This document shows, piece by piece, positions 1 to 64,000 of a stretch of 64,000 nt of DNA. Position numbers and translations under genes: made by a program. The notes under the pieces were generated by a model, which worked only from the letters and a program-made list of their open reading frames with translations, was not told where the DNA came from and did not search any database. Within the stretch, counting starts at the first letter, position 1, and every line of letters starts with the position of its first letter. The stretch is from Limnohabitans sp. G3-2 (GTDB lineage: Bacteria > Pseudomonadota > Gammaproteobacteria > Burkholderiales > Burkholderiaceae_C), in assembly GCF_002778275.1 (NCBI RefSeq), contig NZ_NESG01000003.1, forward strand, positions 1-64,000, read 5' to 3'.

Positions 1-60
1 AAGAGCTACAGGCTCAAGGAGGCGGCTGCTCGCTTGGTCGTCAATCCGGAAACGTCATAA
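1..60 (+). CDS. C-terminal tail of an IstB-like IS21 helper ATPase (partial)
   Basis: The last 19 codons of a frame that enters from the left end and stops with TAA at 58-60. The tail begins KSYRLKEAAARL. A SYRLKE-type C-terminus is what I recall from IstB helper ATPases of IS21-family elements, and the repeated terminal blocks just downstream fit that. IstB is the AAA ATPase that stimulates the IstA transposase. Too little of the protein is present to see any ATPase motif, so the call rests on the tail and the context. Confidence 0.45.
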   Translation, partial: KSYRLKEAAARLVVNPETS

Positions 61-124
61 TCTGACGGCGCTGCCTGGGGGAATTTGGGGTGGCCACGGG
101 TGGGGGAATTTGGACTGGCCATCA
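1..124 (+). mobile_element. Right end of an IS21-family-like insertion sequence (partial)
   Basis: The window opens inside a mobile element. Bases 1-60 hold the tail of a helper-ATPase-like reading frame. They are followed by two 21-bp direct repeats (76-96 and 101-121) that share the core TGGGGGAATTTGG and end in TGGCCA, differing at only two positions. Repeated blocks of this kind just inside the terminus are typical of IS21-family ends. The exact outer boundary is not fixed; about 121-125 is my estimate, because the sequence beyond becomes a continuous ATPase coding frame. The other end and the transposase lie outside the window, so family assignment is moderately sure only. Confidence 0.55.
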
Positions 125-1518
125 GGGAACTGGCTATTCAACTTGACATGCGCAATCTCGGTTCCGCGGGTGGCATCTACGCTGACCTGTCGATTCCAAT
201 CACTCAGCGTGCAACCAGACTACTTGTAGATGTGCTTGCAGTCATTCATAGCAGGCTTTTCGAACAAGCTGTTGAACATGATGGTCTTGTGAATTTGGGT
301 GTAACTGGAAATGCTTTGGACGAGTTGTTTGATGCACACAGTTCTGTAAGGGTGATCGGTACAACGGTCCTTGAGACAGTGAATTCTGCTGAAAACGCAA
401 GCTCCGCGGGGGCAAGTCTTGGTTGCTCTACTTCTTTTAAAAAAACATCACTTTCAGGAGAGATGAAGCATGAGGAATCTGCCCGCGAGGCAGTATCAGC
501 AAAAAAAACTATGTCTGGACCTGAAGTGCATAGAGTTAACTTCGGTAGTGTTGGGAGCGCTTTGAACAAGGTTGTTCAAACGTTGCCCAATCAACGCCTC
601 TGGCTGTTAATAGATGAATGGAGCGAAGTTCCTATTGATCTTCAACCATTACTTGCTGATCTGCTAAGGCGAGCGGTATTCCCAATTAAGGGCGTGACAG
701 TCAAGATCGCTGCCATTGAGCAACGCAGCCGTCTTTTTACCCCGGATAGTTCAGTTGGCAATATTGGGCTTGAGCTTGGTGCCGATCTCTCAACAGCACT
801 GAATCTCGACGACTTCATGGTCTTTGACAACGACGAGGAAAAGGCCGTCTCCTTTTTTAGGACCTTGGTGTTGAAACATGTACAAGTTGCGCTTGAAGCA
901 GAAAGTATGTCTGCGCCAATGAGTGAGATTTCATTTATCTCGCAAGGGTTCACGCAAACGAACGCATTTGATGAAGCTGTAAGAGCATGCGAGGGGGTGC
1001 CAAGAGACGTGATTCACATACTGAGCCACGCAGCTCAAAAGGCGAATGATGAATTGATTTCCGTAGGTGATGTGCGCACCGCAGCACAGCAGTGGTACCA
1101 AGCGTCGAAAGATACCGCTGTAAGTTCGCATGTGAAAGCAAAATCCTTATTGACTTGGATCGTCGATAAAGTAATTAAAGAACGGCAAACCAAAGCGTTT
1201 TTGCTTGAAGTAGGCACAAGAGACGATCTCATAGATTTTTTGTATGACGCAAGGGTGCTTCACGTTCTACGAAAAAGTATGTCCGCTCAAGATGAACCAG
1301 GTAAGAGATTTCATGTGTATGGAATTGACTATGGTTGCTACGTCGATTTGATTAAAACAAATCGCGCTCCTCGTGGCTTTTTAGATCTCGGAATTAACAC
1401 ACCGTCTATCTCGATCATTGTTCCCAGAACTGATTTCAGATCAATTAGGCGTTGTGTACTGAATCTGCGTGACTTCTATGGTCAAGTTGAAGTCACGTCA
1501 GGCTCGGGTACTAACTGA
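122..1518 (+). pseudogene. ORC/CDC6-like AAA ATPase, N-terminus removed by the IS
   Basis: An open frame of about 465 codons runs out of the IS end. It contains a Walker-B-like strand (LWLLIDEWSE, near 598-627), a sensor-type segment (KIAAIEQRSRLF) and a C-terminal region that looks like a winged helix. No Walker A (GxxxxGKT/S) precedes it. In proteins of this type the P-loop lies upstream of the LDMRNLGSAGG segment with which the remnant starts, so roughly 60-100 residues appear lost. The frame can be opened by a TTG at 85, but that lies inside the IS repeats and is probably not a native start. Base composition is clearly AT-richer than the genes from 5 kb on, which suggests horizontal acquisition. 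Function is unknown. Similar P-loop ATPases occur in defence and accessory islands, so this is probably a decayed member of such a module. Confidence 0.6.
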
Positions 1519-1519
1519 T

Positions 1520-1633
1520 AAAAAGCCGATCTCGCCTTGGGGGTTACTGCGCGTCAAGGTGATGGCAGAGATGCCTCGCTCTTGGGCCTGAAACGAATCG
1601 ACGGTGCCCACGCTGAGCCTGCGTTGCAGCAGC
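1520..1633 (-). repeat. Helicase gene fragment, copy A
   Basis: These 114 bases align without gaps to 3295-3408 in the intact helicase gene, with about 8 mismatches counted by eye (roughly 93% identity) and in the same orientation. The segment would encode the conserved SF1 helicase block around DSFQGQER and TLTRSNPQGE. It starts one base after the stop codon of the ATPase remnant and ends three bases before the XRE gene, so it exactly fills the gap between two cargo modules. It shares four of its differences from the intact gene with copy B. Confidence 0.85.
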
Positions 1634-1636
1634 GGG

Positions 1637-1924
1637 TCATGCAGTCGTCAAAGGCTCCATGCGCACCACGGCACGCGCACCCACGGCGCTGGCAAAGCGT
1701 TGGACGGTTCGCATGGATGGCGTGCCCCGGCCACTTTCGATGCGTGACACCACGCTTGGGGTTGTGCCCATGCGTGCGGCCACATCGCCTTGCGTCAGGC
1801 CCGCTTTCATTCGTGCTGCAATCAGTTCACGGGCCAGCTCCAACTCGGGCGTTTGTGCGTCATAGGCTTGGCGAACGGCGGGGTTGGCCAGCAGTTGGGC
1901 TTTCACGTCTTTCAAGCTTTTCAC
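1637..1924 (-). CDS. XRE-family antitoxin/regulator
   Basis: A 95-residue protein with a helix-turn-helix of the Cro/C1 (XRE) type at about residues 35-75, seen as ARMKAGLTQGDVAARMG followed by TPSVVSRIESG. The N-terminal lead (MKSLKDVKAQLLANPAVRQA) is the one found on solo-HTH antitoxins paired with RelE/ParE or HigB toxins. The start is GTG at 1924, preceded by a strong ribosome binding site (AAGGAGG, 6 bases away). It overlaps the stop of the upstream small gene by 4 bases, so the two are translationally coupled. It is the last gene of the relB-relE-led operon and probably binds DNA as autorepressor and/or second antitoxin. Confidence 0.85.
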   Translation of the reverse strand: MKSLKDVKAQLLANPAVRQAYDAQTPELELARELIAARMKAGLTQGDVAARMGTTPSVVSRIESGRGTPSMRTVQRFASAVGARAVVRMEPLTTA

Positions 1925-2112
1925 GTCGTTCCTCCTTTGTCTGGCGAATCAATCGCATGGTGCTTCCGCTCATAGGCCTCAATCAAGGTCGAGAGCACCT
2001 CCAGGCGTTCGCCATCAGGCGTGTCAGGCAATGGGTCTTGCTCTACCAGCGCTGACACCACGCGCAATGCTGTGCGGTGATCTTTTTCTGTGCGGATGGG
2101 TGTAATTTCCAT
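1921..2112 (-). CDS. Small protein resembling the N-terminal domain of HigA-type antitoxins (COG5499-like)
   Basis: 63 residues from ATG at 2112. The sequence begins MEITPIRTEKDHRTAL, and GERLEVLSTLIEAYERKH follows. This pattern matches the N-terminal part of HigA-like antitoxins (COG5499), which normally continue into an HTH domain. Here the protein stops after IDSPDKGGTT. The HTH function seems to be supplied by the next gene, whose start overlaps this stop. The gene lies 7 bases after relE. I see no frameshift signature, because the downstream protein carries its own complete N-terminal lead. It may be a naturally split antitoxin or an accessory antitoxin component. The toxin it would neutralise is inferred, not shown. 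Confidence 0.7.
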   Translation of the reverse strand: MEITPIRTEKDHRTALRVVSALVEQDPLPDTPDGERLEVLSTLIEAYERKHHAIDSPDKGGTT

Positions 2113-2119
2113 GATGGGC

Positions 2120-2386
2120 CTACCGGTAAATCTCACGCCGATTGCCAACCTGCACCACAAGGACGCGCAAAGCGCCGTCCTGAATGTCACAAATCACCCG
2201 GCAATCGCCCACCCGGTAGCGCCAGAAACCTCCGTGCGGCCCGACCAAAGCCTTACCCGTGTTGCGTGGGTTTTCCAGTCCGGCGATGCGCTCGTCCATG
2301 AAGTCAACAATACGCCGCGCCAACTGTTTGTCGAGCTTGCGAAGCTGACCTTTGGCCGTGTCGGCGTATTCAATTGTCCAGGCCAA
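2120..2386 (-). CDS. relE: RelE/ParE-superfamily toxin
   Basis: 88 residues with the RelE fold signature: MAWTIEYADTAKGQLRKLDK at the N-terminus, then ARRIVDFMDERIAGL, a central basic strand FWRYRVGDCRVICDI, and a C-terminal GNRREIYR. RelE toxins cleave mRNA in the ribosomal A site. The basic residues of the RYRVGDCR strand and the terminal REIYR motif, both seen in active RelE homologues, are present, so the toxin looks intact. The start is TTG at 2386, inside the last 17 bases of relB, so the two genes are coupled. Length is normal for the family. Confidence 0.9.
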   Translation of the reverse strand: MAWTIEYADTAKGQLRKLDKQLARRIVDFMDERIAGLENPRNTGKALVGPHGGFWRYRVGDCRVICDIQDGALRVLVVQVGNRREIYR

Positions 2387-2597
2387 GGTCTCGTCTCACA
2401 TCGGCAGCGGAATGGACCTGTTCTTTCCCTTGACGGACACGCGCAAGCACATCGGCTGCGAGGTAGTAGTCTTCCATTTCTTGGATGCCGTTTTCGATGA
2501 TTTCGCGCAGGTAGAAAGCCTTGGTGCGCCCAGTTTGAGATGCGAGGTAGTCAAGCCTTTGCTCGGTCTCTGGGGCAAGACGAATTGAAGTTGCCAT
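2370..2597 (-). CDS. relB: RelB/DinJ-type ribbon-helix-helix antitoxin
   Basis: 75 residues. The N-terminal ribbon ATSIRLAPETEQRLDYLA followed by helix TKAFYLREIIENGIQEMED is a ribbon-helix-helix DNA-binding domain. The C-terminal half (YYLAADVLARVRQGKEQVHS) is the toxin-binding tail. The start is ATG at 2597 with GGAGG upstream. It is first in the operon relB-relE-HigA-N-like-XRE, as expected for an autoregulated antitoxin, and a perfect palindrome sits directly upstream of its ribosome binding site. It neutralises RelE and, in complex with it, should repress the promoter. Confidence 0.9.
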   Translation of the reverse strand: MATSIRLAPETEQRLDYLASQTGRTKAFYLREIIENGIQEMEDYYLAADVLARVRQGKEQVHSAADVRRDLGLDN

Positions 2598-2610
2598 ATC
2601 AAATCCTCCA

Positions 2611-2628
2611 TTGAATACATGTATTCAA
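2611..2628. promoter_or_regulatory. Probable relB operator, perfect 18-bp palindrome
   Basis: TTGAATACATGTATTCAA is a perfect inverted repeat 13 bases upstream of the relB start codon. Position and symmetry match ribbon-helix-helix antitoxin operators. It runs on into ATTCAATGTA (2623-2632), a decamer also found in the operator upstream of the brnT remnant. Confidence 0.7.
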
Positions 2629-2661
2629 TGTATCACAGGGGAGCATATCTTCGCTATCTCA

Positions 2662-2789
2662 TGCGCCGTGCGCGGGTCATGCCCACGTTCATTCGGCGGA
2701 TGTCGGACAGGAAGCCGATCTCGCCTTGGGGGTTGCTGCGCGTCAAGGTAATGGCAGAGATGCCGCGCTCTTGGCCCTGAAACGAATCG
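2662..2789 (-). repeat. Helicase gene fragment, copy B
   Basis: 128 bases align without gaps to 3248-3375 of the intact helicase gene with about 9 mismatches (roughly 93% identity), in the same orientation. The fragment would encode SFQGQER through DIRRMNVGMTRARR, the SF1 motif V-VI region, but it lacks both the rest of the helicase and its C-terminal tail. It sits between the relB promoter and the brnT promoter. Three clustered differences near 2753-2758 and one near 2785 are shared with copy A and not with the intact gene. Confidence 0.85.
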
Positions 2790-2829
2790 TCGGCGAGTGT
2801 GAAAAATCTCGCATGACGACGCATATCTC

Positions 2830-2844
2830 TTACATTCAATGTAA
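2830..2844. promoter_or_regulatory. Probable brnTA operator, perfect inverted repeat
   Basis: TTACATTCAATGTAA has two 7-bp arms around one central base and ends 2 bases before the ATG of the brnT remnant. The position suits autoregulation by a BrnA-type ribbon-helix-helix antitoxin. It contains the decamer ATTCAATGTA shared with the relB operator. Confidence 0.55.
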
Positions 2845-2846
2845 AC

Positions 2847-2915
2847 ATGATCAAGTTTGAATGGCACCCAAGCAAGGCAACCAAGCGTGAAAGCGCTTTT
2901 TATCGAGGTATCTGA
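2847..2915 (+). pseudogene. brnT: brnT toxin remnant with in-frame internal deletion
   Basis: A 22-codon frame starts ATG at 2847 and stops TGA at 2913-2915. The first ten residues, MIKFEWHPSK, match the N-terminus of BrnT toxins. The last twelve, ATKRESAFYRGI, match the conserved BrnT C-terminus (ATxxERxxYE-type). BrnT is an RNase-like toxin of about 90 residues, so roughly 70 central codons, including the active-site region, are gone while the frame is kept. The stop codon lies one base before the ATG of the intact antitoxin. Too short to be an active toxin; perhaps retained because it keeps the promoter-to-antitoxin spacing. Confidence 0.75.
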
Positions 2916-2916
2916 C

Positions 2917-3141
2917 ATGAAAGCCGAATACGATCTCTCCAAGCTCAAAGCTCGCAAAAATCCCTATGCATCCAAGCTTAAGAAGCCAGTGACGATGCGT
3001 CTGTCAGAAGACGTTGTTGTCTATTTCAAAAGCATGGCAGATGATGCAGGAGTTCCCTATCAAAGCCTCATCAACTTGTATTTACGCGACTGCTTGGCCA
3101 ACAACCGCAAAGTACAAATCAACTGGCCTAAGCTGGCTTAA
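2917..3141 (+). CDS. brnA: BrnA/CopG-family antitoxin, orphan
   Basis: 74 residues from ATG at 2917, with GAGGTA 6 bases upstream. After a short charged N-terminus (MKAEYDLSKLK) comes a ribbon-helix-helix domain: PVTMRLSEDVVVYFKSMAD, then VPYQSLINLYLRDCL. This is the architecture of BrnA-type antitoxins, in which the N-terminal part contacts the BrnT toxin and the RHH binds DNA. It follows the internally deleted brnT in the usual brnT-brnA order. With the toxin inactivated, the antitoxin could still act as a repressor or neutralise BrnT toxins from elsewhere (inference). It converges with the helicase gene and overlaps its stop by 4 bases. Confidence 0.8.
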   Translation: MKAEYDLSKLKARKNPYASKLKKPVTMRLSEDVVVYFKSMADDAGVPYQSLINLYLRDCLANNRKVQINWPKLA

Positions 3142-5180
3142 ACAGCCAAAGCCGTGCGGTAGCCCCCCACCCCCTTCACATAAGCCAGCAACTCCGCAAA
3201 AAACGGATGCCGGCACAGCGTGGACGAATCGCCCACCAGCAGCAGCTTGCGCCGTGCGCGGGTCATGCCCACGTTCATGCGGCGGATGTCAGACAAAAAG
3301 CCGATCTCGCCTTGGGGGTTGCTGCGCGTCAAGGTGATGGCAATGATGTCGCGCTCTTGGCCCTGAAACGAGTCGACCGTGCCCACGCTGAGCCTGCGTT
3401 GCAGCAGCAAACCATTCAGCACTTCGCTGTCTTCGATGGCGTCTTTCAAATAGTTGATTTGAGCGCGGTAAGGTGCAATCACGCCAATGGTCAGGGGGCG
3501 CCGGTCTGGGTCGGTGGGTTCACCTAACGCAAGCAACTGCTCCAGGCGCTCCAGCAGCAAGTGGGCTTCTTCGGGGTTGGCGGTGGAACGGCTTTCGGGA
3601 ATGGCCAGTTCTTGAAAACCGCAACCCGCCGTGTCGATGAATTCCACGGGCAGGTCGGGCGCAAAACGTGGGTCATCAAAGCGCGGGGAATTAAAGCGCG
3701 GATCATAAGCGGCCAAGTCGGCATGGCGCACGCTGGGGTGCGCCACCAATTGGCCGCCATAAAACTTCTCAGAGCTGAAGCCCATGATGTGCGCGTGCAT
3801 GCGGTATTGCACCTTCAGCATGCGGGCCGTGCCCGGTTGGCGCTGGATGCACTTTTCAAACAGGGTTTCGCGCAGGCCTTCGCGGCCGGCTTTTTCGCTT
3901 TTCACGGTGGGTGGCAGCTGGTGGTGGTCGCCCGCCAACACCAGGCGCTGGCCCTTGGCAATGGGAATCCAGCAACCCGGCTCCAAGGCCTGGGCGGCTT
4001 CGTCAATGAACACGGTCTCAAAGCCCAGGTGGCGAATGGCGCGGTGGCTGGCGCCCACCAGCGTGCAGGTGATGACCTGCACCGATTCGAGCACGTCCTC
4101 GGTCATGAAGCGCTCCAAATCGTCGGCGGCTTGGCGCAGCGTGCGGGCTTCTTCGCGCAGCCATTGGCGGCGCTGGCGCTCCTCAAAGCCAAAGTTGCGC
4201 ACGCGTTCGCTGGCAGCCTCTCGGTGCTGCTGGGCGGTTTGGCGCATGGCGTGCATCTTGGCGTAGCTGGCGTGGGCCATCACCCCGGCGTCCAGCGTGT
4301 GCTGGAGCAGCAGCTCCGACACGCGGCTGGGGTTGCCCAGGCGAATCACATTCACACCGCGCTCGGCCAATTTTTCGGTCAGCAGGTCCACGGCGGTGTT
4401 CGAGGGGGCGCACACCAGCACGCGCCGCTCGCGCCGAATGGTTTCCAAAATGGCTTGCACCAGCGTGGTGGTTTTGCCTGTGCCGGGCGGGCCGTGGATG
4501 ATGGCCACGTCTTGCGCCGTGACCACATGGCGCACCGCCGCCAGCTGCGAGTCGTTGAGGGCACTGGGGTAAAACAGGTCATCGGCTTGGGGCGCGCGAA
4601 AGCGGGCTGCCTGAGCGCCCAGCAGCACATCGCGCAGTTCGGCCAAGCGGTTGCCGTGGGCGGCCATGACCGCGCTCAGGGCCTGGTTCATCTCGCGGTA
4701 GCTGACCTCGTCAAAGGTCAGGTCAACACCTAATGTGCTTCCGTTGAGGCTGCTGCCGTCCAGCACCCAGTCGGGCAGCGCTTCTTTGGTGGTGGACAGC
4801 AGCAGTTTGTTGCGCCGCACGCGGGTCACCACGCCGCTCACCACGGGCCGATCTGATGCCGAATGTGTGCCCGAATAGCCGGGCGCACTGCTGAACAGCG
4901 CCGCCGCCCCCCCCACTTGGAACAAATGCAGATCTTGCCGGTGCGCTGGGCGCTCCAACTCCAGCACCACCTTGCCGCCAAAACCAATGTCTTCTTGGGT
5001 GATGGTGACGGGGTACCAAGTCAAGCCACGCCGACGGCGCTCCTTGATGCTGGCACTGGCGTTTTTGAGCTTGAACTGCGCCTGGTCTTCCTGTTGCTCC
5101 AGCTGCATGAGCGCACGCACATGGCGCAACTCGTGTTCAACAGAAAGATGTGCAGTGAAGGTGGGGTCTTGGTCGGCCAA
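3138..5180 (-). CDS. Superfamily 1B DNA/RNA helicase (DNA2/NAM7/IGHMBP2-like)
   Basis: 680 residues. An N-terminal beta-rich accessory region (1-190) is followed by the AAA helicase core. Walker A GPPGTGKTTT lies near residue 230, Walker B/motif II FIDEAAQALEP near 392, motif III LAGDHHQLPPTV after it, then motif V-VI SFQGQERDIIAITLTRS and VGMTRARRKLLL at 605-645. This is the UPF1/IGHMBP2 type of ATP-dependent 5'-3' helicase; the bacterial role is unknown. The chosen start is a TTG at 5180 with no clear ribosome binding site; an ATG about 25 codons in is an alternative. The gene is the last of a minus-strand run from yaaA. Its 3' part is duplicated twice as fragments to the left, which marks it as the anchor of an insertion hotspot. 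All helicase motifs are intact here. Confidence 0.9.
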   Translation of the reverse strand: MADQDPTFTAHLSVEHELRHVRALMQLEQQEDQAQFKLKNASASIKERRRRGLTWYPVTITQEDIGFGGKVVLELERPAHRQDLHLFQVGGAAALFSSAPGYSGTHSASDRPVVSGVVTRVRRNKLLLSTTKEALPDWVLDGSSLNGSTLGVDLTFDEVSYREMNQALSAVMAAHGNRLAELRDVLLGAQAARFRAPQADDLFYPSALNDSQLAAVRHVVTAQDVAIIHGPPGTGKTTTLVQAILETIRRERRVLVCAPSNTAVDLLTEKLAERGVNVIRLGNPSRVSELLLQHTLDAGVMAHASYAKMHAMRQTAQQHREAASERVRNFGFEERQRRQWLREEARTLRQAADDLERFMTEDVLESVQVITCTLVGASHRAIRHLGFETVFIDEAAQALEPGCWIPIAKGQRLVLAGDHHQLPPTVKSEKAGREGLRETLFEKCIQRQPGTARMLKVQYRMHAHIMGFSSEKFYGGQLVAHPSVRHADLAAYDPRFNSPRFDDPRFAPDLPVEFIDTAGCGFQELAIPESRSTANPEEAHLLLERLEQLLALGEPTDPDRRPLTIGVIAPYRAQINYLKDAIEDSEVLNGLLLQRRLSVGTVDSFQGQERDIIAITLTRSNPQGEIGFLSDIRRMNVGMTRARRKLLLVGDSSTLCRHPFFAELLAYVKGVGGYRTALAV

Positions 5181-5236
5181 AAGAGATGGGGAAGGGAAAA
5201 AGGAGTGGACGCGACTCTAACCCAATGGGATGGGCC

Positions 5237-5725
5237 TTAACTCTGAACCTTGTGCGTGACGAATTTCACGAGGCCTTCGCTGGCTTCTTCGATCAAATCC
5301 AGCACATGCTCAAAGCCCTGGTCTCCACCGTAGTATGGGTCGGGGATGACCGGGGCCTGCGTGGTGAGCAAAAACTCCGCCAAGCCCCGGATCTTGTGTT
5401 GGTGCTGCGCGGGGCATCTTTCTTCCAAGAGGGCGCGGTTGTCCCAATCCATGGTCAAGAGCAAATCAAAGGTTTCAAAGTCACTGTCCACCACTGGCCT
5501 GGCCCTCAAGTGCGCAAGCTCGTAGCCTCTTTTGAGCGCATGCTTTTGGCTGCGTTCATCGGGCGGCGCATCGGGGTGAAAGTTGTGTGTGCCTGCCGAG
5601 TCCACTTGGACTTTGTGCAAGAGCTTTTGCTCCGTCAGCCGTTTGAAGAAAACAGCTTCGGCTGTAGGGCTTCGGCAGATGTTGCCCATGCAGACAAACA
5701 GGATTTTGTAAGCGTTTTCGTTCAT
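5237..5725 (-). CDS. Low-molecular-weight protein-tyrosine phosphatase
   Basis: 162 residues. The signature CX5R(S/T) loop lies at the N-terminus (VCMGNICRSPTAEA; nucleophile Cys12, Arg18). The general-acid aspartate is in IPDPYYGG near residue 130. It hydrolyses phosphotyrosine in the cytoplasm; bacterial relatives often act on tyrosine kinases of exopolysaccharide export or on stress proteins, but no such kinase gene is nearby. It lies 56 bases upstream of the helicase and 65 bases downstream of the PACE gene on the same strand. Family assignment is sure, substrate unknown. Confidence 0.95.
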   Translation of the reverse strand: MNENAYKILFVCMGNICRSPTAEAVFFKRLTEQKLLHKVQVDSAGTHNFHPDAPPDERSQKHALKRGYELAHLRARPVVDSDFETFDLLLTMDWDNRALLEERCPAQHQHKIRGLAEFLLTTQAPVIPDPYYGGDQGFEHVLDLIEEASEGLVKFVTHKVQS

Positions 5726-5790
5726 GTCTTGCGGGGTGCTGGGTGTGTGGGGTCAAAAAACTTGACCCAAGCCATCGCTAAAAACTCGGC

Positions 5791-6234
5791 TCATCCACTC
5801 TGTTTGACATCGCCCGCCTGCGCAGAAGCAGGCAAGCCCAAAACCCGGTCAAAGCACCAGGTGAACGCGATGGCATAAAAGAAAAAGAAGGCCAGCAGGC
5901 CCAAGTTGGCCAGCAAGGCAGCAGTGAGCGAAATGTCCAGCCACAGCGACATGACGGGCAAAAGAATGATGACCAAGCCGCCTTCAAAACCGGCCCCGTG
6001 GGCCAGCCGCCGGGCAAAGGAGCGGCCACGCACCGTTTGGCGCGACTCCCAGCGCTCAAAGAGCCAGTTGAAGGCGTAGTTCCAAGTCAGCGCAATGCTC
6101 GACAACACAAGCGCCAGGCCCAAAGTGGAGGTGGGCGACTTGTCAAAAGCCAGGCTCAACACAGGCCCGACCACGGCAATCGCAATGGCCTCGTACAACA
6201 GGGCTTGCACAACGCGGCGGGTGGTAGGGGTCAT
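5791..6234 (-). CDS. PACE-type efflux protein (bacterial transmembrane pair domain)
   Basis: 147 residues and four predicted membrane helices arranged as two repeated pairs: about 9-30 (ALLYEAIAIAVVGPVLSL), 38-60 (ALVLSSIALTWNYAFNWLFE), 78-100 and 108-130. The repeated N/D-x-x-F-(D/E) ends after helices 2 and 4 (NWLFERWE and TWCFDRVLG) are characteristic of the bacterial transmembrane pair family that includes AceI, the chlorhexidine and short-diamine exporter. ATG at 6234 is chosen because it begins directly before the first helix; longer upstream frames are low-complexity extensions. It lies 23 bases after queF. Substrate is unknown. Confidence 0.85.
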   Translation of the reverse strand: MTPTTRRVVQALLYEAIAIAVVGPVLSLAFDKSPTSTLGLALVLSSIALTWNYAFNWLFERWESRQTVRGRSFARRLAHGAGFEGGLVIILLPVMSLWLDISLTAALLANLGLLAFFFFYAIAFTWCFDRVLGLPASAQAGDVKQSG

Positions 6235-6257
6235 ATGGGGGAACGCGGTGAATGCGT

Positions 6258-7109
6258 TCACTGCCGCGCCGTGCGCACATTGGGCGGCACAGCGCCCGGT
6301 GCGCTGGTTCGCCAGGGGTTGATGTCCAGCCCGCCGCGCCGGGTGTAGCGGGCGTACACCGTGAGCTTGGTGGGCTTGCAGCGTGTCCAGATGTCCATGA
6401 AGATGCGCTCGACGCATTGCTCATGGAACTCGTTGTGGTTCCTGAAGCTCACGATGTATTGCAGCAGACCCGCTTGCTCGATCTGCGGGCCGCTGTAGGT
6501 GATTTGCACGCTGCCCCAGTCGGGCTGGCCTGTGACCAGGCAATTGCTTTTGAGCAAGTGGCTGACCAGCGTTTCGGTGACCGGCTGCTCATCTAGGTTG
6601 GCCGTGAGCAAGTCGGGCGCGGGCTGGTAGCGGCTGCACTCGATGTCCATACGGTCCAGGTTCAGACCGTCAAGCTCGTGCACGGGCTCGGCGTCAAAGT
6701 GTTCCTGCAGCAGCAGCTTCACGCCCACGCTGGCTTGCATGTTGCCGCCATGCCAGATGGCTGCGCTGATGTCGCGGCGAATCATGTCGCGAACCACTTC
6801 AGGGCTTTCCAGACGCGTGTTGTTGAAGCTGTTCAGGTACAGCTTGAAGGACTTGCTCTCCACAATGTGCGTGCTCTCGGCAGGCACGGTGATGTGGGCC
6901 AGTGCCACTTGCGGCTTGCCCTTGGTGTTGAGCCAGGACAGCTCGAACGCGGTCCACAAATCCGCCCCCAAAAACACGGGCTGCCCGGTGACACCGATCT
7001 CGGCGCGTTTGGTGGCACGGGGAATGGGGAACAGCAGGCGGGCGTCGTATTGGTCCACATAGGCGCTGGACTTGCCCAGCTGGGATTGTTCAGGGAAGTT
7101 CATGCTCAT
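6258..7109 (-). CDS. queF: NADPH-dependent 7-cyano-7-deazaguanine reductase
   Basis: 283 residues, the long (YqfF/E. coli-type) form of QueF with two T-fold halves. It reduces the nitrile preQ0 to preQ1 in queuosine synthesis. The QueF motif [14 protein letters not shown] lies in the N-terminal half. The catalytic cysteine is in [13 protein letters not shown] near residue 188, followed by [10 protein letters not shown]. The start is the ATG at 7109, which overlaps the yaaA stop (ATGA); a second ATG two codons on is possible. No other queuosine gene is in the window. The gene is complete and of normal length. Confidence 0.97.
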
Positions 7110-7894
7110 GCTTGCACCTTGCGACGGAACACCCAACGGTCAGGCTCGGACACTTGCGCGTCGTAGGCGTAGCCTTCGAGGTCAAAGCCCAGCAAACCTT
7201 CAGGATGGGTGATCTTGTTTTGGATGGCGAACCGCGCCATCAAGCCCCGCGCCCGCTTGGCGTTGAAGCTGATGATCTTGTATTTGCCGCCCTTGAAGTC
7301 TTCGAACACGCACTCGATGACGCGGGCCTTGAGGGTTTTGCGGTCCACCGACTTGAAATACTCTTGCGAGGCCAGGTTGACGATGACCGGGGTTTTGTCT
7401 TTGGCCAGCTGGGCGTTCAGGTGCTCGGCAATTTGCGGCCCCCAAAACTTGTACAGGTTGCTGCCCTTGTCGGTGTGCAGCGTGGTGCCCATTTCCAGGC
7501 GGTAGGGTTGCATCCAGTCCAGCGGGCGCAGCACGCCATACAGGCCGCTCAAAATGCCCACATGCTTTTGCGCCCAGTCCAGCTCTTTGGCGCTCAGGGT
7601 CTTGGCGTCCAGGCCTTCGTACACATCGCCATTGAAGGCCAGCACGGCTTGCTTGGCATTCTTGGCGGTGAATTTGGGGCGCCAGGCTTCGTAGCGGGCC
7701 ACGTTCAGGGCCGACAGCGCGTCCGACAGGTCCATCAATTCGGCGATTTGCTGGGGTGACTTTTGGCGCAGCACCTCAATGAGGGCCTGCGACTGCGGCA
7801 CGAACTGGGGCAGCGTGTGCGGCAAATCTGCGTGCGTAGCGCCCACCGGAGTTTCGTAATCCAGCGACTTGGCGGGAGACAATAAGAACAACAT
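7106..7894 (-). CDS. yaaA: Peroxide-stress protein YaaA
   Basis: 262 residues with the YaaA/DUF328 pattern: [14 protein letters not shown] at the start, FNGDVYEGL and [20 protein letters not shown] in the middle, and [12 protein letters not shown] and [15 protein letters not shown] near the end. In E. coli YaaA limits intracellular iron and so DNA damage during hydrogen peroxide stress; it binds DNA. The ATG at 7894 is preferred over one three codons upstream because AAAGGA is properly spaced from it. Its start codon overlaps, on the opposite strand, the start codon of truC. It is coupled to queF by a 4-base overlap. Confidence 0.95.
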
Positions 7895-8594
7895 GCTCGA
7901 CATCCTTTACCTGGACGATTATCTCGCCATCGTGCACAAGCCCGCTGGCTGGCTGGTGCATCGCACCCCGCTCGACAAGGGTGAAACCCGCTTTGTGCTG
8001 CAAACTCTGCGCGACCAGATCGGCCAACACGTCTGGCCCGTGCACCGGCTGGACAAAGGCACCAGCGGCGTGCTGGTGTTTGCCCTGAGCGCCGAGGTGG
8101 CCCGCACGCTGGGGCAGGCCTTTGAAACGGGTGAGGGGCTGCACAAGACTTACCGGGCCATTGTGCGGGGTTGGCCCCTGCCAGAGGGTTGGATCGACCA
8201 CCCCTTGAAACGCATGCCCGACGACATGCGCACCGAGCGCGAAGAGAGTCAAGCCGCCCAGACGCGCTACGCCACCCTGCGCCGGGGCGAGCTGCCCATT
8301 GCCCAAGGCGAATTTGCCAGCCTGCGCTGGGCCGAGGTGCAGCTGCAACCCCTGACGGGGCGGCGTCACCAGCTGCGCCGCCACATGAAGCACATGGCCC
8401 ACCCGATCATGGGCGACGCCACGCACGGAAAAGGACCGCTCAACCGGGCGGTGGCCGCGCATTGGGGGCTGCAGCGGCTGTGGCTGCACGCCCTGCGCCT
8501 GGACATGCGCCACCCGGTGAGTGGCCAGGCGCTGAGCATCGACGCCCCCTGCGGGCCAGAATGGCAGCTGTGGGCTGAACCCATTTCTGACTGA
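7893..8594 (+). CDS. truC: tRNA pseudouridine(65) synthase TruC
   Basis: 233 residues of the RluA/TruC family. The catalytic aspartate lies in [15 protein letters not shown] (near residue 53). The C-terminal motifs [20 protein letters not shown] and LWLHALRL are also in place. TruC isomerises U65 in the T-stem of certain tRNAs. The ATG at 7893 is used; a TTG eight codons upstream would run far into yaaA. It is divergent from yaaA with start codons overlapping, so its promoter must lie within the yaaA coding sequence. The assignment to TruC rather than RluA is by overall resemblance and length. Confidence 0.9.
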
Positions 8595-8655
8595 AAAACA
8601 AGGGTCTTGTCACAGAGCGGATAGCTTGGCGCCGGCTCTTGCCTAAGATCGCGGC

Positions 8656-9777
8656 ATGAGCCTGCTTTTTACCCCCTACACCTTCAACGCCCCCAGTGGG
8701 CCCCTCACCTTGCCCAACCGCATCGTGGTCGCGCCCATGTGCCAGTACTCGGCCGACCATGGCCAGGCCACCGACTGGCACCTGACGCACTGGACCAACA
8801 TGCTCAACAGCGGCGCGGGCCTGTTCACCATCGAGGCCACGGCCGTGTCGGCCGTGGGCCGCATCAGCCCCGGCTGCTTGGGCCTGTGGGACGACGCCAC
8901 GCAAGCAGCGCTGGGTGACAAACTGCACCGCGCCCGCCGCCTGGCCCCGCACATGCCGGTGTGCATCCAGATCAGCCACGCAGGCCGCAAGGCTTCGAGC
9001 GCCGCGCCTTGGCATGGCGGCATGCTGATCGCCCCCGAAGACGGCGGCTGGCCCACCGTGGCGCCCAGCGCCCTGCCCCACTTGCCCCAAGAAGCCGCCC
9101 CCACCGAACTGAGCCTGGCCGACATCGCGCAGATCAAGGCCGACTTTGTGAACACCGCTCGGCGCAGCCACGCGCTGGGCATCGAGGCGGTGGAGTTGCA
9201 CGCCGCGCACGGCTATTTGCTGCACCAGTTTTTGTCACCCATTTCCAACCAGCGCACCGACGCCTATGGCGGCAGTTTTGAAAACCGCATCCGCTTTCCG
9301 CTGGAAGTGTTCCAAGCCGTGCGCGAAGCCTTTGGCGGCACCTTGGGCATGCGCATCTCGGGCACCGACTGGGTGGACGGCGGCTGGACCGTCGAAGAAA
9401 CTGCCGCCTTGTCGGTGCAGCTCAAACAAGCCGGGGCGCAGTTTGTGCACATCTCTTCGGGCGGCGTCTCGCCCCTGCAAAAAATTGCCTTGGGCCCCGA
9501 GTACCAAGTGCACCTGGCCAAAGCGGTCAAAGACGCATCGGCCCTGACCACCATTGCCGTGGGCCTGATCACCGAGCCCGCCCAAGCCGAAGCCGTGTTG
9601 CAGCGTGGCGACGCCGACCTGGTGGCACTGGCCCGCAGCTTTTTGTACAAGCCGCGCTGGGGCTGGGAAGCGGCCGTGGCTTTGGGCGGCACGGTCGACT
9701 CACAACACCAGTACTGGCGCAGCCTGCCGCGCGAAGCCAAAAACATTTTCAACGACGCCAAAATCGGCATGCGCTGA
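8656..9777 (+). CDS. NADH:flavin oxidoreductase of the Old Yellow Enzyme family (YqjM/NamA-like)
   Basis: 373 residues, an FMN-binding TIM barrel. Visible features are the N-terminal PNRIVVAPMCQYSA with the redox-tuning cysteine of the YqjM class, QISHAGRKAS, the substrate-binding HAAHGYLLHQFLSP, NQRTDAYGGSFENR, and the phosphate-binding AVGLITEPAQAE followed by LARSFLYKPRW. Enzymes of this class reduce activated C=C bonds of enones with NAD(P)H. It follows truC by 61 bases and precedes a Bug receptor by 30 bases on the same strand, so the three may be cotranscribed. Physiological substrate is unknown. Confidence 0.95.
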   Translation: MSLLFTPYTFNAPSGPLTLPNRIVVAPMCQYSADHGQATDWHLTHWTNMLNSGAGLFTIEATAVSAVGRISPGCLGLWDDATQAALGDKLHRARRLAPHMPVCIQISHAGRKASSAAPWHGGMLIAPEDGGWPTVAPSALPHLPQEAAPTELSLADIAQIKADFVNTARRSHALGIEAVELHAAHGYLLHQFLSPISNQRTDAYGGSFENRIRFPLEVFQAVREAFGGTLGMRISGTDWVDGGWTVEETAALSVQLKQAGAQFVHISSGGVSPLQKIALGPEYQVHLAKAVKDASALTTIAVGLITEPAQAEAVLQRGDADLVALARSFLYKPRWGWEAAVALGGTVDSQHQYWRSLPREAKNIFNDAKIGMR

Positions 9778-9807
9778 TTTCCAACTTCAAAAGAGAGAGA
9801 TAGACAC

Positions 9808-10779
9808 ATGAACACTCGCCGTCAAATTTCTAAACTGCTGGCCCTGGCCAGCCTGTGCACCCCCATGGCCCTGATGGCGCAAGCCTTCCCCAGCAAGCCC
9901 ATCACCCTGGTGGTGCCCGTGCCACCCGGCGGCTTGGTCGACACTTCGGCCCGCCTGATTTCTGAGCCTTTGGGCCGCCTGATCGGCCAGTCCATCGTGG
10001 TGGAAAACAAGGGCGGCGCCAGCGGCAACCTGGCCTACCAGCAAGTGGCGCGCGCACCCAAAGACGGCCACACACTGCTGGTGTCGTACTCGGGTTACCA
10101 CGTCGCCAACCCGATCTTGATGAGCAAGCTGCCTTGGGAGTTGAAAGACCTGACGCCCGTGGGCCTGATCACCGTGGCCACCAACGTGGTGGCGGTGCAC
10201 CCCTCGGTGCCGGTGAACAACATGAAGGAGTTCATCACCTACGCCAAGCAAAACCCGGGCAAGCTGAACTACGCCTCGCAGGGCAACGGTTCGGTGTCAC
10301 ACATCGGCACGGAAATCTTCAAACAGCAAACCGGGGTGAGCCTGGTGCATGTGCCCTACAAGGGTTCGGGCCAAGCCATTGCCGACGTGCTGGCAGGCCA
10401 GGTGCAGGTGTTCATGACCACACCGCCTTCGGTGATGCAACACATCCAGGGCGGCAAGCTCAAGGCCTTGGCCGTTACGGGTAAAAAACGCCATGCCGGC
10501 ATGCCCCAGGTGCCCACCATGGCCGAAGCCGGTTACCCCAACTTTGACCTCGAGTCGTGGGTGGCTTTGTACGCCCCAGCAGGCACGCCAGCTGCCGCGG
10601 TCACCCAACTGGCCGATGCCGTCAAGCGCAGCCTGGACTTGCCCGAGAGCAAACAACGCGCCGATGCCGCAGGCATTGAAGTGCGCTTTGTCGCCCCCAC
10701 CGAGATGACCAAAATTTTGGACCGCGACATCGCCGACTGGACGCAGGCCATCAAGGCCGCCAACATCAAGCTGGACTGA
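9808..10779 (+). CDS. Bug/TctC-family periplasmic solute-binding protein
   Basis: 323 residues. The signal peptide (residues 1-25, cleaved after MALMAQA) is followed by FPSKPITLVVPVPPGG, the hallmark first strand of Bug receptors, and by GGASGNLAYQQVARAPKDGH and KLNYASQGNGSVSHIG. Bug proteins bind organic acids or amides and feed tripartite tricarboxylate (Tct) transporters, but most members are orphans encoded far from tctAB. This one stands behind an Old Yellow Enzyme gene. AAGAGAGAGA upstream supplies the ribosome binding site. It ends at a strong bidirectional terminator. Ligand unknown. Confidence 0.93.
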   Translation: MNTRRQISKLLALASLCTPMALMAQAFPSKPITLVVPVPPGGLVDTSARLISEPLGRLIGQSIVVENKGGASGNLAYQQVARAPKDGHTLLVSYSGYHVANPILMSKLPWELKDLTPVGLITVATNVVAVHPSVPVNNMKEFITYAKQNPGKLNYASQGNGSVSHIGTEIFKQQTGVSLVHVPYKGSGQAIADVLAGQVQVFMTTPPSVMQHIQGGKLKALAVTGKKRHAGMPQVPTMAEAGYPNFDLESWVALYAPAGTPAAAVTQLADAVKRSLDLPESKQRADAAGIEVRFVAPTEMTKILDRDIADWTQAIKAANIKLD

Positions 10780-10792
10780 GCGCCAGACGTTC

Positions 10793-10831
10793 AAAAGCCG
10801 GAGTGGGCCTTGCGGCCTGCTCCGGCTTTTT
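10793..10831. terminator. Bidirectional rho-independent terminator
   Basis: AAAAGCCGGAG pairs with CTCCGGCTTTT, with an inner GGCC stem in the loop. A T-run follows on the plus strand and an A-run precedes it, so it can serve the Bug receptor gene from the left and the DUF3501 gene converging from the right. Confidence 0.85.
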
Positions 10832-10854
10832 GGCGGGCCAGTGGCCGCAGTGAT

Positions 10855-11445
10855 TTACTTGAGATCGCCCGCCAAACTGGCCAAGGTGTCCGCGGCGATG
10901 TCGAGGTGCGAGGGGTAGTGGGTGTGGTCGCAACCCATTTTGACGCCAGCGCCCGCCTTGACCGCCGCAGACATGACGGGCGTGAGTTCAAAGCGCACAA
11001 AGTGCACCGCTGAGGTTTTTTCTTCGGTCTCGCGGTCCAGGTCTTCGTCCGCAATCGCGTACACGCGGGCATGGCCTTCGACCTCCACAAACATGCGGTC
11101 TTCCACGCCGATCAGTTTGGCCAACTCGCGCTTGCGCTCGTGGATGTCGACGTACTCGATCATCATGGTGGCTTTCCAGTTGCTGCCATCCGGCACCAGC
11201 GGGGCATAGGCCTCGATCTCTTGCAGGATCCCCTCTTCTTCGAAGACTTTTTCGATGCGCAGCATCTCCTGAATTTGGTAGCGGATGGTGGTTTCGCTCT
11301 CGAACTGCACGTTGATGTGCTCACCCAGTTGCACGCTGCGCAGCTTGCGGTGAGCGATCACCTCGGGCTTGTGGACCTTGCGCCACTTGGTGTAAGCCTC
11401 GAGAGACATCAGGGTCTCGGGCGTGATTTTTCCGGTCAGTTGCAT
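10855..11445 (-). CDS. DUF3501 family protein
   Basis: 196 residues matching what I recall of DUF3501: the N-terminal TLMSLEAYTKWRKVHKPEVI and RSVQLGEHINVQFES, then TIRYQIQEMLRIEKVFEE, and KATMMIEYVDIHERK in the middle. No signal peptide or membrane helix. Function is not established. It is the third gene after rubrerythrin and an Fe-S oxidoreductase (11-base gap to the latter), an order I recall recurring in proteobacteria. That suggests a role in peroxide reduction or in handling the Fe-S or di-iron proteins (inference). Its HERKRELAKL helix is highly charged. Confidence 0.85.
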   Translation of the reverse strand: MQLTGKITPETLMSLEAYTKWRKVHKPEVIAHRKLRSVQLGEHINVQFESETTIRYQIQEMLRIEKVFEEEGILQEIEAYAPLVPDGSNWKATMMIEYVDIHERKRELAKLIGVEDRMFVEVEGHARVYAIADEDLDRETEEKTSAVHFVRFELTPVMSAAVKAGAGVKMGCDHTHYPSHLDIAADTLASLAGDLK

Positions 11446-11456
11446 GGCGGTTTTCC

Positions 11457-12806
11457 TTATTTGAGACCGTAGGCTTTGCGCACCAAGGTCAAGGGGTGGT
11501 TCAGTTCGGGGGCGCCCAAACCGTTGACCTCAAAGCCTTGGGCAATGTGGTGGCCGCCCAGCGGGCAATCGGAGCTGATGAAGTCGGGCTTGGAGCCGTC
11601 CTTCATGGTGGCCATGGCCTTGAACACGGGTTTGCCGATTTTCATCGCCATCTCGTGCGACCCTTTTTTGACACCGTAAGTGCCCGCGTGGCCCGAGCAG
11701 CGCTCGATGGTGTTGATCTCGGTGTCCGGGATCATCTTGAGCATTTCTTCGGTTTTTTTGCCGATGTTTTGCACCCGGCCGTGGCAAGGAATTTGGTAGC
11801 TCACATTGCCCAAGGCTTGAGGAAATTCGGTCTTGAGCAAGCCGTCGCGCTTGCGGGCCATGAAGTACTCAAACGGGTCCCACATGGCTTCTTTGACCAA
11901 CTGGGTGTCGGTGCAATCGGGGAACATGAGGGGGATTTCCTGCTTGAACATCAGGGCGCAGCTGGGCACGGCCGCCATGATGGCGTAGCCGTCTTTGGCG
12001 TACTTCGCCAACACCGGGATGTTGGCTTCTTTGGACGCCTTCACCGAGTCCAAGTCGCCCAGTTCGAGCTTGGGCATGCCGCAGCACTTTTCTTTCTCGA
12101 CCAGCACGTAGGGAATGGCGTTGTGGTCCAGGATTTTGAGCAAGTCGTGGCCGATGCCGGGCTCGTTGTAATTGATGTAGCAGGTCGAATAAATGGCCAC
12201 TTTGCCGGGCGTTTTCTCGCCGTCCACCACGTTGACCGACTGGGCATCTGGGGCGCTCGAACGGAACTTTTGGGTGGCCAAGGAAGGCAACCAAGCGTTT
12301 TTGTCGACGCCCGCCACGCTTTCCATGATGCTGCGTGCCGCTTCGGTCTTGTTGAGCGCGTTGACCGCCTGCACCACGATCGGGATGCCGGCAAACGAGC
12401 CGTGCGTGTCGGTCGAGGCCAAAAACTTTTCGGCCGCGCCCACTTCGCCTTTTTTGAACTTGATGGCTTTGGCCCGCAGCATGGTGTGCGGGAAGTCCAG
12501 GTTCCAGGCGTGCGGCGGGGTGTAGGGGCACTTGGTCATGTAGCACAGGTCACACATGAAGCACTGGTCCACCACTTTCCAGTAATCCTTCTTGTCCACC
12601 CCATCCACTTCCATGGTGCTGGACTCGTCCACCAGGTCGAACAAGGTGGGGAACGAGTTGCACAGGCTCACGCAGCGGCGGCAGCCGTGGCAGATGTCGA
12701 AAATGCGCTCCAACTCGTCAAAGCATTTTTCTTCGTTGTAGAACTCGGGACTCTCCCAACCGAGGGCGTGCCGCGTGGGGGCCTCAAGGTTGCCTTCTTT
12801 GGCCAT
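11457..12806 (-). CDS. (Fe-S)-binding oxidoreductase, GlpC/heterodisulfide-reductase-like
   Basis: 449 residues. Two 4Fe-4S clusters lie in the N-terminal 120 residues (CHGCRRCVSLC and CFMCDLCYMTKCP). Two C-terminal cysteine-rich CCG-type blocks follow (CCGMPKLELGD near 245, and CSGHAGTYG with SSDCPLGGHH after 370). The family transfers electrons between a dehydrogenase and quinone or disulfide centres. Placed directly downstream of rubrerythrin and upstream of DUF3501, it is the likely electron supplier for the rubrerythrin, which here lacks its own rubredoxin domain (inference). Start ATG at 12806; GAGCACAAC-type ribosome binding site. Confidence 0.92.
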   Translation of the reverse strand: MAKEGNLEAPTRHALGWESPEFYNEEKCFDELERIFDICHGCRRCVSLCNSFPTLFDLVDESSTMEVDGVDKKDYWKVVDQCFMCDLCYMTKCPYTPPHAWNLDFPHTMLRAKAIKFKKGEVGAAEKFLASTDTHGSFAGIPIVVQAVNALNKTEAARSIMESVAGVDKNAWLPSLATQKFRSSAPDAQSVNVVDGEKTPGKVAIYSTCYINYNEPGIGHDLLKILDHNAIPYVLVEKEKCCGMPKLELGDLDSVKASKEANIPVLAKYAKDGYAIMAAVPSCALMFKQEIPLMFPDCTDTQLVKEAMWDPFEYFMARKRDGLLKTEFPQALGNVSYQIPCHGRVQNIGKKTEEMLKMIPDTEINTIERCSGHAGTYGVKKGSHEMAMKIGKPVFKAMATMKDGSKPDFISSDCPLGGHHIAQGFEVNGLGAPELNHPLTLVRKAYGLK

Positions 12807-12867
12807 GTTGTGCTCCTGTCTTTTTTGTTTTGGGTTTGCCTGAGAACTCTGCTTGCAAAGCCCTGAG

Positions 12868-12895
12868 AAAAACCCGCTGCACGGGGCCGTGCAGC
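12868..12895 (-). terminator. Terminator or attenuator between rubrerythrin and the Fe-S gene
   Basis: GCTGCACGG and CCGTGCAGC form a perfect 9-bp stem with a 2-base spacer. On the minus strand it is followed by GGG and five T. It lies in the 107-base gap after rubrerythrin, so it should reduce transcription into the Fe-S and DUF3501 genes. Confidence 0.75.
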
Positions 12896-12913
12896 AGGCC
12901 GGATCACCGGGGA

Positions 12914-13336
12914 TCAGTCCACCAGTTCGTTCAGGGCTTTCTGGTAACGGTTGGCATGTGAACGCTCAGCCTTGGCCAGGGTCTCGAACCAGTCGGCGAT
13001 TTCGTCAAAACCTTCTTCGCGAGCGGTCTTGGCCATGCCGGGGTACATGTCGGTGTACTCGTGGGTCTCGCCAGCCACAGCCGAAGCCAGGTTGTCGCGG
13101 GTCGAGCCGATGGGCATGCCGGTCGCTGGGTCACCGGATTGCTCCAGGAACTCCAGGTGGCCGTGGGCGTGGCCAGTTTCACCTTCGGCGGTGGAACGGA
13201 ACAGGGCTGCCACGTCGTTCTGACCTTCAACGTCAGCTTTGTTCGCGAAGTACAAATAGCGACGGTTGGCCTGGGATTCGCCTGCGAAGGCGTCTTTCAG
13301 GCATTGTTCCGTGCGCGAGCCTTTGAGTGCTGCCAT
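12914..13336 (-). CDS. Rubrerythrin lacking the rubredoxin domain
   Basis: 140 residues, a four-helix-bundle di-iron protein. Iron ligands are seen in [35 protein letters not shown] and [11 protein letters not shown]. Classical rubrerythrin is about 190 residues with a C-terminal rubredoxin (two CPxC knuckles). Here the protein ends at NELVD and no CPxC pair occurs. It should reduce hydrogen peroxide to water using external electrons. It is first in the operon with the Fe-S oxidoreductase and DUF3501. Strong GGAGAT ribosome binding site. The AT-rich upstream region carries an inverted repeat that may bind a redox regulator. Confidence 0.93.
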
Positions 13337-13423
13337 GGGTATCTCCTAGTGAGTTTTACGTTGATTGCCCTGACGACATCGCCAGAGAACCATCAGGTTA
13401 GTCTTTTACCGACCGGTCGCCTA

Positions 13424-13453
13424 ATTAATTGATGCAATACCCTCAATTAATTG
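13424..13453. promoter_or_regulatory. Inverted repeat upstream of rubrerythrin
   Basis: AATTAATTGA (13424-13433) and TCAATTAATT (13444-13453) are perfect inverted 10-mers separated by 10 bases. A second palindrome, CGACCGGTCG, lies at 13411-13420. They lie in the AT-rich 250-base gap between the divergent rubrerythrin and valS genes, about 90-115 bases upstream of the rubrerythrin start. They look like a dimeric repressor or activator site; the regulator is not identified. Confidence 0.45.
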
Positions 13454-13588
13454 AAGCTATCAGCCAAGCCCTCGGGCTTGGGCCCAGGAGAGCCAAGGTG
13501 GGCTAGGTAAAATCACCTATTTCGGACACCGATCGTCCTGCACGGCCTGCGCAGAGCTGCCGTCATTTATTTTTGAGAAGCCCCCGCC

Positions 13589-16486
13589 ATGAGCAACGCC
13601 CCCGCCACTGTGGCCCTCCAGCCCGGCCTTGAGAGCCTGTCCAAATCCTTCGAGCCTGCTGCGCTGGAAGCCCATTGGGGCCCCGAGTGGGAAAAACGCG
13701 GATACGGCGTGGCTGGTTTTCGGGGCACGCAAGCGCCCAAAGACGGCGCACCCGCGTTCGCCATCCAGCTGCCCCCGCCCAACGTGACCGGCACGCTGCA
13801 CATGGGCCACGCGTTCAACCAGACCATCATGGACTCGTTGACCCGCTACCACCGCATGCTGGGCCACAACACCGCCTGGATTCCGGGCACCGACCACGCG
13901 GGCATTGCCACCCAAATCGTGGTGGAACGCCAGCTGCAGGCCAAGGGCATCAGCCGCCACGACATGGGCCCCACCCCGGCCGAAGCTCGCAAAAACTTTG
14001 TGAGCAAGGTGTGGGAGTGGAAAGAAGAGTCCGGCAGCACCATCACCAGCCAGATGCGCCGCATGGGCGACAGCGTGGACTGGAGCCGCGAATACTTCAC
14101 GATGGACCCCAAACTGTCCCAAACCGTGACCGAGACTTTTGTGCAGCTGTATGAGCAAGGCCTGATCTACCGCGGCAAACGCCTGGTGAACTGGGACCCG
14201 GTGCTGCAAAGCGCGGTGTCCGACCTGGAAGTGGAAAGCGCTGAAGAAGACGGCTCGATGTGGCACATCCGCTATGACTTGGCCGATGGTTCAGGCAGCC
14301 TGACCGTGGCGACCACCCGACCCGAAACCCTGCTGGGCGACGTGGCCGTGATGGTGCACCCTGAAGACGAGCGCTACAAACACCTGATCGGCCAGCAGGT
14401 CAACCTGCCCTTGTGCGGCCGCACCATCCCCGTGATTGCCGACGACTACGTGGACAAGGACTTCGGCACGGGTGTGGTGAAGGTCACACCCGCGCACGAC
14501 ACCAACGACTACCAAGTCGGCCAGCGCCACAAGCTGGACATGATTTGCGTGCTGAACCTCGACGCCACGATCAACACCAACGCCCCCGAAAAATACCGTG
14601 GCCTGGACCGCTTTGTGGCCCGCAAGGCCGTGGTGGCCGACCTCGAAGCCGCAGGCGCTTTGGTGGAAGTCAAGAAGCACAAACTCATGGTGCCCCGCTG
14701 CGCCCGCACGGGCCAAGTGATTGAGCCCATGCTGACCGACCAGTGGTTCGTGGCCATGAACCAAGTGGGCCAAGGCGACGCCACCGGCAAGAGCATTGCC
14801 CAAAAAGCCATTGACGCGGTGCAGTCGGGCGAAGTGAGCTTTGTGCCCGAGAACTGGGTGAACACCTACAACCAATGGATGAACAACATCACCGACTGGT
14901 GCATCTCTCGCCAACTGTGGTGGGGCCACCAGATTCCGGCTTGGTACGACGAAGACGGCCAGGTGTACGTGGCGCGCAACGAGGCCGAGGCCCAAGCCAA
15001 AGCCCCTGGCAAAACCCTCAAGCGCGACGAAGACGTGCTGGACACTTGGTACTCGTCGGCCCTCGTGCCGTTCAGCACCATGGGATGGCCCGAGAAGACG
15101 CCCGACTACGACCTGTACTTGCCCAGCAGCGTGTTGGTGACCGGCTACGACATCATCTTTTTCTGGGTCGCCCGGATGATCATGATGACCACGCACTTCA
15201 CCGGCAAAGTGCCTTTCAAACACGTTTACATCCACGGCCTGGTGCTCGATGCCCAAGGCAAGAAGATGAGTAAATCCGAAGGCAACGTGCTCGACCCGGT
15301 CGATCTGATCGACGGCATCACCCTCGAGCCCTTGCTTGAAAAACGGACCCAAGGCCTGCGCAAGCCCGAGACCGCGCCCAAGGTGCGCAAGCAAACCGAA
15401 AAAGAATTCCCAGAAGGCATCCCGGCCTATGGCGCGGACGCCCTGCGCTTCACCTTTGCGGCGCTCGCGTCACTGGGCCGCAGCATCAACTTTGACTCCA
15501 AGCGCTGCGAGGGCTACCGCAACTTCTGCAACAAGCTGTGGAACGCCACCCGCTTTGTGCTGATGAATTGCGAGGGCCAAGACTGCGGCCTGAAAGAGCA
15601 CACCAAGGACGAATGTGCAGTGGGCGGACCGGCCCATGGCTACATGTCTTTCAGCCAGGCCGACCGCTGGATCAGCTCACAGCTGCAACGCGTCGAGGCC
15701 GATGTGGCCAAAGGCTTTGCCGAGTACCGCCTGGACAACGTGGCCAACACGATCTATGACTTTGTCTGGAACGAGTTCTGCGACTGGTACCTCGAAATCG
15801 CCAAAGTGCAGATCAACACCGGCACCGACGCGCAAAAACGCGCGACACGCCGCACGCTGATCCGCACACTCGAGACCATCATGCGCTTGGCGCACCCGAT
15901 CATCCCCTTCATCACCGAAGAGCTCTGGCAAAAAGTGTCGGTGGTCGCAGGCCGTCCGGGCGAGTCGGTCAGCATCGCCGCCTACCCCGTGAGCCAGCCC
16001 GAACGCATCGACTTGGATGCCGAAGCCCATGTGGCCAAACTCAAGACCTTGGTGGACGCTTGCCGCAACCTGCGCGGCGAAATGAATGTCTCGCCCGCCA
16101 CGCGCATGCCCATGTATGTGCTGGGCGACACCTCCTTCATGCAAAGCGTGGCACCGGTTCTGCAGTCATTGGCCAAGCTGAGCGAAGTCAAGGTGTTTGA
16201 CACCGAAGCCGAATGGATCGCCGCCGCACAAGCGGCCCCCGTGGCCGTGGTGGGCGAAGCGCGTTTGTGCCTGTTCATCGAAGTGGACGCGGCCGCAGAA
16301 AAAGTCCGTCTGACCAAAGAAGCCGCTCGCCTGGAAGGTGAAATCACCAAGGCCAACGCCAAACTCGGCAACGAGGCCTTTGTGTCCAAGGCGCCGCCAG
16401 CGGTGCTCGACGAAACCAAAAAGCGCGTGGCCGACTTCGGCGCCACACTCGACAAAATTCGCCAGCAACTGCAACGCTTGGGCTGA
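13589..16486 (+). CDS. valS: Valyl-tRNA synthetase
   Basis: 965 residues, full length. The class I signature HMGH is in [16 protein letters not shown] (near residue 70) and KMSKS in [13 protein letters not shown] (near 560). The CP1 editing domain lies between them ([18 protein letters not shown]). The C-terminal tRNA-binding arm ends in a coiled coil ([19 protein letters not shown]). The [10 protein letters not shown] segment is typical of ValRS. It charges tRNA-Val. It is followed after 24 bases by galU on the same strand. Confidence 0.98.
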
Positions 16487-16510
16487 TGCAGCCCTGCAAC
16501 CGGAGACAGC

Positions 16511-17389
16511 ATGAGCCACAACGTCATTCGCAAAGCCGTATTCCCTGTGGCCGGTTTGGGCACGCGCTTTTTGCCCGCGACCAAAGCGGCGCCCAAAGAG
16601 ATGCTGCCCGTGGTGGACAAGCCGCTGATCCAGTACGCGGTGGAAGAAGCCTACGCGGCGGGTGTGCGGCACATGATCTTTGTGACGGGCCGCAGCAAAC
16701 GCGCCATCGAGGACCACTTTGACACCGCCTACGAACTCGAAAACGAGCTCGAGGCGGCGCACAAGGACGAATTGCTCGCGCTGGTGCGCTCGGTGCAGCC
16801 CGACGACATGGTGTGCGCCTATGTGCGCCAAAACCGCATGCTGGGCCTGGGCCACGCGGTGCTGTGCGCCGAGCCGCTGGTGGGCAACGAGCCGTTTGCG
16901 GTGCTGCTGGCCGATGACCTGATGGTCAATTCGGGCCCCTCCATCTTGACCCAAATGGTCGAGGCCTACACCAAGCAAGGCCGCTCGGTGCTGGCGGTGC
17001 AAGAGGTGCCGCTCGACCAGGTCAAGCGCTACGGCATTGTGGCCGGTGAACCTGCCGGCAAACAGCTCATTCGGGTGGAGCAAATCGTGGAAAAACCCAG
17101 CCCCGACAAAGCCCCCTCACGCATGGGTGTGGCGGGTCGCTACATCCTCACGCCCGGTATTTTTGACGAGATCCGCAACCAACCCACAGGCGTGGGCGGC
17201 GAAATCCAACTCACCGATGCGATTGCCCGCCTGATGCAGCGCGAGGCGGTGTACGCATTCCAGTACCAAGGCAAGCGCTACGATTGCGGCAGCAAGGAAG
17301 GCTTCTTGGAGGCCACCGTGGAGCTGGCTTTGCAGCACCCCCAAGTGGGTGCATCGTTCCGCGACTACCTTAAGGGCCTGAGCCTCTGA
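16511..17389 (+). CDS. galU: UTP-glucose-1-phosphate uridylyltransferase
   Basis: 292 residues. The nucleotide-binding loop [20 protein letters not shown] is at the N-terminus. LLADDLMVN carries a metal-binding aspartate, VEKPSP is the sugar-phosphate segment, and [15 protein letters not shown] is near the C-terminus. It makes UDP-glucose for cell-surface polysaccharides and osmoprotectants. GGAGA ribosome binding site at 16502. It is probably cotranscribed with valS and ends just before a REP-like repeat. Confidence 0.97.
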
Positions 17390-17398
17390 CCAGCCCTC

Positions 17399-17494
17399 TG
17401 TAGGAGCGAGCCTTCCCCTGTGGGAGCGAGCCCCTGCTCGCGAATGGCGCTTAAGCCATGGCAATCATTCGGCCGCAGGGGCGGCCTCCCACAA
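17399..17494. repeat. REP-like palindromic repeat, copy 1
   Basis: TGTGGGAGCGAGCCCCTGC with GCTCGCGAAT forms one head (17419-17445). ATTCGGCCGC followed by AGGGGCGGCCTCCCACA forms the other (17467-17493), so the unit is an inverted pair. A partial head (TGTAGGAGCGAGCC) precedes it. It sits between the convergent genes galU and the tusA-like gene. Copies 2 (21858-21935) and 3 (39085-39162) are in the opposite orientation. Confidence 0.85.
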
Positions 17495-17516
17495 AAGATG
17501 TGAGAGTGTCGGTTCT

Positions 17517-17747
17517 TCAACGCCGTTTCAGTGCAAACACAAAAGCCGTGTCGGTCTTTTCCTGCATCAGCAGATCGTTGCCGGTTTGCCGGGCAAAGGC
17601 TTCGAAATCACGCCAAGCCCCAGGGTCGGTCGCCGTCACTTTGAGCACCTGCCCGCTGCTCATCTCGTTCAAGGCCTTTTTGGCCTTCAAAATGGGCAAG
17701 GGGCAGTTCAGCCCGCTGGTGTCTATTTCCTTGTCGATGTGCATCAT
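17517..17747 (-). CDS. TusA-family sulfurtransferase-like protein
   Basis: 76 residues. The conserved DTSGLNCPLPILKAKKAL carries the TusA cysteine in the CPxP motif, near residue 15. The remainder forms the small alpha/beta fold (LKVTATDPGAWRDFEAFA). TusA relatives pass persulfide sulfur for tRNA thiolation or other sulfur metabolism. The start ATG overlaps the NUDIX stop (ATGA), and the operon begins with cysM, so a sulfur-relay role is plausible. Which acceptor it serves is unknown. Confidence 0.9.
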   Translation of the reverse strand: MMHIDKEIDTSGLNCPLPILKAKKALNEMSSGQVLKVTATDPGAWRDFEAFARQTGNDLLMQEKTDTAFVFALKRR

Positions 17748-18301
17748 GTGTCCTGATTCGGTTCTTGGCTTTGCGCTGCGCGTTCTTCCCACGACATGAA
17801 CTTGGGCTCGATGCCGATGGTGCGCAACCAGTCGCCCAAGGCATAGCCGGTGCCCGCAGGCCAGCAAATCAAGTCTTTGAAATCGAACATCTTGTACTCG
17901 GCCAACTCGGGTGACAAACGCACCTCGCCTTCGGCCACAGCGTGATAGGCAATGATCACTTGGTTCATGCGCTGGAAGTCATAGACGCCAATCAACTTGA
18001 GAGCAGACACTTTCAGATTGGTTTCTTCGGCAATCTCGCGTGTGATGCCCTCTTCAGGCGTTTCGCCCGCCTCCATGAAGCCGGTGATCAACGCAAAACG
18101 CCGGCCCGGCCATGCGGCATTGCGGGCCAGCAAAATTTGATCACCCACCTGCACAATGCCCGCCAGCACCGGCGTGGGGTTGTTCCAATGGGTGAAGTCG
18201 CAAGCCGTGCAGCGCAGACGCATGACCTCGCCACCGTCTTCCAACTGGGTCTGCCAAGCCAAGGGCGTGGCGCATTGCGGACAAAAACGAAATTCAGCCA
18301 T
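17744..18301 (-). CDS. NUDIX hydrolase with N-terminal zinc ribbon (NudC-like)
   Basis: 185 residues. An N-terminal zinc ribbon (FCPQC and CTAC, near 7-32) is followed by the NUDIX domain. The NUDIX box runs GFMEAGE, then seven residues, then REIAEE (about 74-95). FCPQCATPL and the overall order resemble NADH pyrophosphatase (NudC), but the protein is shorter than E. coli NudC (257 residues), so the N-terminal part of NudC is missing. It probably hydrolyses a nucleotide diphosphate derivative. It lies between cysM (14-base gap) and the tusA-like gene (4-base overlap). Confidence 0.9.
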   Translation of the reverse strand: MAEFRFCPQCATPLAWQTQLEDGGEVMRLRCTACDFTHWNNPTPVLAGIVQVGDQILLARNAAWPGRRFALITGFMEAGETPEEGITREIAEETNLKVSALKLIGVYDFQRMNQVIIAYHAVAEGEVRLSPELAEYKMFDFKDLICWPAGTGYALGDWLRTIGIEPKFMSWEERAAQSQEPNQDT

Positions 18302-18315
18302 GGGGCATCCTGGGT

Positions 18316-19218
18316 TCAGGCGGGGAACACGCCTGTGGACAAGTAGCGATCACCGCGATCGCACACAATGAACACGATGGTCGCGTTTTGCACGGTTTTC
18401 GCAATCTCCTGCGCGACCCAACAAGCGCCTGCGGCCGAAATGCCCGCAAAAATGCCCTCGCTGCGGGCCATTTGGCGACAGGTTTCCTCGGCATCGCTTT
18501 GGCTCACATACACCAGCTCATCAACCCGGCTCGCGTCGTAAATTTTGGGCAGGTACTCTTGCGGCCATTTGCGAATGCCCGGAATCCGCGATCCTTCGCT
18601 GGGCTGTGCGCCAATGATGCGGATGGCCGGGTTTTTTTCTTTCAAATAACGCGACACGCCTGTGATGGTGCCCGTGGTGCCCATGGCGCTGACAAAGTGG
18701 GTGACCTGCCCTCCCGTCTGCTCCCAGATTTCAGGGCCGGTGGTTTCGTAATGGATGCGCGGGTTGTCGGCGTTGGCAAATTGGTCCAGGATGCGGCCCT
18801 TGCCTTGCGCGGCCATGCTGTCGGCCAAATCGCGGGCGTATTCCATGCCGCCGCTCTTGGGCGTGAGGATCAACTCGGCACCAAAAGCCTTCATGGTTTG
18901 GGCGCGCTCGATGGACAGGTCCTCGGGCATGATCAGCACCATGCGGTAGCCCTTGATGGCGGCCGCCATGGCCAGCGCAATCCCGGTGTTGCCGGATGTC
19001 GCCTCGATCAGGGTGTCGCCGGGCTTGATCTCGCCCCGCTCCTCGGCCCGGCGAATCATCGACAAAGCCGGCCTGTCCTTGACAGAACCCGCAGGGTTGT
19101 TGCCCTCGAGCTTGCCCAAAATCACATTGCCACGCGCCGCAGCATCGGCCGCCCCCAAACGTTGCAAAGCCACCAAGGGTGTTTTGCCGATCGCATCTTC
19201 AATGGTTGGATAAATCAT
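18316..19218 (-). CDS. cysM: Cysteine synthase B (O-acetylserine sulfhydrylase)
   Basis: 300 residues, fold type II PLP enzyme. The PLP lysine is in NNPAGSVKDRPA near residue 45. Substrate loop EATSGNTGIALAMAA and the phosphate-binding AMGTTGTITG are present, and the C-terminal AGISAAGACW binds the PLP ring. CysM can use thiosulfate as well as sulfide. It leads an operon with a NUDIX hydrolase and a TusA-like protein. CysM is preferred over CysK by the PTIEDAIGKTPLVALQRL start and the length; about 85% sure of that distinction. Confidence 0.95.
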   Translation of the reverse strand: MIYPTIEDAIGKTPLVALQRLGAADAAARGNVILGKLEGNNPAGSVKDRPALSMIRRAEERGEIKPGDTLIEATSGNTGIALAMAAAIKGYRMVLIMPEDLSIERAQTMKAFGAELILTPKSGGMEYARDLADSMAAQGKGRILDQFANADNPRIHYETTGPEIWEQTGGQVTHFVSAMGTTGTITGVSRYLKEKNPAIRIIGAQPSEGSRIPGIRKWPQEYLPKIYDASRVDELVYVSQSDAEETCRQMARSEGIFAGISAAGACWVAQEIAKTVQNATIVFIVCDRGDRYLSTGVFPA

Positions 19219-19257
19219 CCCAATAATGTGCCATAATTCAGGTCTTCACGAATTCCT

Positions 19258-19342
19258 GCCCGGGTGGTGAAATTGGTAGACTCAGGGGACTCAAAATCCC
19301 CCGCCGCAAGGCGTGCCGGTTCGAGTCCGGCCCCGGGCACCA
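19258..19342 (+). tRNA. tRNA-Leu (anticodon CAA)
   Basis: 85 bases. Acceptor stem GCCCGGG (19258-19264) pairs with CCCGGGC (19332-19338), then A and an encoded CCA. The anticodon arm is GGGGA-CTCAAAA-TCCCC, giving anticodon CAA, which reads UUG. A long variable arm (CGCCGCAAGGCG) and T-loop GGTTCGAGTCC identify a class II leucine tRNA. A terminator hairpin follows immediately. Confidence 0.97.
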
Positions 19343-19345
19343 AAC

Positions 19346-19380
19346 AAAAAGCCGCAAGTGTCAGTCACTTGCGGCTTTTT
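19346..19380. terminator. Bidirectional rho-independent terminator
   Basis: AAAAAGCCGCAAGTG and CACTTGCGGCTTTTT are perfect 15-bp arms with a 5-base loop. It ends the tRNA-Leu transcript on the plus strand and can end hslR on the minus strand. Confidence 0.92.
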
Positions 19381-19395
19381 CTTTTGTTTTTCAGA

Positions 19396-19797
19396 TCAAT
19401 CGATCCCCGCACTCCAGCGGTTATCCCATGTTTTTTCGATTTGCCTGCGGTCGCGTTTGGTGGGGCGGCCTTGCTCAATGCTGAGCGCAGGCTCGCGGGC
19501 CAGGCGGTGCTGCTCGGCGGCTTTTTCGCGGGATGCGATGCTTTCCGGGGTTTCTGTGTACAGCAGCTGGGCCACAGGTGCCGGGCCGCGCACACCGCTC
19601 AAGCCCTGCACCACCACGGTGCGCTGCACGGCGCCTTGGCGCAGGCACACCGTGTCGCCGGGTTTGACTTCTTTGCTGGGCTTGGCATCTTGCCCGTTGA
19701 CCTGCACACGGCTCTTGCCGATCTCTTCGCTGGCCAGGCTGCGGGTTTTGTAAAAACGGGCCGCCCACAGCCACTTGTCAATACGCTGGGAGGTCAT
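19396..19797 (-). CDS. hslR: S4-domain RNA-binding heat-shock protein (Hsp15-like)
   Basis: 133 residues. An S4 domain opens the protein (RIDKWLWAARFYKTRSLASE, then VQVNGQDAKPSKEVKPGD). A basic C-terminal tail (GRPTKRDRRQIEK) follows. Hsp15 in E. coli binds 50S subunits that still carry a peptidyl-tRNA and returns them to the cycle. The start overlaps the upstream epimerase-like stop by 4 bases. It ends at the bidirectional terminator beyond the tRNA gene. Size and architecture fit the family. Confidence 0.92.
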   Translation of the reverse strand: MTSQRIDKWLWAARFYKTRSLASEEIGKSRVQVNGQDAKPSKEVKPGDTVCLRQGAVQRTVVVQGLSGVRGPAPVAQLLYTETPESIASREKAAEQHRLAREPALSIEQGRPTKRDRRQIEKTWDNRWSAGID

Positions 19798-20756
19798 CGC
19801 GCCACCGAAAACAAGGCGCCTTGAGGGCTCAAGCCGTCGCGCACATGCGGGTAATGCAAGCGGATTTTCAATTCTTTTTTCATGCGCGTGTTGTCCAGCC
19901 GCCGAGACTCGCTCATGAAGCTCAGCAGCATCAAGGGCAAAGCGGTGTTGGCATCATGGCGGGAAATGCGCGGTGGTTTGGGCAAGCCATACAGACTGGC
20001 GGCCAGGTCAAAGTAGTCGCCCATTTTCAAATCGGTGTCGTCGGTCACATTGACCACGCGCTGGGGCTTGCCGCGCCACAGGGCCGCAGCGCAGGCCCTT
20101 GCCAGATCATTGGCATGGATGTGGTTGGTGTACACGTCCTCTTTGGCGACCAGCACGGGCGTGCCCTTGAGCAAGCGCTCGCGGGGCGTTCCACCTTCGC
20201 GGTCGGGGGCGTAAATGCCGGGGATGCGCAACACGCTCACCCGCACGCCGCTGCGACCCAAAAACCGCATGTGGGCTTCGGCATCGACACGGCGCTGTGC
20301 ACGGGGGGTGTGCGGCTTGGCGGGCCGGGTTTCATCCACCCGCTGGCCACCACAGTCGCCATAAACACCCGTGGTGGAGCCGTACACCAGCACTTGGGGC
20401 AAGGCGCGCAAACGCAAAGCACGCACCAAGGCCAGGCTGCGCGGATCGCGCTCAGAGGCGCCGCGTCGGTCGGTCGGCGGTGGCGCCAGGTGGATCACGC
20501 GGTGTGCGATGCCGGCCAAACGCTTCAAACTGGCCGCATCGTCCAAGTTGCCCTGCAAGGGCGTGATGCCGCAAGCCCGCAGCAAACGCACGCGTTCAGG
20601 CGATGACGTCAAGGCCATCAAGCGCACGCGCTGGCTTTGTGGGGCGCCCAACTGACCTGCTGTGCGCAAGCCCACATCACCGCAACCCACGATCAAAACA
20701 CGCTGGCGGCGGAAACGGGCGGGCAGTGCACCCAAGGGGGTTTGGTTTGAAGGCAA
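19794..20756 (-). CDS. NAD-dependent epimerase/dehydratase-like protein
   Basis: 320 residues of an atypical short-chain dehydrogenase. The Rossmann motif is VLIVGCGDVGLRTAGQL (residues 20-36). YGSTTGVYGDCGGQ stands where the Ser/Tyr active site is expected, followed by MRFLGRSGVRVSVLRIPGIYAP. VNVTDDTDLKMGDYFD lies near the end. The start is TTG at 20756, the only start codon ahead of the Rossmann strand. Substrate unknown; resembles YeeZ-like proteins. It is coupled to hslR by a 4-base overlap and divergent from the AscD-like gene 47 bases away. Confidence 0.85.
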   Translation of the reverse strand: MPSNQTPLGALPARFRRQRVLIVGCGDVGLRTAGQLGAPQSQRVRLMALTSSPERVRLLRACGITPLQGNLDDAASLKRLAGIAHRVIHLAPPPTDRRGASERDPRSLALVRALRLRALPQVLVYGSTTGVYGDCGGQRVDETRPAKPHTPRAQRRVDAEAHMRFLGRSGVRVSVLRIPGIYAPDREGGTPRERLLKGTPVLVAKEDVYTNHIHANDLARACAAALWRGKPQRVVNVTDDTDLKMGDYFDLAASLYGLPKPPRISRHDANTALPLMLLSFMSESRRLDNTRMKKELKIRLHYPHVRDGLSPQGALFSVAR

Positions 20757-20803
20757 AATCAGGGGTTCCGGGTCATATTCACGCCCTCTAGGATACCCAA
20801 AAG

Positions 20804-21847
20804 ATGAGCTTTCAAATTTCTGTGCAGCCCAGTGGCCGCAGCTTCACCGCCGACGACAACGAAACCCTGCTGGCCGCGGGCATCCGCCAAGGCATTGGCC
20901 TGCCCTACGGCTGCAAAGACGGTGCTTGCGGTTCCTGCAAATGCAAAAAAATCTCGGGCACCGTGGTGCATGGCCCGCACCAGGACAAAGCCCTGTCTGC
21001 AGACGAAGAAGCCCAAGGCCTGGTGCTGACCTGCTGCGCCACCGCCCAAAGCGATGTGGTGCTCGAATCCAAACAGGTCACGGCCGAAGGCGGCTTGCCC
21101 GTCAAAAAGATGCCGGTGCGCGTGATCAGTCTGGAGAAGAAATCACACGACGTGATCGTGCTCAAACTGCAACTGCCCGCCAACGACGTGATGAAGTTCC
21201 ACGCGGGCCAGTACATCGAGTTTTTGTTGCGTGACGGCTCACGCCGCAGCTACAGCATGGCCAATGCCCCGCACACCCTCGAGGTCGCGCCACCCACGGT
21301 GGAGCTGCACATCCGGCACATGCCCGGCGGCAAGTTCACCGACCCGGTGTTCACCACCATGAAGGAAAAAGACATCCTGCGCGCCGAAGGCCCGTACGGC
21401 AGTTTCTACCTGCGCGAAGACAACGACAAGCCCATCGTGCTGCTGGCCTCGGGCACGGGCTTTGCCCCCATCAAGGCGCTGATCGAGCACATGCAGCACC
21501 GCGGCATCACCCGCCCAGCGACGCTGTACTGGGGCGGCCGCCGCCCGGCCGATCTGTACATGGCCGATTGGGTGCAAGCCCGCTTGGCCGAGATGCCCAA
21601 CCTGCACTATGTGCCCGTGATCTCGAACGCCGAGGCCGAAGACCACTGGACAGGCCGCACGGGCTTTGTGCACCAAGCGGTACTGCAAGACTTCCCCGAT
21701 CTGTCGGGTCACCAGGTCTATGCCTGCGGGGCCCCCATCGTGGTGGACTCGGCCAAGCGCGACTACGTGGCGCTTGGCGGTTTGCCGGAAGAAGAGTTTT
21801 ATGCCGATTCGTTCACGTCCGAGGCGGACAAGGCGAAGGCTGACTAG
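20804..21847 (+). CDS. 2Fe-2S/FAD oxidoreductase, CDP-6-deoxy-glucoseen reductase-like
   Basis: 347 residues in two parts. The N-terminal plant-type ferredoxin domain has cysteines in CKDGACGSCKC (near 37-47) and a last one in LTCCATA. The C-terminal ferredoxin-reductase module has the FAD motif RRSYSMANAP, the NAD motif LASGTGFAPIKAL and the terminal CGAPIVVDSA. Annotated relatives are called AscD-like reductase, but in Burkholderiales this gene is common without deoxysugar genes, so the true partner is probably an oxygenase or another flavoprotein. GC-rich and complete. Confidence 0.88.
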   Translation: MSFQISVQPSGRSFTADDNETLLAAGIRQGIGLPYGCKDGACGSCKCKKISGTVVHGPHQDKALSADEEAQGLVLTCCATAQSDVVLESKQVTAEGGLPVKKMPVRVISLEKKSHDVIVLKLQLPANDVMKFHAGQYIEFLLRDGSRRSYSMANAPHTLEVAPPTVELHIRHMPGGKFTDPVFTTMKEKDILRAEGPYGSFYLREDNDKPIVLLASGTGFAPIKALIEHMQHRGITRPATLYWGGRRPADLYMADWVQARLAEMPNLHYVPVISNAEAEDHWTGRTGFVHQAVLQDFPDLSGHQVYACGAPIVVDSAKRDYVALGGLPEEEFYADSFTSEADKAKAD

Positions 21848-21857
21848 ACCCGCGTCT

Positions 21858-21935
21858 GGGTGGGAGGCTGCCCCTGCGGCCGAATGACTGCCACATGCAG
21901 AACACGCATTCGCGAGCAGGGGCTCGCTCCCACAA
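21858..21935. repeat. REP-like palindromic repeat, copy 2
   Basis: GGGTGGGAGGCTGCCCCTGC continuing GGCCGAAT, then ATTCGCGAGCAGGGGC continuing TCGCTCCCACAA. It is the inverse orientation of copy 1 and the same orientation as copy 3. It lies between the AscD-like gene and a Bug receptor on the same strand, within 11 bases of the upstream stop codon. Confidence 0.85.
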
Positions 21936-21971
21936 GATGCTCTTGCACTGACTTTGTTTCGGAGACTCCTC

Positions 21972-22937
21972 ATGACTTTGATCACGCGCCGCCTGTTCAC
22001 CGCTGCCTCCCTTGCCCTCTCGGCACCCGCCTGGGCGCAGGGCAAGCCCATCCGCATCATCGTGCCCTATGCGCCGGGTGGCCCCATTGACGTCACGGCG
22101 CGGGCATTGGCCGAGCGGGTGAAGGACAGCCTGGGCACCGTCATCATTGAAAACCGACCCGGGGCAGGCGGCAACTTGGGCGCTGACCTGGTCGCCAAAG
22201 CCGCGCCCGATGGTTTGACGATCGGCATCGCGGCCACAGCCACGCACGCCATCAACCCCTGGCTGTTCGCCAAGATGCCGTACGACGCCAGCCGCGACTT
22301 TGCCCCCATCACGCAAATGCTGCGCGTGCCCAATGTGTTGGTGATGAACGCCGAGACCGCGCAGCGCCTGAAAATCAACACCCTGGCCGATTTGGTGGCC
22401 TACGCCAAAGCCAACCCCGCCAAGCTGAACTTTGGCTCGGGCGGCAACGGCAGTGCGGGCCACCTGGCCGGAGAAATGTTCAAGCGGGCTGCCGGCATTT
22501 TTGCGGTGCACATTCCCTACAACGGCGGCAACCCTGCCCAGTTGGCTTTGCTGTCTGGCCAAGTCGACTTCAACTTCGACAACCTGGCCACGGCGTCGGC
22601 CAACATCAAGGCGGGCCGGCTCAAGGCCTTGGCCGTCACCACGGCCCAGCGCAGCAACGCACTGCCCGAAATCCCGAGCATGGGCGAGACCTTGAAAGAT
22701 TTCTCGATCGACACCTGGTGGGGTTTGGTGGCCCCAGCCGCCACCCCGCGCGATGTGGTGGCGCGGCTGAACAAAGCCTTTGCCGCCGCACTGCAAACAC
22801 CCGAAACGAAAACCCGTTTCGCCCAACTGCTGGCCGAACCCGTGGGCAACACGCCCGAGCAATTTGGCGCCTTCATGAAGCAAGAGCTGACGCGCTACGA
22901 AAGCGTGGTCAAGGCCAGTGGGGCAAGGGTGGATTGA
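21972..22937 (+). CDS. Bug/TctC-family periplasmic solute-binding protein
   Basis: 321 residues. A Tat-like or Sec signal (MTLITRRLFTAASLALSAP, cleaved after AWA) precedes GKPIRIIVPYAPGGPIDVTA, the Bug N-terminal strand. IIENRPGAGGNLGADLVAKA and KLNFGSGGNGSAGHLAGEMF are family motifs. The ATG at 21972 follows GGAGACTCCTC, which decides it against a start six codons upstream. No transporter genes adjoin it. Second of three Bug receptors in the window; ligand unknown. Confidence 0.93.
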   Translation: MTLITRRLFTAASLALSAPAWAQGKPIRIIVPYAPGGPIDVTARALAERVKDSLGTVIIENRPGAGGNLGADLVAKAAPDGLTIGIAATATHAINPWLFAKMPYDASRDFAPITQMLRVPNVLVMNAETAQRLKINTLADLVAYAKANPAKLNFGSGGNGSAGHLAGEMFKRAAGIFAVHIPYNGGNPAQLALLSGQVDFNFDNLATASANIKAGRLKALAVTTAQRSNALPEIPSMGETLKDFSIDTWWGLVAPAATPRDVVARLNKAFAAALQTPETKTRFAQLLAEPVGNTPEQFGAFMKQELTRYESVVKASGARVD

Positions 22938-22958
22938 GCGCGGCCTGCCCCTGAATGC

Positions 22959-22985
22959 AAAAAGCCCGGCATGCCGGGCTTTTTG
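22959..22985. terminator. Bidirectional rho-independent terminator
   Basis: GCCCGGCATGCCGGGC is a perfect palindrome flanked by AAAAA and TTTTT. It lies between the Bug receptor (plus) and the converging livF gene (minus). Confidence 0.9.
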
Positions 22986-23001
22986 CTGACCAGAGGGCGT
23001 C

Positions 23002-23718
23002 TCATTCGCCCAGGTAGGCTGCACGCACCTTGGGGTCTTGCAGCATGTCCTTGCCCACACCACTCATGGTGATGAGGCCCGAGTCCATGACATAACCCCG
23101 GTCGGCAATGGCCAGCGCACGGCTGGCGTTTTGCTCCACCAGCAGCACGGTGACGCCTTGGGCGTACACATCGCGCACCACCTCGAAGATCTTGTCGACC
23201 ATGATGGGCGACAAACCCATGGACGGCTCGTCCAGCAGCAAGACCTTGGGGCGGCTCATCAAAGCACGGCCCATGGCCAACATTTGCTGCTCCCCCCCGG
23301 ACATGGTGCCGGCCAGCTGGTCCTTGCGCTCACGCAAACGCGGGAAGATGGTGAACATTTTCTCGATGTCGTCCGCGATGGCCGCAGCATCCGAGCGGAT
23401 GTAGGCGCCCATTTGCAGGTTCTCGGTGATGGTCATGCGGGTGAACACACCACGGCCTTCCGGCACCATGGCCAGGCCTTGCTTGACCAAATCCCAAGGG
23501 CCTTGGCCTTGGATGCTCTTGCCCAGGTACTCGATGTCACCCGATTGCAAAGGCAAGGTGCCGGTGATCGCTTTCATGGTGGTGGTTTTGCCCGCACCGT
23601 TGGAGCCGATCAGCGAGACCAACTCGCCCTCGCGCACTTCGAGGCTCACACCCTTGACGGCCTGAATGCCGCCGTAGCCCACTTGCAGGTCTTTGACTTT
23701 CAATAGGATGTCGGCCAT
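23002..23718 (-). CDS. livF: Branched-chain amino acid ABC transporter, ATP-binding protein LivF
   Basis: 238 residues from ATG at 23718, with GGAGG inside the end of livG. Walker A GSNGAGKTT (near 37), signature MSGGEQQMLAMGRAL and Walker B VLLLDEPSMGLSP are intact. It pairs with LivG as the second ATPase of the LIV-I type importer. The gap to the livG stop is one base, so the two are translationally coupled. Last gene of livH-M-G-F. Substrate may be branched-chain amino acids, urea or other amides; the family name is not proof. Confidence 0.95.
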   Translation of the reverse strand: MADILLKVKDLQVGYGGIQAVKGVSLEVREGELVSLIGSNGAGKTTTMKAITGTLPLQSGDIEYLGKSIQGQGPWDLVKQGLAMVPEGRGVFTRMTITENLQMGAYIRSDAAAIADDIEKMFTIFPRLRERKDQLAGTMSGGEQQMLAMGRALMSRPKVLLLDEPSMGLSPIMVDKIFEVVRDVYAQGVTVLLVEQNASRALAIADRGYVMDSGLITMSGVGKDMLQDPKVRAAYLGE

Positions 23719-23719
23719 C

Positions 23720-24505
23720 TCAGTGTCCTCCCGTGCCCAGATAGGCTTCAATCACTTTTTCATTCTTCTGCACATCGGCAGGCGTGCCTTCGGCAATTTG
23801 CTTGCCGTAGTCGAGCACCGTGACGCGGTCACACAAGCCCATGACCAGCTTCACATCGTGTTCGATCAACAAGATGGTGCGGTTGTCCTTGCGGATTTGG
23901 TCGATCAGCTCGCGCAGTTGCACTTTTTCAGTGGCGTTCATGCCCGCCGCTGGCTCATCCAGCGCGATGAGCTGCGGGTCGGTCGCCAAAGCACGGGCGA
24001 TTTCCAGGCGGCGTTGATCGCCATAGGACAAGGTGCGGGCTTTGTAGTCGGCAAACTTGCCAATGCCCACGTAGTCGAGCAGTTCTTGCGCGCGTTGGGC
24101 AATGGCCGCTTCTTCGGCTTTGAAACGGGGGGTGCGAAAAATCGCCCCCAGCAAACCCGAGTGGGTGCGCACATGGCGGCCCACCATCACGTTTTCGAGC
24201 GCCGTCATCTCGGCAAACAAGCGGATGTTTTGGAATGTGCGGGCAATGCCCGCCTTGGCCACTTCGTGCACGGCGGTGGGCTGGTAGGGCTTGCCTGCCA
24301 GCTCAAACGTGCCACTGTCCGGAGTGTACAAACCGGTGATGACGTTGAAAAACGTGGTTTTGCCTGCCCCGTTGGGGCCGATCAGGCCGTAGACCTGTCC
24401 ACGCTGAATGGTGATGCCCACATCCGAGAGGGCCTGCAGACCGCCAAATCGCTTGGAAATGCCTGAAACGTTGAGAACGGTGTCTTGGTTGGCTGTTGGG
24501 TTCAT
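23720..24505 (-). CDS. livG: Branched-chain amino acid ABC transporter, ATP-binding protein LivG
   Basis: 261 residues from ATG at 24505, chosen because AAGGAG sits 7 bases upstream. An ATG five codons earlier, overlapping the livM stop, is possible. Walker A GPNGAGKTTFFNVITG, signature LSYGDQRRLEIARAL and Walker B ALDEPAAGMN are present. LivG-type proteins have the long insert between Walker A and the signature seen here (TALENVMVGRHV). Cytoplasmic ATPase subunit of the importer with LivH and LivM. Confidence 0.95.
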   Translation of the reverse strand: MNPTANQDTVLNVSGISKRFGGLQALSDVGITIQRGQVYGLIGPNGAGKTTFFNVITGLYTPDSGTFELAGKPYQPTAVHEVAKAGIARTFQNIRLFAEMTALENVMVGRHVRTHSGLLGAIFRTPRFKAEEAAIAQRAQELLDYVGIGKFADYKARTLSYGDQRRLEIARALATDPQLIALDEPAAGMNATEKVQLRELIDQIRKDNRTILLIEHDVKLVMGLCDRVTVLDYGKQIAEGTPADVQKNEKVIEAYLGTGGH

Positions 24506-24516
24506 GTTCTGCTCCT

Positions 24517-25593
24517 TCATTTCGACTTGAGCGATTGGCCATGCTCAGGCGAGGGCCACAGCCCACGAGGGCGCATCAACATGATCACGATCATGGCCAA
24601 AGCCACGAGCAATTGGCGCAAGATGGAGGCGTCCAAACGACCGCCTGTCATCTCTTGCAGAGGGCCGGCCACATAGCGCAGCACCTCGGGCAGGGCGGAC
24701 AACAAAATGGCCCCCAAAATCACACCGGGCAAATAGCCCAGACCGCCCAGCACCACCATGGCGACGATCATCACCGACTCCATCAGGCTGAAGGACTCGG
24801 GCGAGATGAAACCCTGAAAGCCTGCGAACATGGCCCCCGACACACCCCCGAAAGTAGCGCCCATGCCAAAGGCCAACAATTTGAGGTTGCGGGTGTTCAA
24901 GCCCATGGCCTTGGCTGCGATTTCGTCTTCGCGGATCGCCATCCAAGCGCGGCCGATGCGGGAAACTTCCAAGCGGTGCGAGATCAAAATCGTGACCAGC
25001 ACCAAGCTCAGGAACAGGTAGTAATAAAGCGAGACCGACGCAATTTCGAAATCACCAATCATCAGCTTCTTGCCGAGGTTCAATCCAAAAATCGAAATCG
25101 GATCGATCTGGTCCAAGCCTTTGGGGCCGTTGGTGATGTTGACCGGGTGGTCCAGGTTGTTCATGAACACACGGATGATTTCACCAAAGCCCAAGGTCAC
25201 GATGGCCAGGTAGTCACCGCGCAGCTTGAGCGTGGGCGCACCCAGCAACATGCCAAACAGGCCCGCCAGCGCTGCCCCCACTGGCACGATCAGCCAAATC
25301 GGCATGTGCATGCCGTTGGGATAAGCCGCGGCGATCCATGCAAAGGTGTTGGTCAGGTGTGGCGACGACAGCAAGCCGTACATGTAAGCCCCCACCGCGA
25401 AGAAAGCCACGTAGCCCAAATCGAGCAAACCGGCATAACCCACCACGATGTTCAGGCCAATGGCCAACAAGATGTAGAGCAGCGCCATGTCGGCGATGCG
25501 CACCCAGGCGTTGCCAAACATTTGCAAAATCAAAGGCAAAGCAATCAGGGCAACGCCGATCAACAGGAATTGAAGTGTTTTGTTGTTTTTCAT
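24517..25593 (-). CDS. livM: Branched-chain amino acid ABC transporter permease LivM
   Basis: 358 residues, with about ten membrane helices. The LivM-type GYAGLLDLGYVAFFAVGAY and the cytoplasmic EAA-like loop GRAWMAIREDEIAAKAMGLN (near 235) contact the ATPases. ATG at 25593 has GGAGGTGAGC just ahead, which decides it against an earlier ATG. The gene lies 11 bases after livH. Inner-membrane subunit of the importer. Confidence 0.95.
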   Translation of the reverse strand: MKNNKTLQFLLIGVALIALPLILQMFGNAWVRIADMALLYILLAIGLNIVVGYAGLLDLGYVAFFAVGAYMYGLLSSPHLTNTFAWIAAAYPNGMHMPIWLIVPVGAALAGLFGMLLGAPTLKLRGDYLAIVTLGFGEIIRVFMNNLDHPVNITNGPKGLDQIDPISIFGLNLGKKLMIGDFEIASVSLYYYLFLSLVLVTILISHRLEVSRIGRAWMAIREDEIAAKAMGLNTRNLKLLAFGMGATFGGVSGAMFAGFQGFISPESFSLMESVMIVAMVVLGGLGYLPGVILGAILLSALPEVLRYVAGPLQEMTGGRLDASILRQLLVALAMIVIMLMRPRGLWPSPEHGQSLKSK

Positions 25594-25604
25594 GCTCACC
25601 TCCA

Positions 25605-26534
25605 TCAAGCGCGATCGGCCACACGCTCACCCATGAGGCCCGAGGGACGCAGGGTCAACACGATGATCAACACAATGAACGCAAAAATGTCGGTGTAGTG
25701 GCTGCCCAAAACACCGCCGGTCAGGTAACCGATGTAACCCGAACCGATGGCTTCGATCAGGCCCAGCAAAATGCCGCCAATCACCGCCCCGGACAGATTG
25801 CCAATGCCGCCGAACACCGCTGCGGTGAAGGCTTTGAGGCCCGGCAAGAACCCCATGGCGTGCTGGGCCGTGCCGTAGTTGGACGCGTACATCACCCCAG
25901 CGATGGCCGCCAAGATGGCACCAATCACGAAGGTGGCAGAAATCACCATGTCGGGCTTGACACCCATCAAAGCCGCCACGCGCGGGTTCTCGGAGGTCGC
26001 ACGCATGGCGCGGCCCAAACGCGTGTAGTTGACCAACCACATCAGCACCGCCAAGGACACTGCGGTGACGCCCAAAATCATGATTTGCGTGGGCGTGATG
26101 ACCACCCCGCCCATGTTGATGGGCGTGCTGGACAGCAAAGTGGGGTAGGCCTTGTAGTTGGGCTTCCAGATGATCATGGCCAGCGTCTGCAGCAAGATGC
26201 TCATGCCGATCGCGGTGATCAGGGGGGCCAACTTGGGGCTGTTGCGCAAAGGTCGGTAGGCAATTTTCTCGATCGAGAAGTTCAAAACGACGGCCACCAC
26301 GCAAGCGATCAAGGTGGCCAAAATCAAAATGACCCACCCTGGCGCGCCAGGCATGGCGCCCTGCATCATGCCGATGGCCGACCAGCTGGTCAAAGCGCCC
26401 ACCATCAGCACTTCTCCGTGCGCAAAGTTGATCAGGTTGATGATGCCGTACACCATGGTGTAGCCCAAGGCCACCAAGGCGTACATGCTGCCCATGACGA
26501 GGCCATTGATGACCTGCTGGAGGAAGACGTCCAT
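25605..26534 (-). CDS. livH: Branched-chain amino acid ABC transporter permease LivH
   Basis: 309 residues and about eight membrane helices. It starts MDVFLQQVINGLVMGSMYAL, has the YTMVYGIINLINFAHGEVLM motif of LivH, and the loop GRAMRATSENPRVAALMG contacting the ATPase. First gene of livHMGF. No periplasmic binding protein gene (livK type) occurs before it or elsewhere in the window, so the receptor must be encoded elsewhere. Ribosome binding site GGAG at 26541-26544 on the minus strand. Confidence 0.95.
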   Translation of the reverse strand: MDVFLQQVINGLVMGSMYALVALGYTMVYGIINLINFAHGEVLMVGALTSWSAIGMMQGAMPGAPGWVILILATLIACVVAVVLNFSIEKIAYRPLRNSPKLAPLITAIGMSILLQTLAMIIWKPNYKAYPTLLSSTPINMGGVVITPTQIMILGVTAVSLAVLMWLVNYTRLGRAMRATSENPRVAALMGVKPDMVISATFVIGAILAAIAGVMYASNYGTAQHAMGFLPGLKAFTAAVFGGIGNLSGAVIGGILLGLIEAIGSGYIGYLTGGVLGSHYTDIFAFIVLIIVLTLRPSGLMGERVADRA

Positions 26535-26629
26535 AAATTTCTCCGTGTGTGGCCCGCGCTTAGCAGGCCTTCGCTTCGGTTGTTGTTCTCAAGTCAAGCC
26601 TACCTTTTGAGCAGACTCTGACCACTAGC

Positions 26630-26672
26630 AAAAAACCCGCCAGATCGTTACAACACCGGGCGGGGTGGCGGG
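26630..26672 (-). terminator. Probable terminator of the ftsK-lolA-rarA run
   Basis: CCCGCCA (26636-26642) and TGGCGGG (26666-26672) form a stem. On the minus strand it is followed by six T. It lies 48 bases beyond the rarA stop, in the 185-base gap before livH, which also holds the liv promoter. The 23-base loop is long, so it may be moderate in strength. Confidence 0.65.
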
Positions 26673-26719
26673 ATTGTAGTGAAAGAAAGTCTCCCGTCCG
26701 CATTCAGTGGCGTGAGGAA

Positions 26720-28018
26720 TTACCCTGTGGCTGCATTTTTCTTTCGCAGTTCTTCCAATTTGTCGGCAATTTTTATTTCCAGACCCCGGCGGACCGGTTT
26801 GTAAAAGCCGGGCTCGGGCATGCCCTCTGGCAAATAGCGCTCGCCTGCAGCAAAGCCATCCTCTTCATCGTGGGCGTACCGGTAGCCTTTGCCGTAATCC
26901 AATTGCTTCATGAGTTGGGTGGGGGCATTGCGCAAATGCACGGGTACGGGGCGCGTGCCATCTTGCTTGACCCACGCTTTGGCGGCTTTGAACGCCTTGT
27001 AGGCCGCATTCGATTTGGGGGCGACGGCCAGATAAATCACGCACTGCGCCAGCGTCAATTCGCCTTCAGGGCTGCCCAGGCGCTCGTACACATCGGCGGC
27101 ATCGAGCGCCATGCGCAGGGCGCGGGGATCGGCCAAACCAATGTCTTCGCTGGCCATGCGGATCAAGCGCCGCGCCATGTAGCGTGGGTCTGCCCCACCG
27201 TCGAGCATGCGCACAAACCAATACAGGGCCGCGTCGGGGTCGGAGCCGCGCACCGACTTGTGCAAGGCGCTGATGGTGTCGTAAAACTGCTCACCCCCTT
27301 TGTCGTAGCGCCGCATGCGCTCACCCAACACCCGCATCAGCCAGTGGTCGGTCACCGGGTCGATGGTTTCTTGCTTGGCCGCCATGGCCAAGGTTTCCAG
27401 GGTGTTGAGCAAGCGTCGGGCATCGCCGTCGGCATAGGCCAGCAAACGGTTCAGCGCCGCGGGCTCGACCGAAGGAATGGCTTGAATGGCCTGCGCCCGC
27501 TCCACAATGTGCGCCAAATCGTCTTCTGCCAACGGTTGCAGCACGTACACAGCGGCGCGTGAGAGCAAAGCCGAATTGACCTCGAAAGACGGGTTCTCGG
27601 TGGTGGCACCGATGAAGGTGAACAAGCCACTTTCCACATGCGGCAAAAACGCGTCTTGCTGGCTCTTGTTGAAGCGGTGCACCTCGTCCACAAACATGAT
27701 GGTGCGCTGTGGATGCAATCCTGCTCGGGCGGCTTCGGCCTTTTCCACCGCTTCGCGGATGTCTTTGATGCCGCCCAGAACAGCGCTGATGCTCAAAAAC
27801 TGGGCGTCAAACGCGTCGGCCATCAAGCGGGCAATGGTGGTTTTGCCCACGCCGGGCGGCCCCCACAAAATGCAGCTGTGGGGCTGACCCGACTCGAAAG
27901 CCAAGCGCAGCGCCATGCCCTCGCCGAGCAAATGCTGCTGTCCAATCACCTCACCCAAGTGGCGTGGGCGCAGGCGTTCGGCCAAAGGTGCATGGGGGGA
28001 CAAAGGAACGGCGGTCAT
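26720..28018 (-). CDS. rarA: Replication-associated recombination protein A
   Basis: 432 residues. The AAA+ core carries Walker A GPPGVGKTTIARLMADAF near 55, Walker B IMFVDEVHRFNKSQQDAF and sensor GATTENPSFEVNSALLSRA. The MgsA C-terminal tetramerisation region follows (ALYWFVRMLDGGADPRYMAR). RarA/MgsA acts at stalled replication forks. ATG at 28018 begins the conserved MTAVPLSPHAPLAERLRP lead; upstream extensions look non-native. It lies 16 bases after lolA in the order ftsK-lolA-rarA found across Burkholderiales. Confidence 0.96.
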   Translation of the reverse strand: MTAVPLSPHAPLAERLRPRHLGEVIGQQHLLGEGMALRLAFESGQPHSCILWGPPGVGKTTIARLMADAFDAQFLSISAVLGGIKDIREAVEKAEAARAGLHPQRTIMFVDEVHRFNKSQQDAFLPHVESGLFTFIGATTENPSFEVNSALLSRAAVYVLQPLAEDDLAHIVERAQAIQAIPSVEPAALNRLLAYADGDARRLLNTLETLAMAAKQETIDPVTDHWLMRVLGERMRRYDKGGEQFYDTISALHKSVRGSDPDAALYWFVRMLDGGADPRYMARRLIRMASEDIGLADPRALRMALDAADVYERLGSPEGELTLAQCVIYLAVAPKSNAAYKAFKAAKAWVKQDGTRPVPVHLRNAPTQLMKQLDYGKGYRYAHDEEDGFAAGERYLPEGMPEPGFYKPVRRGLEIKIADKLEELRKKNAATG

Positions 28019-28034
28019 GGCCAGACGGTTTGCA

Positions 28035-28721
28035 TCAAGGGCGAATGACGTCGGCACCCGCTGGGGCTTTGAAGACAAAGGTGCTGGCAGGCAACACAGG
28101 GTTGGTGGCGAAAGCCGAGAAGGTGAGCAAAGACCGCTGCCCCAAACTGTCTTGCACGTCGAGCACCACCAGCTCTGGCCCATTGGCTGCCGCACGCAAA
28201 CCGACCATCACGGAGCGGACAGGCCCATCGGGCGCTTGAGGGGTGGCCCGCACCCACTGCAAACCATCACGATCGGGCTCGGGTGTGAACTGAAAGTCTT
28301 TTTTCAAGGCCTGCAAATCAGACGCAGAGGTCAGCAAAGCGGCGGGGGTGGCACCCAGCACTTGCGACTGAGGGCGGGCAGTGACCTGGTTCAGGTCTTG
28401 ATCGTGCAACCAAAGCGTCTGGCCATCGGCCACCAAGGTTTGCACAAAAGGCTTGCGGTAATCGAAGCGAAATTTGCCGGGTCGCTGGAACTCGAAACTG
28501 CCACTGGAGGTTTTGGCACGCGCCACCTGTCCGGACCGGCTGGGCGATGTCACCACTTGGGTGAACTGGGCTTGGCCACTGCGGGCTTGCTTCATGAACT
28601 GGGCCAACAGATCCAGACCATCGGCGCGGGCCCAAGGGCCGCCGAGCAAGGCCAGCACAAGACAAGACGCCTTGAGCGCCACAGCCAGCGCTGCACGGCG
28701 AGGCCCCAAATTGTTTTTCAT
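28035..28721 (-). CDS. lolA: Outer-membrane lipoprotein carrier protein LolA
   Basis: 228 residues. The signal peptide runs from MKNNLGPRRAAL to about residue 34 (LALLGGPWARA). The mature part has the LolA pattern: FTQVVTS, GSFEFQRPGKFRFDYRKPF, and VADGQTLWLHDQDLNQVT. LolA ferries lipoproteins from LolCDE to LolB across the periplasm; LolC/E and LolD are encoded at 57.3-59.3 kb in this window. ATG at 28721 lies 6 bases after the ftsK stop. Confidence 0.93.
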   Translation of the reverse strand: MKNNLGPRRAALAVALKASCLVLALLGGPWARADGLDLLAQFMKQARSGQAQFTQVVTSPSRSGQVARAKTSSGSFEFQRPGKFRFDYRKPFVQTLVADGQTLWLHDQDLNQVTARPQSQVLGATPAALLTSASDLQALKKDFQFTPEPDRDGLQWVRATPQAPDGPVRSVMVGLRAAANGPELVVLDVQDSLGQRSLLTFSAFATNPVLPASTFVFKAPAGADVIRP

Positions 28722-28726
28722 CGCTG

Positions 28727-31129
28727 TCACTCTGCCCGCGCGGGGACCAAAATTTCACGCTGCCCGCTGCCGCTCATGCTGCTGACCAAGCCGGCCTTTT
28801 CCATGTCTTCCACCAAGCGAGCGGCACGGTTGTAGCCAATCTTGAGGTGGCGTTGCACCAAAGAGATGCTGGCCTTGCGGTTTTTCAGGACCACCTCAAC
28901 AGCCTGGTCGTACATCGGGTCTTTCTCGCCGTTGTCCCCTTCGCCCAGCATGCCGCCGTCGTCATCGGTCGTGCCGCCTTCGAGCACACCCTCGATGTAA
29001 TCGGGCTCGCCTTGGCTTTTCAGGTAGCTCACCACGCGGTGAACCTCCTCATCGCTCACAAATGCGCCATGCACGCGGATGGGGAAGCCCGTGCCCGAGG
29101 GCATGTAAAGCATGTCACCCATGCCCAGCAAGGCTTCGGCGCCCATCTGGTCGAGGATGGTGCGGCTGTCGATCTTGCTGGACACCTGAAATGCAATGCG
29201 GGTTGGGATGTTGGCCTTGATCAGACCCGTGATCACGTCCACGCTGGGGCGCTGGGTGGCCAAGATCAAATGGATACCGGCGGCCCGGGCCTTTTGGGCC
29301 AAACGGGCGATCAGCTCTTCGATCTTCTTGCCCACCACCATCATCAGGTCGGCCAACTCGTCGATCACCACCACGATGTGCGGCAGGCGCTTGAGCGGCT
29401 CGGGATCGTCCGGGGTGAGACTGAAGGGGTTGTAAATGAACTCTTCGCGGGCGGTGGCTTCGTCGATCTTGACGTTGTAACCGGCCAAGTTGCGCACACC
29501 CATTTTGCTCATGAGTTTGTAGCGCTTTTCCATCTCGGCCACACACCAGTTCAGGCCATGGGCCGCTTGGCGCATGTCGGTCACCACAGGGGCGAGCAAA
29601 TGCGGAATGCCTTCGTAGACCGACATCTCCAGCATCTTGGGGTCGATCATCAAGAGGCGCACATCGCGCGCTTCGGCCTTGTAGAGCAAGGACAAGATCA
29701 TGGCGTTGATCCCCACCGACTTGCCCGAACCGGTGGTACCGGCCACCAGCACGTGCGGCATTTTGGCCAGATCGGCCACCACCGGGTTGCCGATGATGTC
29801 TTTGCCCAGGCCCATGGTCAGCATGGACTTGGCTTCGTGGTAGACCTGCGAGCCCAAAATTTCGCTGAGTTTGATCGATTGGCGCTTGGCGTTGGGCAAC
29901 TCCAAGGCCATGAAGTTTTTGCCGGGAATCGTCTCGATGACCCGGATCGAGACCAGGCTGAGCGAGCGCGCCAAGTCTTTGGCCAGGTTCACCACCTGCG
30001 AGCCTTTGACGCCCGTGGCGGGTTCGATTTCGTAACGCGTGATCACCGGGCCGGGCGCTGCAGCCACCACGCGCACCTCCACACCAAAATCCTTGAGTTT
30101 TTTCTCGATCAGGCGGCTGGTCATTTCCAGCGTTTCGGGCGACACGGTTTCCTGGCGAACAGACAGGCTGTCGAGCAAGTCCACTTGCGGCAGTTTGCTG
30201 TCGGGGAGTTCGGTGAACAGGGGCTTTTGGCGCTCCTTGACGACCCGATCGCTGCGCGGCACATCCACCACGGCGGGTTCAATGACCCGCGGCGCAGGCC
30301 CCGGCACAGGCAATGGCACGGGCTCCAGGTCCAATTGGCCCTCCGGTGCGGGGGTCAAATGGTCCATGTCCCACTGCGGCTCGATCGCTTGCGAGGGCAT
30401 GGCCTGTTCCCGCTCGCGCAAGGCTTGCTGGCCCATGGCCCAATCTTCTTCGATCTCACGCTTGACGTGGCGGGAGCGGATCAGACCATCGATGCGCGAG
30501 CCCACAGCCTCGGCCAATTGGCCCCAAGAAAAGCGGAACACCATCGCCACGCCCGCCACCAGGGCGGCCAAAGCGGCCAATGCAGCCCCCGTGAAACCCA
30601 GCCAATGAACCGCCACCGAACCCATCAAATACCCCAACACGCCGCCACTGTGCCCCGGCAAATTGGCCTCCAAACGGTACAAACGCGCCCACTCCAGGCT
30701 GGTGCTGGCGCACAGCAGCAGGGCCAGCCCCAACCAGAATGTCCATGGACCACTGCGGCCTGGCGTTGGGGCCTCGATCGCGTCATCTTGTCGGGTGCCC
30801 CGCAGCCACCGCGCCAAACCCACCAACCAAGCCCGCCCTGCTGCGGCCAAGCACCACCAAGCGGAGTAACCCAAGCCGAAATAAGCCAAATCAGCCAACA
30901 GGGCGCCTGCGCGGCCAATCCAGTTGCGCACCGCTGGGCCGCTGCCCGATGTGGACCACGCCGGGTCGCTCGGCTGGTAACTGAGCAAGGCCAACAGGCA
31001 CAGCAAAAGGGCTGCGCCGCCGACCAGCAGGGCGATTTCTTGGGCAAAACGGGCCCAAAACGACTGAGGTGGCCCCGCCTCCTCGGCCCGGGCCGTGGGA
31101 TGGGTCAATGTGTGCAATGAATAAGTCAT
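28727..31129 (-). CDS. ftsK: DNA translocase FtsK
   Basis: 800 residues. The N-terminal membrane domain (four helices, about 30-205) is followed by a linker and the motor. Walker [15 protein letters not shown] lies near 470 and Walker [13 protein letters not shown] near 590. The C-terminal gamma winged helix ([20 protein letters not shown], residues 735-800) reads KOPS sequences and activates XerCD. The linker is short compared with E. coli FtsK (1329 residues), as in many betaproteobacteria. It anchors at the septum and clears the terminus. First gene of ftsK-lolA-rarA; divergent from trxB. Confidence 0.97.
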
Positions 31130-31137
31130 AAATTTAG

Positions 31138-32253
<1,116 letters not shown>

Positions 32254-32261
32254 TTTCTGGT

Positions 32262-32433
32262 TATAATCCAAGGCTTTGCTGCTTCTGCCTAGGCTTCTTG
32301 CTTGGGGCTACAGGCACAGTGATCTGGGATACCGCCACCCATCTTGGCGAGGTGAGGCTGGAACGCCAGGCCCCATGCAAGTCTGCATGAGACCCATCGG
32401 CACCGGCTGTTTTAAAAGTATCGGAGTGTCCAC
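32262..32433 (+). promoter_or_regulatory. Putative promoter and long leader of rpmB-rpmG
   Basis: TATAAT at 32262-32267 is a perfect -10 hexamer, 9 bases after the trxB stop; the -35 region is weak. If used, it gives a leader of about 160 bases before rpmB, unusually long and without an ORF of note. Ribosomal protein operons often have structured leaders, but I cannot show a fold here. Confidence 0.35.
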
Positions 32434-32667
32434 ATGGCACGCGTTTGCGACGTAACGGGCAAAGGCCCAATGACGGGAAACAACGTTTCCCACGCCAACA
32501 ACAAAACCAAGCGCCGGTTCCTGCCGAACCTGCAATACCGTCGTTTCTGGGTTGAAACAGAAAACCGTTGGGTGCGTCTGCGCGTTTCCAGCGCTGCTCT
32601 GCGCCTGATCGACAAAAACGGCATTGATGCCGTGCTCGCAGACCTGCGCGCACGCGGTCAAGCCTAA
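32434..32667 (+). CDS. rpmB: 50S ribosomal protein L28
   Basis: 77 residues. It begins [20 protein letters not shown], contains [16 protein letters not shown], and ends with [18 protein letters not shown], all standard L28 features. Size matches E. coli L28 (78). CGGAGTG precedes the ATG. It is followed by rpmG after 26 bases, the usual L28-L33 pair. Note that the cysteine-containing start CDVTGK is not part of a zinc pair, as in other non-zinc L28. Confidence 0.98.
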
Positions 32668-32693
32668 ACCCAGAACATTAGGAGTCATACACC

Positions 32694-32864
32694 ATGGCAA
32701 CCAAAGGCGGACGCGAAAAAATCAAGCTGGAATCCACAGCTGGTACTGGTCACTTCTACACGACCAGCAAGAACAAGAAAACAATGCCCGAGAAAATGTC
32801 GATCATGAAGTTCGACCCCAAAGCTCGCAAGCACGTGGAATACAAAGAAATCAAACTGAAGTAA
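32694..32864 (+). CDS. rpmG: 50S ribosomal protein L33
   Basis: 56 residues, a gene too short for many ORF filters. [20 protein letters not shown] opens it, followed by [20 protein letters not shown] and a basic end ([16 protein letters not shown]). This is the cysteine-free form of L33, so it does not bind zinc. TTAGGAG precedes the ATG. Ends before a strong terminator. Confidence 0.98.
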
Positions 32865-32886
32865 TTCAGCCTGATTCTTCTCACCG

Positions 32887-32911
32887 AAAACCCGCCTCTG
32901 GCGGGTTTTTT
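32887..32911 (+). terminator. Rho-independent terminator of rpmB-rpmG
   Basis: CCCGCC (32891-32896), loop TCT, GGCGGG (32900-32905), then six T. AAAA precedes it, so the stem extends. It lies 23 bases after the rpmG stop. Confidence 0.92.
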
Positions 32912-33001
32912 GTTGCCCGCTGGGTGCACGGGACCTGTGGGGTGCAGCCGGGGTCCAGCGACGGCCAGACAGCCATCCAAGAAAACAGGGCCCGAGGGGC
33001 C

Positions 33002-33027
33002 AAAAAAAACAGGGCCCGAGGGCCCTG
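33002..33027 (-). terminator. Rho-independent terminator of the desaturase gene
   Basis: CAGGGCCC (33010-33017) and GGGCCCTG (33020-33027) form the stem. On the minus strand eight T follow. A second, imperfect copy of the same ACAGGGCCCGAGG segment lies just beyond, at about 32995-33009, so the terminator appears duplicated. It is 23 bases beyond the desaturase stop. Confidence 0.85.
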
Positions 33028-33049
33028 ATGGCTTAAGCGCTCAAAGTGC

Positions 33050-34261
33050 TCAGGCCGGTTGGCGCGCAGCACGCAGCTTGACCGAGAAGTCACGCAAGGC
33101 TGCGATGCCGCTTTCCTCTGCGCTGCGGCACCAGGCTTGCAGGTCGGCGGCCAACTGCTCGCGTGAGTGCGAGGTGTTGAGCCAGATTTGGCTCAGCTCT
33201 TCACGCATCTGCACCATTTTGTCGAGCACCGGGCTGGCCGCTCGGGCCAATTGGAGTTGCGCCTGCGCAGCGGCCGGCACTTTGGCAGCGTCGCGGTGCA
33301 ACCATCTCTTGGCGGTTTGCACCGCATCGGCGTCGAGTTTGAGTTTGCCGGCTTCTTCTTGCATCACGGTGCGCACATGGCGTGCGTAACCCGCCATCAC
33401 TTCATAACGGTTGGCGATGAGGGCTTCCAGCGTCTTCTCGTCGGCCACAGGGCGGATGTCGCCATAGGCCAAGCGGGGCGGCGTTTTCTTGACGGTGGCC
33501 AGACCCATGGTTTCGAGGACACGGATGTACAGCCAACCGATGTCGAACTCGTAAGGCTTGACCGACAACTTGGCCGATGTGGGGTAGGTGTGGTGGTTGT
33601 TGTGCAACTCTTCACCACCGATCAGGATGCCCCAAGGCGAGATGTTGGTGCTGGCGTCGTGCGCCTCAAAGTTGCGGTAACCCCAGTAGTGGGCTGCACC
33701 GTTGATGATGCCCGCAGCCGTGATCGGGATCCAGGCCATTTGCACAGCCCAGACGGTCAGACCGATGAAGCCAAACAGCGCCACATCGATGATCAACATC
33801 AGGGCCACACCTTGCCAGGAAAAGCGGGTGTACAGGTTGCGCTCGATCCAGTCATCGGGCGTGCCATGGCCATAGCGCTGCAGGGTTTCCTTGTTCTTGG
33901 ATTCCTTGCGGTAAAGCTCGGCGCCCGTGAACAGCACGGTTTTGATGCCGTGCACATGGGGGCTGTGGGGGTCTTCGGCCTGCTCGCACTTGGCGTGGTG
34001 TTTGCGGTGGATGGCCGCCCACTCTTTGGTCACCTGACCGGTGGTCAACCACAGCCAAAAACGGAAAAAGTGCGAAGGAATGGCGTGCAGGTCCAAAGCA
34101 CGGTGGGCTTGGTGGCGGTGCAGAAAAATCGTGACGCTGGCAATGGTGATGTGGGTCAAGCCCAAGGTGATCAACACCATCTGCCACCAAGAAAAGTCGA
34201 ACAAGCCGTGGCCCATCCACTGGATGAGCGCATCCAAAAAAGCCCAATCAGGCAAGAACAT
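33050..34261 (-). CDS. Membrane acyl-CoA/fatty acid desaturase
   Basis: 403 residues. Three histidine boxes bind the di-iron centre: HRHQAHR (near 48), HRKHHAK (near 85) and EELHNNHHTYP (near 218). Two pairs of membrane helices surround them (MVLITLGLTHITIASVTIFL; GVALMLIIDVALFGFIGLTV). A C-terminal hydrophilic domain of about 130 residues (280-403) follows the core, longer than the minimal desaturase. It introduces a double bond (probably delta-9) into acyl chains for membrane fluidity; regioselectivity is inferred. It stands alone on its strand between two terminators. Confidence 0.92.
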   Translation of the reverse strand: MFLPDWAFLDALIQWMGHGLFDFSWWQMVLITLGLTHITIASVTIFLHRHQAHRALDLHAIPSHFFRFWLWLTTGQVTKEWAAIHRKHHAKCEQAEDPHSPHVHGIKTVLFTGAELYRKESKNKETLQRYGHGTPDDWIERNLYTRFSWQGVALMLIIDVALFGFIGLTVWAVQMAWIPITAAGIINGAAHYWGYRNFEAHDASTNISPWGILIGGEELHNNHHTYPTSAKLSVKPYEFDIGWLYIRVLETMGLATVKKTPPRLAYGDIRPVADEKTLEALIANRYEVMAGYARHVRTVMQEEAGKLKLDADAVQTAKRWLHRDAAKVPAAAQAQLQLARAASPVLDKMVQMREELSQIWLNTSHSREQLAADLQAWCRSAEESGIAALRDFSVKLRAARQPA

Positions 34262-34375
34262 GAGTTTGTCTTTCTACGAACGCCTTATTTCAGGCCATCG
34301 TTCAATTTTAAGTTTTTCAGCCGACAAAGGACAGCTGAGATTCACGTGCGCCCACCCAAAAGCAATCCATAACCA

Positions 34376-35674
34376 TTACTTTTTGACCCACACGGCCGCA
34401 AAAAAACCGTCTGTGGCATGTCGGTGGGGCCAGAGCCGGAGGAAAGCGCCTTCCGACGGGGCATCACTTGGGGGCTCACCCACTGGCGCGGGGGAGCACA
34501 AACTGGCCGCATTCGGCACTTTCAGGCGGTCCAGCTCTTGTGCCACATTCAGCGGCACAAAGTCCGGGTTGGCGGCGCTGAAGGCTTGCGCGATCCGCTC
34601 GTTTTCTTCGGGCAACACGCTGCAGGTGGCATACACCAAACGGCCGCCCGACTTGACCATGCGCGAGGCGCTTTGCAAGATGGCTTGCTGCTTTTCGGTC
34701 AACTCTTGCATCGCTTGGGGCTTTTGCCGCCACTTCAAATCCGGGTTGCGCCGCAGGGTGCCCAGGCCCGAGCAAGGCGCGTCGACCAACACACGGTCGA
34801 TCTTGCCCGACAGGCGTTTCACGCGCTCATCGCGCTCGTGCGCAATGGCCGCCGGGTGCACATTGGACAAGCCGCTGCGGGCCATGCGGGGTTTGAGGGC
34901 ATCCAGGCGGTGGCCAGAGACGTCGAAAGCGTACAAACGGCCTGTGCTGCGCATGGCCGCGCCCAGCGCCAGCGTTTTACCGCCCGCGCCAGCGCAAAAG
35001 TCCACCACCATCTCACCCCGGTGGGCATCCACCAGCAAGGCGAGCAACTGCGAGCCTTCGTCCTGCACCTCGATGGCGCCGCGGGTGAAAGCGTCGGTCT
35101 TTTGCAAAGCGGGTTTGCCTTGCAAGCGCAGGCCCCAAGGCGAATAAGGCGTGGGCTCGGAGGCGATGCCCGCTTGGGCCAGCTCTTTTTGGATGTCGTT
35201 GCGTTTGGCCTGAAACAGGTTGACGCGCAAATCCAGCGTGCCCGCTTGCTGGAGGTTCTCGGCCAAGGCCCAGAAATCCTCGCCCAGTTGGGCTTGCAGG
35301 GCTTGCGCCATCCACTCGGGCAGGTTGTGGCGGTGCGGGGCCATCAGGGCGTCTGCGGGAATGGCATCGCAAGTGGCCAGCCATTTCTTCTCGGTGTCGT
35401 TGAGGGCCGAGGTCAGAAAATCGCGCGGGCCGAAAAACCCCAAAATGGCCAGCTTGCGCTCTTTGGGGCCGGAGCCCGAACGGGCCAGCTGCTCAAACAG
35501 GAGTTTTTTGCGCAGCACCGCAAAAGCGGTTTCGGCCAGGGTGGCACGCTCGCGGGGGCCCAAGGCGCGGTGTTCGCGGAAGTAGCGCGAGACCACCGCG
35601 TCGGCGGGGTGTTCAAATTGGAGGACCAGCCTGACCAGATCGGCGCAGGCGTCTAAAAGGGCTTTTGGATGCAT
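34376..35674 (-). CDS. rsmB: 16S rRNA m5C methyltransferase RsmB-like (NOL1/NOP2/Sun family)
   Basis: 432 residues. The N-terminal NusB-like helical domain (1-140) is followed by the RsmB/Sun methyltransferase. SAM motif I VVDFCAGAGGKTLAL lies near 240. Motif IV VDAPCSGLGTLRRNPDLKW carries the first catalytic cysteine, and motif VI VYATCSVLPEENERI the second. It methylates cytosine 967 of 16S rRNA in E. coli. Start ATG at 35674; upstream frame continues 30 codons but is not conserved-looking. The fmt gene that often precedes rsmB is absent here. Confidence 0.92.
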   Translation of the reverse strand: MHPKALLDACADLVRLVLQFEHPADAVVSRYFREHRALGPRERATLAETAFAVLRKKLLFEQLARSGSGPKERKLAILGFFGPRDFLTSALNDTEKKWLATCDAIPADALMAPHRHNLPEWMAQALQAQLGEDFWALAENLQQAGTLDLRVNLFQAKRNDIQKELAQAGIASEPTPYSPWGLRLQGKPALQKTDAFTRGAIEVQDEGSQLLALLVDAHRGEMVVDFCAGAGGKTLALGAAMRSTGRLYAFDVSGHRLDALKPRMARSGLSNVHPAAIAHERDERVKRLSGKIDRVLVDAPCSGLGTLRRNPDLKWRQKPQAMQELTEKQQAILQSASRMVKSGGRLVYATCSVLPEENERIAQAFSAANPDFVPLNVAQELDRLKVPNAASLCSPAPVGEPPSDAPSEGAFLRLWPHRHATDGFFAAVWVKK

Positions 35675-35729
35675 AGGGCTGCATTGTCCCATCCCCAGCC
35701 CTGGGTCAGTCACACAGCACAGGAAAGAC

Positions 35730-35966
35730 ATGTCAGAACCATTGCCACCGATGATCGAAACGCCCAAAGGCCTTTACCGCCATTACAAAGGCGGCCAATA
35801 CCGCGTGCTCGGCACCGTTCGCCACAGCGAAGACCTGCAGCCCATGACGCTTTACCAAGCGCTGTATGGCGAACAGGGCCTGTGGGTGAGGCCCGCAGCC
35901 ATGTTTGCCGATGTGGCCGAGTTCAACGGCAAAGTTCAGCCGCGCTTTGCCCGCATTGGCGACTGA
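35730..35966 (+). CDS. DUF1653 family protein
   Basis: 78 residues. The core KGLYRHYKGGQYRVLGTVRH followed by TLYQALYGEQGLWVRP and the C-terminal FARI are the DUF1653 pattern (a small barrel-like domain). Function unknown. AGGAAAG precedes the ATG. It is divergent from rsmB with 55 bases between and is followed by a palindromic repeat that separates it from purN. Confidence 0.85.
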   Translation: MSEPLPPMIETPKGLYRHYKGGQYRVLGTVRHSEDLQPMTLYQALYGEQGLWVRPAAMFADVAEFNGKVQPRFARIGD

Positions 35967-35980
35967 CGAGGGTCTGGCAG

Positions 35981-36045
35981 GTCGCAGGCTTCAGCCCCGA
36001 CAGGCATCGTTGGCCAAAGCCCAAGTCGGGGCTGAAGCCACCGAC
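35981..36045. repeat. Large imperfect palindrome (second REP-like family)
   Basis: GTCGCAGGCTTCAGCCCCGA C (35981-36001) and GTCGGGGCTGAAGCCACCGA C (36025-36045) are 21-bp inverted arms with one mismatch and a 23-base loop. It fills the gap between the convergent genes DUF1653 and purN and ends at the purN stop. Sequence unrelated to the REP copies at 17.4, 21.9 and 39.1 kb, so I treat it as a separate element. Confidence 0.7.
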
Positions 36046-36633
36046 CTACAAAGACAGGCTTTGAAGACATTCAGCCACAGCCCGTGGATAGATCAGGTGC
36101 TCCTGCGTGAGCACGCGCTCGGCCAAGGTTTCCGCCGTGTCGTCGGCCAAAACAGGCACCACCGCCTGCGCCAAGATGGCGCCATGGTCGAGCTCGGCCG
36201 TGACCTGGTGCACCGTGGCCCCGGCAAAACGGCAACCGGCATCGATCGCGCGCTGGTGCGTGTTCAGCCCCGGAAAAGCCGGCAATAGGGACGGGTGGAT
36301 GTTAAGCAATCGCCCCGCGTAATGGGCCACAAAACCGGGCGTCAGGATGCGCATGAAGCCCGCCAAAACAAGCAAGGCGGGCGCGTGCCGATCGATCTCG
36401 GCGATCAGGGCGGCATCAAAATCTTCCCGGCTCGCAAACGACTTGTGGTTCAGCACCGCCGTGGCGATGCCGTTTTCTTGGGCAAAGACCAGGCCTTGGG
36501 CATCGCTGCGGTTGCTCAGCACGGCGGCCACCCGAGCGTTCAGGCGATCGGCCCAACGGCCCTGCTCGGCCGCACGCACGATGGCGGCCATGTTGGAGCC
36601 CGAGCCGGAAATCAGGATGACGATGTTTTTCAT
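36046..36633 (-). CDS. purN: Phosphoribosylglycinamide formyltransferase
   Basis: 195 residues. ISGSGSNMAAIVRAAEQG binds the phosphoribosyl part. NIHPSLLPAFPGLNTH carries the catalytic asparagine and histidine, and GATVHQVTAELDHG the catalytic aspartate region. It adds a formyl group from 10-formyl-THF to GAR in purine synthesis. ATG at 36633 follows AGGGGATAA-like sequence; upstream in-frame sequence is not conserved. Divergent from the acyl-CoA dehydrogenase pair. Confidence 0.97.
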   Translation of the reverse strand: MKNIVILISGSGSNMAAIVRAAEQGRWADRLNARVAAVLSNRSDAQGLVFAQENGIATAVLNHKSFASREDFDAALIAEIDRHAPALLVLAGFMRILTPGFVAHYAGRLLNIHPSLLPAFPGLNTHQRAIDAGCRFAGATVHQVTAELDHGAILAQAVVPVLADDTAETLAERVLTQEHLIYPRAVAECLQSLSL

Positions 36634-36752
36634 GAAGGGGAGAATTATCCCCTGCGCCAGCTTGCAAGCCGGTGTTTTGTCGCCCCAAGGACAGGGGCTG
36701 GCGGCCTGCGCGTGATAAAAAGCACGACCGTTTGATTTTGAGAGAACACCCC

Positions 36753-37934
36753 ATGGATTTGGCATTCACCCCCGACGAACTCGCGTTCCGCGACGAGATC
36801 CGCACCTGGGTCAAGGACAACTTGCCCGCTGACATTTCACAAAAAGTGCACAGTGCCATGCGCCTGACACGCGAAGACATGCAGCGCTGGGCCAAGATTT
36901 TGGGCAAAAAAGGCTGGTTGGGTTGGGGCTGGCCCACGCAGTTTGGCGGCCCCGGCTGGACTGCCGTGCAAAAGCATTTGTTTGAAGAAGAGTGCGCCCT
37001 GGCCGGTGCGCCCCGTGTCGTGCCCTTTGGCCCCGTGATGGTGGCCCCGGTGATCATGGCGTTCGGCAATGCCGAGCAGCAGCAGCGCTTTTTGCCGGGC
37101 ATCGCCAGCGGCGAAGTCTGGTGGAGCCAGGGCTACAGCGAGCCGGGCTCGGGCTCGGACTTGGCGTCACTCAAAACCCGCGCTGAGCGCGTGGGCGACA
37201 AATACATTGTCAATGGCCAAAAAACCTGGACGACCTTGGGCCAATACGGCGAGTGGATCTTCTGCCTGGTGCGCACCAGCACCGAGGGCAAGCCCCAAAC
37301 CGGCATTTCCTTCCTTTTGATCGACATGAAGTCGCCCGGCATCACCGTGCGCCCCATCAAGCTGCTGGACGGCGAGTGCGAAGTCAACGAAGTCTGGTTT
37401 GACAACGTCGAAGTGCCCGCTGAGAACCTGATCGGTGAAGAGAACAAGGGCTGGAACTACGCCAAGCACCTGTTGGCCCACGAGCGCACCAACATCGCCG
37501 ACGTGAACCGCGCCAAACGTGAGTTGGAGCGTTTGAAGCGCATCGCCAAAGCCGAGGGCGTGTACGACGACATGCGTTTCCGTGACGAAATCGCCAAGCT
37601 CGAAGTGGACATCGTGGCGCTGGAGATGCTGGTGCTGCGTGTCCTGTCGGCCGAAAAATCTGGCAAGAATTCGCTCGACATCGCCGGTCTGTTGAAGATC
37701 AAGGGCAGCGAAATCCAGCAGCGCTACACCGAACTGATGATGCAAGCCGCAGGCCCCTTTGCCCTGCCCTTCATCTTCGAAGCCATGGACGCGGGCTGGC
37801 AAGGCAACTTCCCCGGCGGCGTGGTGGCCAACGCGCCCCTGGCTGCCAACTACTTCAACATGCGCAAGACCACCATTTACGGCGGCAGCAACGAAGTGCA
37901 ACGCAACATCGTCGCTCAGACAGTTCTGGGTTAA
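36753..37934 (+). CDS. Acyl-CoA dehydrogenase, subunit 1 (PimC-like)
   Basis: 393 residues. The acyl-CoA dehydrogenase pattern is clear: GYSEPGSGSDLASLKTRAER contacts FAD and substrate near 127, and IYGGSNEVQRNIVAQTVLG forms the C-terminus. WGWPTQFGG and EENKGWNYAKHLLAHERTN are typical of the large-subunit type. It pairs with the next gene 10 bases downstream, so they may form a heteromeric enzyme such as pimeloyl-CoA dehydrogenase (large/small subunits), a resemblance by pairing rather than a proven substrate. FAD-dependent alpha,beta-oxidation in the cytoplasm. Confidence 0.92.
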   Translation: MDLAFTPDELAFRDEIRTWVKDNLPADISQKVHSAMRLTREDMQRWAKILGKKGWLGWGWPTQFGGPGWTAVQKHLFEEECALAGAPRVVPFGPVMVAPVIMAFGNAEQQQRFLPGIASGEVWWSQGYSEPGSGSDLASLKTRAERVGDKYIVNGQKTWTTLGQYGEWIFCLVRTSTEGKPQTGISFLLIDMKSPGITVRPIKLLDGECEVNEVWFDNVEVPAENLIGEENKGWNYAKHLLAHERTNIADVNRAKRELERLKRIAKAEGVYDDMRFRDEIAKLEVDIVALEMLVLRVLSAEKSGKNSLDIAGLLKIKGSEIQQRYTELMMQAAGPFALPFIFEAMDAGWQGNFPGGVVANAPLAANYFNMRKTTIYGGSNEVQRNIVAQTVLG

Positions 37935-37944
37935 GGAGACACAC

Positions 37945-39060
37945 ATGGATTTCGATTTTTCTGACGACCAAGAACAACTGCGTGACGCGGTGCGCAAATG
38001 GGTGGACAAGGGCTATGACTTTGACCGCCGCCGCGCCATCGTGGCCGCAGGCGGGTTTGACCGCGCCGCTTATGGCGAAATAGCCGAGTTGGGCCTGACC
38101 GGCCTGTACGTGAGCGAAGACCACGGCGGTATGGGCATGGGCCCCACCGAAGCCATGGTGACCATGGAAGAGCTCGGCCGCGGCATCGTGCTCGAACCTC
38201 TGACCCAGACCCTGATCTGCAGCGCCACACTGCAAACCCACGCCCCGGCAGCCCTGCAAGCGGCCTGGTTGCCCCGCATGGCTGCAGGCGAAGCCATCGT
38301 GGTGCTGGCGCAGCAAGAACGCGGTGCCCGTTACCAACTCAACCGCTGCGCCGCCCAGGCCAGCGAATCCGGTGGCGCATGGACCGTCAGCGGCACCAAG
38401 AGCCTGGTCGCCGTGGGCGACCAGGCCGACGCCTTTGTGGTGCCCGCCACCGTGAACGGCCAGATGGCTTTGTTCTTGGTCGAGCGCAGCGCCAGCGGCG
38501 TGAGCACGCAGGCCTACATCACGCAAGACGGCTCGAGAGCCGCCGAAGTGGTGCTGAACCAAGCCGCAGCCCAGCTGATCACCCTGAACGGCCTGAGCGC
38601 TTTGGAAGAAGCGGTGGACATTGGCATCGCTTGCACGTGCGCCGAAGCCGTTGGCGTGATGGACAAAACCCTGGCCATCACCGTGGACTACATGAACACG
38701 CGCAAGCAGTTCGGTGTGAACATCGCCAGCTTCCAGGCCCTGCGCCACCGCGTGGCCGACATGAAGATGCAACTGGAGCTGGGCCGCTCGATGAGCTATT
38801 ACGCCAGCCTCAAATTGCACGCGCCCGCCGACGAGCGCCGCCGGGCGCTGGCCCGCGCCAAGTACCAGCTGGGCGTGTCCATGCGTTTCATCGGCCAGCA
38901 AGCGGTGCAACTGCATGGCGGCATCGCTGTGACCGACGAGTACATCGCCAGCCACTACTTCAAGAAATTGACGCAGCTGGACATGACCTTTGGCGACACC
39001 TTGCACCAGCTGGGCGAAGTGTCGGCCCGCATGCAAGAAACAGCGGGTGTGTTCGCCTGA
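37945..39060 (+). CDS. Acyl-CoA dehydrogenase, subunit 2 (PimD-like)
   Basis: 371 residues, begins MDFDFSDDQEQLRDAVRKWV. The middle region GGAWTVSGTKSLVAVGDQAD is the FAD/substrate barrel, and TRKQFGVNIASFQALRHRVADM the C-terminal helix domain. The usual C-terminal GGxNE(V/I)xR segment seen in subunit 1 is replaced by HGGIAVTDEYIASHYFKKL, so its catalytic base may differ. Closely coupled to the upstream gene with AAGGAGA before the ATG. The pair's substrate is unknown. Confidence 0.9.
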   Translation: MDFDFSDDQEQLRDAVRKWVDKGYDFDRRRAIVAAGGFDRAAYGEIAELGLTGLYVSEDHGGMGMGPTEAMVTMEELGRGIVLEPLTQTLICSATLQTHAPAALQAAWLPRMAAGEAIVVLAQQERGARYQLNRCAAQASESGGAWTVSGTKSLVAVGDQADAFVVPATVNGQMALFLVERSASGVSTQAYITQDGSRAAEVVLNQAAAQLITLNGLSALEEAVDIGIACTCAEAVGVMDKTLAITVDYMNTRKQFGVNIASFQALRHRVADMKMQLELGRSMSYYASLKLHAPADERRRALARAKYQLGVSMRFIGQQAVQLHGGIAVTDEYIASHYFKKLTQLDMTFGDTLHQLGEVSARMQETAGVFA

Positions 39061-39084
39061 GTTCCACGCCAGGCCTTCGCTTTT

Positions 39085-39162
39085 TGTGGGCGGCGGCCCC
39101 TGCCGCCGAATGCACACGGGATCGCGTGCAAACCTTCGCGAGCAGGGGCTCGCTCCCACAAA
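39085..39162. repeat. REP-like palindromic repeat, copy 3
   Basis: TGTGGGCGGCGGCCCCTGCC with GCCGAAT, then TTCGCGAGCAGGGGCT with CGCTCCCACAA. Same orientation as copy 2. It lies between the acyl-CoA dehydrogenase (plus) and the converging LigE-like gene (minus), and its right end is continuous with a 30-bp tandem array. Confidence 0.85.
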
Positions 39163-39269
39163 AGCATTCCGCTTCAGCCAGGTTTCCAAAAGAGCAATAC
39201 GCTTTGTCTAGGCTCCCACATGGGCACTGCGCTTTGGCTAGGCTCCCACAAGCGCACTGCGCTTTGTCT
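39150..39269 (+). repeat. Four 30-bp tandem repeats derived from the REP tail
   Basis: Units begin at 39150, 39180, 39210 and 39240, each exactly 30 bases. The last two are the most alike (AGGCTCCCACAnGnGCACTG then CGCTTTGnCT). Unit 1 is GCTCGCTCCCACAAAAGCAT, the end of REP copy 3, and unit 2 is the most diverged. No coding capacity is evident. Confidence 0.8.
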
Positions 39270-39274
39270 CGGCT

Positions 39275-40177
39275 TTACTCCGCCTCGTGCACGCGCAAAA
39301 AAGAGGCAAAACGCGGCAAACCCGAGGGTGTGCGCTCGCGGTAGCGGTAAGTGACCCAGGCCCCCACGGGCGGCGGATGGCGGCGCTGGGCATCCTTCAA
39401 GCCAGCGCCCAAGGCGAAGCGCTGACCCGAAGGCATTTGCACCCACAAGGCCCCTGTTTGGCCCTTCAATCGCCCTTTTCCCGCCTGGTGCCCCACCACC
39501 AAGCCCTCTTCATCCCAGAAGGGCTTGAGTTTGAACAAGGCATCCGTGCGACCGGGCTGCCACGGGGCATCGGCCCGGTGCAGCATCAGCCCCTCGCCAC
39601 CTTGGCGCACCGTGTCCTTCAACAAGGCATGCAATGCACGGGCGTCTGCCACCTCGCCTTGTTCGACCGGCACCAGCCAAGGGCGCTGCGCCTGGGCCAA
39701 GGTGGACTGCAGGAAAGCCACCCGCTGCGCGAACGGCGCCCCATGCCCTGGGGCGTCAAAAACCAGGTACTTCACCGCTTGCCAGGCCTGCTCATCGGCT
39801 TGGGTCTGGCGCACCACGCCCGAAAGCCGGTCAAATGCCCCGCGCCCCATCCACAACTCACCGTCAAGTCCCACCCGAGGCAAAGCCGACAAAAACCAAG
39901 CCGGGGCTGCGATCACCCGGCCACTGCGAAAACGCAAGATCTGCCCATCCCAAACGGCCCTGACCCCGTCGAACTTTTCACTCACCCAAAAGCCTTGCGG
40001 TGACCGTCCTGAGGACCAGGGCATCGCCAGCTCTACCCCGATGGGGTCCCCTGGTGGAACGGGCCTCAAGGCTTGCGCCCCCACACGGGGCATCAGCCAA
40101 GGTGAGGCCATCAGCGCCAACACGCTGGCGCGTCGGCTCGGCCCAGGGGTGGGGATGGATGTCAAAGGCTGGGGCAT
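39275..40177 (-). CDS. Secreted ATP-dependent DNA ligase, LigE-like
   Basis: 300 residues. A signal-like N-terminus (MPQPLTSIPTPGPSRR, then ASVLALMASPWLM, cleavage near GAQA) precedes a minimal ligase. The nucleotidyl-transfer lysine is in VSEKFDGVRAVW near 78. Further motifs are GLDGELWMGRG, EGLMLHRAD and LFKLKPFWDEE. An OB-type domain forms the C-terminus. LigE is a periplasmic ligase in Neisseria and Haemophilus linked to DNA uptake or extracellular DNA. ATG at 40177 follows AGGGAG 8 bases upstream. It is followed on the same strand, upstream by 132 bases, by an HNH endonuclease. Signal prediction is by eye. Confidence 0.85.
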   Translation of the reverse strand: MPQPLTSIPTPGPSRRASVLALMASPWLMPRVGAQALRPVPPGDPIGVELAMPWSSGRSPQGFWVSEKFDGVRAVWDGQILRFRSGRVIAAPAWFLSALPRVGLDGELWMGRGAFDRLSGVVRQTQADEQAWQAVKYLVFDAPGHGAPFAQRVAFLQSTLAQAQRPWLVPVEQGEVADARALHALLKDTVRQGGEGLMLHRADAPWQPGRTDALFKLKPFWDEEGLVVGHQAGKGRLKGQTGALWVQMPSGQRFALGAGLKDAQRRHPPPVGAWVTYRYRERTPSGLPRFASFLRVHEAE

Positions 40178-40309
40178 GGCGGGTCTCCCTGAAGGCGCCA
40201 TCACCACCCAATTGCCCGGATTGCAATGGGTTATGGGGCCTTTTGTTTTAAGGGTGCCATGATGCGGCGCTTTGTGCATCCGCGCAAGCCACGGTGCCAA
40301 AGCACCCAC

Positions 40310-40867
40310 TCAGGCCATCAAACGCGAGCTCTTGGGCACATGGGCCATCAAAAAAGCCATCTGGTCGCTCAGGATGCGGCGGTTGCGCAAGATGAAGTCT
40401 TCCCACAAACTGGGGATGTAAGGCGCATACAACAAAGGCATGTTGGCTTGCTCGGGGGTGCGGCTGCTTTTGCGGTGGTTGCAAGAGCGGCAAGCGGTCA
40501 CCACGTTCATCCAGTGGTCAGGGCCTTTTTGGCATACGGGAACAATGTGCTCCCGCGTCAAAACCGATTCATGGAAAGTGCAACCGCAATAGGCGCAGAC
40601 ACAGCGGTCGCGCGCAAACAGCTTGGGGTTGGTCAAGCCCGAACACAAATCAAAGGGGTTGATGCGGGGCACACCTTGGGTGCCGATGATGCTGTTGACG
40701 GCAATCACCGACTGTTGCCCCGTGAGGGCGTTGTGCCCGCCGTGGAACACGGCCACTGGCTGGCCCGCTTCCCAGCGCACCTCGCCAGCAGCGTAGTGGG
40801 TCACCGCCTGCTCCAGTGTGATCCACGACTGGGGCAGCCCTTGGGCTGAGAGTTTCAAGACCTTCAC
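40310..40867 (-). CDS. HNH endonuclease
   Basis: 185 residues. The C-terminal HNH domain has zinc cysteines in CAYCGCTF and ACRSCNHRKSS and the nuclease core LTREHIVPVCQKGPDHWMNV. Such housekeeping HNH proteins are widespread in Burkholderiales; substrate unknown. The GTG at 40867 is chosen because AAGGAG lies 6 bases upstream; the start reads (V)KVLKLSAQGLPQSW. Precedes the LigE-like gene by 132 bases on the same strand. Divergent from ribF. Confidence 0.88.
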   Translation of the reverse strand: MKVLKLSAQGLPQSWITLEQAVTHYAAGEVRWEAGQPVAVFHGGHNALTGQQSVIAVNSIIGTQGVPRINPFDLCSGLTNPKLFARDRCVCAYCGCTFHESVLTREHIVPVCQKGPDHWMNVVTACRSCNHRKSSRTPEQANMPLLYAPYIPSLWEDFILRNRRILSDQMAFLMAHVPKSSRLMA

Positions 40868-41051
40868 ACACGACTCCTTGGCACAGATGCACCGCATGGA
40901 CACGGAAATGGGACTGTCTCGTTCCGGTCAGTCCAGGCGGGGTGCCAAGGCGCTGATGGAGCGGGCTCGGTCACAATATACGCTTGGAATTTCTCAAAAC
41001 CATGACAAGGGCCCCAAGTCCCAAGTCCAGCACACACATTGGCGCCAGCAC

Positions 41052-42089
41052 ATGAAGGTTTTTCGCGGTTTTCACCACCCAGATCTGGCCCCTGCCTGCG
41101 CCGTGACCATCGGCAACTTCGATGGCGTGCACCGCGGGCACCAGGCCATGCTGGCCCTCTTGCGCAGCGAAGCGGCCCACCGCGGCGTGCCCAGCTGCGT
41201 GATGACCTTCGAGCCCCACCCCCGCGACTACTTTGCCAAGGCGCTGAACAAGCCCGATCTGGCCCCTGCCCGCATCGCCACCCTGCGCGACAAGCTGCTG
41301 GAGCTCGAACGCTGCGGCGTCGACCAAGTGGTGGTCTTGCCCTTTGACGCCCGGCTGGCTGGCCAGTCGCCCGAGGACTTCATCCTACAGGTGTTGGTCC
41401 AGGGCCTGGGCGTGCGCTATGTGTTGGTGGGCGACGATTTCCGCTTTGGTGCCAAAAGGGCGGGCGACTACGCCATGCTCGACGCCGCAGGCCAGCGCCT
41501 GGGCTTTGACGTGGCGCGCATGAACAGCTACGAGGTGCGCGGCCTGCGCGTGTCCAGCTCGGCCGTGCGCGATGCGCTTCACACCGGCGATCTGCCCGCG
41601 GTGCAGGCCCTGCTGGGCCGCCCCTACAGCATCAGCGGCCATGTGGTGCATGGGCGCAAGCTCGGGCGCGAGTTGGCCGCCTCGGCCGCGGGCGCGGGTG
41701 ACGGCTTTCGCACCCTGAATTTGCGCTTCTCGCACTGGAAACCTGCGGCCAGCGGCATCTTTGTGGTGCAGGTGCATGGCCTGGCCGACCAGCCCTTGCG
41801 GGGCGTGGCCAATTTGGGCATCCGCCCCTCGCTGGACCCGAGCGATGTGAACGGCGGGCGCGTTCTGCTCGAGACCCATGCCTTCGACTGGCCGGCCCTT
41901 CTGGGGGCCGAGGGAGGCTACGGTAAAATCATCCGCGTGGACTTGCTGCATAAATTACACGACGAACTCCAATACGACGGTCTGGATGCCCTGACAAAGG
42001 GCATTGCCAAAGACTGCGACAACGCACTGGCGTGGTTTGCGTCGCGCCATGGTGAAACCAGCCGCCAAACCACCCGCGACCGAATTTGA
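41052..42089 (+). CDS. ribF: Bifunctional riboflavin kinase/FAD synthetase
   Basis: 345 residues. The N-terminal nucleotidyltransferase has TIGNFDGVHRGHQAML (residues 19-34) and VRGLRVSSSAVRDAL. The C-terminal kinase has YSISGHVVHGRKLGREL, GVANLGIRPSLD and VLLETHAFDW. It converts riboflavin to FMN and FAD. It precedes ileS and lspA, a gene order common in proteobacteria. The 133-base gap to ileS contains an inverted repeat. Confidence 0.97.
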   Translation: MKVFRGFHHPDLAPACAVTIGNFDGVHRGHQAMLALLRSEAAHRGVPSCVMTFEPHPRDYFAKALNKPDLAPARIATLRDKLLELERCGVDQVVVLPFDARLAGQSPEDFILQVLVQGLGVRYVLVGDDFRFGAKRAGDYAMLDAAGQRLGFDVARMNSYEVRGLRVSSSAVRDALHTGDLPAVQALLGRPYSISGHVVHGRKLGRELAASAAGAGDGFRTLNLRFSHWKPAASGIFVVQVHGLADQPLRGVANLGIRPSLDPSDVNGGRVLLETHAFDWPALLGAEGGYGKIIRVDLLHKLHDELQYDGLDALTKGIAKDCDNALAWFASRHGETSRQTTRDRI

Positions 42090-42112
42090 CGCACCGGCCC
42101 TCGTTTGCTGCC

Positions 42113-42202
42113 CTTCGACAGGCTCAGGGCGAACGAAAAAACGGCCCAGCCCTTGCCTTTACCTCTCCGAACGGCCCGCCGCTCGGGCTGAGCTTGTCGA
42201 AG
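42113..42202. repeat. Dispersed inverted repeat between ribF and ileS
   Basis: CTTCGACAGGCTCAG (42113-42127) and CTGAGCTTGTCGAAG (42188-42202) are 15-bp inverted arms with one mismatch around a 60-base loop. I recall this same CTTCGACAGGCTCAG/GAACG motif from intergenic repeats of many proteobacteria. It occurs inside an otherwise ordinary operon. Confidence 0.75.
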
Positions 42203-42222
42203 CCCTCTCGACTTGACGCACC

Positions 42223-45102
42223 ATGACCGACAAAGACCAGAACCCCGACACCCGCATCAACATGATGGACACCCCCTTCCCCATGCGCGGCGATCTGCCC
42301 AAGCGCGAGCCGGGTTGGGTGAAGGACTGGAACGACGGCGGCCTCTACAAAAAACTGCGCGCCGCACGCCAAGGTGCCCCCTTGTTCGTGCTGCACGACG
42401 GCCCCCCCTACGCCAACGGCAAACTGCACATCGGCCACGCACTCAACAAAGTGCTCAAAGACATGATCGTCAAATCCAAGCAACTCGCTGGCTTTGACGC
42501 GCAATACATCCCCGGTTGGGACTGCCACGGCTTGCCGATCGAAAACGCCATCGAAAAACTGCATGGCCGCAACCTGAGCCGTGATGACATGCAGGCCAAG
42601 AGCCGCGCTTTTGCCACCGAGCAAATTGGTCAGCAGCGTGAAGACTTCAAGCGCCTGGGCGTGCTGGGCGACTGGGAGCGCCCCTACCGCACCATGGACT
42701 TCGCCAACGAAGCCGGTGAAATCCGGGCCTTCAAGCGGGTGATCGAGCGCGGCTTTGTGTACCGAGGCCTCAAGCCCGTGTACTGGTGCTTTGACTGCGG
42801 CTCGTCCTTGGCCGAATTCGAGATCGAATACGCCGACAAAAAGAGCGACACGCTCGACGTGGCTTTTGAAGCCGACGACAGCGCCGCGCTGGCCGCCGCC
42901 TTTGGCCTGGCCAAGCTGCCCGGCGAGGGCAGCCCCAAAGCTTTTGCCGTCATCTGGACCACCACCGCCTGGACGATTCCCGCCAACCAAGCGCTCAACG
43001 CCCACCCCGAGTTGGAATACGCCCTGGTGGACACCCCGCGCGGTGTGCTGCTGCTGGCCGCCAGCTTGGTTGACAAATGCCTGGAGCGCTACCAACTGCA
43101 AGGCACCGTGATCGCCACTGCGGTGGGTGAGAAGCTGCGCGGCCTGGTCTTCCGTCACCCGCTGTACGACACGGTGGCGGAAGGCGAAGGTGGCGAATAC
43201 AGCTACCGCCGCAAGTCCCCGCTGTACCTGGCCGAGTACGTGACCGCCACCGACGGCACGGGCATCGTGCACTCGTCGCCCGCCTACGGCGTGGACGACT
43301 TCAACTCCTGCGTGGCCAACGGCCTGAAATACGACGACATCTTGAACCCGGTTCAAGGCAACGGCGTGTATGCGCCCGAACTGCCCTTCTTTGGCGGCCA
43401 GCACATCTGGAAAGCCTGTGCCCGCGTGATCGAGGTGCTGGGCCAAAGCGACCGCCTGATGGCCACGGTGGAAATCACCCACAGCTACCCGCACTGCTGG
43501 CGTCACAAAACACCCGTCATCTACCGCGCCGCCGCCCAGTGGTTTGTGCGCATGGACGAGGGCGTGGGCGTCTTCACGAAAGACAAAGCGCCCAAAACCC
43601 TGCGCCAGCTGGCGCTGGACGCCATCGAGGACACGCAGTTCTACCCCGAGAACGGCAAAACCCGCCTGCGCGACATGATCGCCAACCGCCCCGACTGGTG
43701 CATCTCGCGCCAGCGTTCATGGGGCGTGCCCGTGCCGTTTTTCCTGCACAAAGACAGTGGCGAGCTGCACCCGCGCACCATGGACATCATGGACCAAGCC
43801 GCTGACATCGTGGAGAAAGGCGGCATCGAAGCCTGGAGCCGCGTGACCGTAGAAGACATCTTGGGCGCACAGGACGCGCCCCACTACACCAAGAGCACCG
43901 ACATTTTGGAAGTCTGGTTTGACTCCGGCTCCACCTTCCAGCATGTGCTGCGCGGCAGCCACAAAGACGCTTACGGCGTGCCGCCTTTCCACCACGAAGG
44001 TCCTGAGGCCGATCTGTACCTCGAAGGCCACGACCAGCACCGTGGCTGGTTCCACAGCTCGCTGCTGCTCGGTTGCGCCCTTTACGACCGCGCCCCTTAC
44101 AAAGGTTTGCTGACCCACGGCTTTGCCACCGACGGCCAGGGCCGCAAGATGAGCAAGAGCTTGGGCAACACCGTCGAGCCGCAAACCATCACCTCCAAAA
44201 TGGGGGCCGAAATCGTGCGCCTGTGGGTGGCCAGCACCGACTATTCCGGTGACCTGAACATCGACGACAAGATCCTCGCCCGCGTGGTGGACAGCTACCG
44301 CCGCGTTCGCAACACCTTGCGCTTCTTGTTGGCCAACGTGAGCGACTTCAATCCGGCCACTGACACCGTCCCAGACGAGCAACTGCTGGAGATCGACCGC
44401 TTTGCCTTGGCCCGTGCCGCACAGCTGCAGGCCGACATCCGCGCCCACTTCGACAAGTACGAGTTCCACCCGGTCGTCTCCAAGTTGCAGATTTATTGCT
44501 CGGAAGACCTCGGTGCGTTTTATTTGGACGTGCTGAAAGACCGCCTGTACACCAGCGCACCCCAGTCGCTGGCCCGTCGCAGCGCGCAAACCGCTTTGTG
44601 GCGCATCACCCACGGCATGCTGCGCTGGATGGCGCCCTTCCTCTCCTTCACGGCAGAAGAAGCTTGGAGCACCTTTGGCAGCTCCGAATCCATCTTCATG
44701 GAAACCTTCAGTGACTTCGGCTCGGCCGATGCAGCGCTGCTGGCCAAGTGGGCCCGCATCCGCGAAATCCGCGACCTGGCGAACAAGGACATTGAAAACC
44801 TGCGCACCGCCGGCCAAGTGGGGGCGTCGCTGCAAGCCGAGATCACGCTGACCGCGCCTGCCGCAGACCACGCCCTGCTGGCCAGCTTGGGCGAAGACAT
44901 CAAGTTCGTGTTCATCACCTCCAAAGTCAGTCTGAGGGTCGGCGAAGAACTGTCCGTGCAAGTCACGCCCAGCCAAGCCACCAAATGTGAACGCTGCTGG
45001 CACTACGCCGACGACGTGGGCCAAGACGCTGCACACCCCACCATTTGCGGTCGCTGTGTGAGCAACTTGCATGGCGCTGGCGAGACCCGCCGGGTCGCCT
45101 GA
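42223..45102 (+). CDS. ileS: Isoleucyl-tRNA synthetase
   Basis: 959 residues. The HIGH motif is in [18 protein letters not shown] (near 65) and KMSKS in [12 protein letters not shown] (near 645). The CP1 editing domain contains [20 protein letters not shown]. The C-terminus carries the zinc cysteines [13 protein letters not shown] and [10 protein letters not shown], as in the bacterial IleS I type. It charges tRNA-Ile and is the target of mupirocin. Its stop is followed by lspA after 27 bases. Confidence 0.98.
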
Positions 45103-45129
45103 GCGCGCGACGGAAAGACAAGGCAAACC

Positions 45130-45645
45130 ATGGCCAGCAGCAAAAAAATCGGCAAAAGCCACGCCAGCAAAAGCCAGGGCATGGCGCTTTGGCTGGGCAT
45201 CGCCCTTTTGGTGCTGCTGATCGACCAGTTCACCAAAGTGTTGGTGCTGGGGGCTTTCCAGCTGGGTGACAGCACGCCCATCACCTCGTTTTTCAACCTG
45301 GTGCGCGTGCACAACCACGGCGCTGCCTTCTCGTTTTTGGCGGGTGCGGGCGGCTGGCAACGCTGGTTTTTCACCGGTATCGGCGTTTTTGCGGCCGTCT
45401 TCATGGTCTGGATGCTGCGCTCTCACGCGGGCCAAAAACTCTTCAGCTTGGCCATTGCACTCATTCTGGGCGGGGCCATTGGCAACGTCGTGGACCGCCT
45501 GCTGCATGGCTATGTGGTCGACTTTCTGGACTTTTACTGGGGTGCTTGGCACTTTCCGGCTTTCAACGTGGCCGATGCCGGCATCAGCGTGGGCGCGGCC
45601 CTGCTGATCTTGGACGAAATTTTGCGGGTCCGGCGCGGGCGCTGA
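45130..45645 (+). CDS. lspA: Lipoprotein signal peptidase (signal peptidase II)
   Basis: 171 residues with four membrane helices. The catalytic aspartates are in [20 protein letters not shown] and [17 protein letters not shown]. It cuts prolipoproteins in the inner membrane. Conserved neighbour ileS-lspA; the usual ispH follows in many relatives but is not present here. The N-terminus is extended by about 20 basic residues ([17 protein letters not shown]). Confidence 0.97.
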
Positions 45646-45760
45646 AACCCGCCATCACCACCCCAAGGGCTTGGGCCGCTGCCGCTGCCGCAGCCCCTGA
45701 CCCACAAAACCGCCAACTCGGTTAAGCTCTGCCCCCCTGATTGAAAAACACGGATGCCCT

Positions 45761-46909
45761 ATGCCCGGACTGCTGCCCCACATTGACCCCGATGGTTTGC
45801 TCGAATTTTCGGTGGTCTACACCGACCGCGCCCTGAACCACATGTCCAAGCGCTTTGCTGGCGTGATGACCGACATCTCGCGCATGCTCAAAAGCGTTTA
45901 CGGTGCCCACTCGGTCGCGCTGGTGCCCGGCAGCGGCACCTTTGGCATGGAATCTGTCGCTCGCCAGTTCGCCACCGGCCAGCACGTCATGGTGATCCGC
46001 AACGGCTGGTTCAGCTACCGCTGGACACAAATTTTTGACATGGGCCAGATCCCCAAGAGCCACAGCGTGCTCAAGGCACGCCGCGTGTCTGACAGCTCAC
46101 AAGCCGCTTGGACACCAGCCCCCATCGCCGAAGTGACCGCCGCCATTGCCGCAGAAAAACCCGCGCTGGTGTTTGCCCCCCACGTCGAAACCTCGGCGGG
46201 CATGATCCTGCCCGACGACTACCTCAAAGCGGTGGCCGATGCGGTGCACGCGGTGGGCGGCTTGTTGGTGCTGGACTGCATCGCCTCGGGCGCCATGTGG
46301 GTCGACATGAAAGCCACCGGTGTCGATGTGCTGATCAGCGCCCCCCAAAAAGGCTGGAGCAGCTCACCTTGCTGCGCCATGGTCATGCTGAGCGAGCGCG
46401 CTCGCCAAGCCATTGACAGCACCACCAGCACCACTTTTGCGATGGACCTCAAGAAATGGCTGCAGGTCATGGAAACCTACGAAAGTGGTGCCCACATGTA
46501 CCACACCACCTTGCCCACCGACGCGCTGCAGCGCCTGCAAGAGACCATGCTGGAAACCGAGGCCTATGGCTTTGCCAAGGTGCGTGAAGAACAAATGGCC
46601 CTGGGCCGCCAAGTGCGCTCACTGCTGTTGGCGCATGGTTTCCCCAGCGTGGCCGCGCCTGGCTTTGAGGCGCCTGGTGTGGTGGTGAGCTACACCACCG
46701 ACCCGGACATCCAGAGCAGCAAGAAGTTCTTGGCTTTGGGCCTGCAAACCGCCGCGGGCGTGCCTTTGCAGTGCGACGAACCGGCCGACTTCCGCACCTT
46801 CCGCATGGGCTTGTTTGGTCTGGACAAATGGCACCAGGTGCCACGCACCTTGCAGCACCTGAGCGATGCGCTCGAGACCCTCGCACCGAAGGCCAAGCTG
46901 GCGGCCTGA
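45761..46909 (+). CDS. Class V aminotransferase (alanine-glyoxylate aminotransferase-like)
   Basis: 382 residues. PLP lysine in ISAPQKGWSSSPC near 205. VLDCIASGAMWVDMKATGVDV provides the aspartate that pairs with the PLP nitrogen. LVPGSGTFGMESVARQF is the N-terminal phosphate-binding loop. The family includes serine-glyoxylate and 2-aminoethylphosphonate transaminases; the substrate cannot be assigned from sequence alone. It stands between lspA and the divergent quinone oxidoreductase, ending at a bidirectional terminator. Confidence 0.9.
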   Translation: MPGLLPHIDPDGLLEFSVVYTDRALNHMSKRFAGVMTDISRMLKSVYGAHSVALVPGSGTFGMESVARQFATGQHVMVIRNGWFSYRWTQIFDMGQIPKSHSVLKARRVSDSSQAAWTPAPIAEVTAAIAAEKPALVFAPHVETSAGMILPDDYLKAVADAVHAVGGLLVLDCIASGAMWVDMKATGVDVLISAPQKGWSSSPCCAMVMLSERARQAIDSTTSTTFAMDLKKWLQVMETYESGAHMYHTTLPTDALQRLQETMLETEAYGFAKVREEQMALGRQVRSLLLAHGFPSVAAPGFEAPGVVVSYTTDPDIQSSKKFLALGLQTAAGVPLQCDEPADFRTFRMGLFGLDKWHQVPRTLQHLSDALETLAPKAKLAA

Positions 46910-46929
46910 TTCAGGTCTATCGCCCCATC

Positions 46930-46962
46930 AAAAAACCGCTGCCCTCAGGACAGCGGTTTTTT
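46930..46962. terminator. Bidirectional rho-independent terminator
   Basis: AAAAAACCGCTG (46930-46941) and CAGCGGTTTTTT (46951-46962) with a 9-base loop. It serves the class V aminotransferase and the converging quinone oxidoreductase gene. Confidence 0.92.
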
Positions 46963-47001
46963 CATTCTGGGCTGACCCTGGGCAGCGCCAGCACCCCACC
47001 C

Positions 47002-47985
47002 TCACAAAGTGATGACGGTGCAGCCTGTGGTCTTGCGGGCTTCCAGGGCGATGTGCGCGTCCTGGATGTTGGCCAGCGGGAAGGTCTGGTCGATGTGGAT
47101 CTTGACCTTGCCACCCGTCACGGCTGCGAACAAATCGTCGGCCATCTCTTGCGTGCTCTCGCGCGTGGTGATGTGGCTGAACAAGGTCTGGCGCGTGACA
47201 TAGATCGAGCCCTTGGGGCCGAGGATGCCCGGCGCGAACGGGGCCACGGCACCCGACGCATTGCCAAAGCTGGCCATCAGGCCAAACGGCGCCAGGCAGT
47301 CGAGCGACTTGTCCCAAGTGTCTTTGCCCACCGAGTCGTAAACCACTTTGACGCCCTTGCCACCGGTGATTTCTTTCACTTTGGCCTGAAAGTCTTCGGT
47401 CGAATAGTTGATGCAAAACTCGGCGCCGTTGGCCAAAGCCAAGGCGCACTTGGCGTCGCTGCCGGCTGTGCCGATCAGGCGCAGGCCCAGGGCCTTGGCC
47501 CACTGGCAGGCGATCAAGCCCACACCGCCTGCTGCAGCGTGGAAGAGCACAAAGTCACCCGCCTTCAAGCCGCCTTGGGGCAGCGTGCGCTTGAGCAAAT
47601 ATTGCGCGGTCAGGCCCTTGAGCATCATGGCCGCACCGGTCTCGAACGAGATCGCGTCGGGCAGTTTGCACACGCACTTGGCGGGCATCACACGCACTTC
47701 GCAGTAACTGCCAGGCGGCTGGCTGGCGTAGGCGGCGCGGTCCCCCACCTTCAGGTGCGTGACGCCCTCGCCCACGGCTTCGACCACGCCCGAGGCTTCC
47801 ATGCCCAGCTTGAGCGGCATGGGCAGCTGGTACAGGCCGCTGCGCTGGTAGACATCGATGAAGTTCAGGCCGATGGCTTTGTGGCGGATGCGGATCTCGC
47901 CGGGGCCGGGTTCTCCCACCGTGACATCGACCAGTTTCATGACTTCGGGACCGCCGTGTTGGTCGATCTGGACTGCAAGGCTCAT
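47002..47985 (-). CDS. NADPH:quinone oxidoreductase (zeta-crystallin/QOR-like)
   Basis: 327 residues of the medium-chain dehydrogenase fold without zinc ligands. GLNFIDVYQRSGLYQLPMP and MEASGVVEAVGEGV are QOR motifs. FHAAAGGVGLIACQWAKA (near 147) is the NADP-binding Rossmann motif. It reduces quinones or other alpha,beta-unsaturated carbonyls. ATG at 47985 begins MSLAVQIDQHGGPEVMKLVD. Divergent from the EamA gene. Confidence 0.92.
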   Translation of the reverse strand: MSLAVQIDQHGGPEVMKLVDVTVGEPGPGEIRIRHKAIGLNFIDVYQRSGLYQLPMPLKLGMEASGVVEAVGEGVTHLKVGDRAAYASQPPGSYCEVRVMPAKCVCKLPDAISFETGAAMMLKGLTAQYLLKRTLPQGGLKAGDFVLFHAAAGGVGLIACQWAKALGLRLIGTAGSDAKCALALANGAEFCINYSTEDFQAKVKEITGGKGVKVVYDSVGKDTWDKSLDCLAPFGLMASFGNASGAVAPFAPGILGPKGSIYVTRQTLFSHITTRESTQEMADDLFAAVTGGKVKIHIDQTFPLANIQDAHIALEARKTTGCTVITL

Positions 47986-48106
47986 GGAATTCTCCTGACT
48001 GTTTGAAAACGAACGATGCGTGACTTTGCCACGAATCTCATGGCGGCGTGCAGGGTGGGGACAGGTCGGCGACAGCGGGAAAACCCGGGGGCCGCTACAG
48101 TGCCCC

Positions 48107-49006
48107 ATGTCCCAAAAACTCTCTCCGGTCACCGCCTTGCTGCTCACGGTGCCGCCGCTCATGTGGGCGGGCAATGCCGTAGTGGGCCGCCTGGTCACCG
48201 ACCTGGTGCCGCCCATCACGCTCAACTTTTTGCGCTGGTTGGTCGCCTTTTTCATTTTGTTGCCTCTGGCCTGGCGGGTTCTGCGCCCAGCCAGTGGCCT
48301 GTGGTCGCACTGGCGGCGTTTCGCCTTGCTCAGCCTGCTGGGCGTGGGCTGCTACAACGCGCTGCAGTACCTGGCGCTGCAAACTTCCACACCCTTGAAC
48401 GTGACCCTGGTCGCGGCCAGCGGACCGTTTTGGATGCTGGTCATCGGCGCCCTGTTCTTCAAAGCCCCTGTGCGGCGCAAGCAAGTGCTGGGCGCGATGC
48501 TGTCCGTCACGGGGGTGCTGGTGGTGCTGTCGCGCGGCGATTGGCAACAGCTCTTGGCGGTGCGCTTGGTGATCGGAGACTTTTTCATTTTGCTGGCCAC
48601 CGCCTGCTGGTCTTGGTACAGCTGGCTGCTCAGCCGCCGCGATGAGCCCGAGGCCATTCGGAACGACTGGGCCGCCTTTTTGCTGGGGCAAGTGGTCTTT
48701 GGCCTGGCTTGGTCCGGCCTGTTCACGGGCATGGAGTGGGGCCTGAGCGATGCACACATCAGCTGGGGTTGGCCCTTGATCGCGACCCTGGCCTTTGTGG
48801 CCGTGGGCCCGGCCGTGCTGGCTTACCGCTGCTGGGGCCTGGGCATCCAGCAAGCAGGGCCGACGGTGGCGGGCTTCTTTGCCAACCTCACGCCGCTGTT
48901 TGCGGCGGTGATGTCGGCGGCGTTTTTGGGCGAGTTGCCGCACCTGTACCACGTGGCGGCGTTTGCGCTCATCATTGGCGGGATTGTGGTGTCGTCGAGG
49001 CAGTGA
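48107..49006 (+). CDS. EamA/DMT-family transporter
   Basis: 299 residues, ten membrane helices in two EamA repeats (PPLMWAGNAVVGRLV and WSWYSWLLSRRDE are the starts of the halves). GPTVAGFFANLTPLFAAVMS is the conserved last-repeat segment. Likely inner-membrane exporter of a metabolite; substrate unknown. A second EamA gene lies at 49.9-50.7 kb on the other strand. Confidence 0.9.
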   Translation: MSQKLSPVTALLLTVPPLMWAGNAVVGRLVTDLVPPITLNFLRWLVAFFILLPLAWRVLRPASGLWSHWRRFALLSLLGVGCYNALQYLALQTSTPLNVTLVAASGPFWMLVIGALFFKAPVRRKQVLGAMLSVTGVLVVLSRGDWQQLLAVRLVIGDFFILLATACWSWYSWLLSRRDEPEAIRNDWAAFLLGQVVFGLAWSGLFTGMEWGLSDAHISWGWPLIATLAFVAVGPAVLAYRCWGLGIQQAGPTVAGFFANLTPLFAAVMSAAFLGELPHLYHVAAFALIIGGIVVSSRQ

Positions 49007-49034
49007 AACCAGGCCAAAGAAGGCCCCCAAAAAA

Positions 49035-49835
49035 TCAATAAGTCCCCGGATACGCCCCACCATCGGCCAGCACGTTCTGGCCTGTCATGTAGGCCGCGTG
49101 CTGGCTGCACAAGAAGGCGCAGATGGCGCCGAACTCTTGGGGGTTGCCGTAGCGCCCAGCTGGAATTTGCGCTTGCTGGATGGCGCGCATTTCTTCCACC
49201 GTTTTGCCTTGCTTTTGCGCCATCGCAGGCAACGTCGAGCGGATGCGGTCGGTGTCGAACTTGCCGGGCAGCAGGTTGTTGATGGTCACGCCTTGGCCCG
49301 CGATCTTGCTGCGCGAGGTACCCGCCACAAAACCGGTCAGGCCACTGCGCGCGCCATTGGACAGGCCCAGCACGTCGATGGGCGACTTCACCGAGCTGGA
49401 GGTGATGTTCACAATGCGGCCAAAGCCGCGTGCGGCCATGCCGTCCACCGTGGCTTTGATCAGCTCAATCGGCGTGAGCATGTTGGCGTCGATGGCCTTG
49501 ATCCAGGCCTCGCGGTCCCAGTCGCGGAAGTCGCCCGGGGGTGGGCCGCCTGCGTTGGTGACCACGATGTCGTAATCTTTGCCTGGGCCGCCCGCCATGC
49601 TCCAGATCGCTTCGCGGCCAGCTTCGGTGGTGATGTCTTGCGCCACGGCGATCAATTGCACTTGGCCACCTGTTTCGGCACGCAAGTCCTCCACGGCTTT
49701 GTTCAGCACTTCAGCGCCGCGTGCCACCATGACCACGTTCACACCCTCCAGGGCCAAGGCCCGTGCGCAACCCCAGCCCAAGCCTTTGCTTGCGCCACCC
49801 ACCAAAGCCCATTTGCCTGCAATGCCCAAATCCAT
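49035..49835 (-). CDS. Short-chain dehydrogenase/reductase with degenerate active site
   Basis: 266 residues. The NAD(P)-binding GGASKGLGWGCARAL is at 13-27, and the catalytic serine strand is VNITSSSVKSP near 143. Where YxxxK is expected, the sequence is LSNGARSG, so the tyrosine and lysine are replaced by serine and arginine. This substitution is seen in a subgroup resembling beta-ketoacyl reductases. The protein may bind cofactor but have an altered or lost activity. It is the last gene of the tctC-ggt-EamA-SDR cluster (18 bases after EamA). Confidence 0.88.
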   Translation of the reverse strand: MDLGIAGKWALVGGASKGLGWGCARALALEGVNVVMVARGAEVLNKAVEDLRAETGGQVQLIAVAQDITTEAGREAIWSMAGGPGKDYDIVVTNAGGPPPGDFRDWDREAWIKAIDANMLTPIELIKATVDGMAARGFGRIVNITSSSVKSPIDVLGLSNGARSGLTGFVAGTSRSKIAGQGVTINNLLPGKFDTDRIRSTLPAMAQKQGKTVEEMRAIQQAQIPAGRYGNPQEFGAICAFLCSQHAAYMTGQNVLADGGAYPGTY

Positions 49836-49853
49836 GTTGATCTCCTCTTAGTT

Positions 49854-50729
49854 TCAAACTTTGGGTGCACGCGTCACCCAAAACACCCCGGACAACACCA
49901 GCACGGTGCCGCCCATAATCCACACATTGAACGGCTCGCCCAAAATCAGCACGCCCATCAAGAGCGTGGACATGGGGCCAATCATGCCGGTCTGCGCGGT
50001 CAAGCCCGAGCCAATGCGCTCAATCGCCATCATCACCAACAGCACGGGCACTGCCGTGCAGGCGGTCGCGTTCAGCAGCGACAACCAAAGCACCGGTTCA
50101 GCCACTTGGGCGGCTCCCAGCGGTCGCAGCAGCAAAAATTGACCGATGCACAACACGCAAGCCACCGAAGTGGCCCAGCCGGCCAAGCGCAAGGAGCCCA
50201 GTCGCTGCACCAACTGCCCGCTGTAACTCAGGTAAAGCGCGTAGCTGATCGCACTGGCCAACACCAGCCCTGCGCCCAGCAAGGCGTTCTTGCCATCCAA
50301 AGCGGCTTCGTGGCCGAACACCAGCAACACGCCGGCATAACTGATGAGCATGCCCACAGCCTGGCGGTGGGAGATTTTGCGGCCATAAAGCAGCCAACCC
50401 AGCATCAAAACGAAGGTGGGGTTGAGGTAAAGAATCAGGCGCTCCAAGGAAGCGCTGATGTACTCCAGCCCCCAAAAGTCCAAAAACGACGCGAGGTAAT
50501 AACCGCAAACACCCAAACCCAAAATGCCCCACCAGTCACGGGCCGCGATCGGGCTTTTGCCACGCCCAGCCCACCAAGCCATGAGCAAAAACATGGGCAA
50601 TGCAAACAACATGCGCAGCATGAGCAAGGTGACCGCATCCACCCCGTGGCGATAGGCCAATTTGACGATGATGGCCTTGCCACTGAAGGCAATGGAGCCG
50701 GCGACGGCCATGAGTAGCCCGGCCGTCAT
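49854..50729 (-). CDS. EamA/DMT-family transporter
   Basis: 291 residues and ten membrane helices (GLLMAVAGSIAFSGKAIIVK to LVLSGVFWVTRA). The EamA repeats are clear: GLEYISASLERLILYLNPTF is the end of the first and IGPMSTLLMGVLILGEPFNV that of the second. ATG at 50729 begins the first helix; upstream frame is non-conserved. It is 23 bases after ggt and 18 bases before the SDR gene, so part of that operon; may export a product of the neighbouring enzymes (inference). Confidence 0.9.
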   Translation of the reverse strand: MTAGLLMAVAGSIAFSGKAIIVKLAYRHGVDAVTLLMLRMLFALPMFLLMAWWAGRGKSPIAARDWWGILGLGVCGYYLASFLDFWGLEYISASLERLILYLNPTFVLMLGWLLYGRKISHRQAVGMLISYAGVLLVFGHEAALDGKNALLGAGLVLASAISYALYLSYSGQLVQRLGSLRLAGWATSVACVLCIGQFLLLRPLGAAQVAEPVLWLSLLNATACTAVPVLLVMMAIERIGSGLTAQTGMIGPMSTLLMGVLILGEPFNVWIMGGTVLVLSGVFWVTRAPKV

Positions 50730-50752
50730 GTGCGGCGTGGGGCTGAGCACCG

Positions 50753-52375
50753 TCAAAATCCTACGGCCTGGCCGTCGCGGCGCGGATCGCTGGCGGCTTG
50801 GTAGCCTTGCACGGCCGGATCGCCCATGCGCCAGATGAACTGACCTGCACCAAAGTCTTGGTAGGAGTCGTTGATGATGTCGAGCTGGTGGCCTCGGGCG
50901 ATCAAGTCCTGAACCGTGCCGGCGTTCATCGCGGCTTCGACGTTGATGTTCAGGCCTGTGTTGAAGCGCCAGCGCGGTGCATCGCACGCCGCTTGCGGGT
51001 TCTGGCCGTAGTCGAGCATGCGCACCAGGGTTTGCATGTGGCCCTGGGGCTGCATGTTGCCGCCCATCACGCCGTAGCTCATGACGGGCTGGCCGTCTTG
51101 GGTGACAAAGGCCGGGATGATGGTCTGGAAGGGGCGCTTGCCGGGCAAGACCAGGTTGGCGGGGTTTTGGCCGCGCAGGTCGGTGCTGAAGCCGTGGCCC
51201 CGGTTTTGCAAACTGATGCCATACGTCGGTTCGACCACGCCCGAACCAAAGCCCATGAAGTTGCTTTGGATGAAACTGATCATCATGCCGTTTTCATCGG
51301 CCGCCGTGAGGTAAATCGTGCCGCCCTTGACCGGGTTGCCCGCCTTGAAGTCTTGCGCCTTGTTCATGTCGATCAGCTTGGCGCGGCTGGCGAGATAAGC
51401 CGGGTCCAGCATTTGCTCGGGCGGCAGTTCCATGAAGCGCGGATCGGCCACGTAGCGGTAGGTGTCGGCAAAGGCGAGCTTCATGGCCTCGATCTGCAGG
51501 TGCTGCGAGTCGGCGCTGTCCACTTTGTGGCTGGCCAAGTCGAAGTTGGACAGGATGCCCAATGCGATGAGCGCCGCGATGCCCTGCCCATTGGGCGGGA
51601 TCTCGTGCAAGGTGTAGCCCCGGTAGTCTTGCGCCATGGGCTTGACCCATTCGGGCTGGAAGTCGGCCAGGTCTTTGGCGGTGATGCTGCCGCCGTTGTC
51701 CTTGGCAAATTTTTCAATGGCTTCGGCGATCTCGCCGCCATACAGCGCCTGTCCTTTGGTGGCCGCAATGGCCCTCAGGCCCCGCGCCGCGTTCTTGAAC
51801 TGGAACAGCTCGCCCACCTGCGGCGCACGGCCCCAGGGCAAAAAGCTGTGTGAAAAGCCGGGCTGCGACTGCAACTCGGGCGTGGCAGCGGCCCACTTTT
51901 GCTGCACCACCACAGGGATGAGATAGCCACGCTCGGCCACCTCGATGGCAGGCTCCATCAGGTCGGCAAAAGGCAGCTTGCCAAAACGGTCACTCAGGGC
52001 CACCCATCCGGCCACGGCACCAGGCACGGTGACCGAGTCAAAACCGCGCTTGGGCGGTGTTTTGACTTCGGCGCCGTATTTGCGGTGAAAGTACTCGGGT
52101 GTCCAGGTCGCAGGCGCGGGGCCGGAGGAATTGAGGCCATGCAGTTCTTTGCCGTCCCACAAAATGGCAAACGCGTCCGAACCCAAACCGCAGCTGACCG
52201 GCTCGGTCAGGGTGATGACGGCGGCAGCGGCGATGGCGGCATCGACCGCGTTGCCCCCCTTGAGCATCATGCGCAAGCCAGCCTGTGCGGCCAAGGGGTG
52301 TGAGGTGGACACCACATTGCGCGCAAACAGGGGCAGGCGGGTGCTGGTGTAGGGGAACTGGTAATCGAAATTCAT
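50753..52375 (-). CDS. ggt: Gamma-glutamyltransferase family protein
   Basis: 540 residues, the usual full length for this Ntn-hydrolase. FARNVVSTSHPLAAQAGLRM is the N-terminal GGT motif, followed by GGNAVDAAIAAAAV. The autoprocessing nucleophile threonine is in VKGGTIYLTAADENGMMISF near 350, and FIQSNFMGFGSGVV follows. GVMGGNMQPQGHMQ is the oxyanion region. No obvious signal peptide, so it may be cytoplasmic. Tightly linked to a Bug receptor (one base between stop and start) and EamA. Could act on gamma-glutamyl amides or 7-aminocephalosporanic-type substrates; not known. Confidence 0.9.
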   Translation of the reverse strand: MNFDYQFPYTSTRLPLFARNVVSTSHPLAAQAGLRMMLKGGNAVDAAIAAAAVITLTEPVSCGLGSDAFAILWDGKELHGLNSSGPAPATWTPEYFHRKYGAEVKTPPKRGFDSVTVPGAVAGWVALSDRFGKLPFADLMEPAIEVAERGYLIPVVVQQKWAAATPELQSQPGFSHSFLPWGRAPQVGELFQFKNAARGLRAIAATKGQALYGGEIAEAIEKFAKDNGGSITAKDLADFQPEWVKPMAQDYRGYTLHEIPPNGQGIAALIALGILSNFDLASHKVDSADSQHLQIEAMKLAFADTYRYVADPRFMELPPEQMLDPAYLASRAKLIDMNKAQDFKAGNPVKGGTIYLTAADENGMMISFIQSNFMGFGSGVVEPTYGISLQNRGHGFSTDLRGQNPANLVLPGKRPFQTIIPAFVTQDGQPVMSYGVMGGNMQPQGHMQTLVRMLDYGQNPQAACDAPRWRFNTGLNINVEAAMNAGTVQDLIARGHQLDIINDSYQDFGAGQFIWRMGDPAVQGYQAASDPRRDGQAVGF

Positions 52376-52376
52376 G

Positions 52377-53351
52377 TCAATCCAATGTGATCTTGCGCTC
52401 GGTGATGATCTTTTTCCACTTCGCCGATTCGCTGGCCAGCATGGTGGTGAACTGGGCGGGCGAGCCGCCCACGGGCTCAATGCCAAAGCGCAACAGCTTG
52501 TCCATCACCTCAGGGTCTTGGAGGACTTGGTTGGCGGCCGTGTTGATGCGGGTGACCACCTCGGCGGGCAGGTTTTTGGGGCCAAACACGCCAAACCAGG
52601 TGTTGGATTCGTAACCCGGTAAAACATCGGCAATGGGTGGCACGCCCGGTGCCAGCGCTGTGGGCTTGAGCGTGGTCACGCCCAGCGCACGCAAGCGGCC
52701 ATCGCGCACATGCGGCATGCCCGTGGGCAGGCTGTCAAACAACACGTCCACCTTGCCGGAAATCAGGTCGGGAATGGCCAGCGCCGTGCCTTTGTAGGGA
52801 ATGTGCACCACAAACACATCGGCCTGCGCCTTGAACAGCTCGGCCGACAACTGCACGATGGTGCCGTTGCCGCTGGATGCGTAGTTCAGGCGACCGGGGT
52901 TTTTCTTGGCGTAGTCGACCCATTCCTTGACGGTTTTGGCGGGCGAGTTGTTGGGCACCAGCATGATGCTGGGCGCATTGCCCAAATGCACCACGGGCAT
53001 GAAGTCGCGCACAGCGTCATAGGACATGCGCGGGTTCAGGTTGGGGCCAATCGAGTGGGTGCTGGACGTCGACAGCAGCAAGGTGTAGCCATCAGGCGTG
53101 GCCTTGGCGGCCAAGTCAGCCCCCAAAGTACCACCGGCTCCTGGGCGGTTTTCCACCACCAGGCTTTGTCCCAGTTTTTCACCCATTTTTTGCGACAAGG
53201 TTCGGGCGAACAAATCGGTCGCGCCACCTGCGGGAAAGGGCACGATCAAGCGAACGGGCTTGGTGGGATAAGACTGCGCCTGAACCATGCCCACCGCTGC
53301 CAGGGCGAGCGTGACCGCACACACACCACGAAGCCAATGTCTCTTTTCCAT
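52377..53351 (-). CDS. tctC: Bug/TctC-family solute-binding protein linked to tctBA
   Basis: 324 residues. Signal peptide MEKRHWLRGVCAVTLALAAV, cleaved after VQA. SYPTKPVRLIVPFPAGGATD and VVENRPGAGGTLGADLAAKA are the Bug motifs; RLNYASSGNGTIVQLSAEL follows. It lies 170 bases downstream of tctA on the same strand with a hairpin between, and one base before ggt. It is therefore the likely periplasmic receptor for the TctAB permease, although its close coupling to ggt suggests the ligand may be related to gamma-glutamyl compounds (inference). Confidence 0.93.
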   Translation of the reverse strand: MEKRHWLRGVCAVTLALAAVGMVQAQSYPTKPVRLIVPFPAGGATDLFARTLSQKMGEKLGQSLVVENRPGAGGTLGADLAAKATPDGYTLLLSTSSTHSIGPNLNPRMSYDAVRDFMPVVHLGNAPSIMLVPNNSPAKTVKEWVDYAKKNPGRLNYASSGNGTIVQLSAELFKAQADVFVVHIPYKGTALAIPDLISGKVDVLFDSLPTGMPHVRDGRLRALGVTTLKPTALAPGVPPIADVLPGYESNTWFGVFGPKNLPAEVVTRINTAANQVLQDPEVMDKLLRFGIEPVGGSPAQFTTMLASESAKWKKIITERKITLD

Positions 53352-53473
53352 GTCCGTACTCCTGTCAAAGACAAAATCTCTCTCTATTGATGCCCTATTT
53401 TCTCAGAGCGGCCTGTTTTGGGCAGCGCCCAAGTGACAAGACCACACACGCTGAAAAACTGCGGCCAGGAACG

Positions 53474-53501
53474 ACAACGGCCTCCCAAAGGAGGCCGTTG
53501 T
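53474..53501. terminator. Hairpin after tctA
   Basis: ACAACGGCCTCC (53474-53485) and GGAGGCCGTTGT (53490-53501) form a perfect 12-bp stem with a 4-base loop. No T-run follows on either strand, so it may be an RNA-stability or processing element rather than a simple terminator. It lies between tctA and the tctC promoter region. Confidence 0.6.
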
Positions 53502-53521
53502 GGGCTGTCAAAGAAGCGCGA

Positions 53522-55033
53522 TCAATCTTCGACGAAAGCCTCTTCGCGCTTGGACTTGATGGATGGCAAAGCCACGATGACCAAGAGGAGGAGCGCAGCC
53601 GCCAGCAAACCCGCCGAGAGGGGGCGCGTGACAAACACGCTCCAGTCACCCCGCGAGAGCAACATGGCGCGGCGCAGGTTTTCTTCCATCATCGGGCCCA
53701 AGATGAAGCCCAAGAGCAAAGGCGCTGGCTCCATGCCCAGTTTGATGAAGGTGTAACCCACCACACCGAACATTGCCACCATCCAGATGTCCCAAGTGTT
53801 GTTGTTGGTCGAGTACACACCGATCGCGCAGAACAACACAATGGCCGGGAACAACCAGCGGTAAGGCACCGACAGCAACTTGATCCAGATGCCGATCAAA
53901 GGCAGGTTCAAGATGATCAGCATGGCGTTGCCAATCCACATCGAGGCGATCAGGCCCCAGAACAACTCGGGGTTGCTGGTCATGACCTGAGGGCCAGGCT
54001 GGATGTTGTGGATGGTCATCGCACCCACCATCAAAGCCATCACCGCGTTAGGTGGAATGCCCAGGGTCAGCAAGGGGATGAACGAGGTCTGCGAGGCCGA
54101 GTTGTTGGCCGATTCGGGCGCAGCCACACCGCGGATGTTGCCTTGACCGAAAGGCACTTCACCAGGGCGGAGTTTGGTTTTCTTTTCGATGGTGTAGGCC
54201 GCAAAAGCCGCCAGCAGTGCACCGCCACCGGGCAAGATGCCCAGAGCCGAGCCCAGGAAAGTGCCGCGCAACACAGCGGGCACCATGTTCTTGAAGTCTT
54301 CCGCATTGGGCATCAAACCCGTCACTTTGGCCGTGAAGACTTCGCGGTCTTCTTCGGGCTTGGACAGGTTGGAGATGATTTCGCCGTAACCGAACACACC
54401 CATCGCGATCACGATGAAGCCGACGCCGTCGGTCAACTCTGGGATGTCGAAGCTGAAACGTGCCACACCCGAGTTCACGTCGGTGCCGATCAAGCCCATC
54501 AGCAGGCCCAACACGATCATGCCGACCGCTTTGATGAGGGAACCCGAAGCCAACACCACCGCACCGATCAAGCCCAAGATCATGAGCGAGAAGTATTCGG
54601 CTGGACCGAACTTGAAGGCCACCTCGGTCAAGGGCGCCGCAAATGCGGCCAAGATCAAAGTGCCCACGCAACCGGCGAAGAACGAGCCCAAACCGGCCGC
54701 CGCCAAAGCGGGACCTGCGCGGCCTTTGCGGGCCATTTGGTAGCCGTCGATCATGGTCACCACCGACGACGCTTCGCCAGGCAAGTTGACCAAAATCGCG
54801 GTGGTCGAGCCACCGTATTGCGCACCGTAATAGATACCGGCCAACATGATCAGGGCCGCCACGGGGGGCAGCGCGTAGGTGGCGGGCAAGAGCATGGCGA
54901 TGGTGGCCACAGGGCCCACGCCCGGCAACACGCCGATCAAGGTGCCCAGCAAACAGCCGATGAACGCGTAAATCAGGTTTTGGAAGGTGAAAGCCACCCC
55001 AAAACCGAGCGCCAAGTTGTCAAAAAGTTCCAT
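53522..55033 (-). CDS. tctA: Tripartite tricarboxylate transporter large permease TctA
   Basis: 503 residues with about 11-12 membrane helices. Hallmarks are GCLLGTLIGVLPGVGPVATI near 30 and AGIYYGAQYGGSTTAILVNL with PGEASSVVT near 70-100. GSALGILPGGGALLAAFAAY lies in the second half. It imports tricarboxylates or other organic acids with TctB and a Bug receptor. Lies 13 bases after tctB. Confidence 0.95.
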   Translation of the reverse strand: MELFDNLALGFGVAFTFQNLIYAFIGCLLGTLIGVLPGVGPVATIAMLLPATYALPPVAALIMLAGIYYGAQYGGSTTAILVNLPGEASSVVTMIDGYQMARKGRAGPALAAAGLGSFFAGCVGTLILAAFAAPLTEVAFKFGPAEYFSLMILGLIGAVVLASGSLIKAVGMIVLGLLMGLIGTDVNSGVARFSFDIPELTDGVGFIVIAMGVFGYGEIISNLSKPEEDREVFTAKVTGLMPNAEDFKNMVPAVLRGTFLGSALGILPGGGALLAAFAAYTIEKKTKLRPGEVPFGQGNIRGVAAPESANNSASQTSFIPLLTLGIPPNAVMALMVGAMTIHNIQPGPQVMTSNPELFWGLIASMWIGNAMLIILNLPLIGIWIKLLSVPYRWLFPAIVLFCAIGVYSTNNNTWDIWMVAMFGVVGYTFIKLGMEPAPLLLGFILGPMMEENLRRAMLLSRGDWSVFVTRPLSAGLLAAALLLLVIVALPSIKSKREEAFVED

Positions 55034-55046
55034 GAATTATTTCTCC

Positions 55047-55535
55047 TCAACCGGTGATGAAGGTGGGCCAGACGGGGAACTGCAACTTGAGCAGAAGGAC
55101 GAAAGCCGCGTAGCAACCGATCGACAAGATCGTCGCCAGAACCAAGACTTCTTTGAGCTTGAAGGTGTCACCCGCCAAACTGACCACCAAGGTGGTGCCA
55201 AAAATCGCCACGATCAAACCCATGGCGGGCACACCCAGGCTGGGCAAGCCGCCCAACAAAATACCAAACAACACGTTGCCGGCAATGATGAAGACCAAAG
55301 GCTTCCAGGCCCATGCACCGATCTTGTCGCCGTCTTGGGTTTCCACCGTCAAGGCTTTGAACATGACGAAGGCGCCAATGACCGCCAACAAAATGCCCAG
55401 CAACAAGGGGAAATAACCAGGGCCCATGCGGGCGCCGGTTCCGACGCTGTAATTGGTCGCGCCAATGGCAAAGGCTGCACCGGCTACGGTGTAAAACAGC
55501 CCAGCGAAAAAGTCTTTTTGACTCTTGATGTTCAC
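55047..55535 (-). CDS. tctB: Tripartite tricarboxylate transporter small permease TctB
   Basis: 162 residues and four membrane helices. It begins MNIKSQKDFFAGLFYTVAGA, has YSVGTGARMGPGYFPLLLGI, typical of TctB, and ends VLLLKLQFPVWPTFITG. The start is GTG at 55535 with GGAGA upstream. First gene of tctBA. Function: small membrane subunit with TctA. Confidence 0.93.
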   Translation of the reverse strand: MNIKSQKDFFAGLFYTVAGAAFAIGATNYSVGTGARMGPGYFPLLLGILLAVIGAFVMFKALTVETQDGDKIGAWAWKPLVFIIAGNVLFGILLGGLPSLGVPAMGLIVAIFGTTLVVSLAGDTFKLKEVLVLATILSIGCYAAFVLLLKLQFPVWPTFITG

Positions 55536-55682
55536 GAGAAATCTCCTCTGATTTGAGTTGAACCCATTGTGTTGGACTAAACAGGGCTTGTGAATGTGGG
55601 TTACACCTACGGCACAGCCCCCACGGCTTCATGGTTTACCCTGATGCCAGGGCCTGCCGCACGGGGTTGGGCGGGCTGCGAT

Positions 55683-56453
55683 TCACTTGACCAAGGGCTT
55701 GAACACCTTGAGCCACAAAGAGGCGGGCCAGCCCCACTGGGCTTGCACAGCCTCTGCCGCGCGGGTCATGTCTTCGCGGGATGGGCGACTGGCCGTGCGC
55801 TGCGCCAGCACGATCGCATTGCCCTCGCGCGTGGGCTTGAAGGCCCACACCGCGTCCTCGCCAAAGGCGGCGCAAATCTTCTCCACGCTGTCGGCATAAC
55901 TGGACGAGCGGCCAAACAGGTTCACCGTCATGCAGCCTTGCAGGCTGAGCAACTCGCGGCAATTTCGGTAAAAGCCGGGCGTGTCCAGCACCGGGGCTGC
56001 GGCCTCTTCGTCGTACAGGTCTACCTGCAGCGCATCCACGGTGCCGCGCCATTCGTCTTTCTGGATTTCCAGGGACGCATCGGCCAGCACCACGCGCAAG
56101 CGCTCATCATCTGGCGGCAGGCGGAACCAACCCCGGCAAGCGTGCAACACGCCAGGGTTCAGCTCCACGGCGGTGCAGGTCATCTTGAGTTTTTTGTAGC
56201 AAAACTTGGTGATGGTGCCCGCGCCCAGACCCAGCTGCATGGCGTGTGCACCCTTGACTTCGGCAGGCGGGAAAAACAGCAGCCAGGCAAACATGCGCTG
56301 CACATATTCCAACTCAATGTCAAAGGGCCGGTCCAGAAACATCGAGCCCTGAATCCATTCGGTGCCCAGGTGCAGGTAACGGATATCGCCGTCTTCGGAG
56401 AAGTTGACTTCGGGCAGTTCGAGGCTTGGCGAGGAAGATTTTTTTCGGGTCAT
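55683..56453 (-). CDS. Spermidine synthase-like methyltransferase-fold protein
   Basis: 256 residues. The nucleotide-binding region HAMQLGLGAGTITKFCYKKL followed by TAVELNPGVLHACRGWFRLP resembles the spermidine/polyamine synthase family. DALQVDLYDEEAAAPVLD corresponds to the catalytic aspartate loop. It is shorter than SpeE. Relatives are annotated spermidine synthase or fused-type, with uncertain function. ATG at 56453 overlaps the tatD stop by 4 bases. Last in the operon lolC/E-lolD-tatD-this gene. Confidence 0.8.
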   Translation of the reverse strand: MTRKKSSSPSLELPEVNFSEDGDIRYLHLGTEWIQGSMFLDRPFDIELEYVQRMFAWLLFFPPAEVKGAHAMQLGLGAGTITKFCYKKLKMTCTAVELNPGVLHACRGWFRLPPDDERLRVVLADASLEIQKDEWRGTVDALQVDLYDEEAAAPVLDTPGFYRNCRELLSLQGCMTVNLFGRSSSYADSVEKICAAFGEDAVWAFKPTREGNAIVLAQRTASRPSREDMTRAAEAVQAQWGWPASLWLKVFKPLVK

Positions 56454-57289
56454 GGGGCGTGATGGTACAGAGCGGCCAGCTGGGGCAACACACGGCAGGC
56501 ATTGGCGGTGGTGGCGGCTGCCAGCTCGGTGAGCGGCAAACCGCGCAAGCTGGCCAGCACCTGCGCGATGCGCGGCAACTCGGCCGGGCTGTTGCGACCC
56601 TGCGCTGCACCCAGCGCCCGCTGCTCGGCCGTTTGGTAGAGCCACTGCGGCGGGATGTCGGGCGCGTCGGTCTCCAGCACCAGGGCGCTCAGGGGCAGCT
56701 CGCTGGCCAAGCGACGCAGCTGCAAGGAGCGCTCGTAGGTCAAGGTGCCGCCAAAGCCCAGGGCAAAGCCCATGTCCACAAAAGCCTGGGCCTGCTGAAC
56801 ACTGCCATTGAAAGCGTGCGCAATGCCTGAAGGTATGGGGCACTGGCGCAAACCTTTGAGCAACAGGTCGGCCGAGCGGCGCACATGCAAAATCACCGGC
56901 AGGCCATGCTTTTGCGCGAGTTGGAGTTGCGCGGTGTAAAACCACCATTGCCGCTCGCGCAGGGGGGGCGTGCACAACTCGGGCACAAAAAAGTCCAGCC
57001 CGATCTCGCCCACCGCCACCAGGCGCGGGTCTTCGCGGCGCTCGGTCAAAGCGAGGTCCAGCGCCAGCAGATCATTGTCTTGGGCCTGCGGCACATACAA
57101 AGGGTGGATGCCCAAGGCGTACGCATCGCCATGCCGCAGAGCCAACTGCGCCACTTGGGGCCAGTGGGCGGCGTGCACCGCGGGGATCACACAGCGCGTC
57201 ACGCCTGCGGCCCGGGCCGCTTGGCGCACCGCATCGCGGTCGGCATCAAACTCGGCCGCGTCCAGGTGGCAGTGCGTGTCGATCCACAT
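56450..57289 (-). CDS. TatD-family metal-dependent hydrolase
   Basis: 279 residues of an amidohydrolase-fold DNase. Metal ligands are in DTHCHLDAAEF at the start, VAVGEIGLDFF, LPVILHVRRSAD, and GIAHAFNGSVQQAQ. The last is ALVLETDAPDIPPQ. TatD acts as 3'-5' exonuclease or RNase in DNA repair; this TatD-like type is not precisely known. Lies 15 bases after lolD and overlaps the next gene by 4 bases. Confidence 0.92.
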   Translation of the reverse strand: MWIDTHCHLDAAEFDADRDAVRQAARAAGVTRCVIPAVHAAHWPQVAQLALRHGDAYALGIHPLYVPQAQDNDLLALDLALTERREDPRLVAVGEIGLDFFVPELCTPPLRERQWWFYTAQLQLAQKHGLPVILHVRRSADLLLKGLRQCPIPSGIAHAFNGSVQQAQAFVDMGFALGFGGTLTYERSLQLRRLASELPLSALVLETDAPDIPPQWLYQTAEQRALGAAQGRNSPAELPRIAQVLASLRGLPLTELAAATTANACRVLPQLAALYHHAP

Positions 57290-57304
57290 GGCGCGTCGCC
57301 CCCA

Positions 57305-58000
57305 TCAAACCGGCGCTTGCAGCACGCCCTTGACGAGGTGCAGCTGCCGGTCGCAGCGGGCGGCCAAAGCTTGGTCGTGCGTGACCACCACAAAGGCGGT
57401 GCCGCGCTCGCGGGCCAGTTGCAGCATCAAGGCAAACACGCCGTCGGCCGTTTCGCGGTCCAGGTTGCCGGTGGGCTCATCGGCCAGCACGCAGGCCGGG
57501 TCGTTGACCAATGCACGGGCCAGCGCCACACGCTGGCGCTCGCCACCCGACAACTCAGACGGCCTGTGGTGCAGGCGCTCGCCCAGCCCCACGCGCTGCA
57601 ACCACCCACGGGCCACGGCAGCCGCTTCGGCGCGGTCTTGGCGGCGAATCCACAGCGGCATGGCCACGTTGTCCAAGGCACTGAACTCGGGCAGCAAGTG
57701 GTGGAACTGGTAGACAAAGCCCAGGTAACGGTTGCGCCACTGGCCTTGCTCGGCCGCGCTCAGGGCAGACAGCAACTGGCCCTTCAATTGCACCGAACCT
57801 TGGCTGGGGGCGTCCAGGCCGCCCAGCAGATGCAGCAAAGTGCTTTTGCCCGAGCCAGAGGCCCCCACGATGGCCAACGTTTCGCCCGCGTACACCGTCA
57901 GATCGACGCCTTGCAGCACCGTCACATCCAAGCGCCCTTCGGTGAAACGCTTGGTCAGCCCCTGCGCCAGAAGCACCACGGGTTTTGTCGTGTCATTCAT
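57305..58000 (-). CDS. lolD: Lipoprotein-releasing ABC transporter ATP-binding protein LolD
   Basis: 231 residues. Walker [19 protein letters not shown] near 45, LolD-specific [19 protein letters not shown], signature [16 protein letters not shown] and Walker [12 protein letters not shown] are present. It powers extraction of lipoproteins from the inner membrane with LolC/E and LolA. Start ATG at 58000 overlaps the lolC/E stop by 8 bases. Neighbouring order lolC/E-lolD is normal. Confidence 0.95.
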
Positions 58001-59261
58001 AGCGCAAGGCCTCCGCCGGGTTGACCTGGCTGGCGCGCCAGCTGGGGTAAAGCGTGGCCACAAAAGCCAGCGCCAAAGAAATGATGGCCACAGGCAGGAT
58101 GTCGCTGGCCAGCGGCTCGCTGGGCATGCGGCTGATCAGGTAGATGTCGCGCGGCAAAAAGCTGGCGTTGAACAGCGTCTCCAGCGCGGGCACGATCACA
58201 TCGATGTTGAAGGCCACCAGCAGCCCCAGCCCCAATCCGCTCAGGGTGCCGATCACGCCCACAGTGGCGCCCTGCACCACAAAAATGCCCATGATGCTGC
58301 GTGGGCTGGCCCCCAGCGTGCGCAAGATCGCGATGTCGGCGCGTTTGTCGGTCACGGTCATCACCAGCGTGCTGACCAAATTGAAAGCGGCCACCGCCAC
58401 GATGAGGGTGAGGATGATGAACATCATGCGTTTTTCGACTTGCACGGCGGCAAACCAGGTCTTGTTTTGCTGCGTCCAGTCGCGCACAAAAAAGCCGGGG
58501 CCCAAGTTGAGCTGCAGATCCCGCGCCACCTCTCTGGCCTGGTGCAGGTCGCGCAACTTGAGGCGCACGCCGCTGGGGCCTTCGAGTCGGAACATGCGGG
58601 CCGCGTCGTCGACGTGCATGAGGGCCAGCGCCGAGTCGTATTCATAATGCCCCGAAGAAAACGTGCCCACCACGGCCATCTGCTTCATGCGCGGCACCAC
58701 ACCCGCAGGGGTCACCTGGCCCGATGGCGACACCAGTGTCACGGGGTCGCCGGACTGCACACCCAGGTTGTAGGCCAGATCGCGGCCCAACACCAATTTG
58801 AATTCGCCGGCTTGCAAACGCATCAACACACCGGCTTGCGTGTCACTCGACAGGTCGCTGACCTCGGGCTCCAGCGCTGGATCGATGCCGCGCACCAGCA
58901 CGCCCTTCATGTCCTCGCCGCGGGCCAACAAGGCTTGCGCGGTGATGAAGGGCGCCGCCCCCAGCACCTGGGGATGGGCTTTCAATCGAGTCAGCAGTGC
59001 GGGCAAGTCGGCCACGGCTGCGCCATCGGCGGCGTACACCTCAATGTGCGACACCACACCCAACATGCGGTCACGCACCTCTTTTTGGAAGCCATTCATC
59101 ACGCTCAGCACGATGATGAGTGCCGCCACGCCCAGGCCAATGCCCATCATGGACACCCCAGAAATGAAAGAAATGAAGCCGTTGCGCCGAGTTGCACGGC
59201 CTGCACGCGTGTAGCGCCAGCCCAACAACAACTCATAGGGGATGTTTTTGAAAAAAGACAT
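57993..59261 (-). CDS. lolC: Lipoprotein-releasing ABC transporter permease LolC/LolE
   Basis: 422 residues. One N-terminal helix ([20 protein letters not shown], with [20 protein letters not shown]), a periplasmic domain of about 200 residues, then three helices at 275-400 ([20 protein letters not shown] and others) give the MacB/LolC topology. Only one permease gene is present beside lolD; in Burkholderiales a single LolC/E (LolF-type homodimer) often suffices (inference). First in the four-gene run. Confidence 0.93.
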
Positions 59262-59420
59262 AGGTCGCTATTGTGACCAATTGACCAAAGCCGGGAAGCA
59301 CTCGGCCCAACTGGGTGGCCCAGGGTGTTGGATTTCAAAAGTCACCGCCGAGACGGCATGAAGGTTTCAGGGGCGCTGAAATAGAGCCTTGTCAGATTCA
59401 AAGACCCGCTTGGAGAGAGC

Positions 59421-60263
59421 ATGAAAACCCGTGTCACCGCTTCCATCACCTTGACAGCAGCCGTGTTGCTGAGTGCTTGCCAGACAGCGCCCGTCAAAAC
59501 GCCGGAGCCACCGACTTCACCCGAAGTGGTGGGTGAATTCCGCAAGGGCACGGGCTATCTGAACGGCTATCTGGACCGCAAGGTCCTGCCCGACAGCCTG
59601 GCCCTGGTGCCACCGCCGCCCGCCGCAGGCTCAGCCCGCCATGCGGCCGATGTGCAGTGGCACCAGCAAACCCGCGCCCTGCGCAACACGCCGCGCTGGG
59701 ATCTGGCCTACAAGGACGTGAACCTGAAGTTTCCTGAAGCGGCCGGGGTGTTCTCGTGCGCCCTGGACATGCCCATCTCGCAAGAGGCGACGCCCCACCT
59801 GAACATGCTGCTTCGCCGCAGCCTGATCGACGCGGGCTTGGCCACTTACAAAGCCAAAGACCATTACCAGCGCAAGCGGCCTTTTGCCGAGCTCGGTGGC
59901 ACCACCTGCTCTCCCCAAGAAGAAGCCCATTTGTCCAAGGACGGCGCCTACCCCTCGGGCCACGCGGCCCTGGGCTGGGCCTGGGGCTTGATTCTGACCA
60001 GCGTGGCACCCGACAAAGCTGATGCCCTGCTGCAACGCGCCCATGCCTTTGGCGACAGCCGGATGGTGTGTGGCGTGCACTGGCAAAGCGACCTGGAAGC
60101 CGGGCGCGTGGTGGGCGCAGCCGCTGTGGCTCGGCTGCAAGCCGACCCGGTGTTCCAAGCCCAAGCCCAACTGGCCAAGGGTGAAATTGCTGCCGCCCGG
60201 GCCAAAGGCCTGAAATCAGACCGCCAGGATTGCGCAGCCGAAGCTGCCGCCCTCAAGCGCTGA
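59421..60263 (+). CDS. Lipoprotein PAP2-type acid phosphatase (class A)
   Basis: 280 residues. Signal peptide with lipobox VLLSACQ (cysteine near 20), so the protein is likely membrane-anchored. The phosphatase signature is KDHYQRKRPF, then YPSGHAALGWAWG, then GDSRMVCGVHWQSDLEAGR, with the nucleophile histidine in GVHxxxD. Class A non-specific acid phosphatases hydrolyse phosphomonoesters in the periplasm. It stands alone, convergent with metY. Confidence 0.92.
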   Translation: MKTRVTASITLTAAVLLSACQTAPVKTPEPPTSPEVVGEFRKGTGYLNGYLDRKVLPDSLALVPPPPAAGSARHAADVQWHQQTRALRNTPRWDLAYKDVNLKFPEAAGVFSCALDMPISQEATPHLNMLLRRSLIDAGLATYKAKDHYQRKRPFAELGGTTCSPQEEAHLSKDGAYPSGHAALGWAWGLILTSVAPDKADALLQRAHAFGDSRMVCGVHWQSDLEAGRVVGAAAVARLQADPVFQAQAQLAKGEIAAARAKGLKSDRQDCAAEAAALKR

Positions 60264-60318
60264 GAAGCCAGGCGGATTTGTCCTCAGGGGCATCGCTCTG
60301 AGCCCCCCACATGGCCTT

Positions 60319-61602
60319 TCAGCGGCTGGCCTTGTCCAGTGCCTGGTCGATGTCCCACAGGATGTCGTCCAGGTTCTCAAGGCCGACCGAGATGCGCACC
60401 ATGTCGGGCGGCACGCCAGCGGCCAGTTGCTGGGCCTCGTCGAGCTGCCGGTGCGTGGTGCTGGCGGGGTGGCTGATCAGGGTGCGCGTGTCGCCAATGT
60501 TGACCAAGTGGCTCATGAACTGGGCCGACTCGATGAAGGTCACGCCCTGCGCCAAGCCGCCTTTCACGCCGAACGACAGCAGGCCCGAGGCGCCGCGCAT
60601 CTGGCGCTGCATCAGGGCGTGCTGCGGGTGCTCACTCAGGCCGGGGTAGTTGACCCAGGCCACGCGCGGGTCGGCTTGCAAAAACTTGGCCACACCCAAA
60701 GCGTTGTCGCAGTGCTTGTGCATGCGCAGGGGCAGCGTCTCGACGCCTTGCAGAATTTGCCACGCGCTCATGGGGCTGAGCGATGCGCCAAAGACGCGCA
60801 GGCTCTCCATGCGGCAGCGCATGGAAAAGCCAAAGTCGCCAAAAGTCTCGTAAAACTTCACGCCGTGGTAGCCCTGCGAGGGCTCGGTCATACCGGGGAA
60901 CTTGCCATTGTCCCAAGGGAATTGGCCCCCCTCCACCACCACCCCGCCCAAGGTGGTGCCGTGGCCCGCCAAATATTTGGTGGCCGAATGCACCACGATG
61001 TCGGCGCCCAGCGCCAGCGGGTTGCACAGCAGCGGGCTGGGCACGGTGTTGTCGATGATGAGCGGCACGCCGTGCGCATGGGCGACCTCGGCCACAGCGG
61101 CGATGTCCAGCACCACCATGCTCGGGTTGCCCAGGCTCTCGGCATACACCGCCCGGGTGTTGGGGCGCATGGCCGCGGCAAAGGCCTCGGGCCGTGTCGC
61201 GTCGACAAACGTGGTGTCGATGCCGAACTTGGCCAAGCTCACGGCCAGCAGGGTGACCGAGCCGCCGTACAAAGCCCCGGCCGCCACCACATGGTCACCC
61301 GACTGGAGGATGGTCATCAGCGCCATGGTTTCAGCCGCCATGCCCGAGGCACTGGCCACGGCAGCGCGCCCGCCCTCGAGCGCGGCCACACGCTCTTCGA
61401 GCACCGCCACCGTGGGGTTGCTCAGGCGCGAATAGACATTGCCAAAGGTCTGCAGGTTGAACAGGGACGCCGCATGCTCGGCGCTGTCAAACACAAAGCT
61501 GCTGGTTTGGTAAATCGGCAGCGCGCGGGCGCCGGTGGCCGCATCGGGGATTTGCCCCGCGTGAATGGCCAGGGTCTCGGGGTGGAATTGGCGGTCGGTC
61601 AT
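60319..61602 (-). CDS. metY: O-acetylhomoserine sulfhydrylase (aminocarboxypropyltransferase)
   Basis: 427 residues, a fold type I PLP enzyme of the Cys/Met metabolism family. PLP lysine in VHSATKYLAGHGTTLGG near 208. ETLAIHAGQIPDAATGA is the N-terminal start, VYSRLSNPTVAVLEERVAAL the substrate region, and the C-terminal PASTTHRQLDEAQQLAAGVP identifies the MetY/MetZ subclass. It makes homocysteine from O-acetylhomoserine and sulfide. It lies 64 bases after the CoA-binding protein. Confidence 0.94.
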   Translation of the reverse strand: MTDRQFHPETLAIHAGQIPDAATGARALPIYQTSSFVFDSAEHAASLFNLQTFGNVYSRLSNPTVAVLEERVAALEGGRAAVASASGMAAETMALMTILQSGDHVVAAGALYGGSVTLLAVSLAKFGIDTTFVDATRPEAFAAAMRPNTRAVYAESLGNPSMVVLDIAAVAEVAHAHGVPLIIDNTVPSPLLCNPLALGADIVVHSATKYLAGHGTTLGGVVVEGGQFPWDNGKFPGMTEPSQGYHGVKFYETFGDFGFSMRCRMESLRVFGASLSPMSAWQILQGVETLPLRMHKHCDNALGVAKFLQADPRVAWVNYPGLSEHPQHALMQRQMRGASGLLSFGVKGGLAQGVTFIESAQFMSHLVNIGDTRTLISHPASTTHRQLDEAQQLAAGVPPDMVRISVGLENLDDILWDIDQALDKASR

Positions 61603-61666
61603 GGTGTTCGGTCGAGAAAGTTGGCTTGAATGTGGAGGCGCCCACCCGCGTGGGCGAGGGCTGGTT

Positions 61667-62134
61667 TCACACCAGCCGCCGCGCAGAAATGATGCCCGTG
61701 TTCACGCCCACCCAGTTCAGGCCACCGAACAGCCGGGCGTGCTCGATCTTGACGCAGCGGTTGTGCACCGAATCCATCCCGGCCTGCCGAGCCAGAGCGT
61801 CGGCCTCGGGGTTGGCCACGCCCAGTTGCTGCCAGAGACATTGGGCGCCGATCTGTATGGCCTGCTCGGCAATGGGCAGCACGTCTTCGGCGCGGCGAAA
61901 CACATCCACCATGTCCACCTGGAAGGGGATGTCGCCCAGGCTGGCGAAACAGGCTTCGCCCAAAATCGCTTGCCCCGCGTAACGCGGGTTGACCGGCACG
62001 ATCTGGAAACCGTGCGACTGCATGTACTTGGCGGCGAAATAGCTCGGCCGGTGCCACTCGGCCGACAGCCCCACCACGGCGATGGTGCGGCAGCTTTTGA
62101 GGATGCGCCGCAGCGCGTGCAAATCGTTGTGCAT
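61667..62134 (-). CDS. CoA-binding protein (YccU-like)
   Basis: 155 residues with a Rossmann-type CoA-binding domain: TIAVVGLSAEWHRPSYFAAK near 17, GFQIVPVNPRYAGQAILGE, DMVDVFRRAEDVLPIAEQAI and WQQLGVANPEADALARQAG. The NRCVKIEH motif follows. Homologues are the small stand-alone CoA-binding domains of unknown role. Clustered with the MFS transporter (21 bases) and metY (64 bases). Confidence 0.9.
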   Translation of the reverse strand: MHNDLHALRRILKSCRTIAVVGLSAEWHRPSYFAAKYMQSHGFQIVPVNPRYAGQAILGEACFASLGDIPFQVDMVDVFRRAEDVLPIAEQAIQIGAQCLWQQLGVANPEADALARQAGMDSVHNRCVKIEHARLFGGLNWVGVNTGIISARRLV

Positions 62135-62155
62135 GAGGTGCCTCTTTCTCCCAAA

Positions 62156-63349
62156 TCAGTAACGCGCTTGGCCGCAGCGTTTCATTTTCCGTGATGCCCA
62201 GGTGGCCAAGAGCGACAGCAAGCCGCACACCGCCATCACGCCCCCGTAATGCCCGCTCAGGTCAAATGCCGCCCCGGCCAGCACCGGGCCCAGCAAATTC
62301 CCCAAGGCTGCCCCGCTGTAGAGCGTGCCCACCACACTGGCCACCGAGCGGCCGCCAAAGTAATCCATGCAAATGGCGGGCAAGAGCGAGACGATGGCGC
62401 CATAACTCAGGCCAAACCACAGCGCAAACACCACCAGCAGCCCCTGCCCGCCCGCGGCGCCCCAAAGCACATAAGACGCCCCCATGGACAGCTGCATCAG
62501 CACCAAGGTCTGCGCCCGGCCCAAACGATCGGCCAACAAGCCAATGGCAAAGCGCCCAACCAGACTGCCCACGCCAATCAGGCCCACCAGCCCCACGGCA
62601 AAGGCTTCGCCCAGACCCAAATCGCGTGCCGAGGCCGACACATGGGCAAAGGGGATGAACATCACAGGAGAGGCCAGGACAGTTGCCAAATAGAGCCAGC
62701 GAAAAGTCGGGCTGCGCAAGGTCTCGCGCAAGGTGTGGCCTGAAGCCGAGCCCCCAGCAGGGCTTGCACCGGTGGCGGCTGCCGCAGGGGCGCGGCGCAG
62801 CAAGGCGGCCGCCATCAAGCCCAGCACCAACACACCCAAGGCCAGCCACTGCATGGCCTCACGCCAAGGCATGGCGCCAATCGCCATGGCCACCAGCACC
62901 GGCACCAGCAAGGTGCCTGCGCCCACGCCCGAACTGGCGATGCCCCCCGCCAGTCCCCGGCGGGTGCTGAACCAGGGCTGCACGCTGGCAATGGAGGGGG
63001 TGTACACCAAGGCGATGCCCAGCCCCACCAGCAAGCCGTAGCTCAGGTACACCGCCAGCAAGGAGCTCGCCCAGCTGGTGGCCAGCAGGCCCAGGGCGAT
63101 GAGCGCCATGCCCGCCGAGCAGACGATGCGCGGACCCCAGCGGTCGGCCAGCATGCCGCCGCCCGCACCCAGCACAAAATAAACAAAACCCGAAAGGCCG
63201 AAGATCCAGGACACATCGGCCCGCTGCGCTGAGAATTCGGTCGCAAACGACTCGAAAAATGCCGCAAACGAATAGGACACGCCAAAGATCAGCGCCAGGC
63301 ACACAAAGGTGGCCCACACCACCACCCATGCGTCAGGGGTCTCTTTCAT
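62156..63349 (-). CDS. MFS transporter (oxalate/formate antiporter-like)
   Basis: 397 residues and twelve membrane helices. MFS loop motifs are GGMLADRWGPRIV (helices 2-3) and the second-half equivalent GLLADRLGRAQTLVLMQ. VYTPSIASVQPWFSTRRGLA recalls the MCT/oxalate-formate type. ATG at 63349 with GGAGACGCG upstream; longer upstream frame rejected. Substrate not known; monocarboxylate is a guess from the family. Confidence 0.9.
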   Translation of the reverse strand: MKETPDAWVVVWATFVCLALIFGVSYSFAAFFESFATEFSAQRADVSWIFGLSGFVYFVLGAGGGMLADRWGPRIVCSAGMALIALGLLATSWASSLLAVYLSYGLLVGLGIALVYTPSIASVQPWFSTRRGLAGGIASSGVGAGTLLVPVLVAMAIGAMPWREAMQWLALGVLVLGLMAAALLRRAPAAAATGASPAGGSASGHTLRETLRSPTFRWLYLATVLASPVMFIPFAHVSASARDLGLGEAFAVGLVGLIGVGSLVGRFAIGLLADRLGRAQTLVLMQLSMGASYVLWGAAGGQGLLVVFALWFGLSYGAIVSLLPAICMDYFGGRSVASVVGTLYSGAALGNLLGPVLAGAAFDLSGHYGGVMAVCGLLSLLATWASRKMKRCGQARY

Positions 63350-63554
63350 CGCGTCTCCGGTTCTTTTTGTCAGGGATCTCATTGTGCCTTTGAAGCCCTG
63401 CGCCCGGGTCCTGGGCTTGTCGGCCCTTGGCGTTCAGGGGCGCGGCCACCCGAACCCAGGCCAACCCTCGTGAATCAGCGGATTCAAATCCGCCCTGCAC
63501 CCGGCCCATTGTGTTTACCCATAATGAACCCACCACTGCCACAAAGGCTCTCCC

Positions 63555-64000
63555 ATGAACGCCACCGAACGTGACCAATTGCAGCAATTTTTGAGCGCTT
63601 TGCGCCAGACCCGTGCTGACCCGAAAGACAGCACGGCAGACGCGCTGATCCGCGAAGCAGTCCGTTCGCAAGCCGATGCCCCCTATTTGCTGGTGCAGCG
63701 GGCCATGGGCTTGGGCTTGGCGCTCGATGCGGCCCAAAGCCGCATGGCGCAACTGGAGGCCCAATGCGCTCAGCAGTTGGACCAATTGGCCCAGCTGCAA
63801 AGCCCCCCGACCACTGCAGCCACTGCAGCGCCAGCCAACGGCTCATGGATGTCTGGCGCACAGGCCTGGGGCCGAGGGGCAGACGCACCGCCACAGCCCT
63901 TGCCAAGCGCCACAGCCCGCTTCACCAGCCCTGCGCCTGTGGCGGCACGGACAGCGGCCATGCCTGCCCCAGCCCCCGCGAGCGCTTGGGGCGGCGGCAT
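63555..64000 (+). CDS. DUF2076 family protein (partial, runs off the window)
   Basis: At least 148 residues with no stop before the end. It begins MNATERDQLQQFLSALRQTR, then DALIREAVRSQADAPYLLVQ and LEAQCAQQLDQLAQLQ, a helical region typical of DUF2076. A proline/alanine-rich tail follows (ATAAPANGSWMSGAQAWGRG and MPAPAPASAWGGG). DUF2076 proteins are of unknown function, sometimes periplasmic ligand-binding. It is divergent from the MFS gene with 205 bases between, in which I see no other gene. Confidence 0.85.
   Translation, partial: MNATERDQLQQFLSALRQTRADPKDSTADALIREAVRSQADAPYLLVQRAMGLGLALDAAQSRMAQLEAQCAQQLDQLAQLQSPPTTAATAAPANGSWMSGAQAWGRGADAPPQPLPSATARFTSPAPVAARTAAMPAPAPASAWGGG

Follow-up and report, generated by a model that had tools for sequence, protein, structure and literature searches.

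The window (the whole stretch of 64,000 nucleotides that was analysed) carries a rubrerythrin gene, rbr, together with genes for a COG0247-type iron-sulphur protein (RFO) and a DUF3501 protein, identified by their open reading frames and domain matches (Table 1). These assignments agree with the original prediction of an operon made up of a rubredoxin-less rubrerythrin (RBR), an Fe-S protein and a DUF3501 protein. The locus belongs to the aerobic-type rubrerythrin system RBR-RFO-DUF3501 of oxygen-tolerant microbes, already published by Cardenas et al. 2016 (PMC5114695), and represents its Limnohabitans-type form.

Table 1. Genes and putative regulatory features of the rubrerythrin locus (window positions)
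Feature	Position	Strand	Description
rbr	12914..13336	minus	140 aa, single-domain aerobic-type rubrerythrin; ORF and Pfam PF02915
RFO, CCG-type Fe-S protein	11457..12806	minus	449 aa; ORF, domain matches, fold matches of model
DUF3501 protein	10855..11445	minus	196 aa; PF12007 at 240.9 bits; solved relative 3fjv
Terminator-like hairpin and T-run	12871..12900	minus	rbr-RFO spacer; 13 pairs, G-T allowed
OxyR-like (LysR-type) box	13421..13460	minus	ATAG-N8-AAT-N7-ATT-N10-ATT; starts 124 bases before rbr start codon

Features of the three proteins

RBR matches the Pfam rubrerythrin model over residues 12-134, and its match to the NCBIfam rubrerythrin model is limited to positions 1-144 of 194, scoring 135.3 bits where the cut-off is 200. 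It therefore lacks the C-terminal rubredoxin part, in line with the predicted absence of rubredoxin knuckles, and the sole cysteine, C12, is not conserved (N in 65, C in 34, H in 12 and S in 5 of 116 sequences). Seven residues (E20, E53, H56, E90, E93, E124 and H127), which we take to be the di-iron ligands and a complete rubrerythrin set, are invariant in all 116 unique cellular RBR sequences. RBR is also the most constrained of the three partners, with a mean pairwise identity of 0.844 across the same 65 genomes in which RFO reaches 0.656 and DUF3501 0.609. Its nearest solved chains are 9onm, 4di0, 8fuh and 9onr, followed by sulerythrin.

Domain search of RFO returned a CCG domain plus a marginal 4Fe-4S dicluster match. 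Fifteen cysteines are kept in 149/149 sequences; two N-terminal four-cysteine motifs (C39/42/45/49 and C82/85/88/93) precede a first CCG domain (C209, C241, C242 and C283) and a degenerate second one (C341, C370 and C414, with the near-invariant H373 and H420). Two positions of this second site that are cysteines in E. coli GlpC are occupied by other residues in the same 149 sequences: S (143) or A (6) at position 371, and G (77), A (71) or S (1) at position 417. The predicted model of RFO has fold matches to EtfD, LutA-LutB and HdrB-type chains, and a search by sequence against solved structures gave no convincing match (best E 0.044). Around the N-terminal clusters the model is weak (pLDDT falls under 50 in segments such as 38-61 and 82-104), so that we do not argue the geometry of the clusters.

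The highest cysteine fraction in any column of 161 DUF3501 sequences is 0.54, and since no cysteine column is conserved we propose that this protein is not an electron carrier. Foldseek gave E values below 0.001 for two 3fjv chains only. A likeness to the copper protein CrdA (Z 7.3, rmsd 3.0 over 93 residues) lies in a commonplace range, many beta-sandwiches following with lower Z, and no function is drawn from it. Second, isolated copies of DUF3501 occur in eight genomes of the order, with no RBR or RFO in the seven stretches examined. We considered these copies as a pointer to some other function, and found no redox partner common to all seven; four of them have two flanking genes in common, named malate synthase and aminotransferase in one locus (L103), and a DsrE-family gene adjoins the copy in another (L108). 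Two partial DUF3501 matches in a ninth genome, G366, are probably a single broken gene.

Distribution in genomes, plasmids and viruses

Our contig search for related loci returned close relatives, and the distribution in archaea and other phyla is taken from PMC5114695. Within the phylum, the same 11 of 200 genomes have DUF3501, RBR and RFO; in those 11, RBR scores at least 285 bits and RFO at least 635.9, the next hits dropping to 119 and 180 bits. Within the order, 144 of the 300 genomes sampled have DUF3501, and of the 146 that have at least one of the three genes, 140 have them all, the set differences between the three lists having been compared by eye. Such operons were expected to recur, and the phylogenetic profile bears this out. 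DUF3501 seldom occurs without a scored RBR (4/144 genomes): one of these has a contig break inside rbr (G296), another a decaying module, with joint decay of its genes (G433), and for the remaining two, G463 and G319 (78% complete), the coordinates point to a contig break as well. The link thus withstood the refuting condition set for it, as frequent occurrence of DUF3501 and the Fe-S gene apart from rubrerythrin was not observed. In two genomes (G253 and G403) RFO lies on another contig, RBR and DUF3501 being adjacent. DUF3501 matches only 4 of 72,556 plasmid records; all are Burkholderia replicons, 2.4-3.5 Mb in size, and they are also the four that match RFO at 1e-60. Natural RFO-DUF3501 fusions were seen in two loci examined, such fusions being already in print (PMC5114695). 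Other genes near several trios (CNP1-like, NUDIX, and an amino-acid kinase with a PUA domain) were considered as partners and set aside, as they look like a common chromosomal place.

Part of the system is also carried by viruses. Adjacent RBR-DUF3501 pairs are found on 12 viral contigs, none of which has RFO, and RBR is found on many more virus-classed contigs and in a cultured pelagiphage; PHROGs has no family for RBR, RFO or DUF3501 at E 0.01. The viral pairs without RFO hint that DUF3501 works on RBR itself. They are further cases of a natural RFO-less dissection of the system, and make the electron question testable with two proteins. We tentatively suggest, at somewhat less than even chances, that RBR and DUF3501 could be a minimal unit, that large phages (T4-like included) could carry the pair or RBR alone as a portable peroxide defence using the host electron supply, and that RFO could be a bacterial add-on whose three-cysteine, histidine-bearing second site (five cysteines in GlpC) serves RBR. 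The residue swap in RFO points to particular sites for mutation.

The rbr upstream box and the rbr-RFO spacer

The OxyR consensus has four contact elements at 11-bp spacing, and the box upstream of rbr agrees with 14 of its 20 fixed positions. Scores of at least 14/20 on this consensus are reached by 48 of 66 upstreams (window and related loci) against 0.5% of shuffles, and by 5 of the 18 upstreams of less closely related genomes against 0.3% of shuffles; the box starts near −124 in 46 of the 66 related upstreams. Its exact core is found in 0/18 of the more distant upstreams, and three times in the 3.25-Mb genome, once upstream of rbr, the other two occurrences being identical in sequence and both on contig C25. 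Judged by sequence, against base-shuffled controls and related genomes, the box is OxyR-like and a candidate LysR-type site. A palindrome upstream of rbr, CAATTAATTG, was also considered as an operator. Among the upstreams listed, only those of the window, L012 and L020 have it, complete or partial, and the aligned box was preferred. The available part of PMC7852563 places oxyR next to the cluster in Sideroxydans. This genome has no PF00199 catalase.

Folding and a terminator scan place an RNA stem-loop, then a U-run, 3' of rbr, where a hairpin had been predicted. A strict hairpin with T-tract recurs in 27/66 and 17/70 unique rbr-RFO spacers (against 0.2% and 0.4% of base-shuffled spacers) and is missing from 39/66 and 53/70. 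This comparison is stronger evidence than the window by itself, where the spacer has a modest fold z-score (-2.11) and a loose terminator scan gave no excess of sites over shuffles (4 against 5.0 expected). It is possible that the hairpin acts as a leaky terminator giving an excess of rbr transcript.

Electron supply and comparison with known systems

The explanation that we favour, and consider somewhat better than an even bet, is that RBR is a peroxidase fed by RFO, that DUF3501 acts on RBR, and that rbr has an OxyR-like box upstream and a leaky terminator after it. The di-iron site of RBR would reduce H2O2 or organic hydroperoxides. Having no rubredoxin domain, RBR would need to draw electrons from a separate protein, and RFO, an Fe-S protein related to GlpC, EtfD and HdrB, is the likely donor in these bacteria, relaying them from some upstream reductant. 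DUF3501 would act directly with RBR, in maturation, metal loading or donor docking, rather than as an electron carrier, and the terminator after rbr would raise the level of RBR above that of RFO and DUF3501. It has been suggested before that RFO makes up for the loss of the rubredoxin domain and that having the genes separate permits them to be expressed differentially (PMC5114695). The points that we count for this explanation are the co-occurrence, the fusions, the viral pairs, the constraint on RBR, the lack of a conserved DUF3501 cysteine, ferriperoxin (see below), the box, the hairpin, oxyR in Sideroxydans and the missing catalase; against it we count FNR-driven ferriperoxin, the RFO-less organisms and viral contigs, the two genomes with RFO on another contig, sulerythrin with its Fe-Zn centre, the absence of the box core from the 18 distant upstreams and the frequent absence of the strict hairpin.

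RFO does not seem to be an obligatory donor. The excerpt of PMC3317640 describes the ferriperoxin of Hydrogenobacter thermophilus as a peroxidase in vitro with FNR and NADPH and no RFO; RBR and DUF3501 occur without RFO in 25 organisms, some archaea among them, and how RBR gets its electrons there was left open by the 2016 authors (PMC5114695); and RFO is absent from 12/12 of the viral contigs with DUF3501. Along with the degeneracy of the second CCG site, this would fit a ferredoxin/FNR or other general reductase feeding RBR, with RFO doing something else (repair or assembly of the RBR metal site, or passing electrons elsewhere). We think this rather unlikely, as the 15 kept cysteines and the tracking of RBR and DUF3501 by RFO in nearly all sampled genomes argue for a redox role of RFO in the same pathway. 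The target could also be oxygen or iron rather than peroxide (a ferroxidase, iron storage-like or O2-scavenging function), given the ferritin-like fold of RBR and the studies of O2 activation that use sulerythrin as an Fe-Zn and as a diiron protein (available portions of PMC12833474 and PMC12851003), but the peroxidase kinetics of ferriperoxin, the H2O2 sensitivity of the fpx disruptant (excerpt of PMC3317640) and the OxyR-like box make this improbable. That the three genes are mere neighbours by chance, as the isolated DUF3501 copies might suggest, is contradicted by their co-localisation, the counts in phylum and order (11/200 and 140/146), the joint decay in G433, the gene fusions and the coherence of the trio in eukaryotes, where it reaches mitochondria (available section of PMC7050145), and can hardly be entertained.

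Among known proteins, GlpC is the family nearest to RFO, sharing two N-terminal four-cysteine motifs and two CCG domains, with first-CCG cysteines that pair one-to-one; its second CCG, in E. coli GlpC, has C, CC and CxxC cysteines, whereas RFO is without two of these and has H373 and H420. In HdrB/HdrD-type heterodisulfide reductase a five-cysteine motif holds a noncubane cluster, and RFO, with four conserved cysteines in the first CCG domain and three in the second, does not have this motif. On curated GlpC models RFO stays below the cut-offs, with 200.2 bits where 278 are required and 132.5 where 279.9 are. Classical rubrerythrin has the ferritin-like di-iron domain in common with RBR, and its rubredoxin domain with two CxxC knuckles is missing here. 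The nearest solved relatives (sulerythrin, 9onm, 4di0 and 8fuh) cover the RBR component alone, and the sole mention of these structures found in the literature is that of 4di0 in PMC5114695. Sulerythrin is reported with an Fe-Zn centre (available text of PMC12833474), so that metal and activity may vary. Ferriperoxin is a single-domain rubrerythrin-like peroxidase which its host needs to grow at 10% O2, its demonstrated donor being FNR with NADPH (excerpt of PMC3317640), and in H. thermophilus the RFO gene is separate from the ferriperoxin gene (PMC5114695).

The system is common in the order of the window, and no experiment on RFO or DUF3501 was found in the literature searched. The closest known system is that of PMC5114695, with the same three families, a rubredoxin-less RBR, a conserved cluster and the same proteobacterial lineage, and gene content no different from that of the window. 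Its text up to the start of the reference list does not mention OxyR, phage, virus, promoter or terminator; what is new here is the viral carriage of part of the system, the altered second cluster site of RFO and the conserved regulator-like box upstream.

Conservation of the gene trio

Three ORFs on the minus strand of the window encode a rubrerythrin (RBR) made up of a ferritin-like domain alone, an Fe-S protein of the CCG type (RFO) and a DUF3501 protein, which confirms the originally predicted operon, with its rubrerythrin lacking rubredoxin. The coordinates leave gaps of 107 bp between rbr and the Fe-S gene and of 11 bp between the latter and the DUF3501 gene.

Genes of the trio in the window
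Feature	Coordinates	Strand	Description
rbr	12914-13336	minus	ORF, 140 aa
Fe-S protein (RFO)	11457-12806	minus	ORF, 449 aa
DUF3501	10855-11445	minus	ORF, 196 aa

The solved structures nearest to the window RBR are 9onm, 4di0 (a B. pseudomallei rubrerythrin; PMC5114695), 8fuh and 9onr, with sulerythrin next. DUF3501 has a single solved relative, 3fjv of B. pseudomallei, and a search by sequence for solved relatives of the Fe-S protein gave none that was convincing (best E 0.044). The window DUF3501 is 99% identical to a protein of Limnohabitans sp. 15K, which makes the contig Limnohabitans-like and is the basis on which the genome sets below are called Pseudomonadota and Burkholderiales; a second genome of the genus (G426) is without the trio.

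Co-occurrence of the three genes, the check suggested with the original prediction, was examined at two levels. In 200 Pseudomonadota genomes, DUF3501, aerobic-type RBR and RFO were each present in 11, and the 11 are identical. RBR scored 285.3-294.4 bits in these genomes (next match 119.2) and RFO 635.9-799.2 bits (next match 179.8); since both profiles were built from the very genomes in which they were counted, these score gaps weigh more than membership itself. Lower-scoring hits to other rubrerythrins (44 additional genomes) and to other CCG proteins (80 additional genomes) fell below the gaps and were scored as different families. In 300 Burkholderiales genomes, DUF3501 was found in 144, RBR in 142 (E <= 1e-45) and RFO in 144 (E <= 1e-60); 146 genomes had at least one member, and 140 of these had the complete trio (lists compared by eye). 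Of 14 control genomes, Sulfolobus acidocaldarius alone gave a DUF3501 match.

There are six exceptions. G296 has two contigs that both break within rbr, leaving residues 109-140 at each end; judged by coordinates only, DUF3501 and RFO each lie within 180 bases of a contig start in G463, and DUF3501 lies 460 bases from one in G319 (78% complete); G458 (70% complete) has RBR and an RFO match that reaches only position 291. In G433, rbr residues 4-64 abut DUF3501 residues 117-195 (L114:4332-4750) and RFO lies in two pieces on another contig; the abutting fragments look like the product of an internal deletion or of misassembly, and the module is either decaying as a whole or misassembled. G358 (99% complete) carries a lone RBR (232.9 bits; L110:6492-6917) without DUF3501 or RFO; this one sequence keeps the seven presumed di-iron ligands and is altered at nine positions that are at least 98.5% conserved elsewhere, including Y94 and D96. 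Eight of the 300 Burkholderiales genomes, each of which also has RBR and RFO, carry an additional DUF3501 match outside the trio. At the seven of these loci inspected (L103-L109; the eighth genome is G432) the neighbours vary: one set has malate synthase and an aminotransferase, another a DsrE-family gene.

The genes are clustered as RBR, RFO, DUF3501 in 10/10 of the genomes among the 200, besides the window's own, that were picked solely for having DUF3501 (L092-L101), and follow that order on one strand in 141/141 retrieved loci with three complete genes (the window, 66 close relatives, the 10 genomes just mentioned, 5 further loci, and 59 selected for having the genes on a single contig). 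Whole or partial rbr matches are present in 71 of the 80 close-relative loci, the remaining 9 being cut by a contig edge. RBR adjoins DUF3501 in G253 and G403, with RFO on a separate contig, and at L117:2733-5897 about 1.26 kb with two ORFs separates RFO from DUF3501. Mean pairwise identity over the same 65 genomes is 0.844 for RBR, 0.656 for RFO and 0.609 for DUF3501: RBR is the fixed point of the trio, and its partners drift.

Upstream box and spacer hairpin

Aligned rbr upstreams have a common box starting near -124, which in the window reads ATAG-N8-AAT-N7-ATT-N10-ATT. Its core (ATAG, AAT and ATT with 7-9-base gaps) occurs in 46 of 66 unique upstreams, those of the window and of close-relative loci, vs 0.18% of base shuffles, and in 0/18 of the remaining unique upstreams, counts of this kind being inflated by shared ancestry. 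Against the OxyR consensus (20 fixed positions), scores of at least 14/20 are reached by 48/66 of the former (0.5% of shuffles) and 5/18 of the latter (0.3%); the window box, at -124, scores 14/20. The exact core has three occurrences in the window genome, one at rbr and two, identical to each other, on a different contig, so it marks no large regulon there. PF00199-type catalase, the one catalase family sought in this genome (rated 100% complete), was not found.

The hairpin predicted after rbr does recur, with a T-tract, in 27/66 and 17/70 unique rbr-RFO spacers, its sequences being unlike between lineages, and fits the suggestion that it would set stoichiometry. Separate genes permit differential expression, according to Cardenas, Quatrini and Holmes (PMC5114695).

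Rubrerythrin and DUF3501 in viruses

The DUF3501 profile retrieved 12 contigs from IMG/VR (L183-L194; DUF3501 at about 4001-4570 in most), and in 12/12 of these virus-classed contigs an RBR gene lies directly upstream. RFO was found in 0/12 of the whole contigs (control record G504 matched), and its profile retrieved one IMG/VR record, a 4.9-kb contig (L195). Aerobic-type rubrerythrin is common among virus-classed contigs, with 408 confirmed stretches; the examined flanks of the best 80 of 408 (L196-L275) held DUF3501 or RFO in 0/80, and DUF3501 was found in 0/27 RBR-bearing whole contigs, a set without positive control. The seven presumed ligands are all kept in 93/93 viral RBR sequences examined.

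Terminase was detected in 2/13 records tested (G494, 201.7 kb; G502, 399.8 kb) and a T4-type major capsid protein in 3/24 (G502, G511, G516); the viral nature of the remaining records is that of IMG/VR classing, and some may be cellular. Both terminase-bearing contigs, of ~200 and ~400 kb, are among the twelve with RBR-DUF3501.

Carriage of RBR by phage is settled by the cultured Pelagibacter phage Mosig EXVC030M (L276, 5995-6420), whose putative rubrerythrin is 70.6% identical to the window RBR and is encoded next to a putative ssDNA-binding protein gene. Nine of 50,697 phage records matched RBR, the eight besides Mosig being gut sequences with <60% identity, and none matched DUF3501. A single viral genome with a rubrerythrin is reported in a silage study (PMC10146946). 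Among the matches listed for the open-licence PMC literature, none dealt with RBR-DUF3501 pairs in viruses.

Roles of the three proteins and comparison with known systems

Cardenas, Quatrini and Holmes (2016) described the trio as the aerobic-type rubrerythrin lineage and named the Fe-S protein RFO; of 4461 genomes surveyed, 185 had all three genes, 25 RBR and DUF3501 only, one organism DUF3501 and RFO unlinked to RBR, and one DUF3501 alone (PMC5114695). They also reported RFO-DUF3501 fusions in Nitrosomonas, proposed that RFO makes up for the loss of the rubredoxin domain, and asked what supplies electrons to RBR in Thermoproteales that have DUF3501 without RFO (PMC5114695). The cluster is reported from Acidihalobacter (PMC7760498) and from Sideroxydans, where oxyR adjoins it (PMC7852563), and several protist lineages hold the trio, with predicted mitochondrial targeting and a coherent distribution (PMC7050145). 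The central idea of the original prediction, a peroxide-reducing system with an Fe-S donor and DUF3501, is thus in print; its interpretation is partly supported here and for the most part published, and the viral RBR-DUF3501 pairs and the residue changes at the second site of RFO add to it.

A peroxidase role for RBR is supported by the relative ferriperoxin, which uses NADPH and FNR to reduce both H2O2 and organic hydroperoxides, the loss of which abolishes growth in 10% O2, and which, as a protein of this type, does not need RFO in vitro (PMC3317640). The RBR-DUF3501 pairs without RFO in viral contigs and published archaea suggest that DUF3501 works on RBR. The predicted DUF3501 model is confident (mean pLDDT 91.5), and Y18, R36, E49, E60, E76, E115, H174 and D194 are invariant in 161/161 unique sequences; cysteine reaches at most 54% in any column of that alignment, so DUF3501 is unlikely to be an electron carrier. 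Given the RFO clusters and the tight co-occurrence, the simplest reading is that RFO would be the usual electron donor in proteobacteria.

The predicted RFO model (mean pLDDT 73.8, N-terminal clusters poor) matches the folds of EtfD, LutA-LutB and HdrB-type chains, as expected for CCG proteins. In an alignment of 149 unique RFO sequences with one GlpC, that of E. coli, 149/149 retain, as in GlpC, the two four-cysteine motifs at the N-terminus and all four cysteines of CCG domain 1. The second CCG domain keeps C341, C370 and C414 in 149/149; unlike in GlpC, S (143) or A (6) replaces the second C of its CC, G (77), A (71) or S (1) the last C of its CxxC, and histidines stand at 373 (149/149; I in GlpC) and 420 (146/149; Q in GlpC). 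With one GlpC compared, we read this domain as a putative changed cluster or metal site peculiar to RFO.
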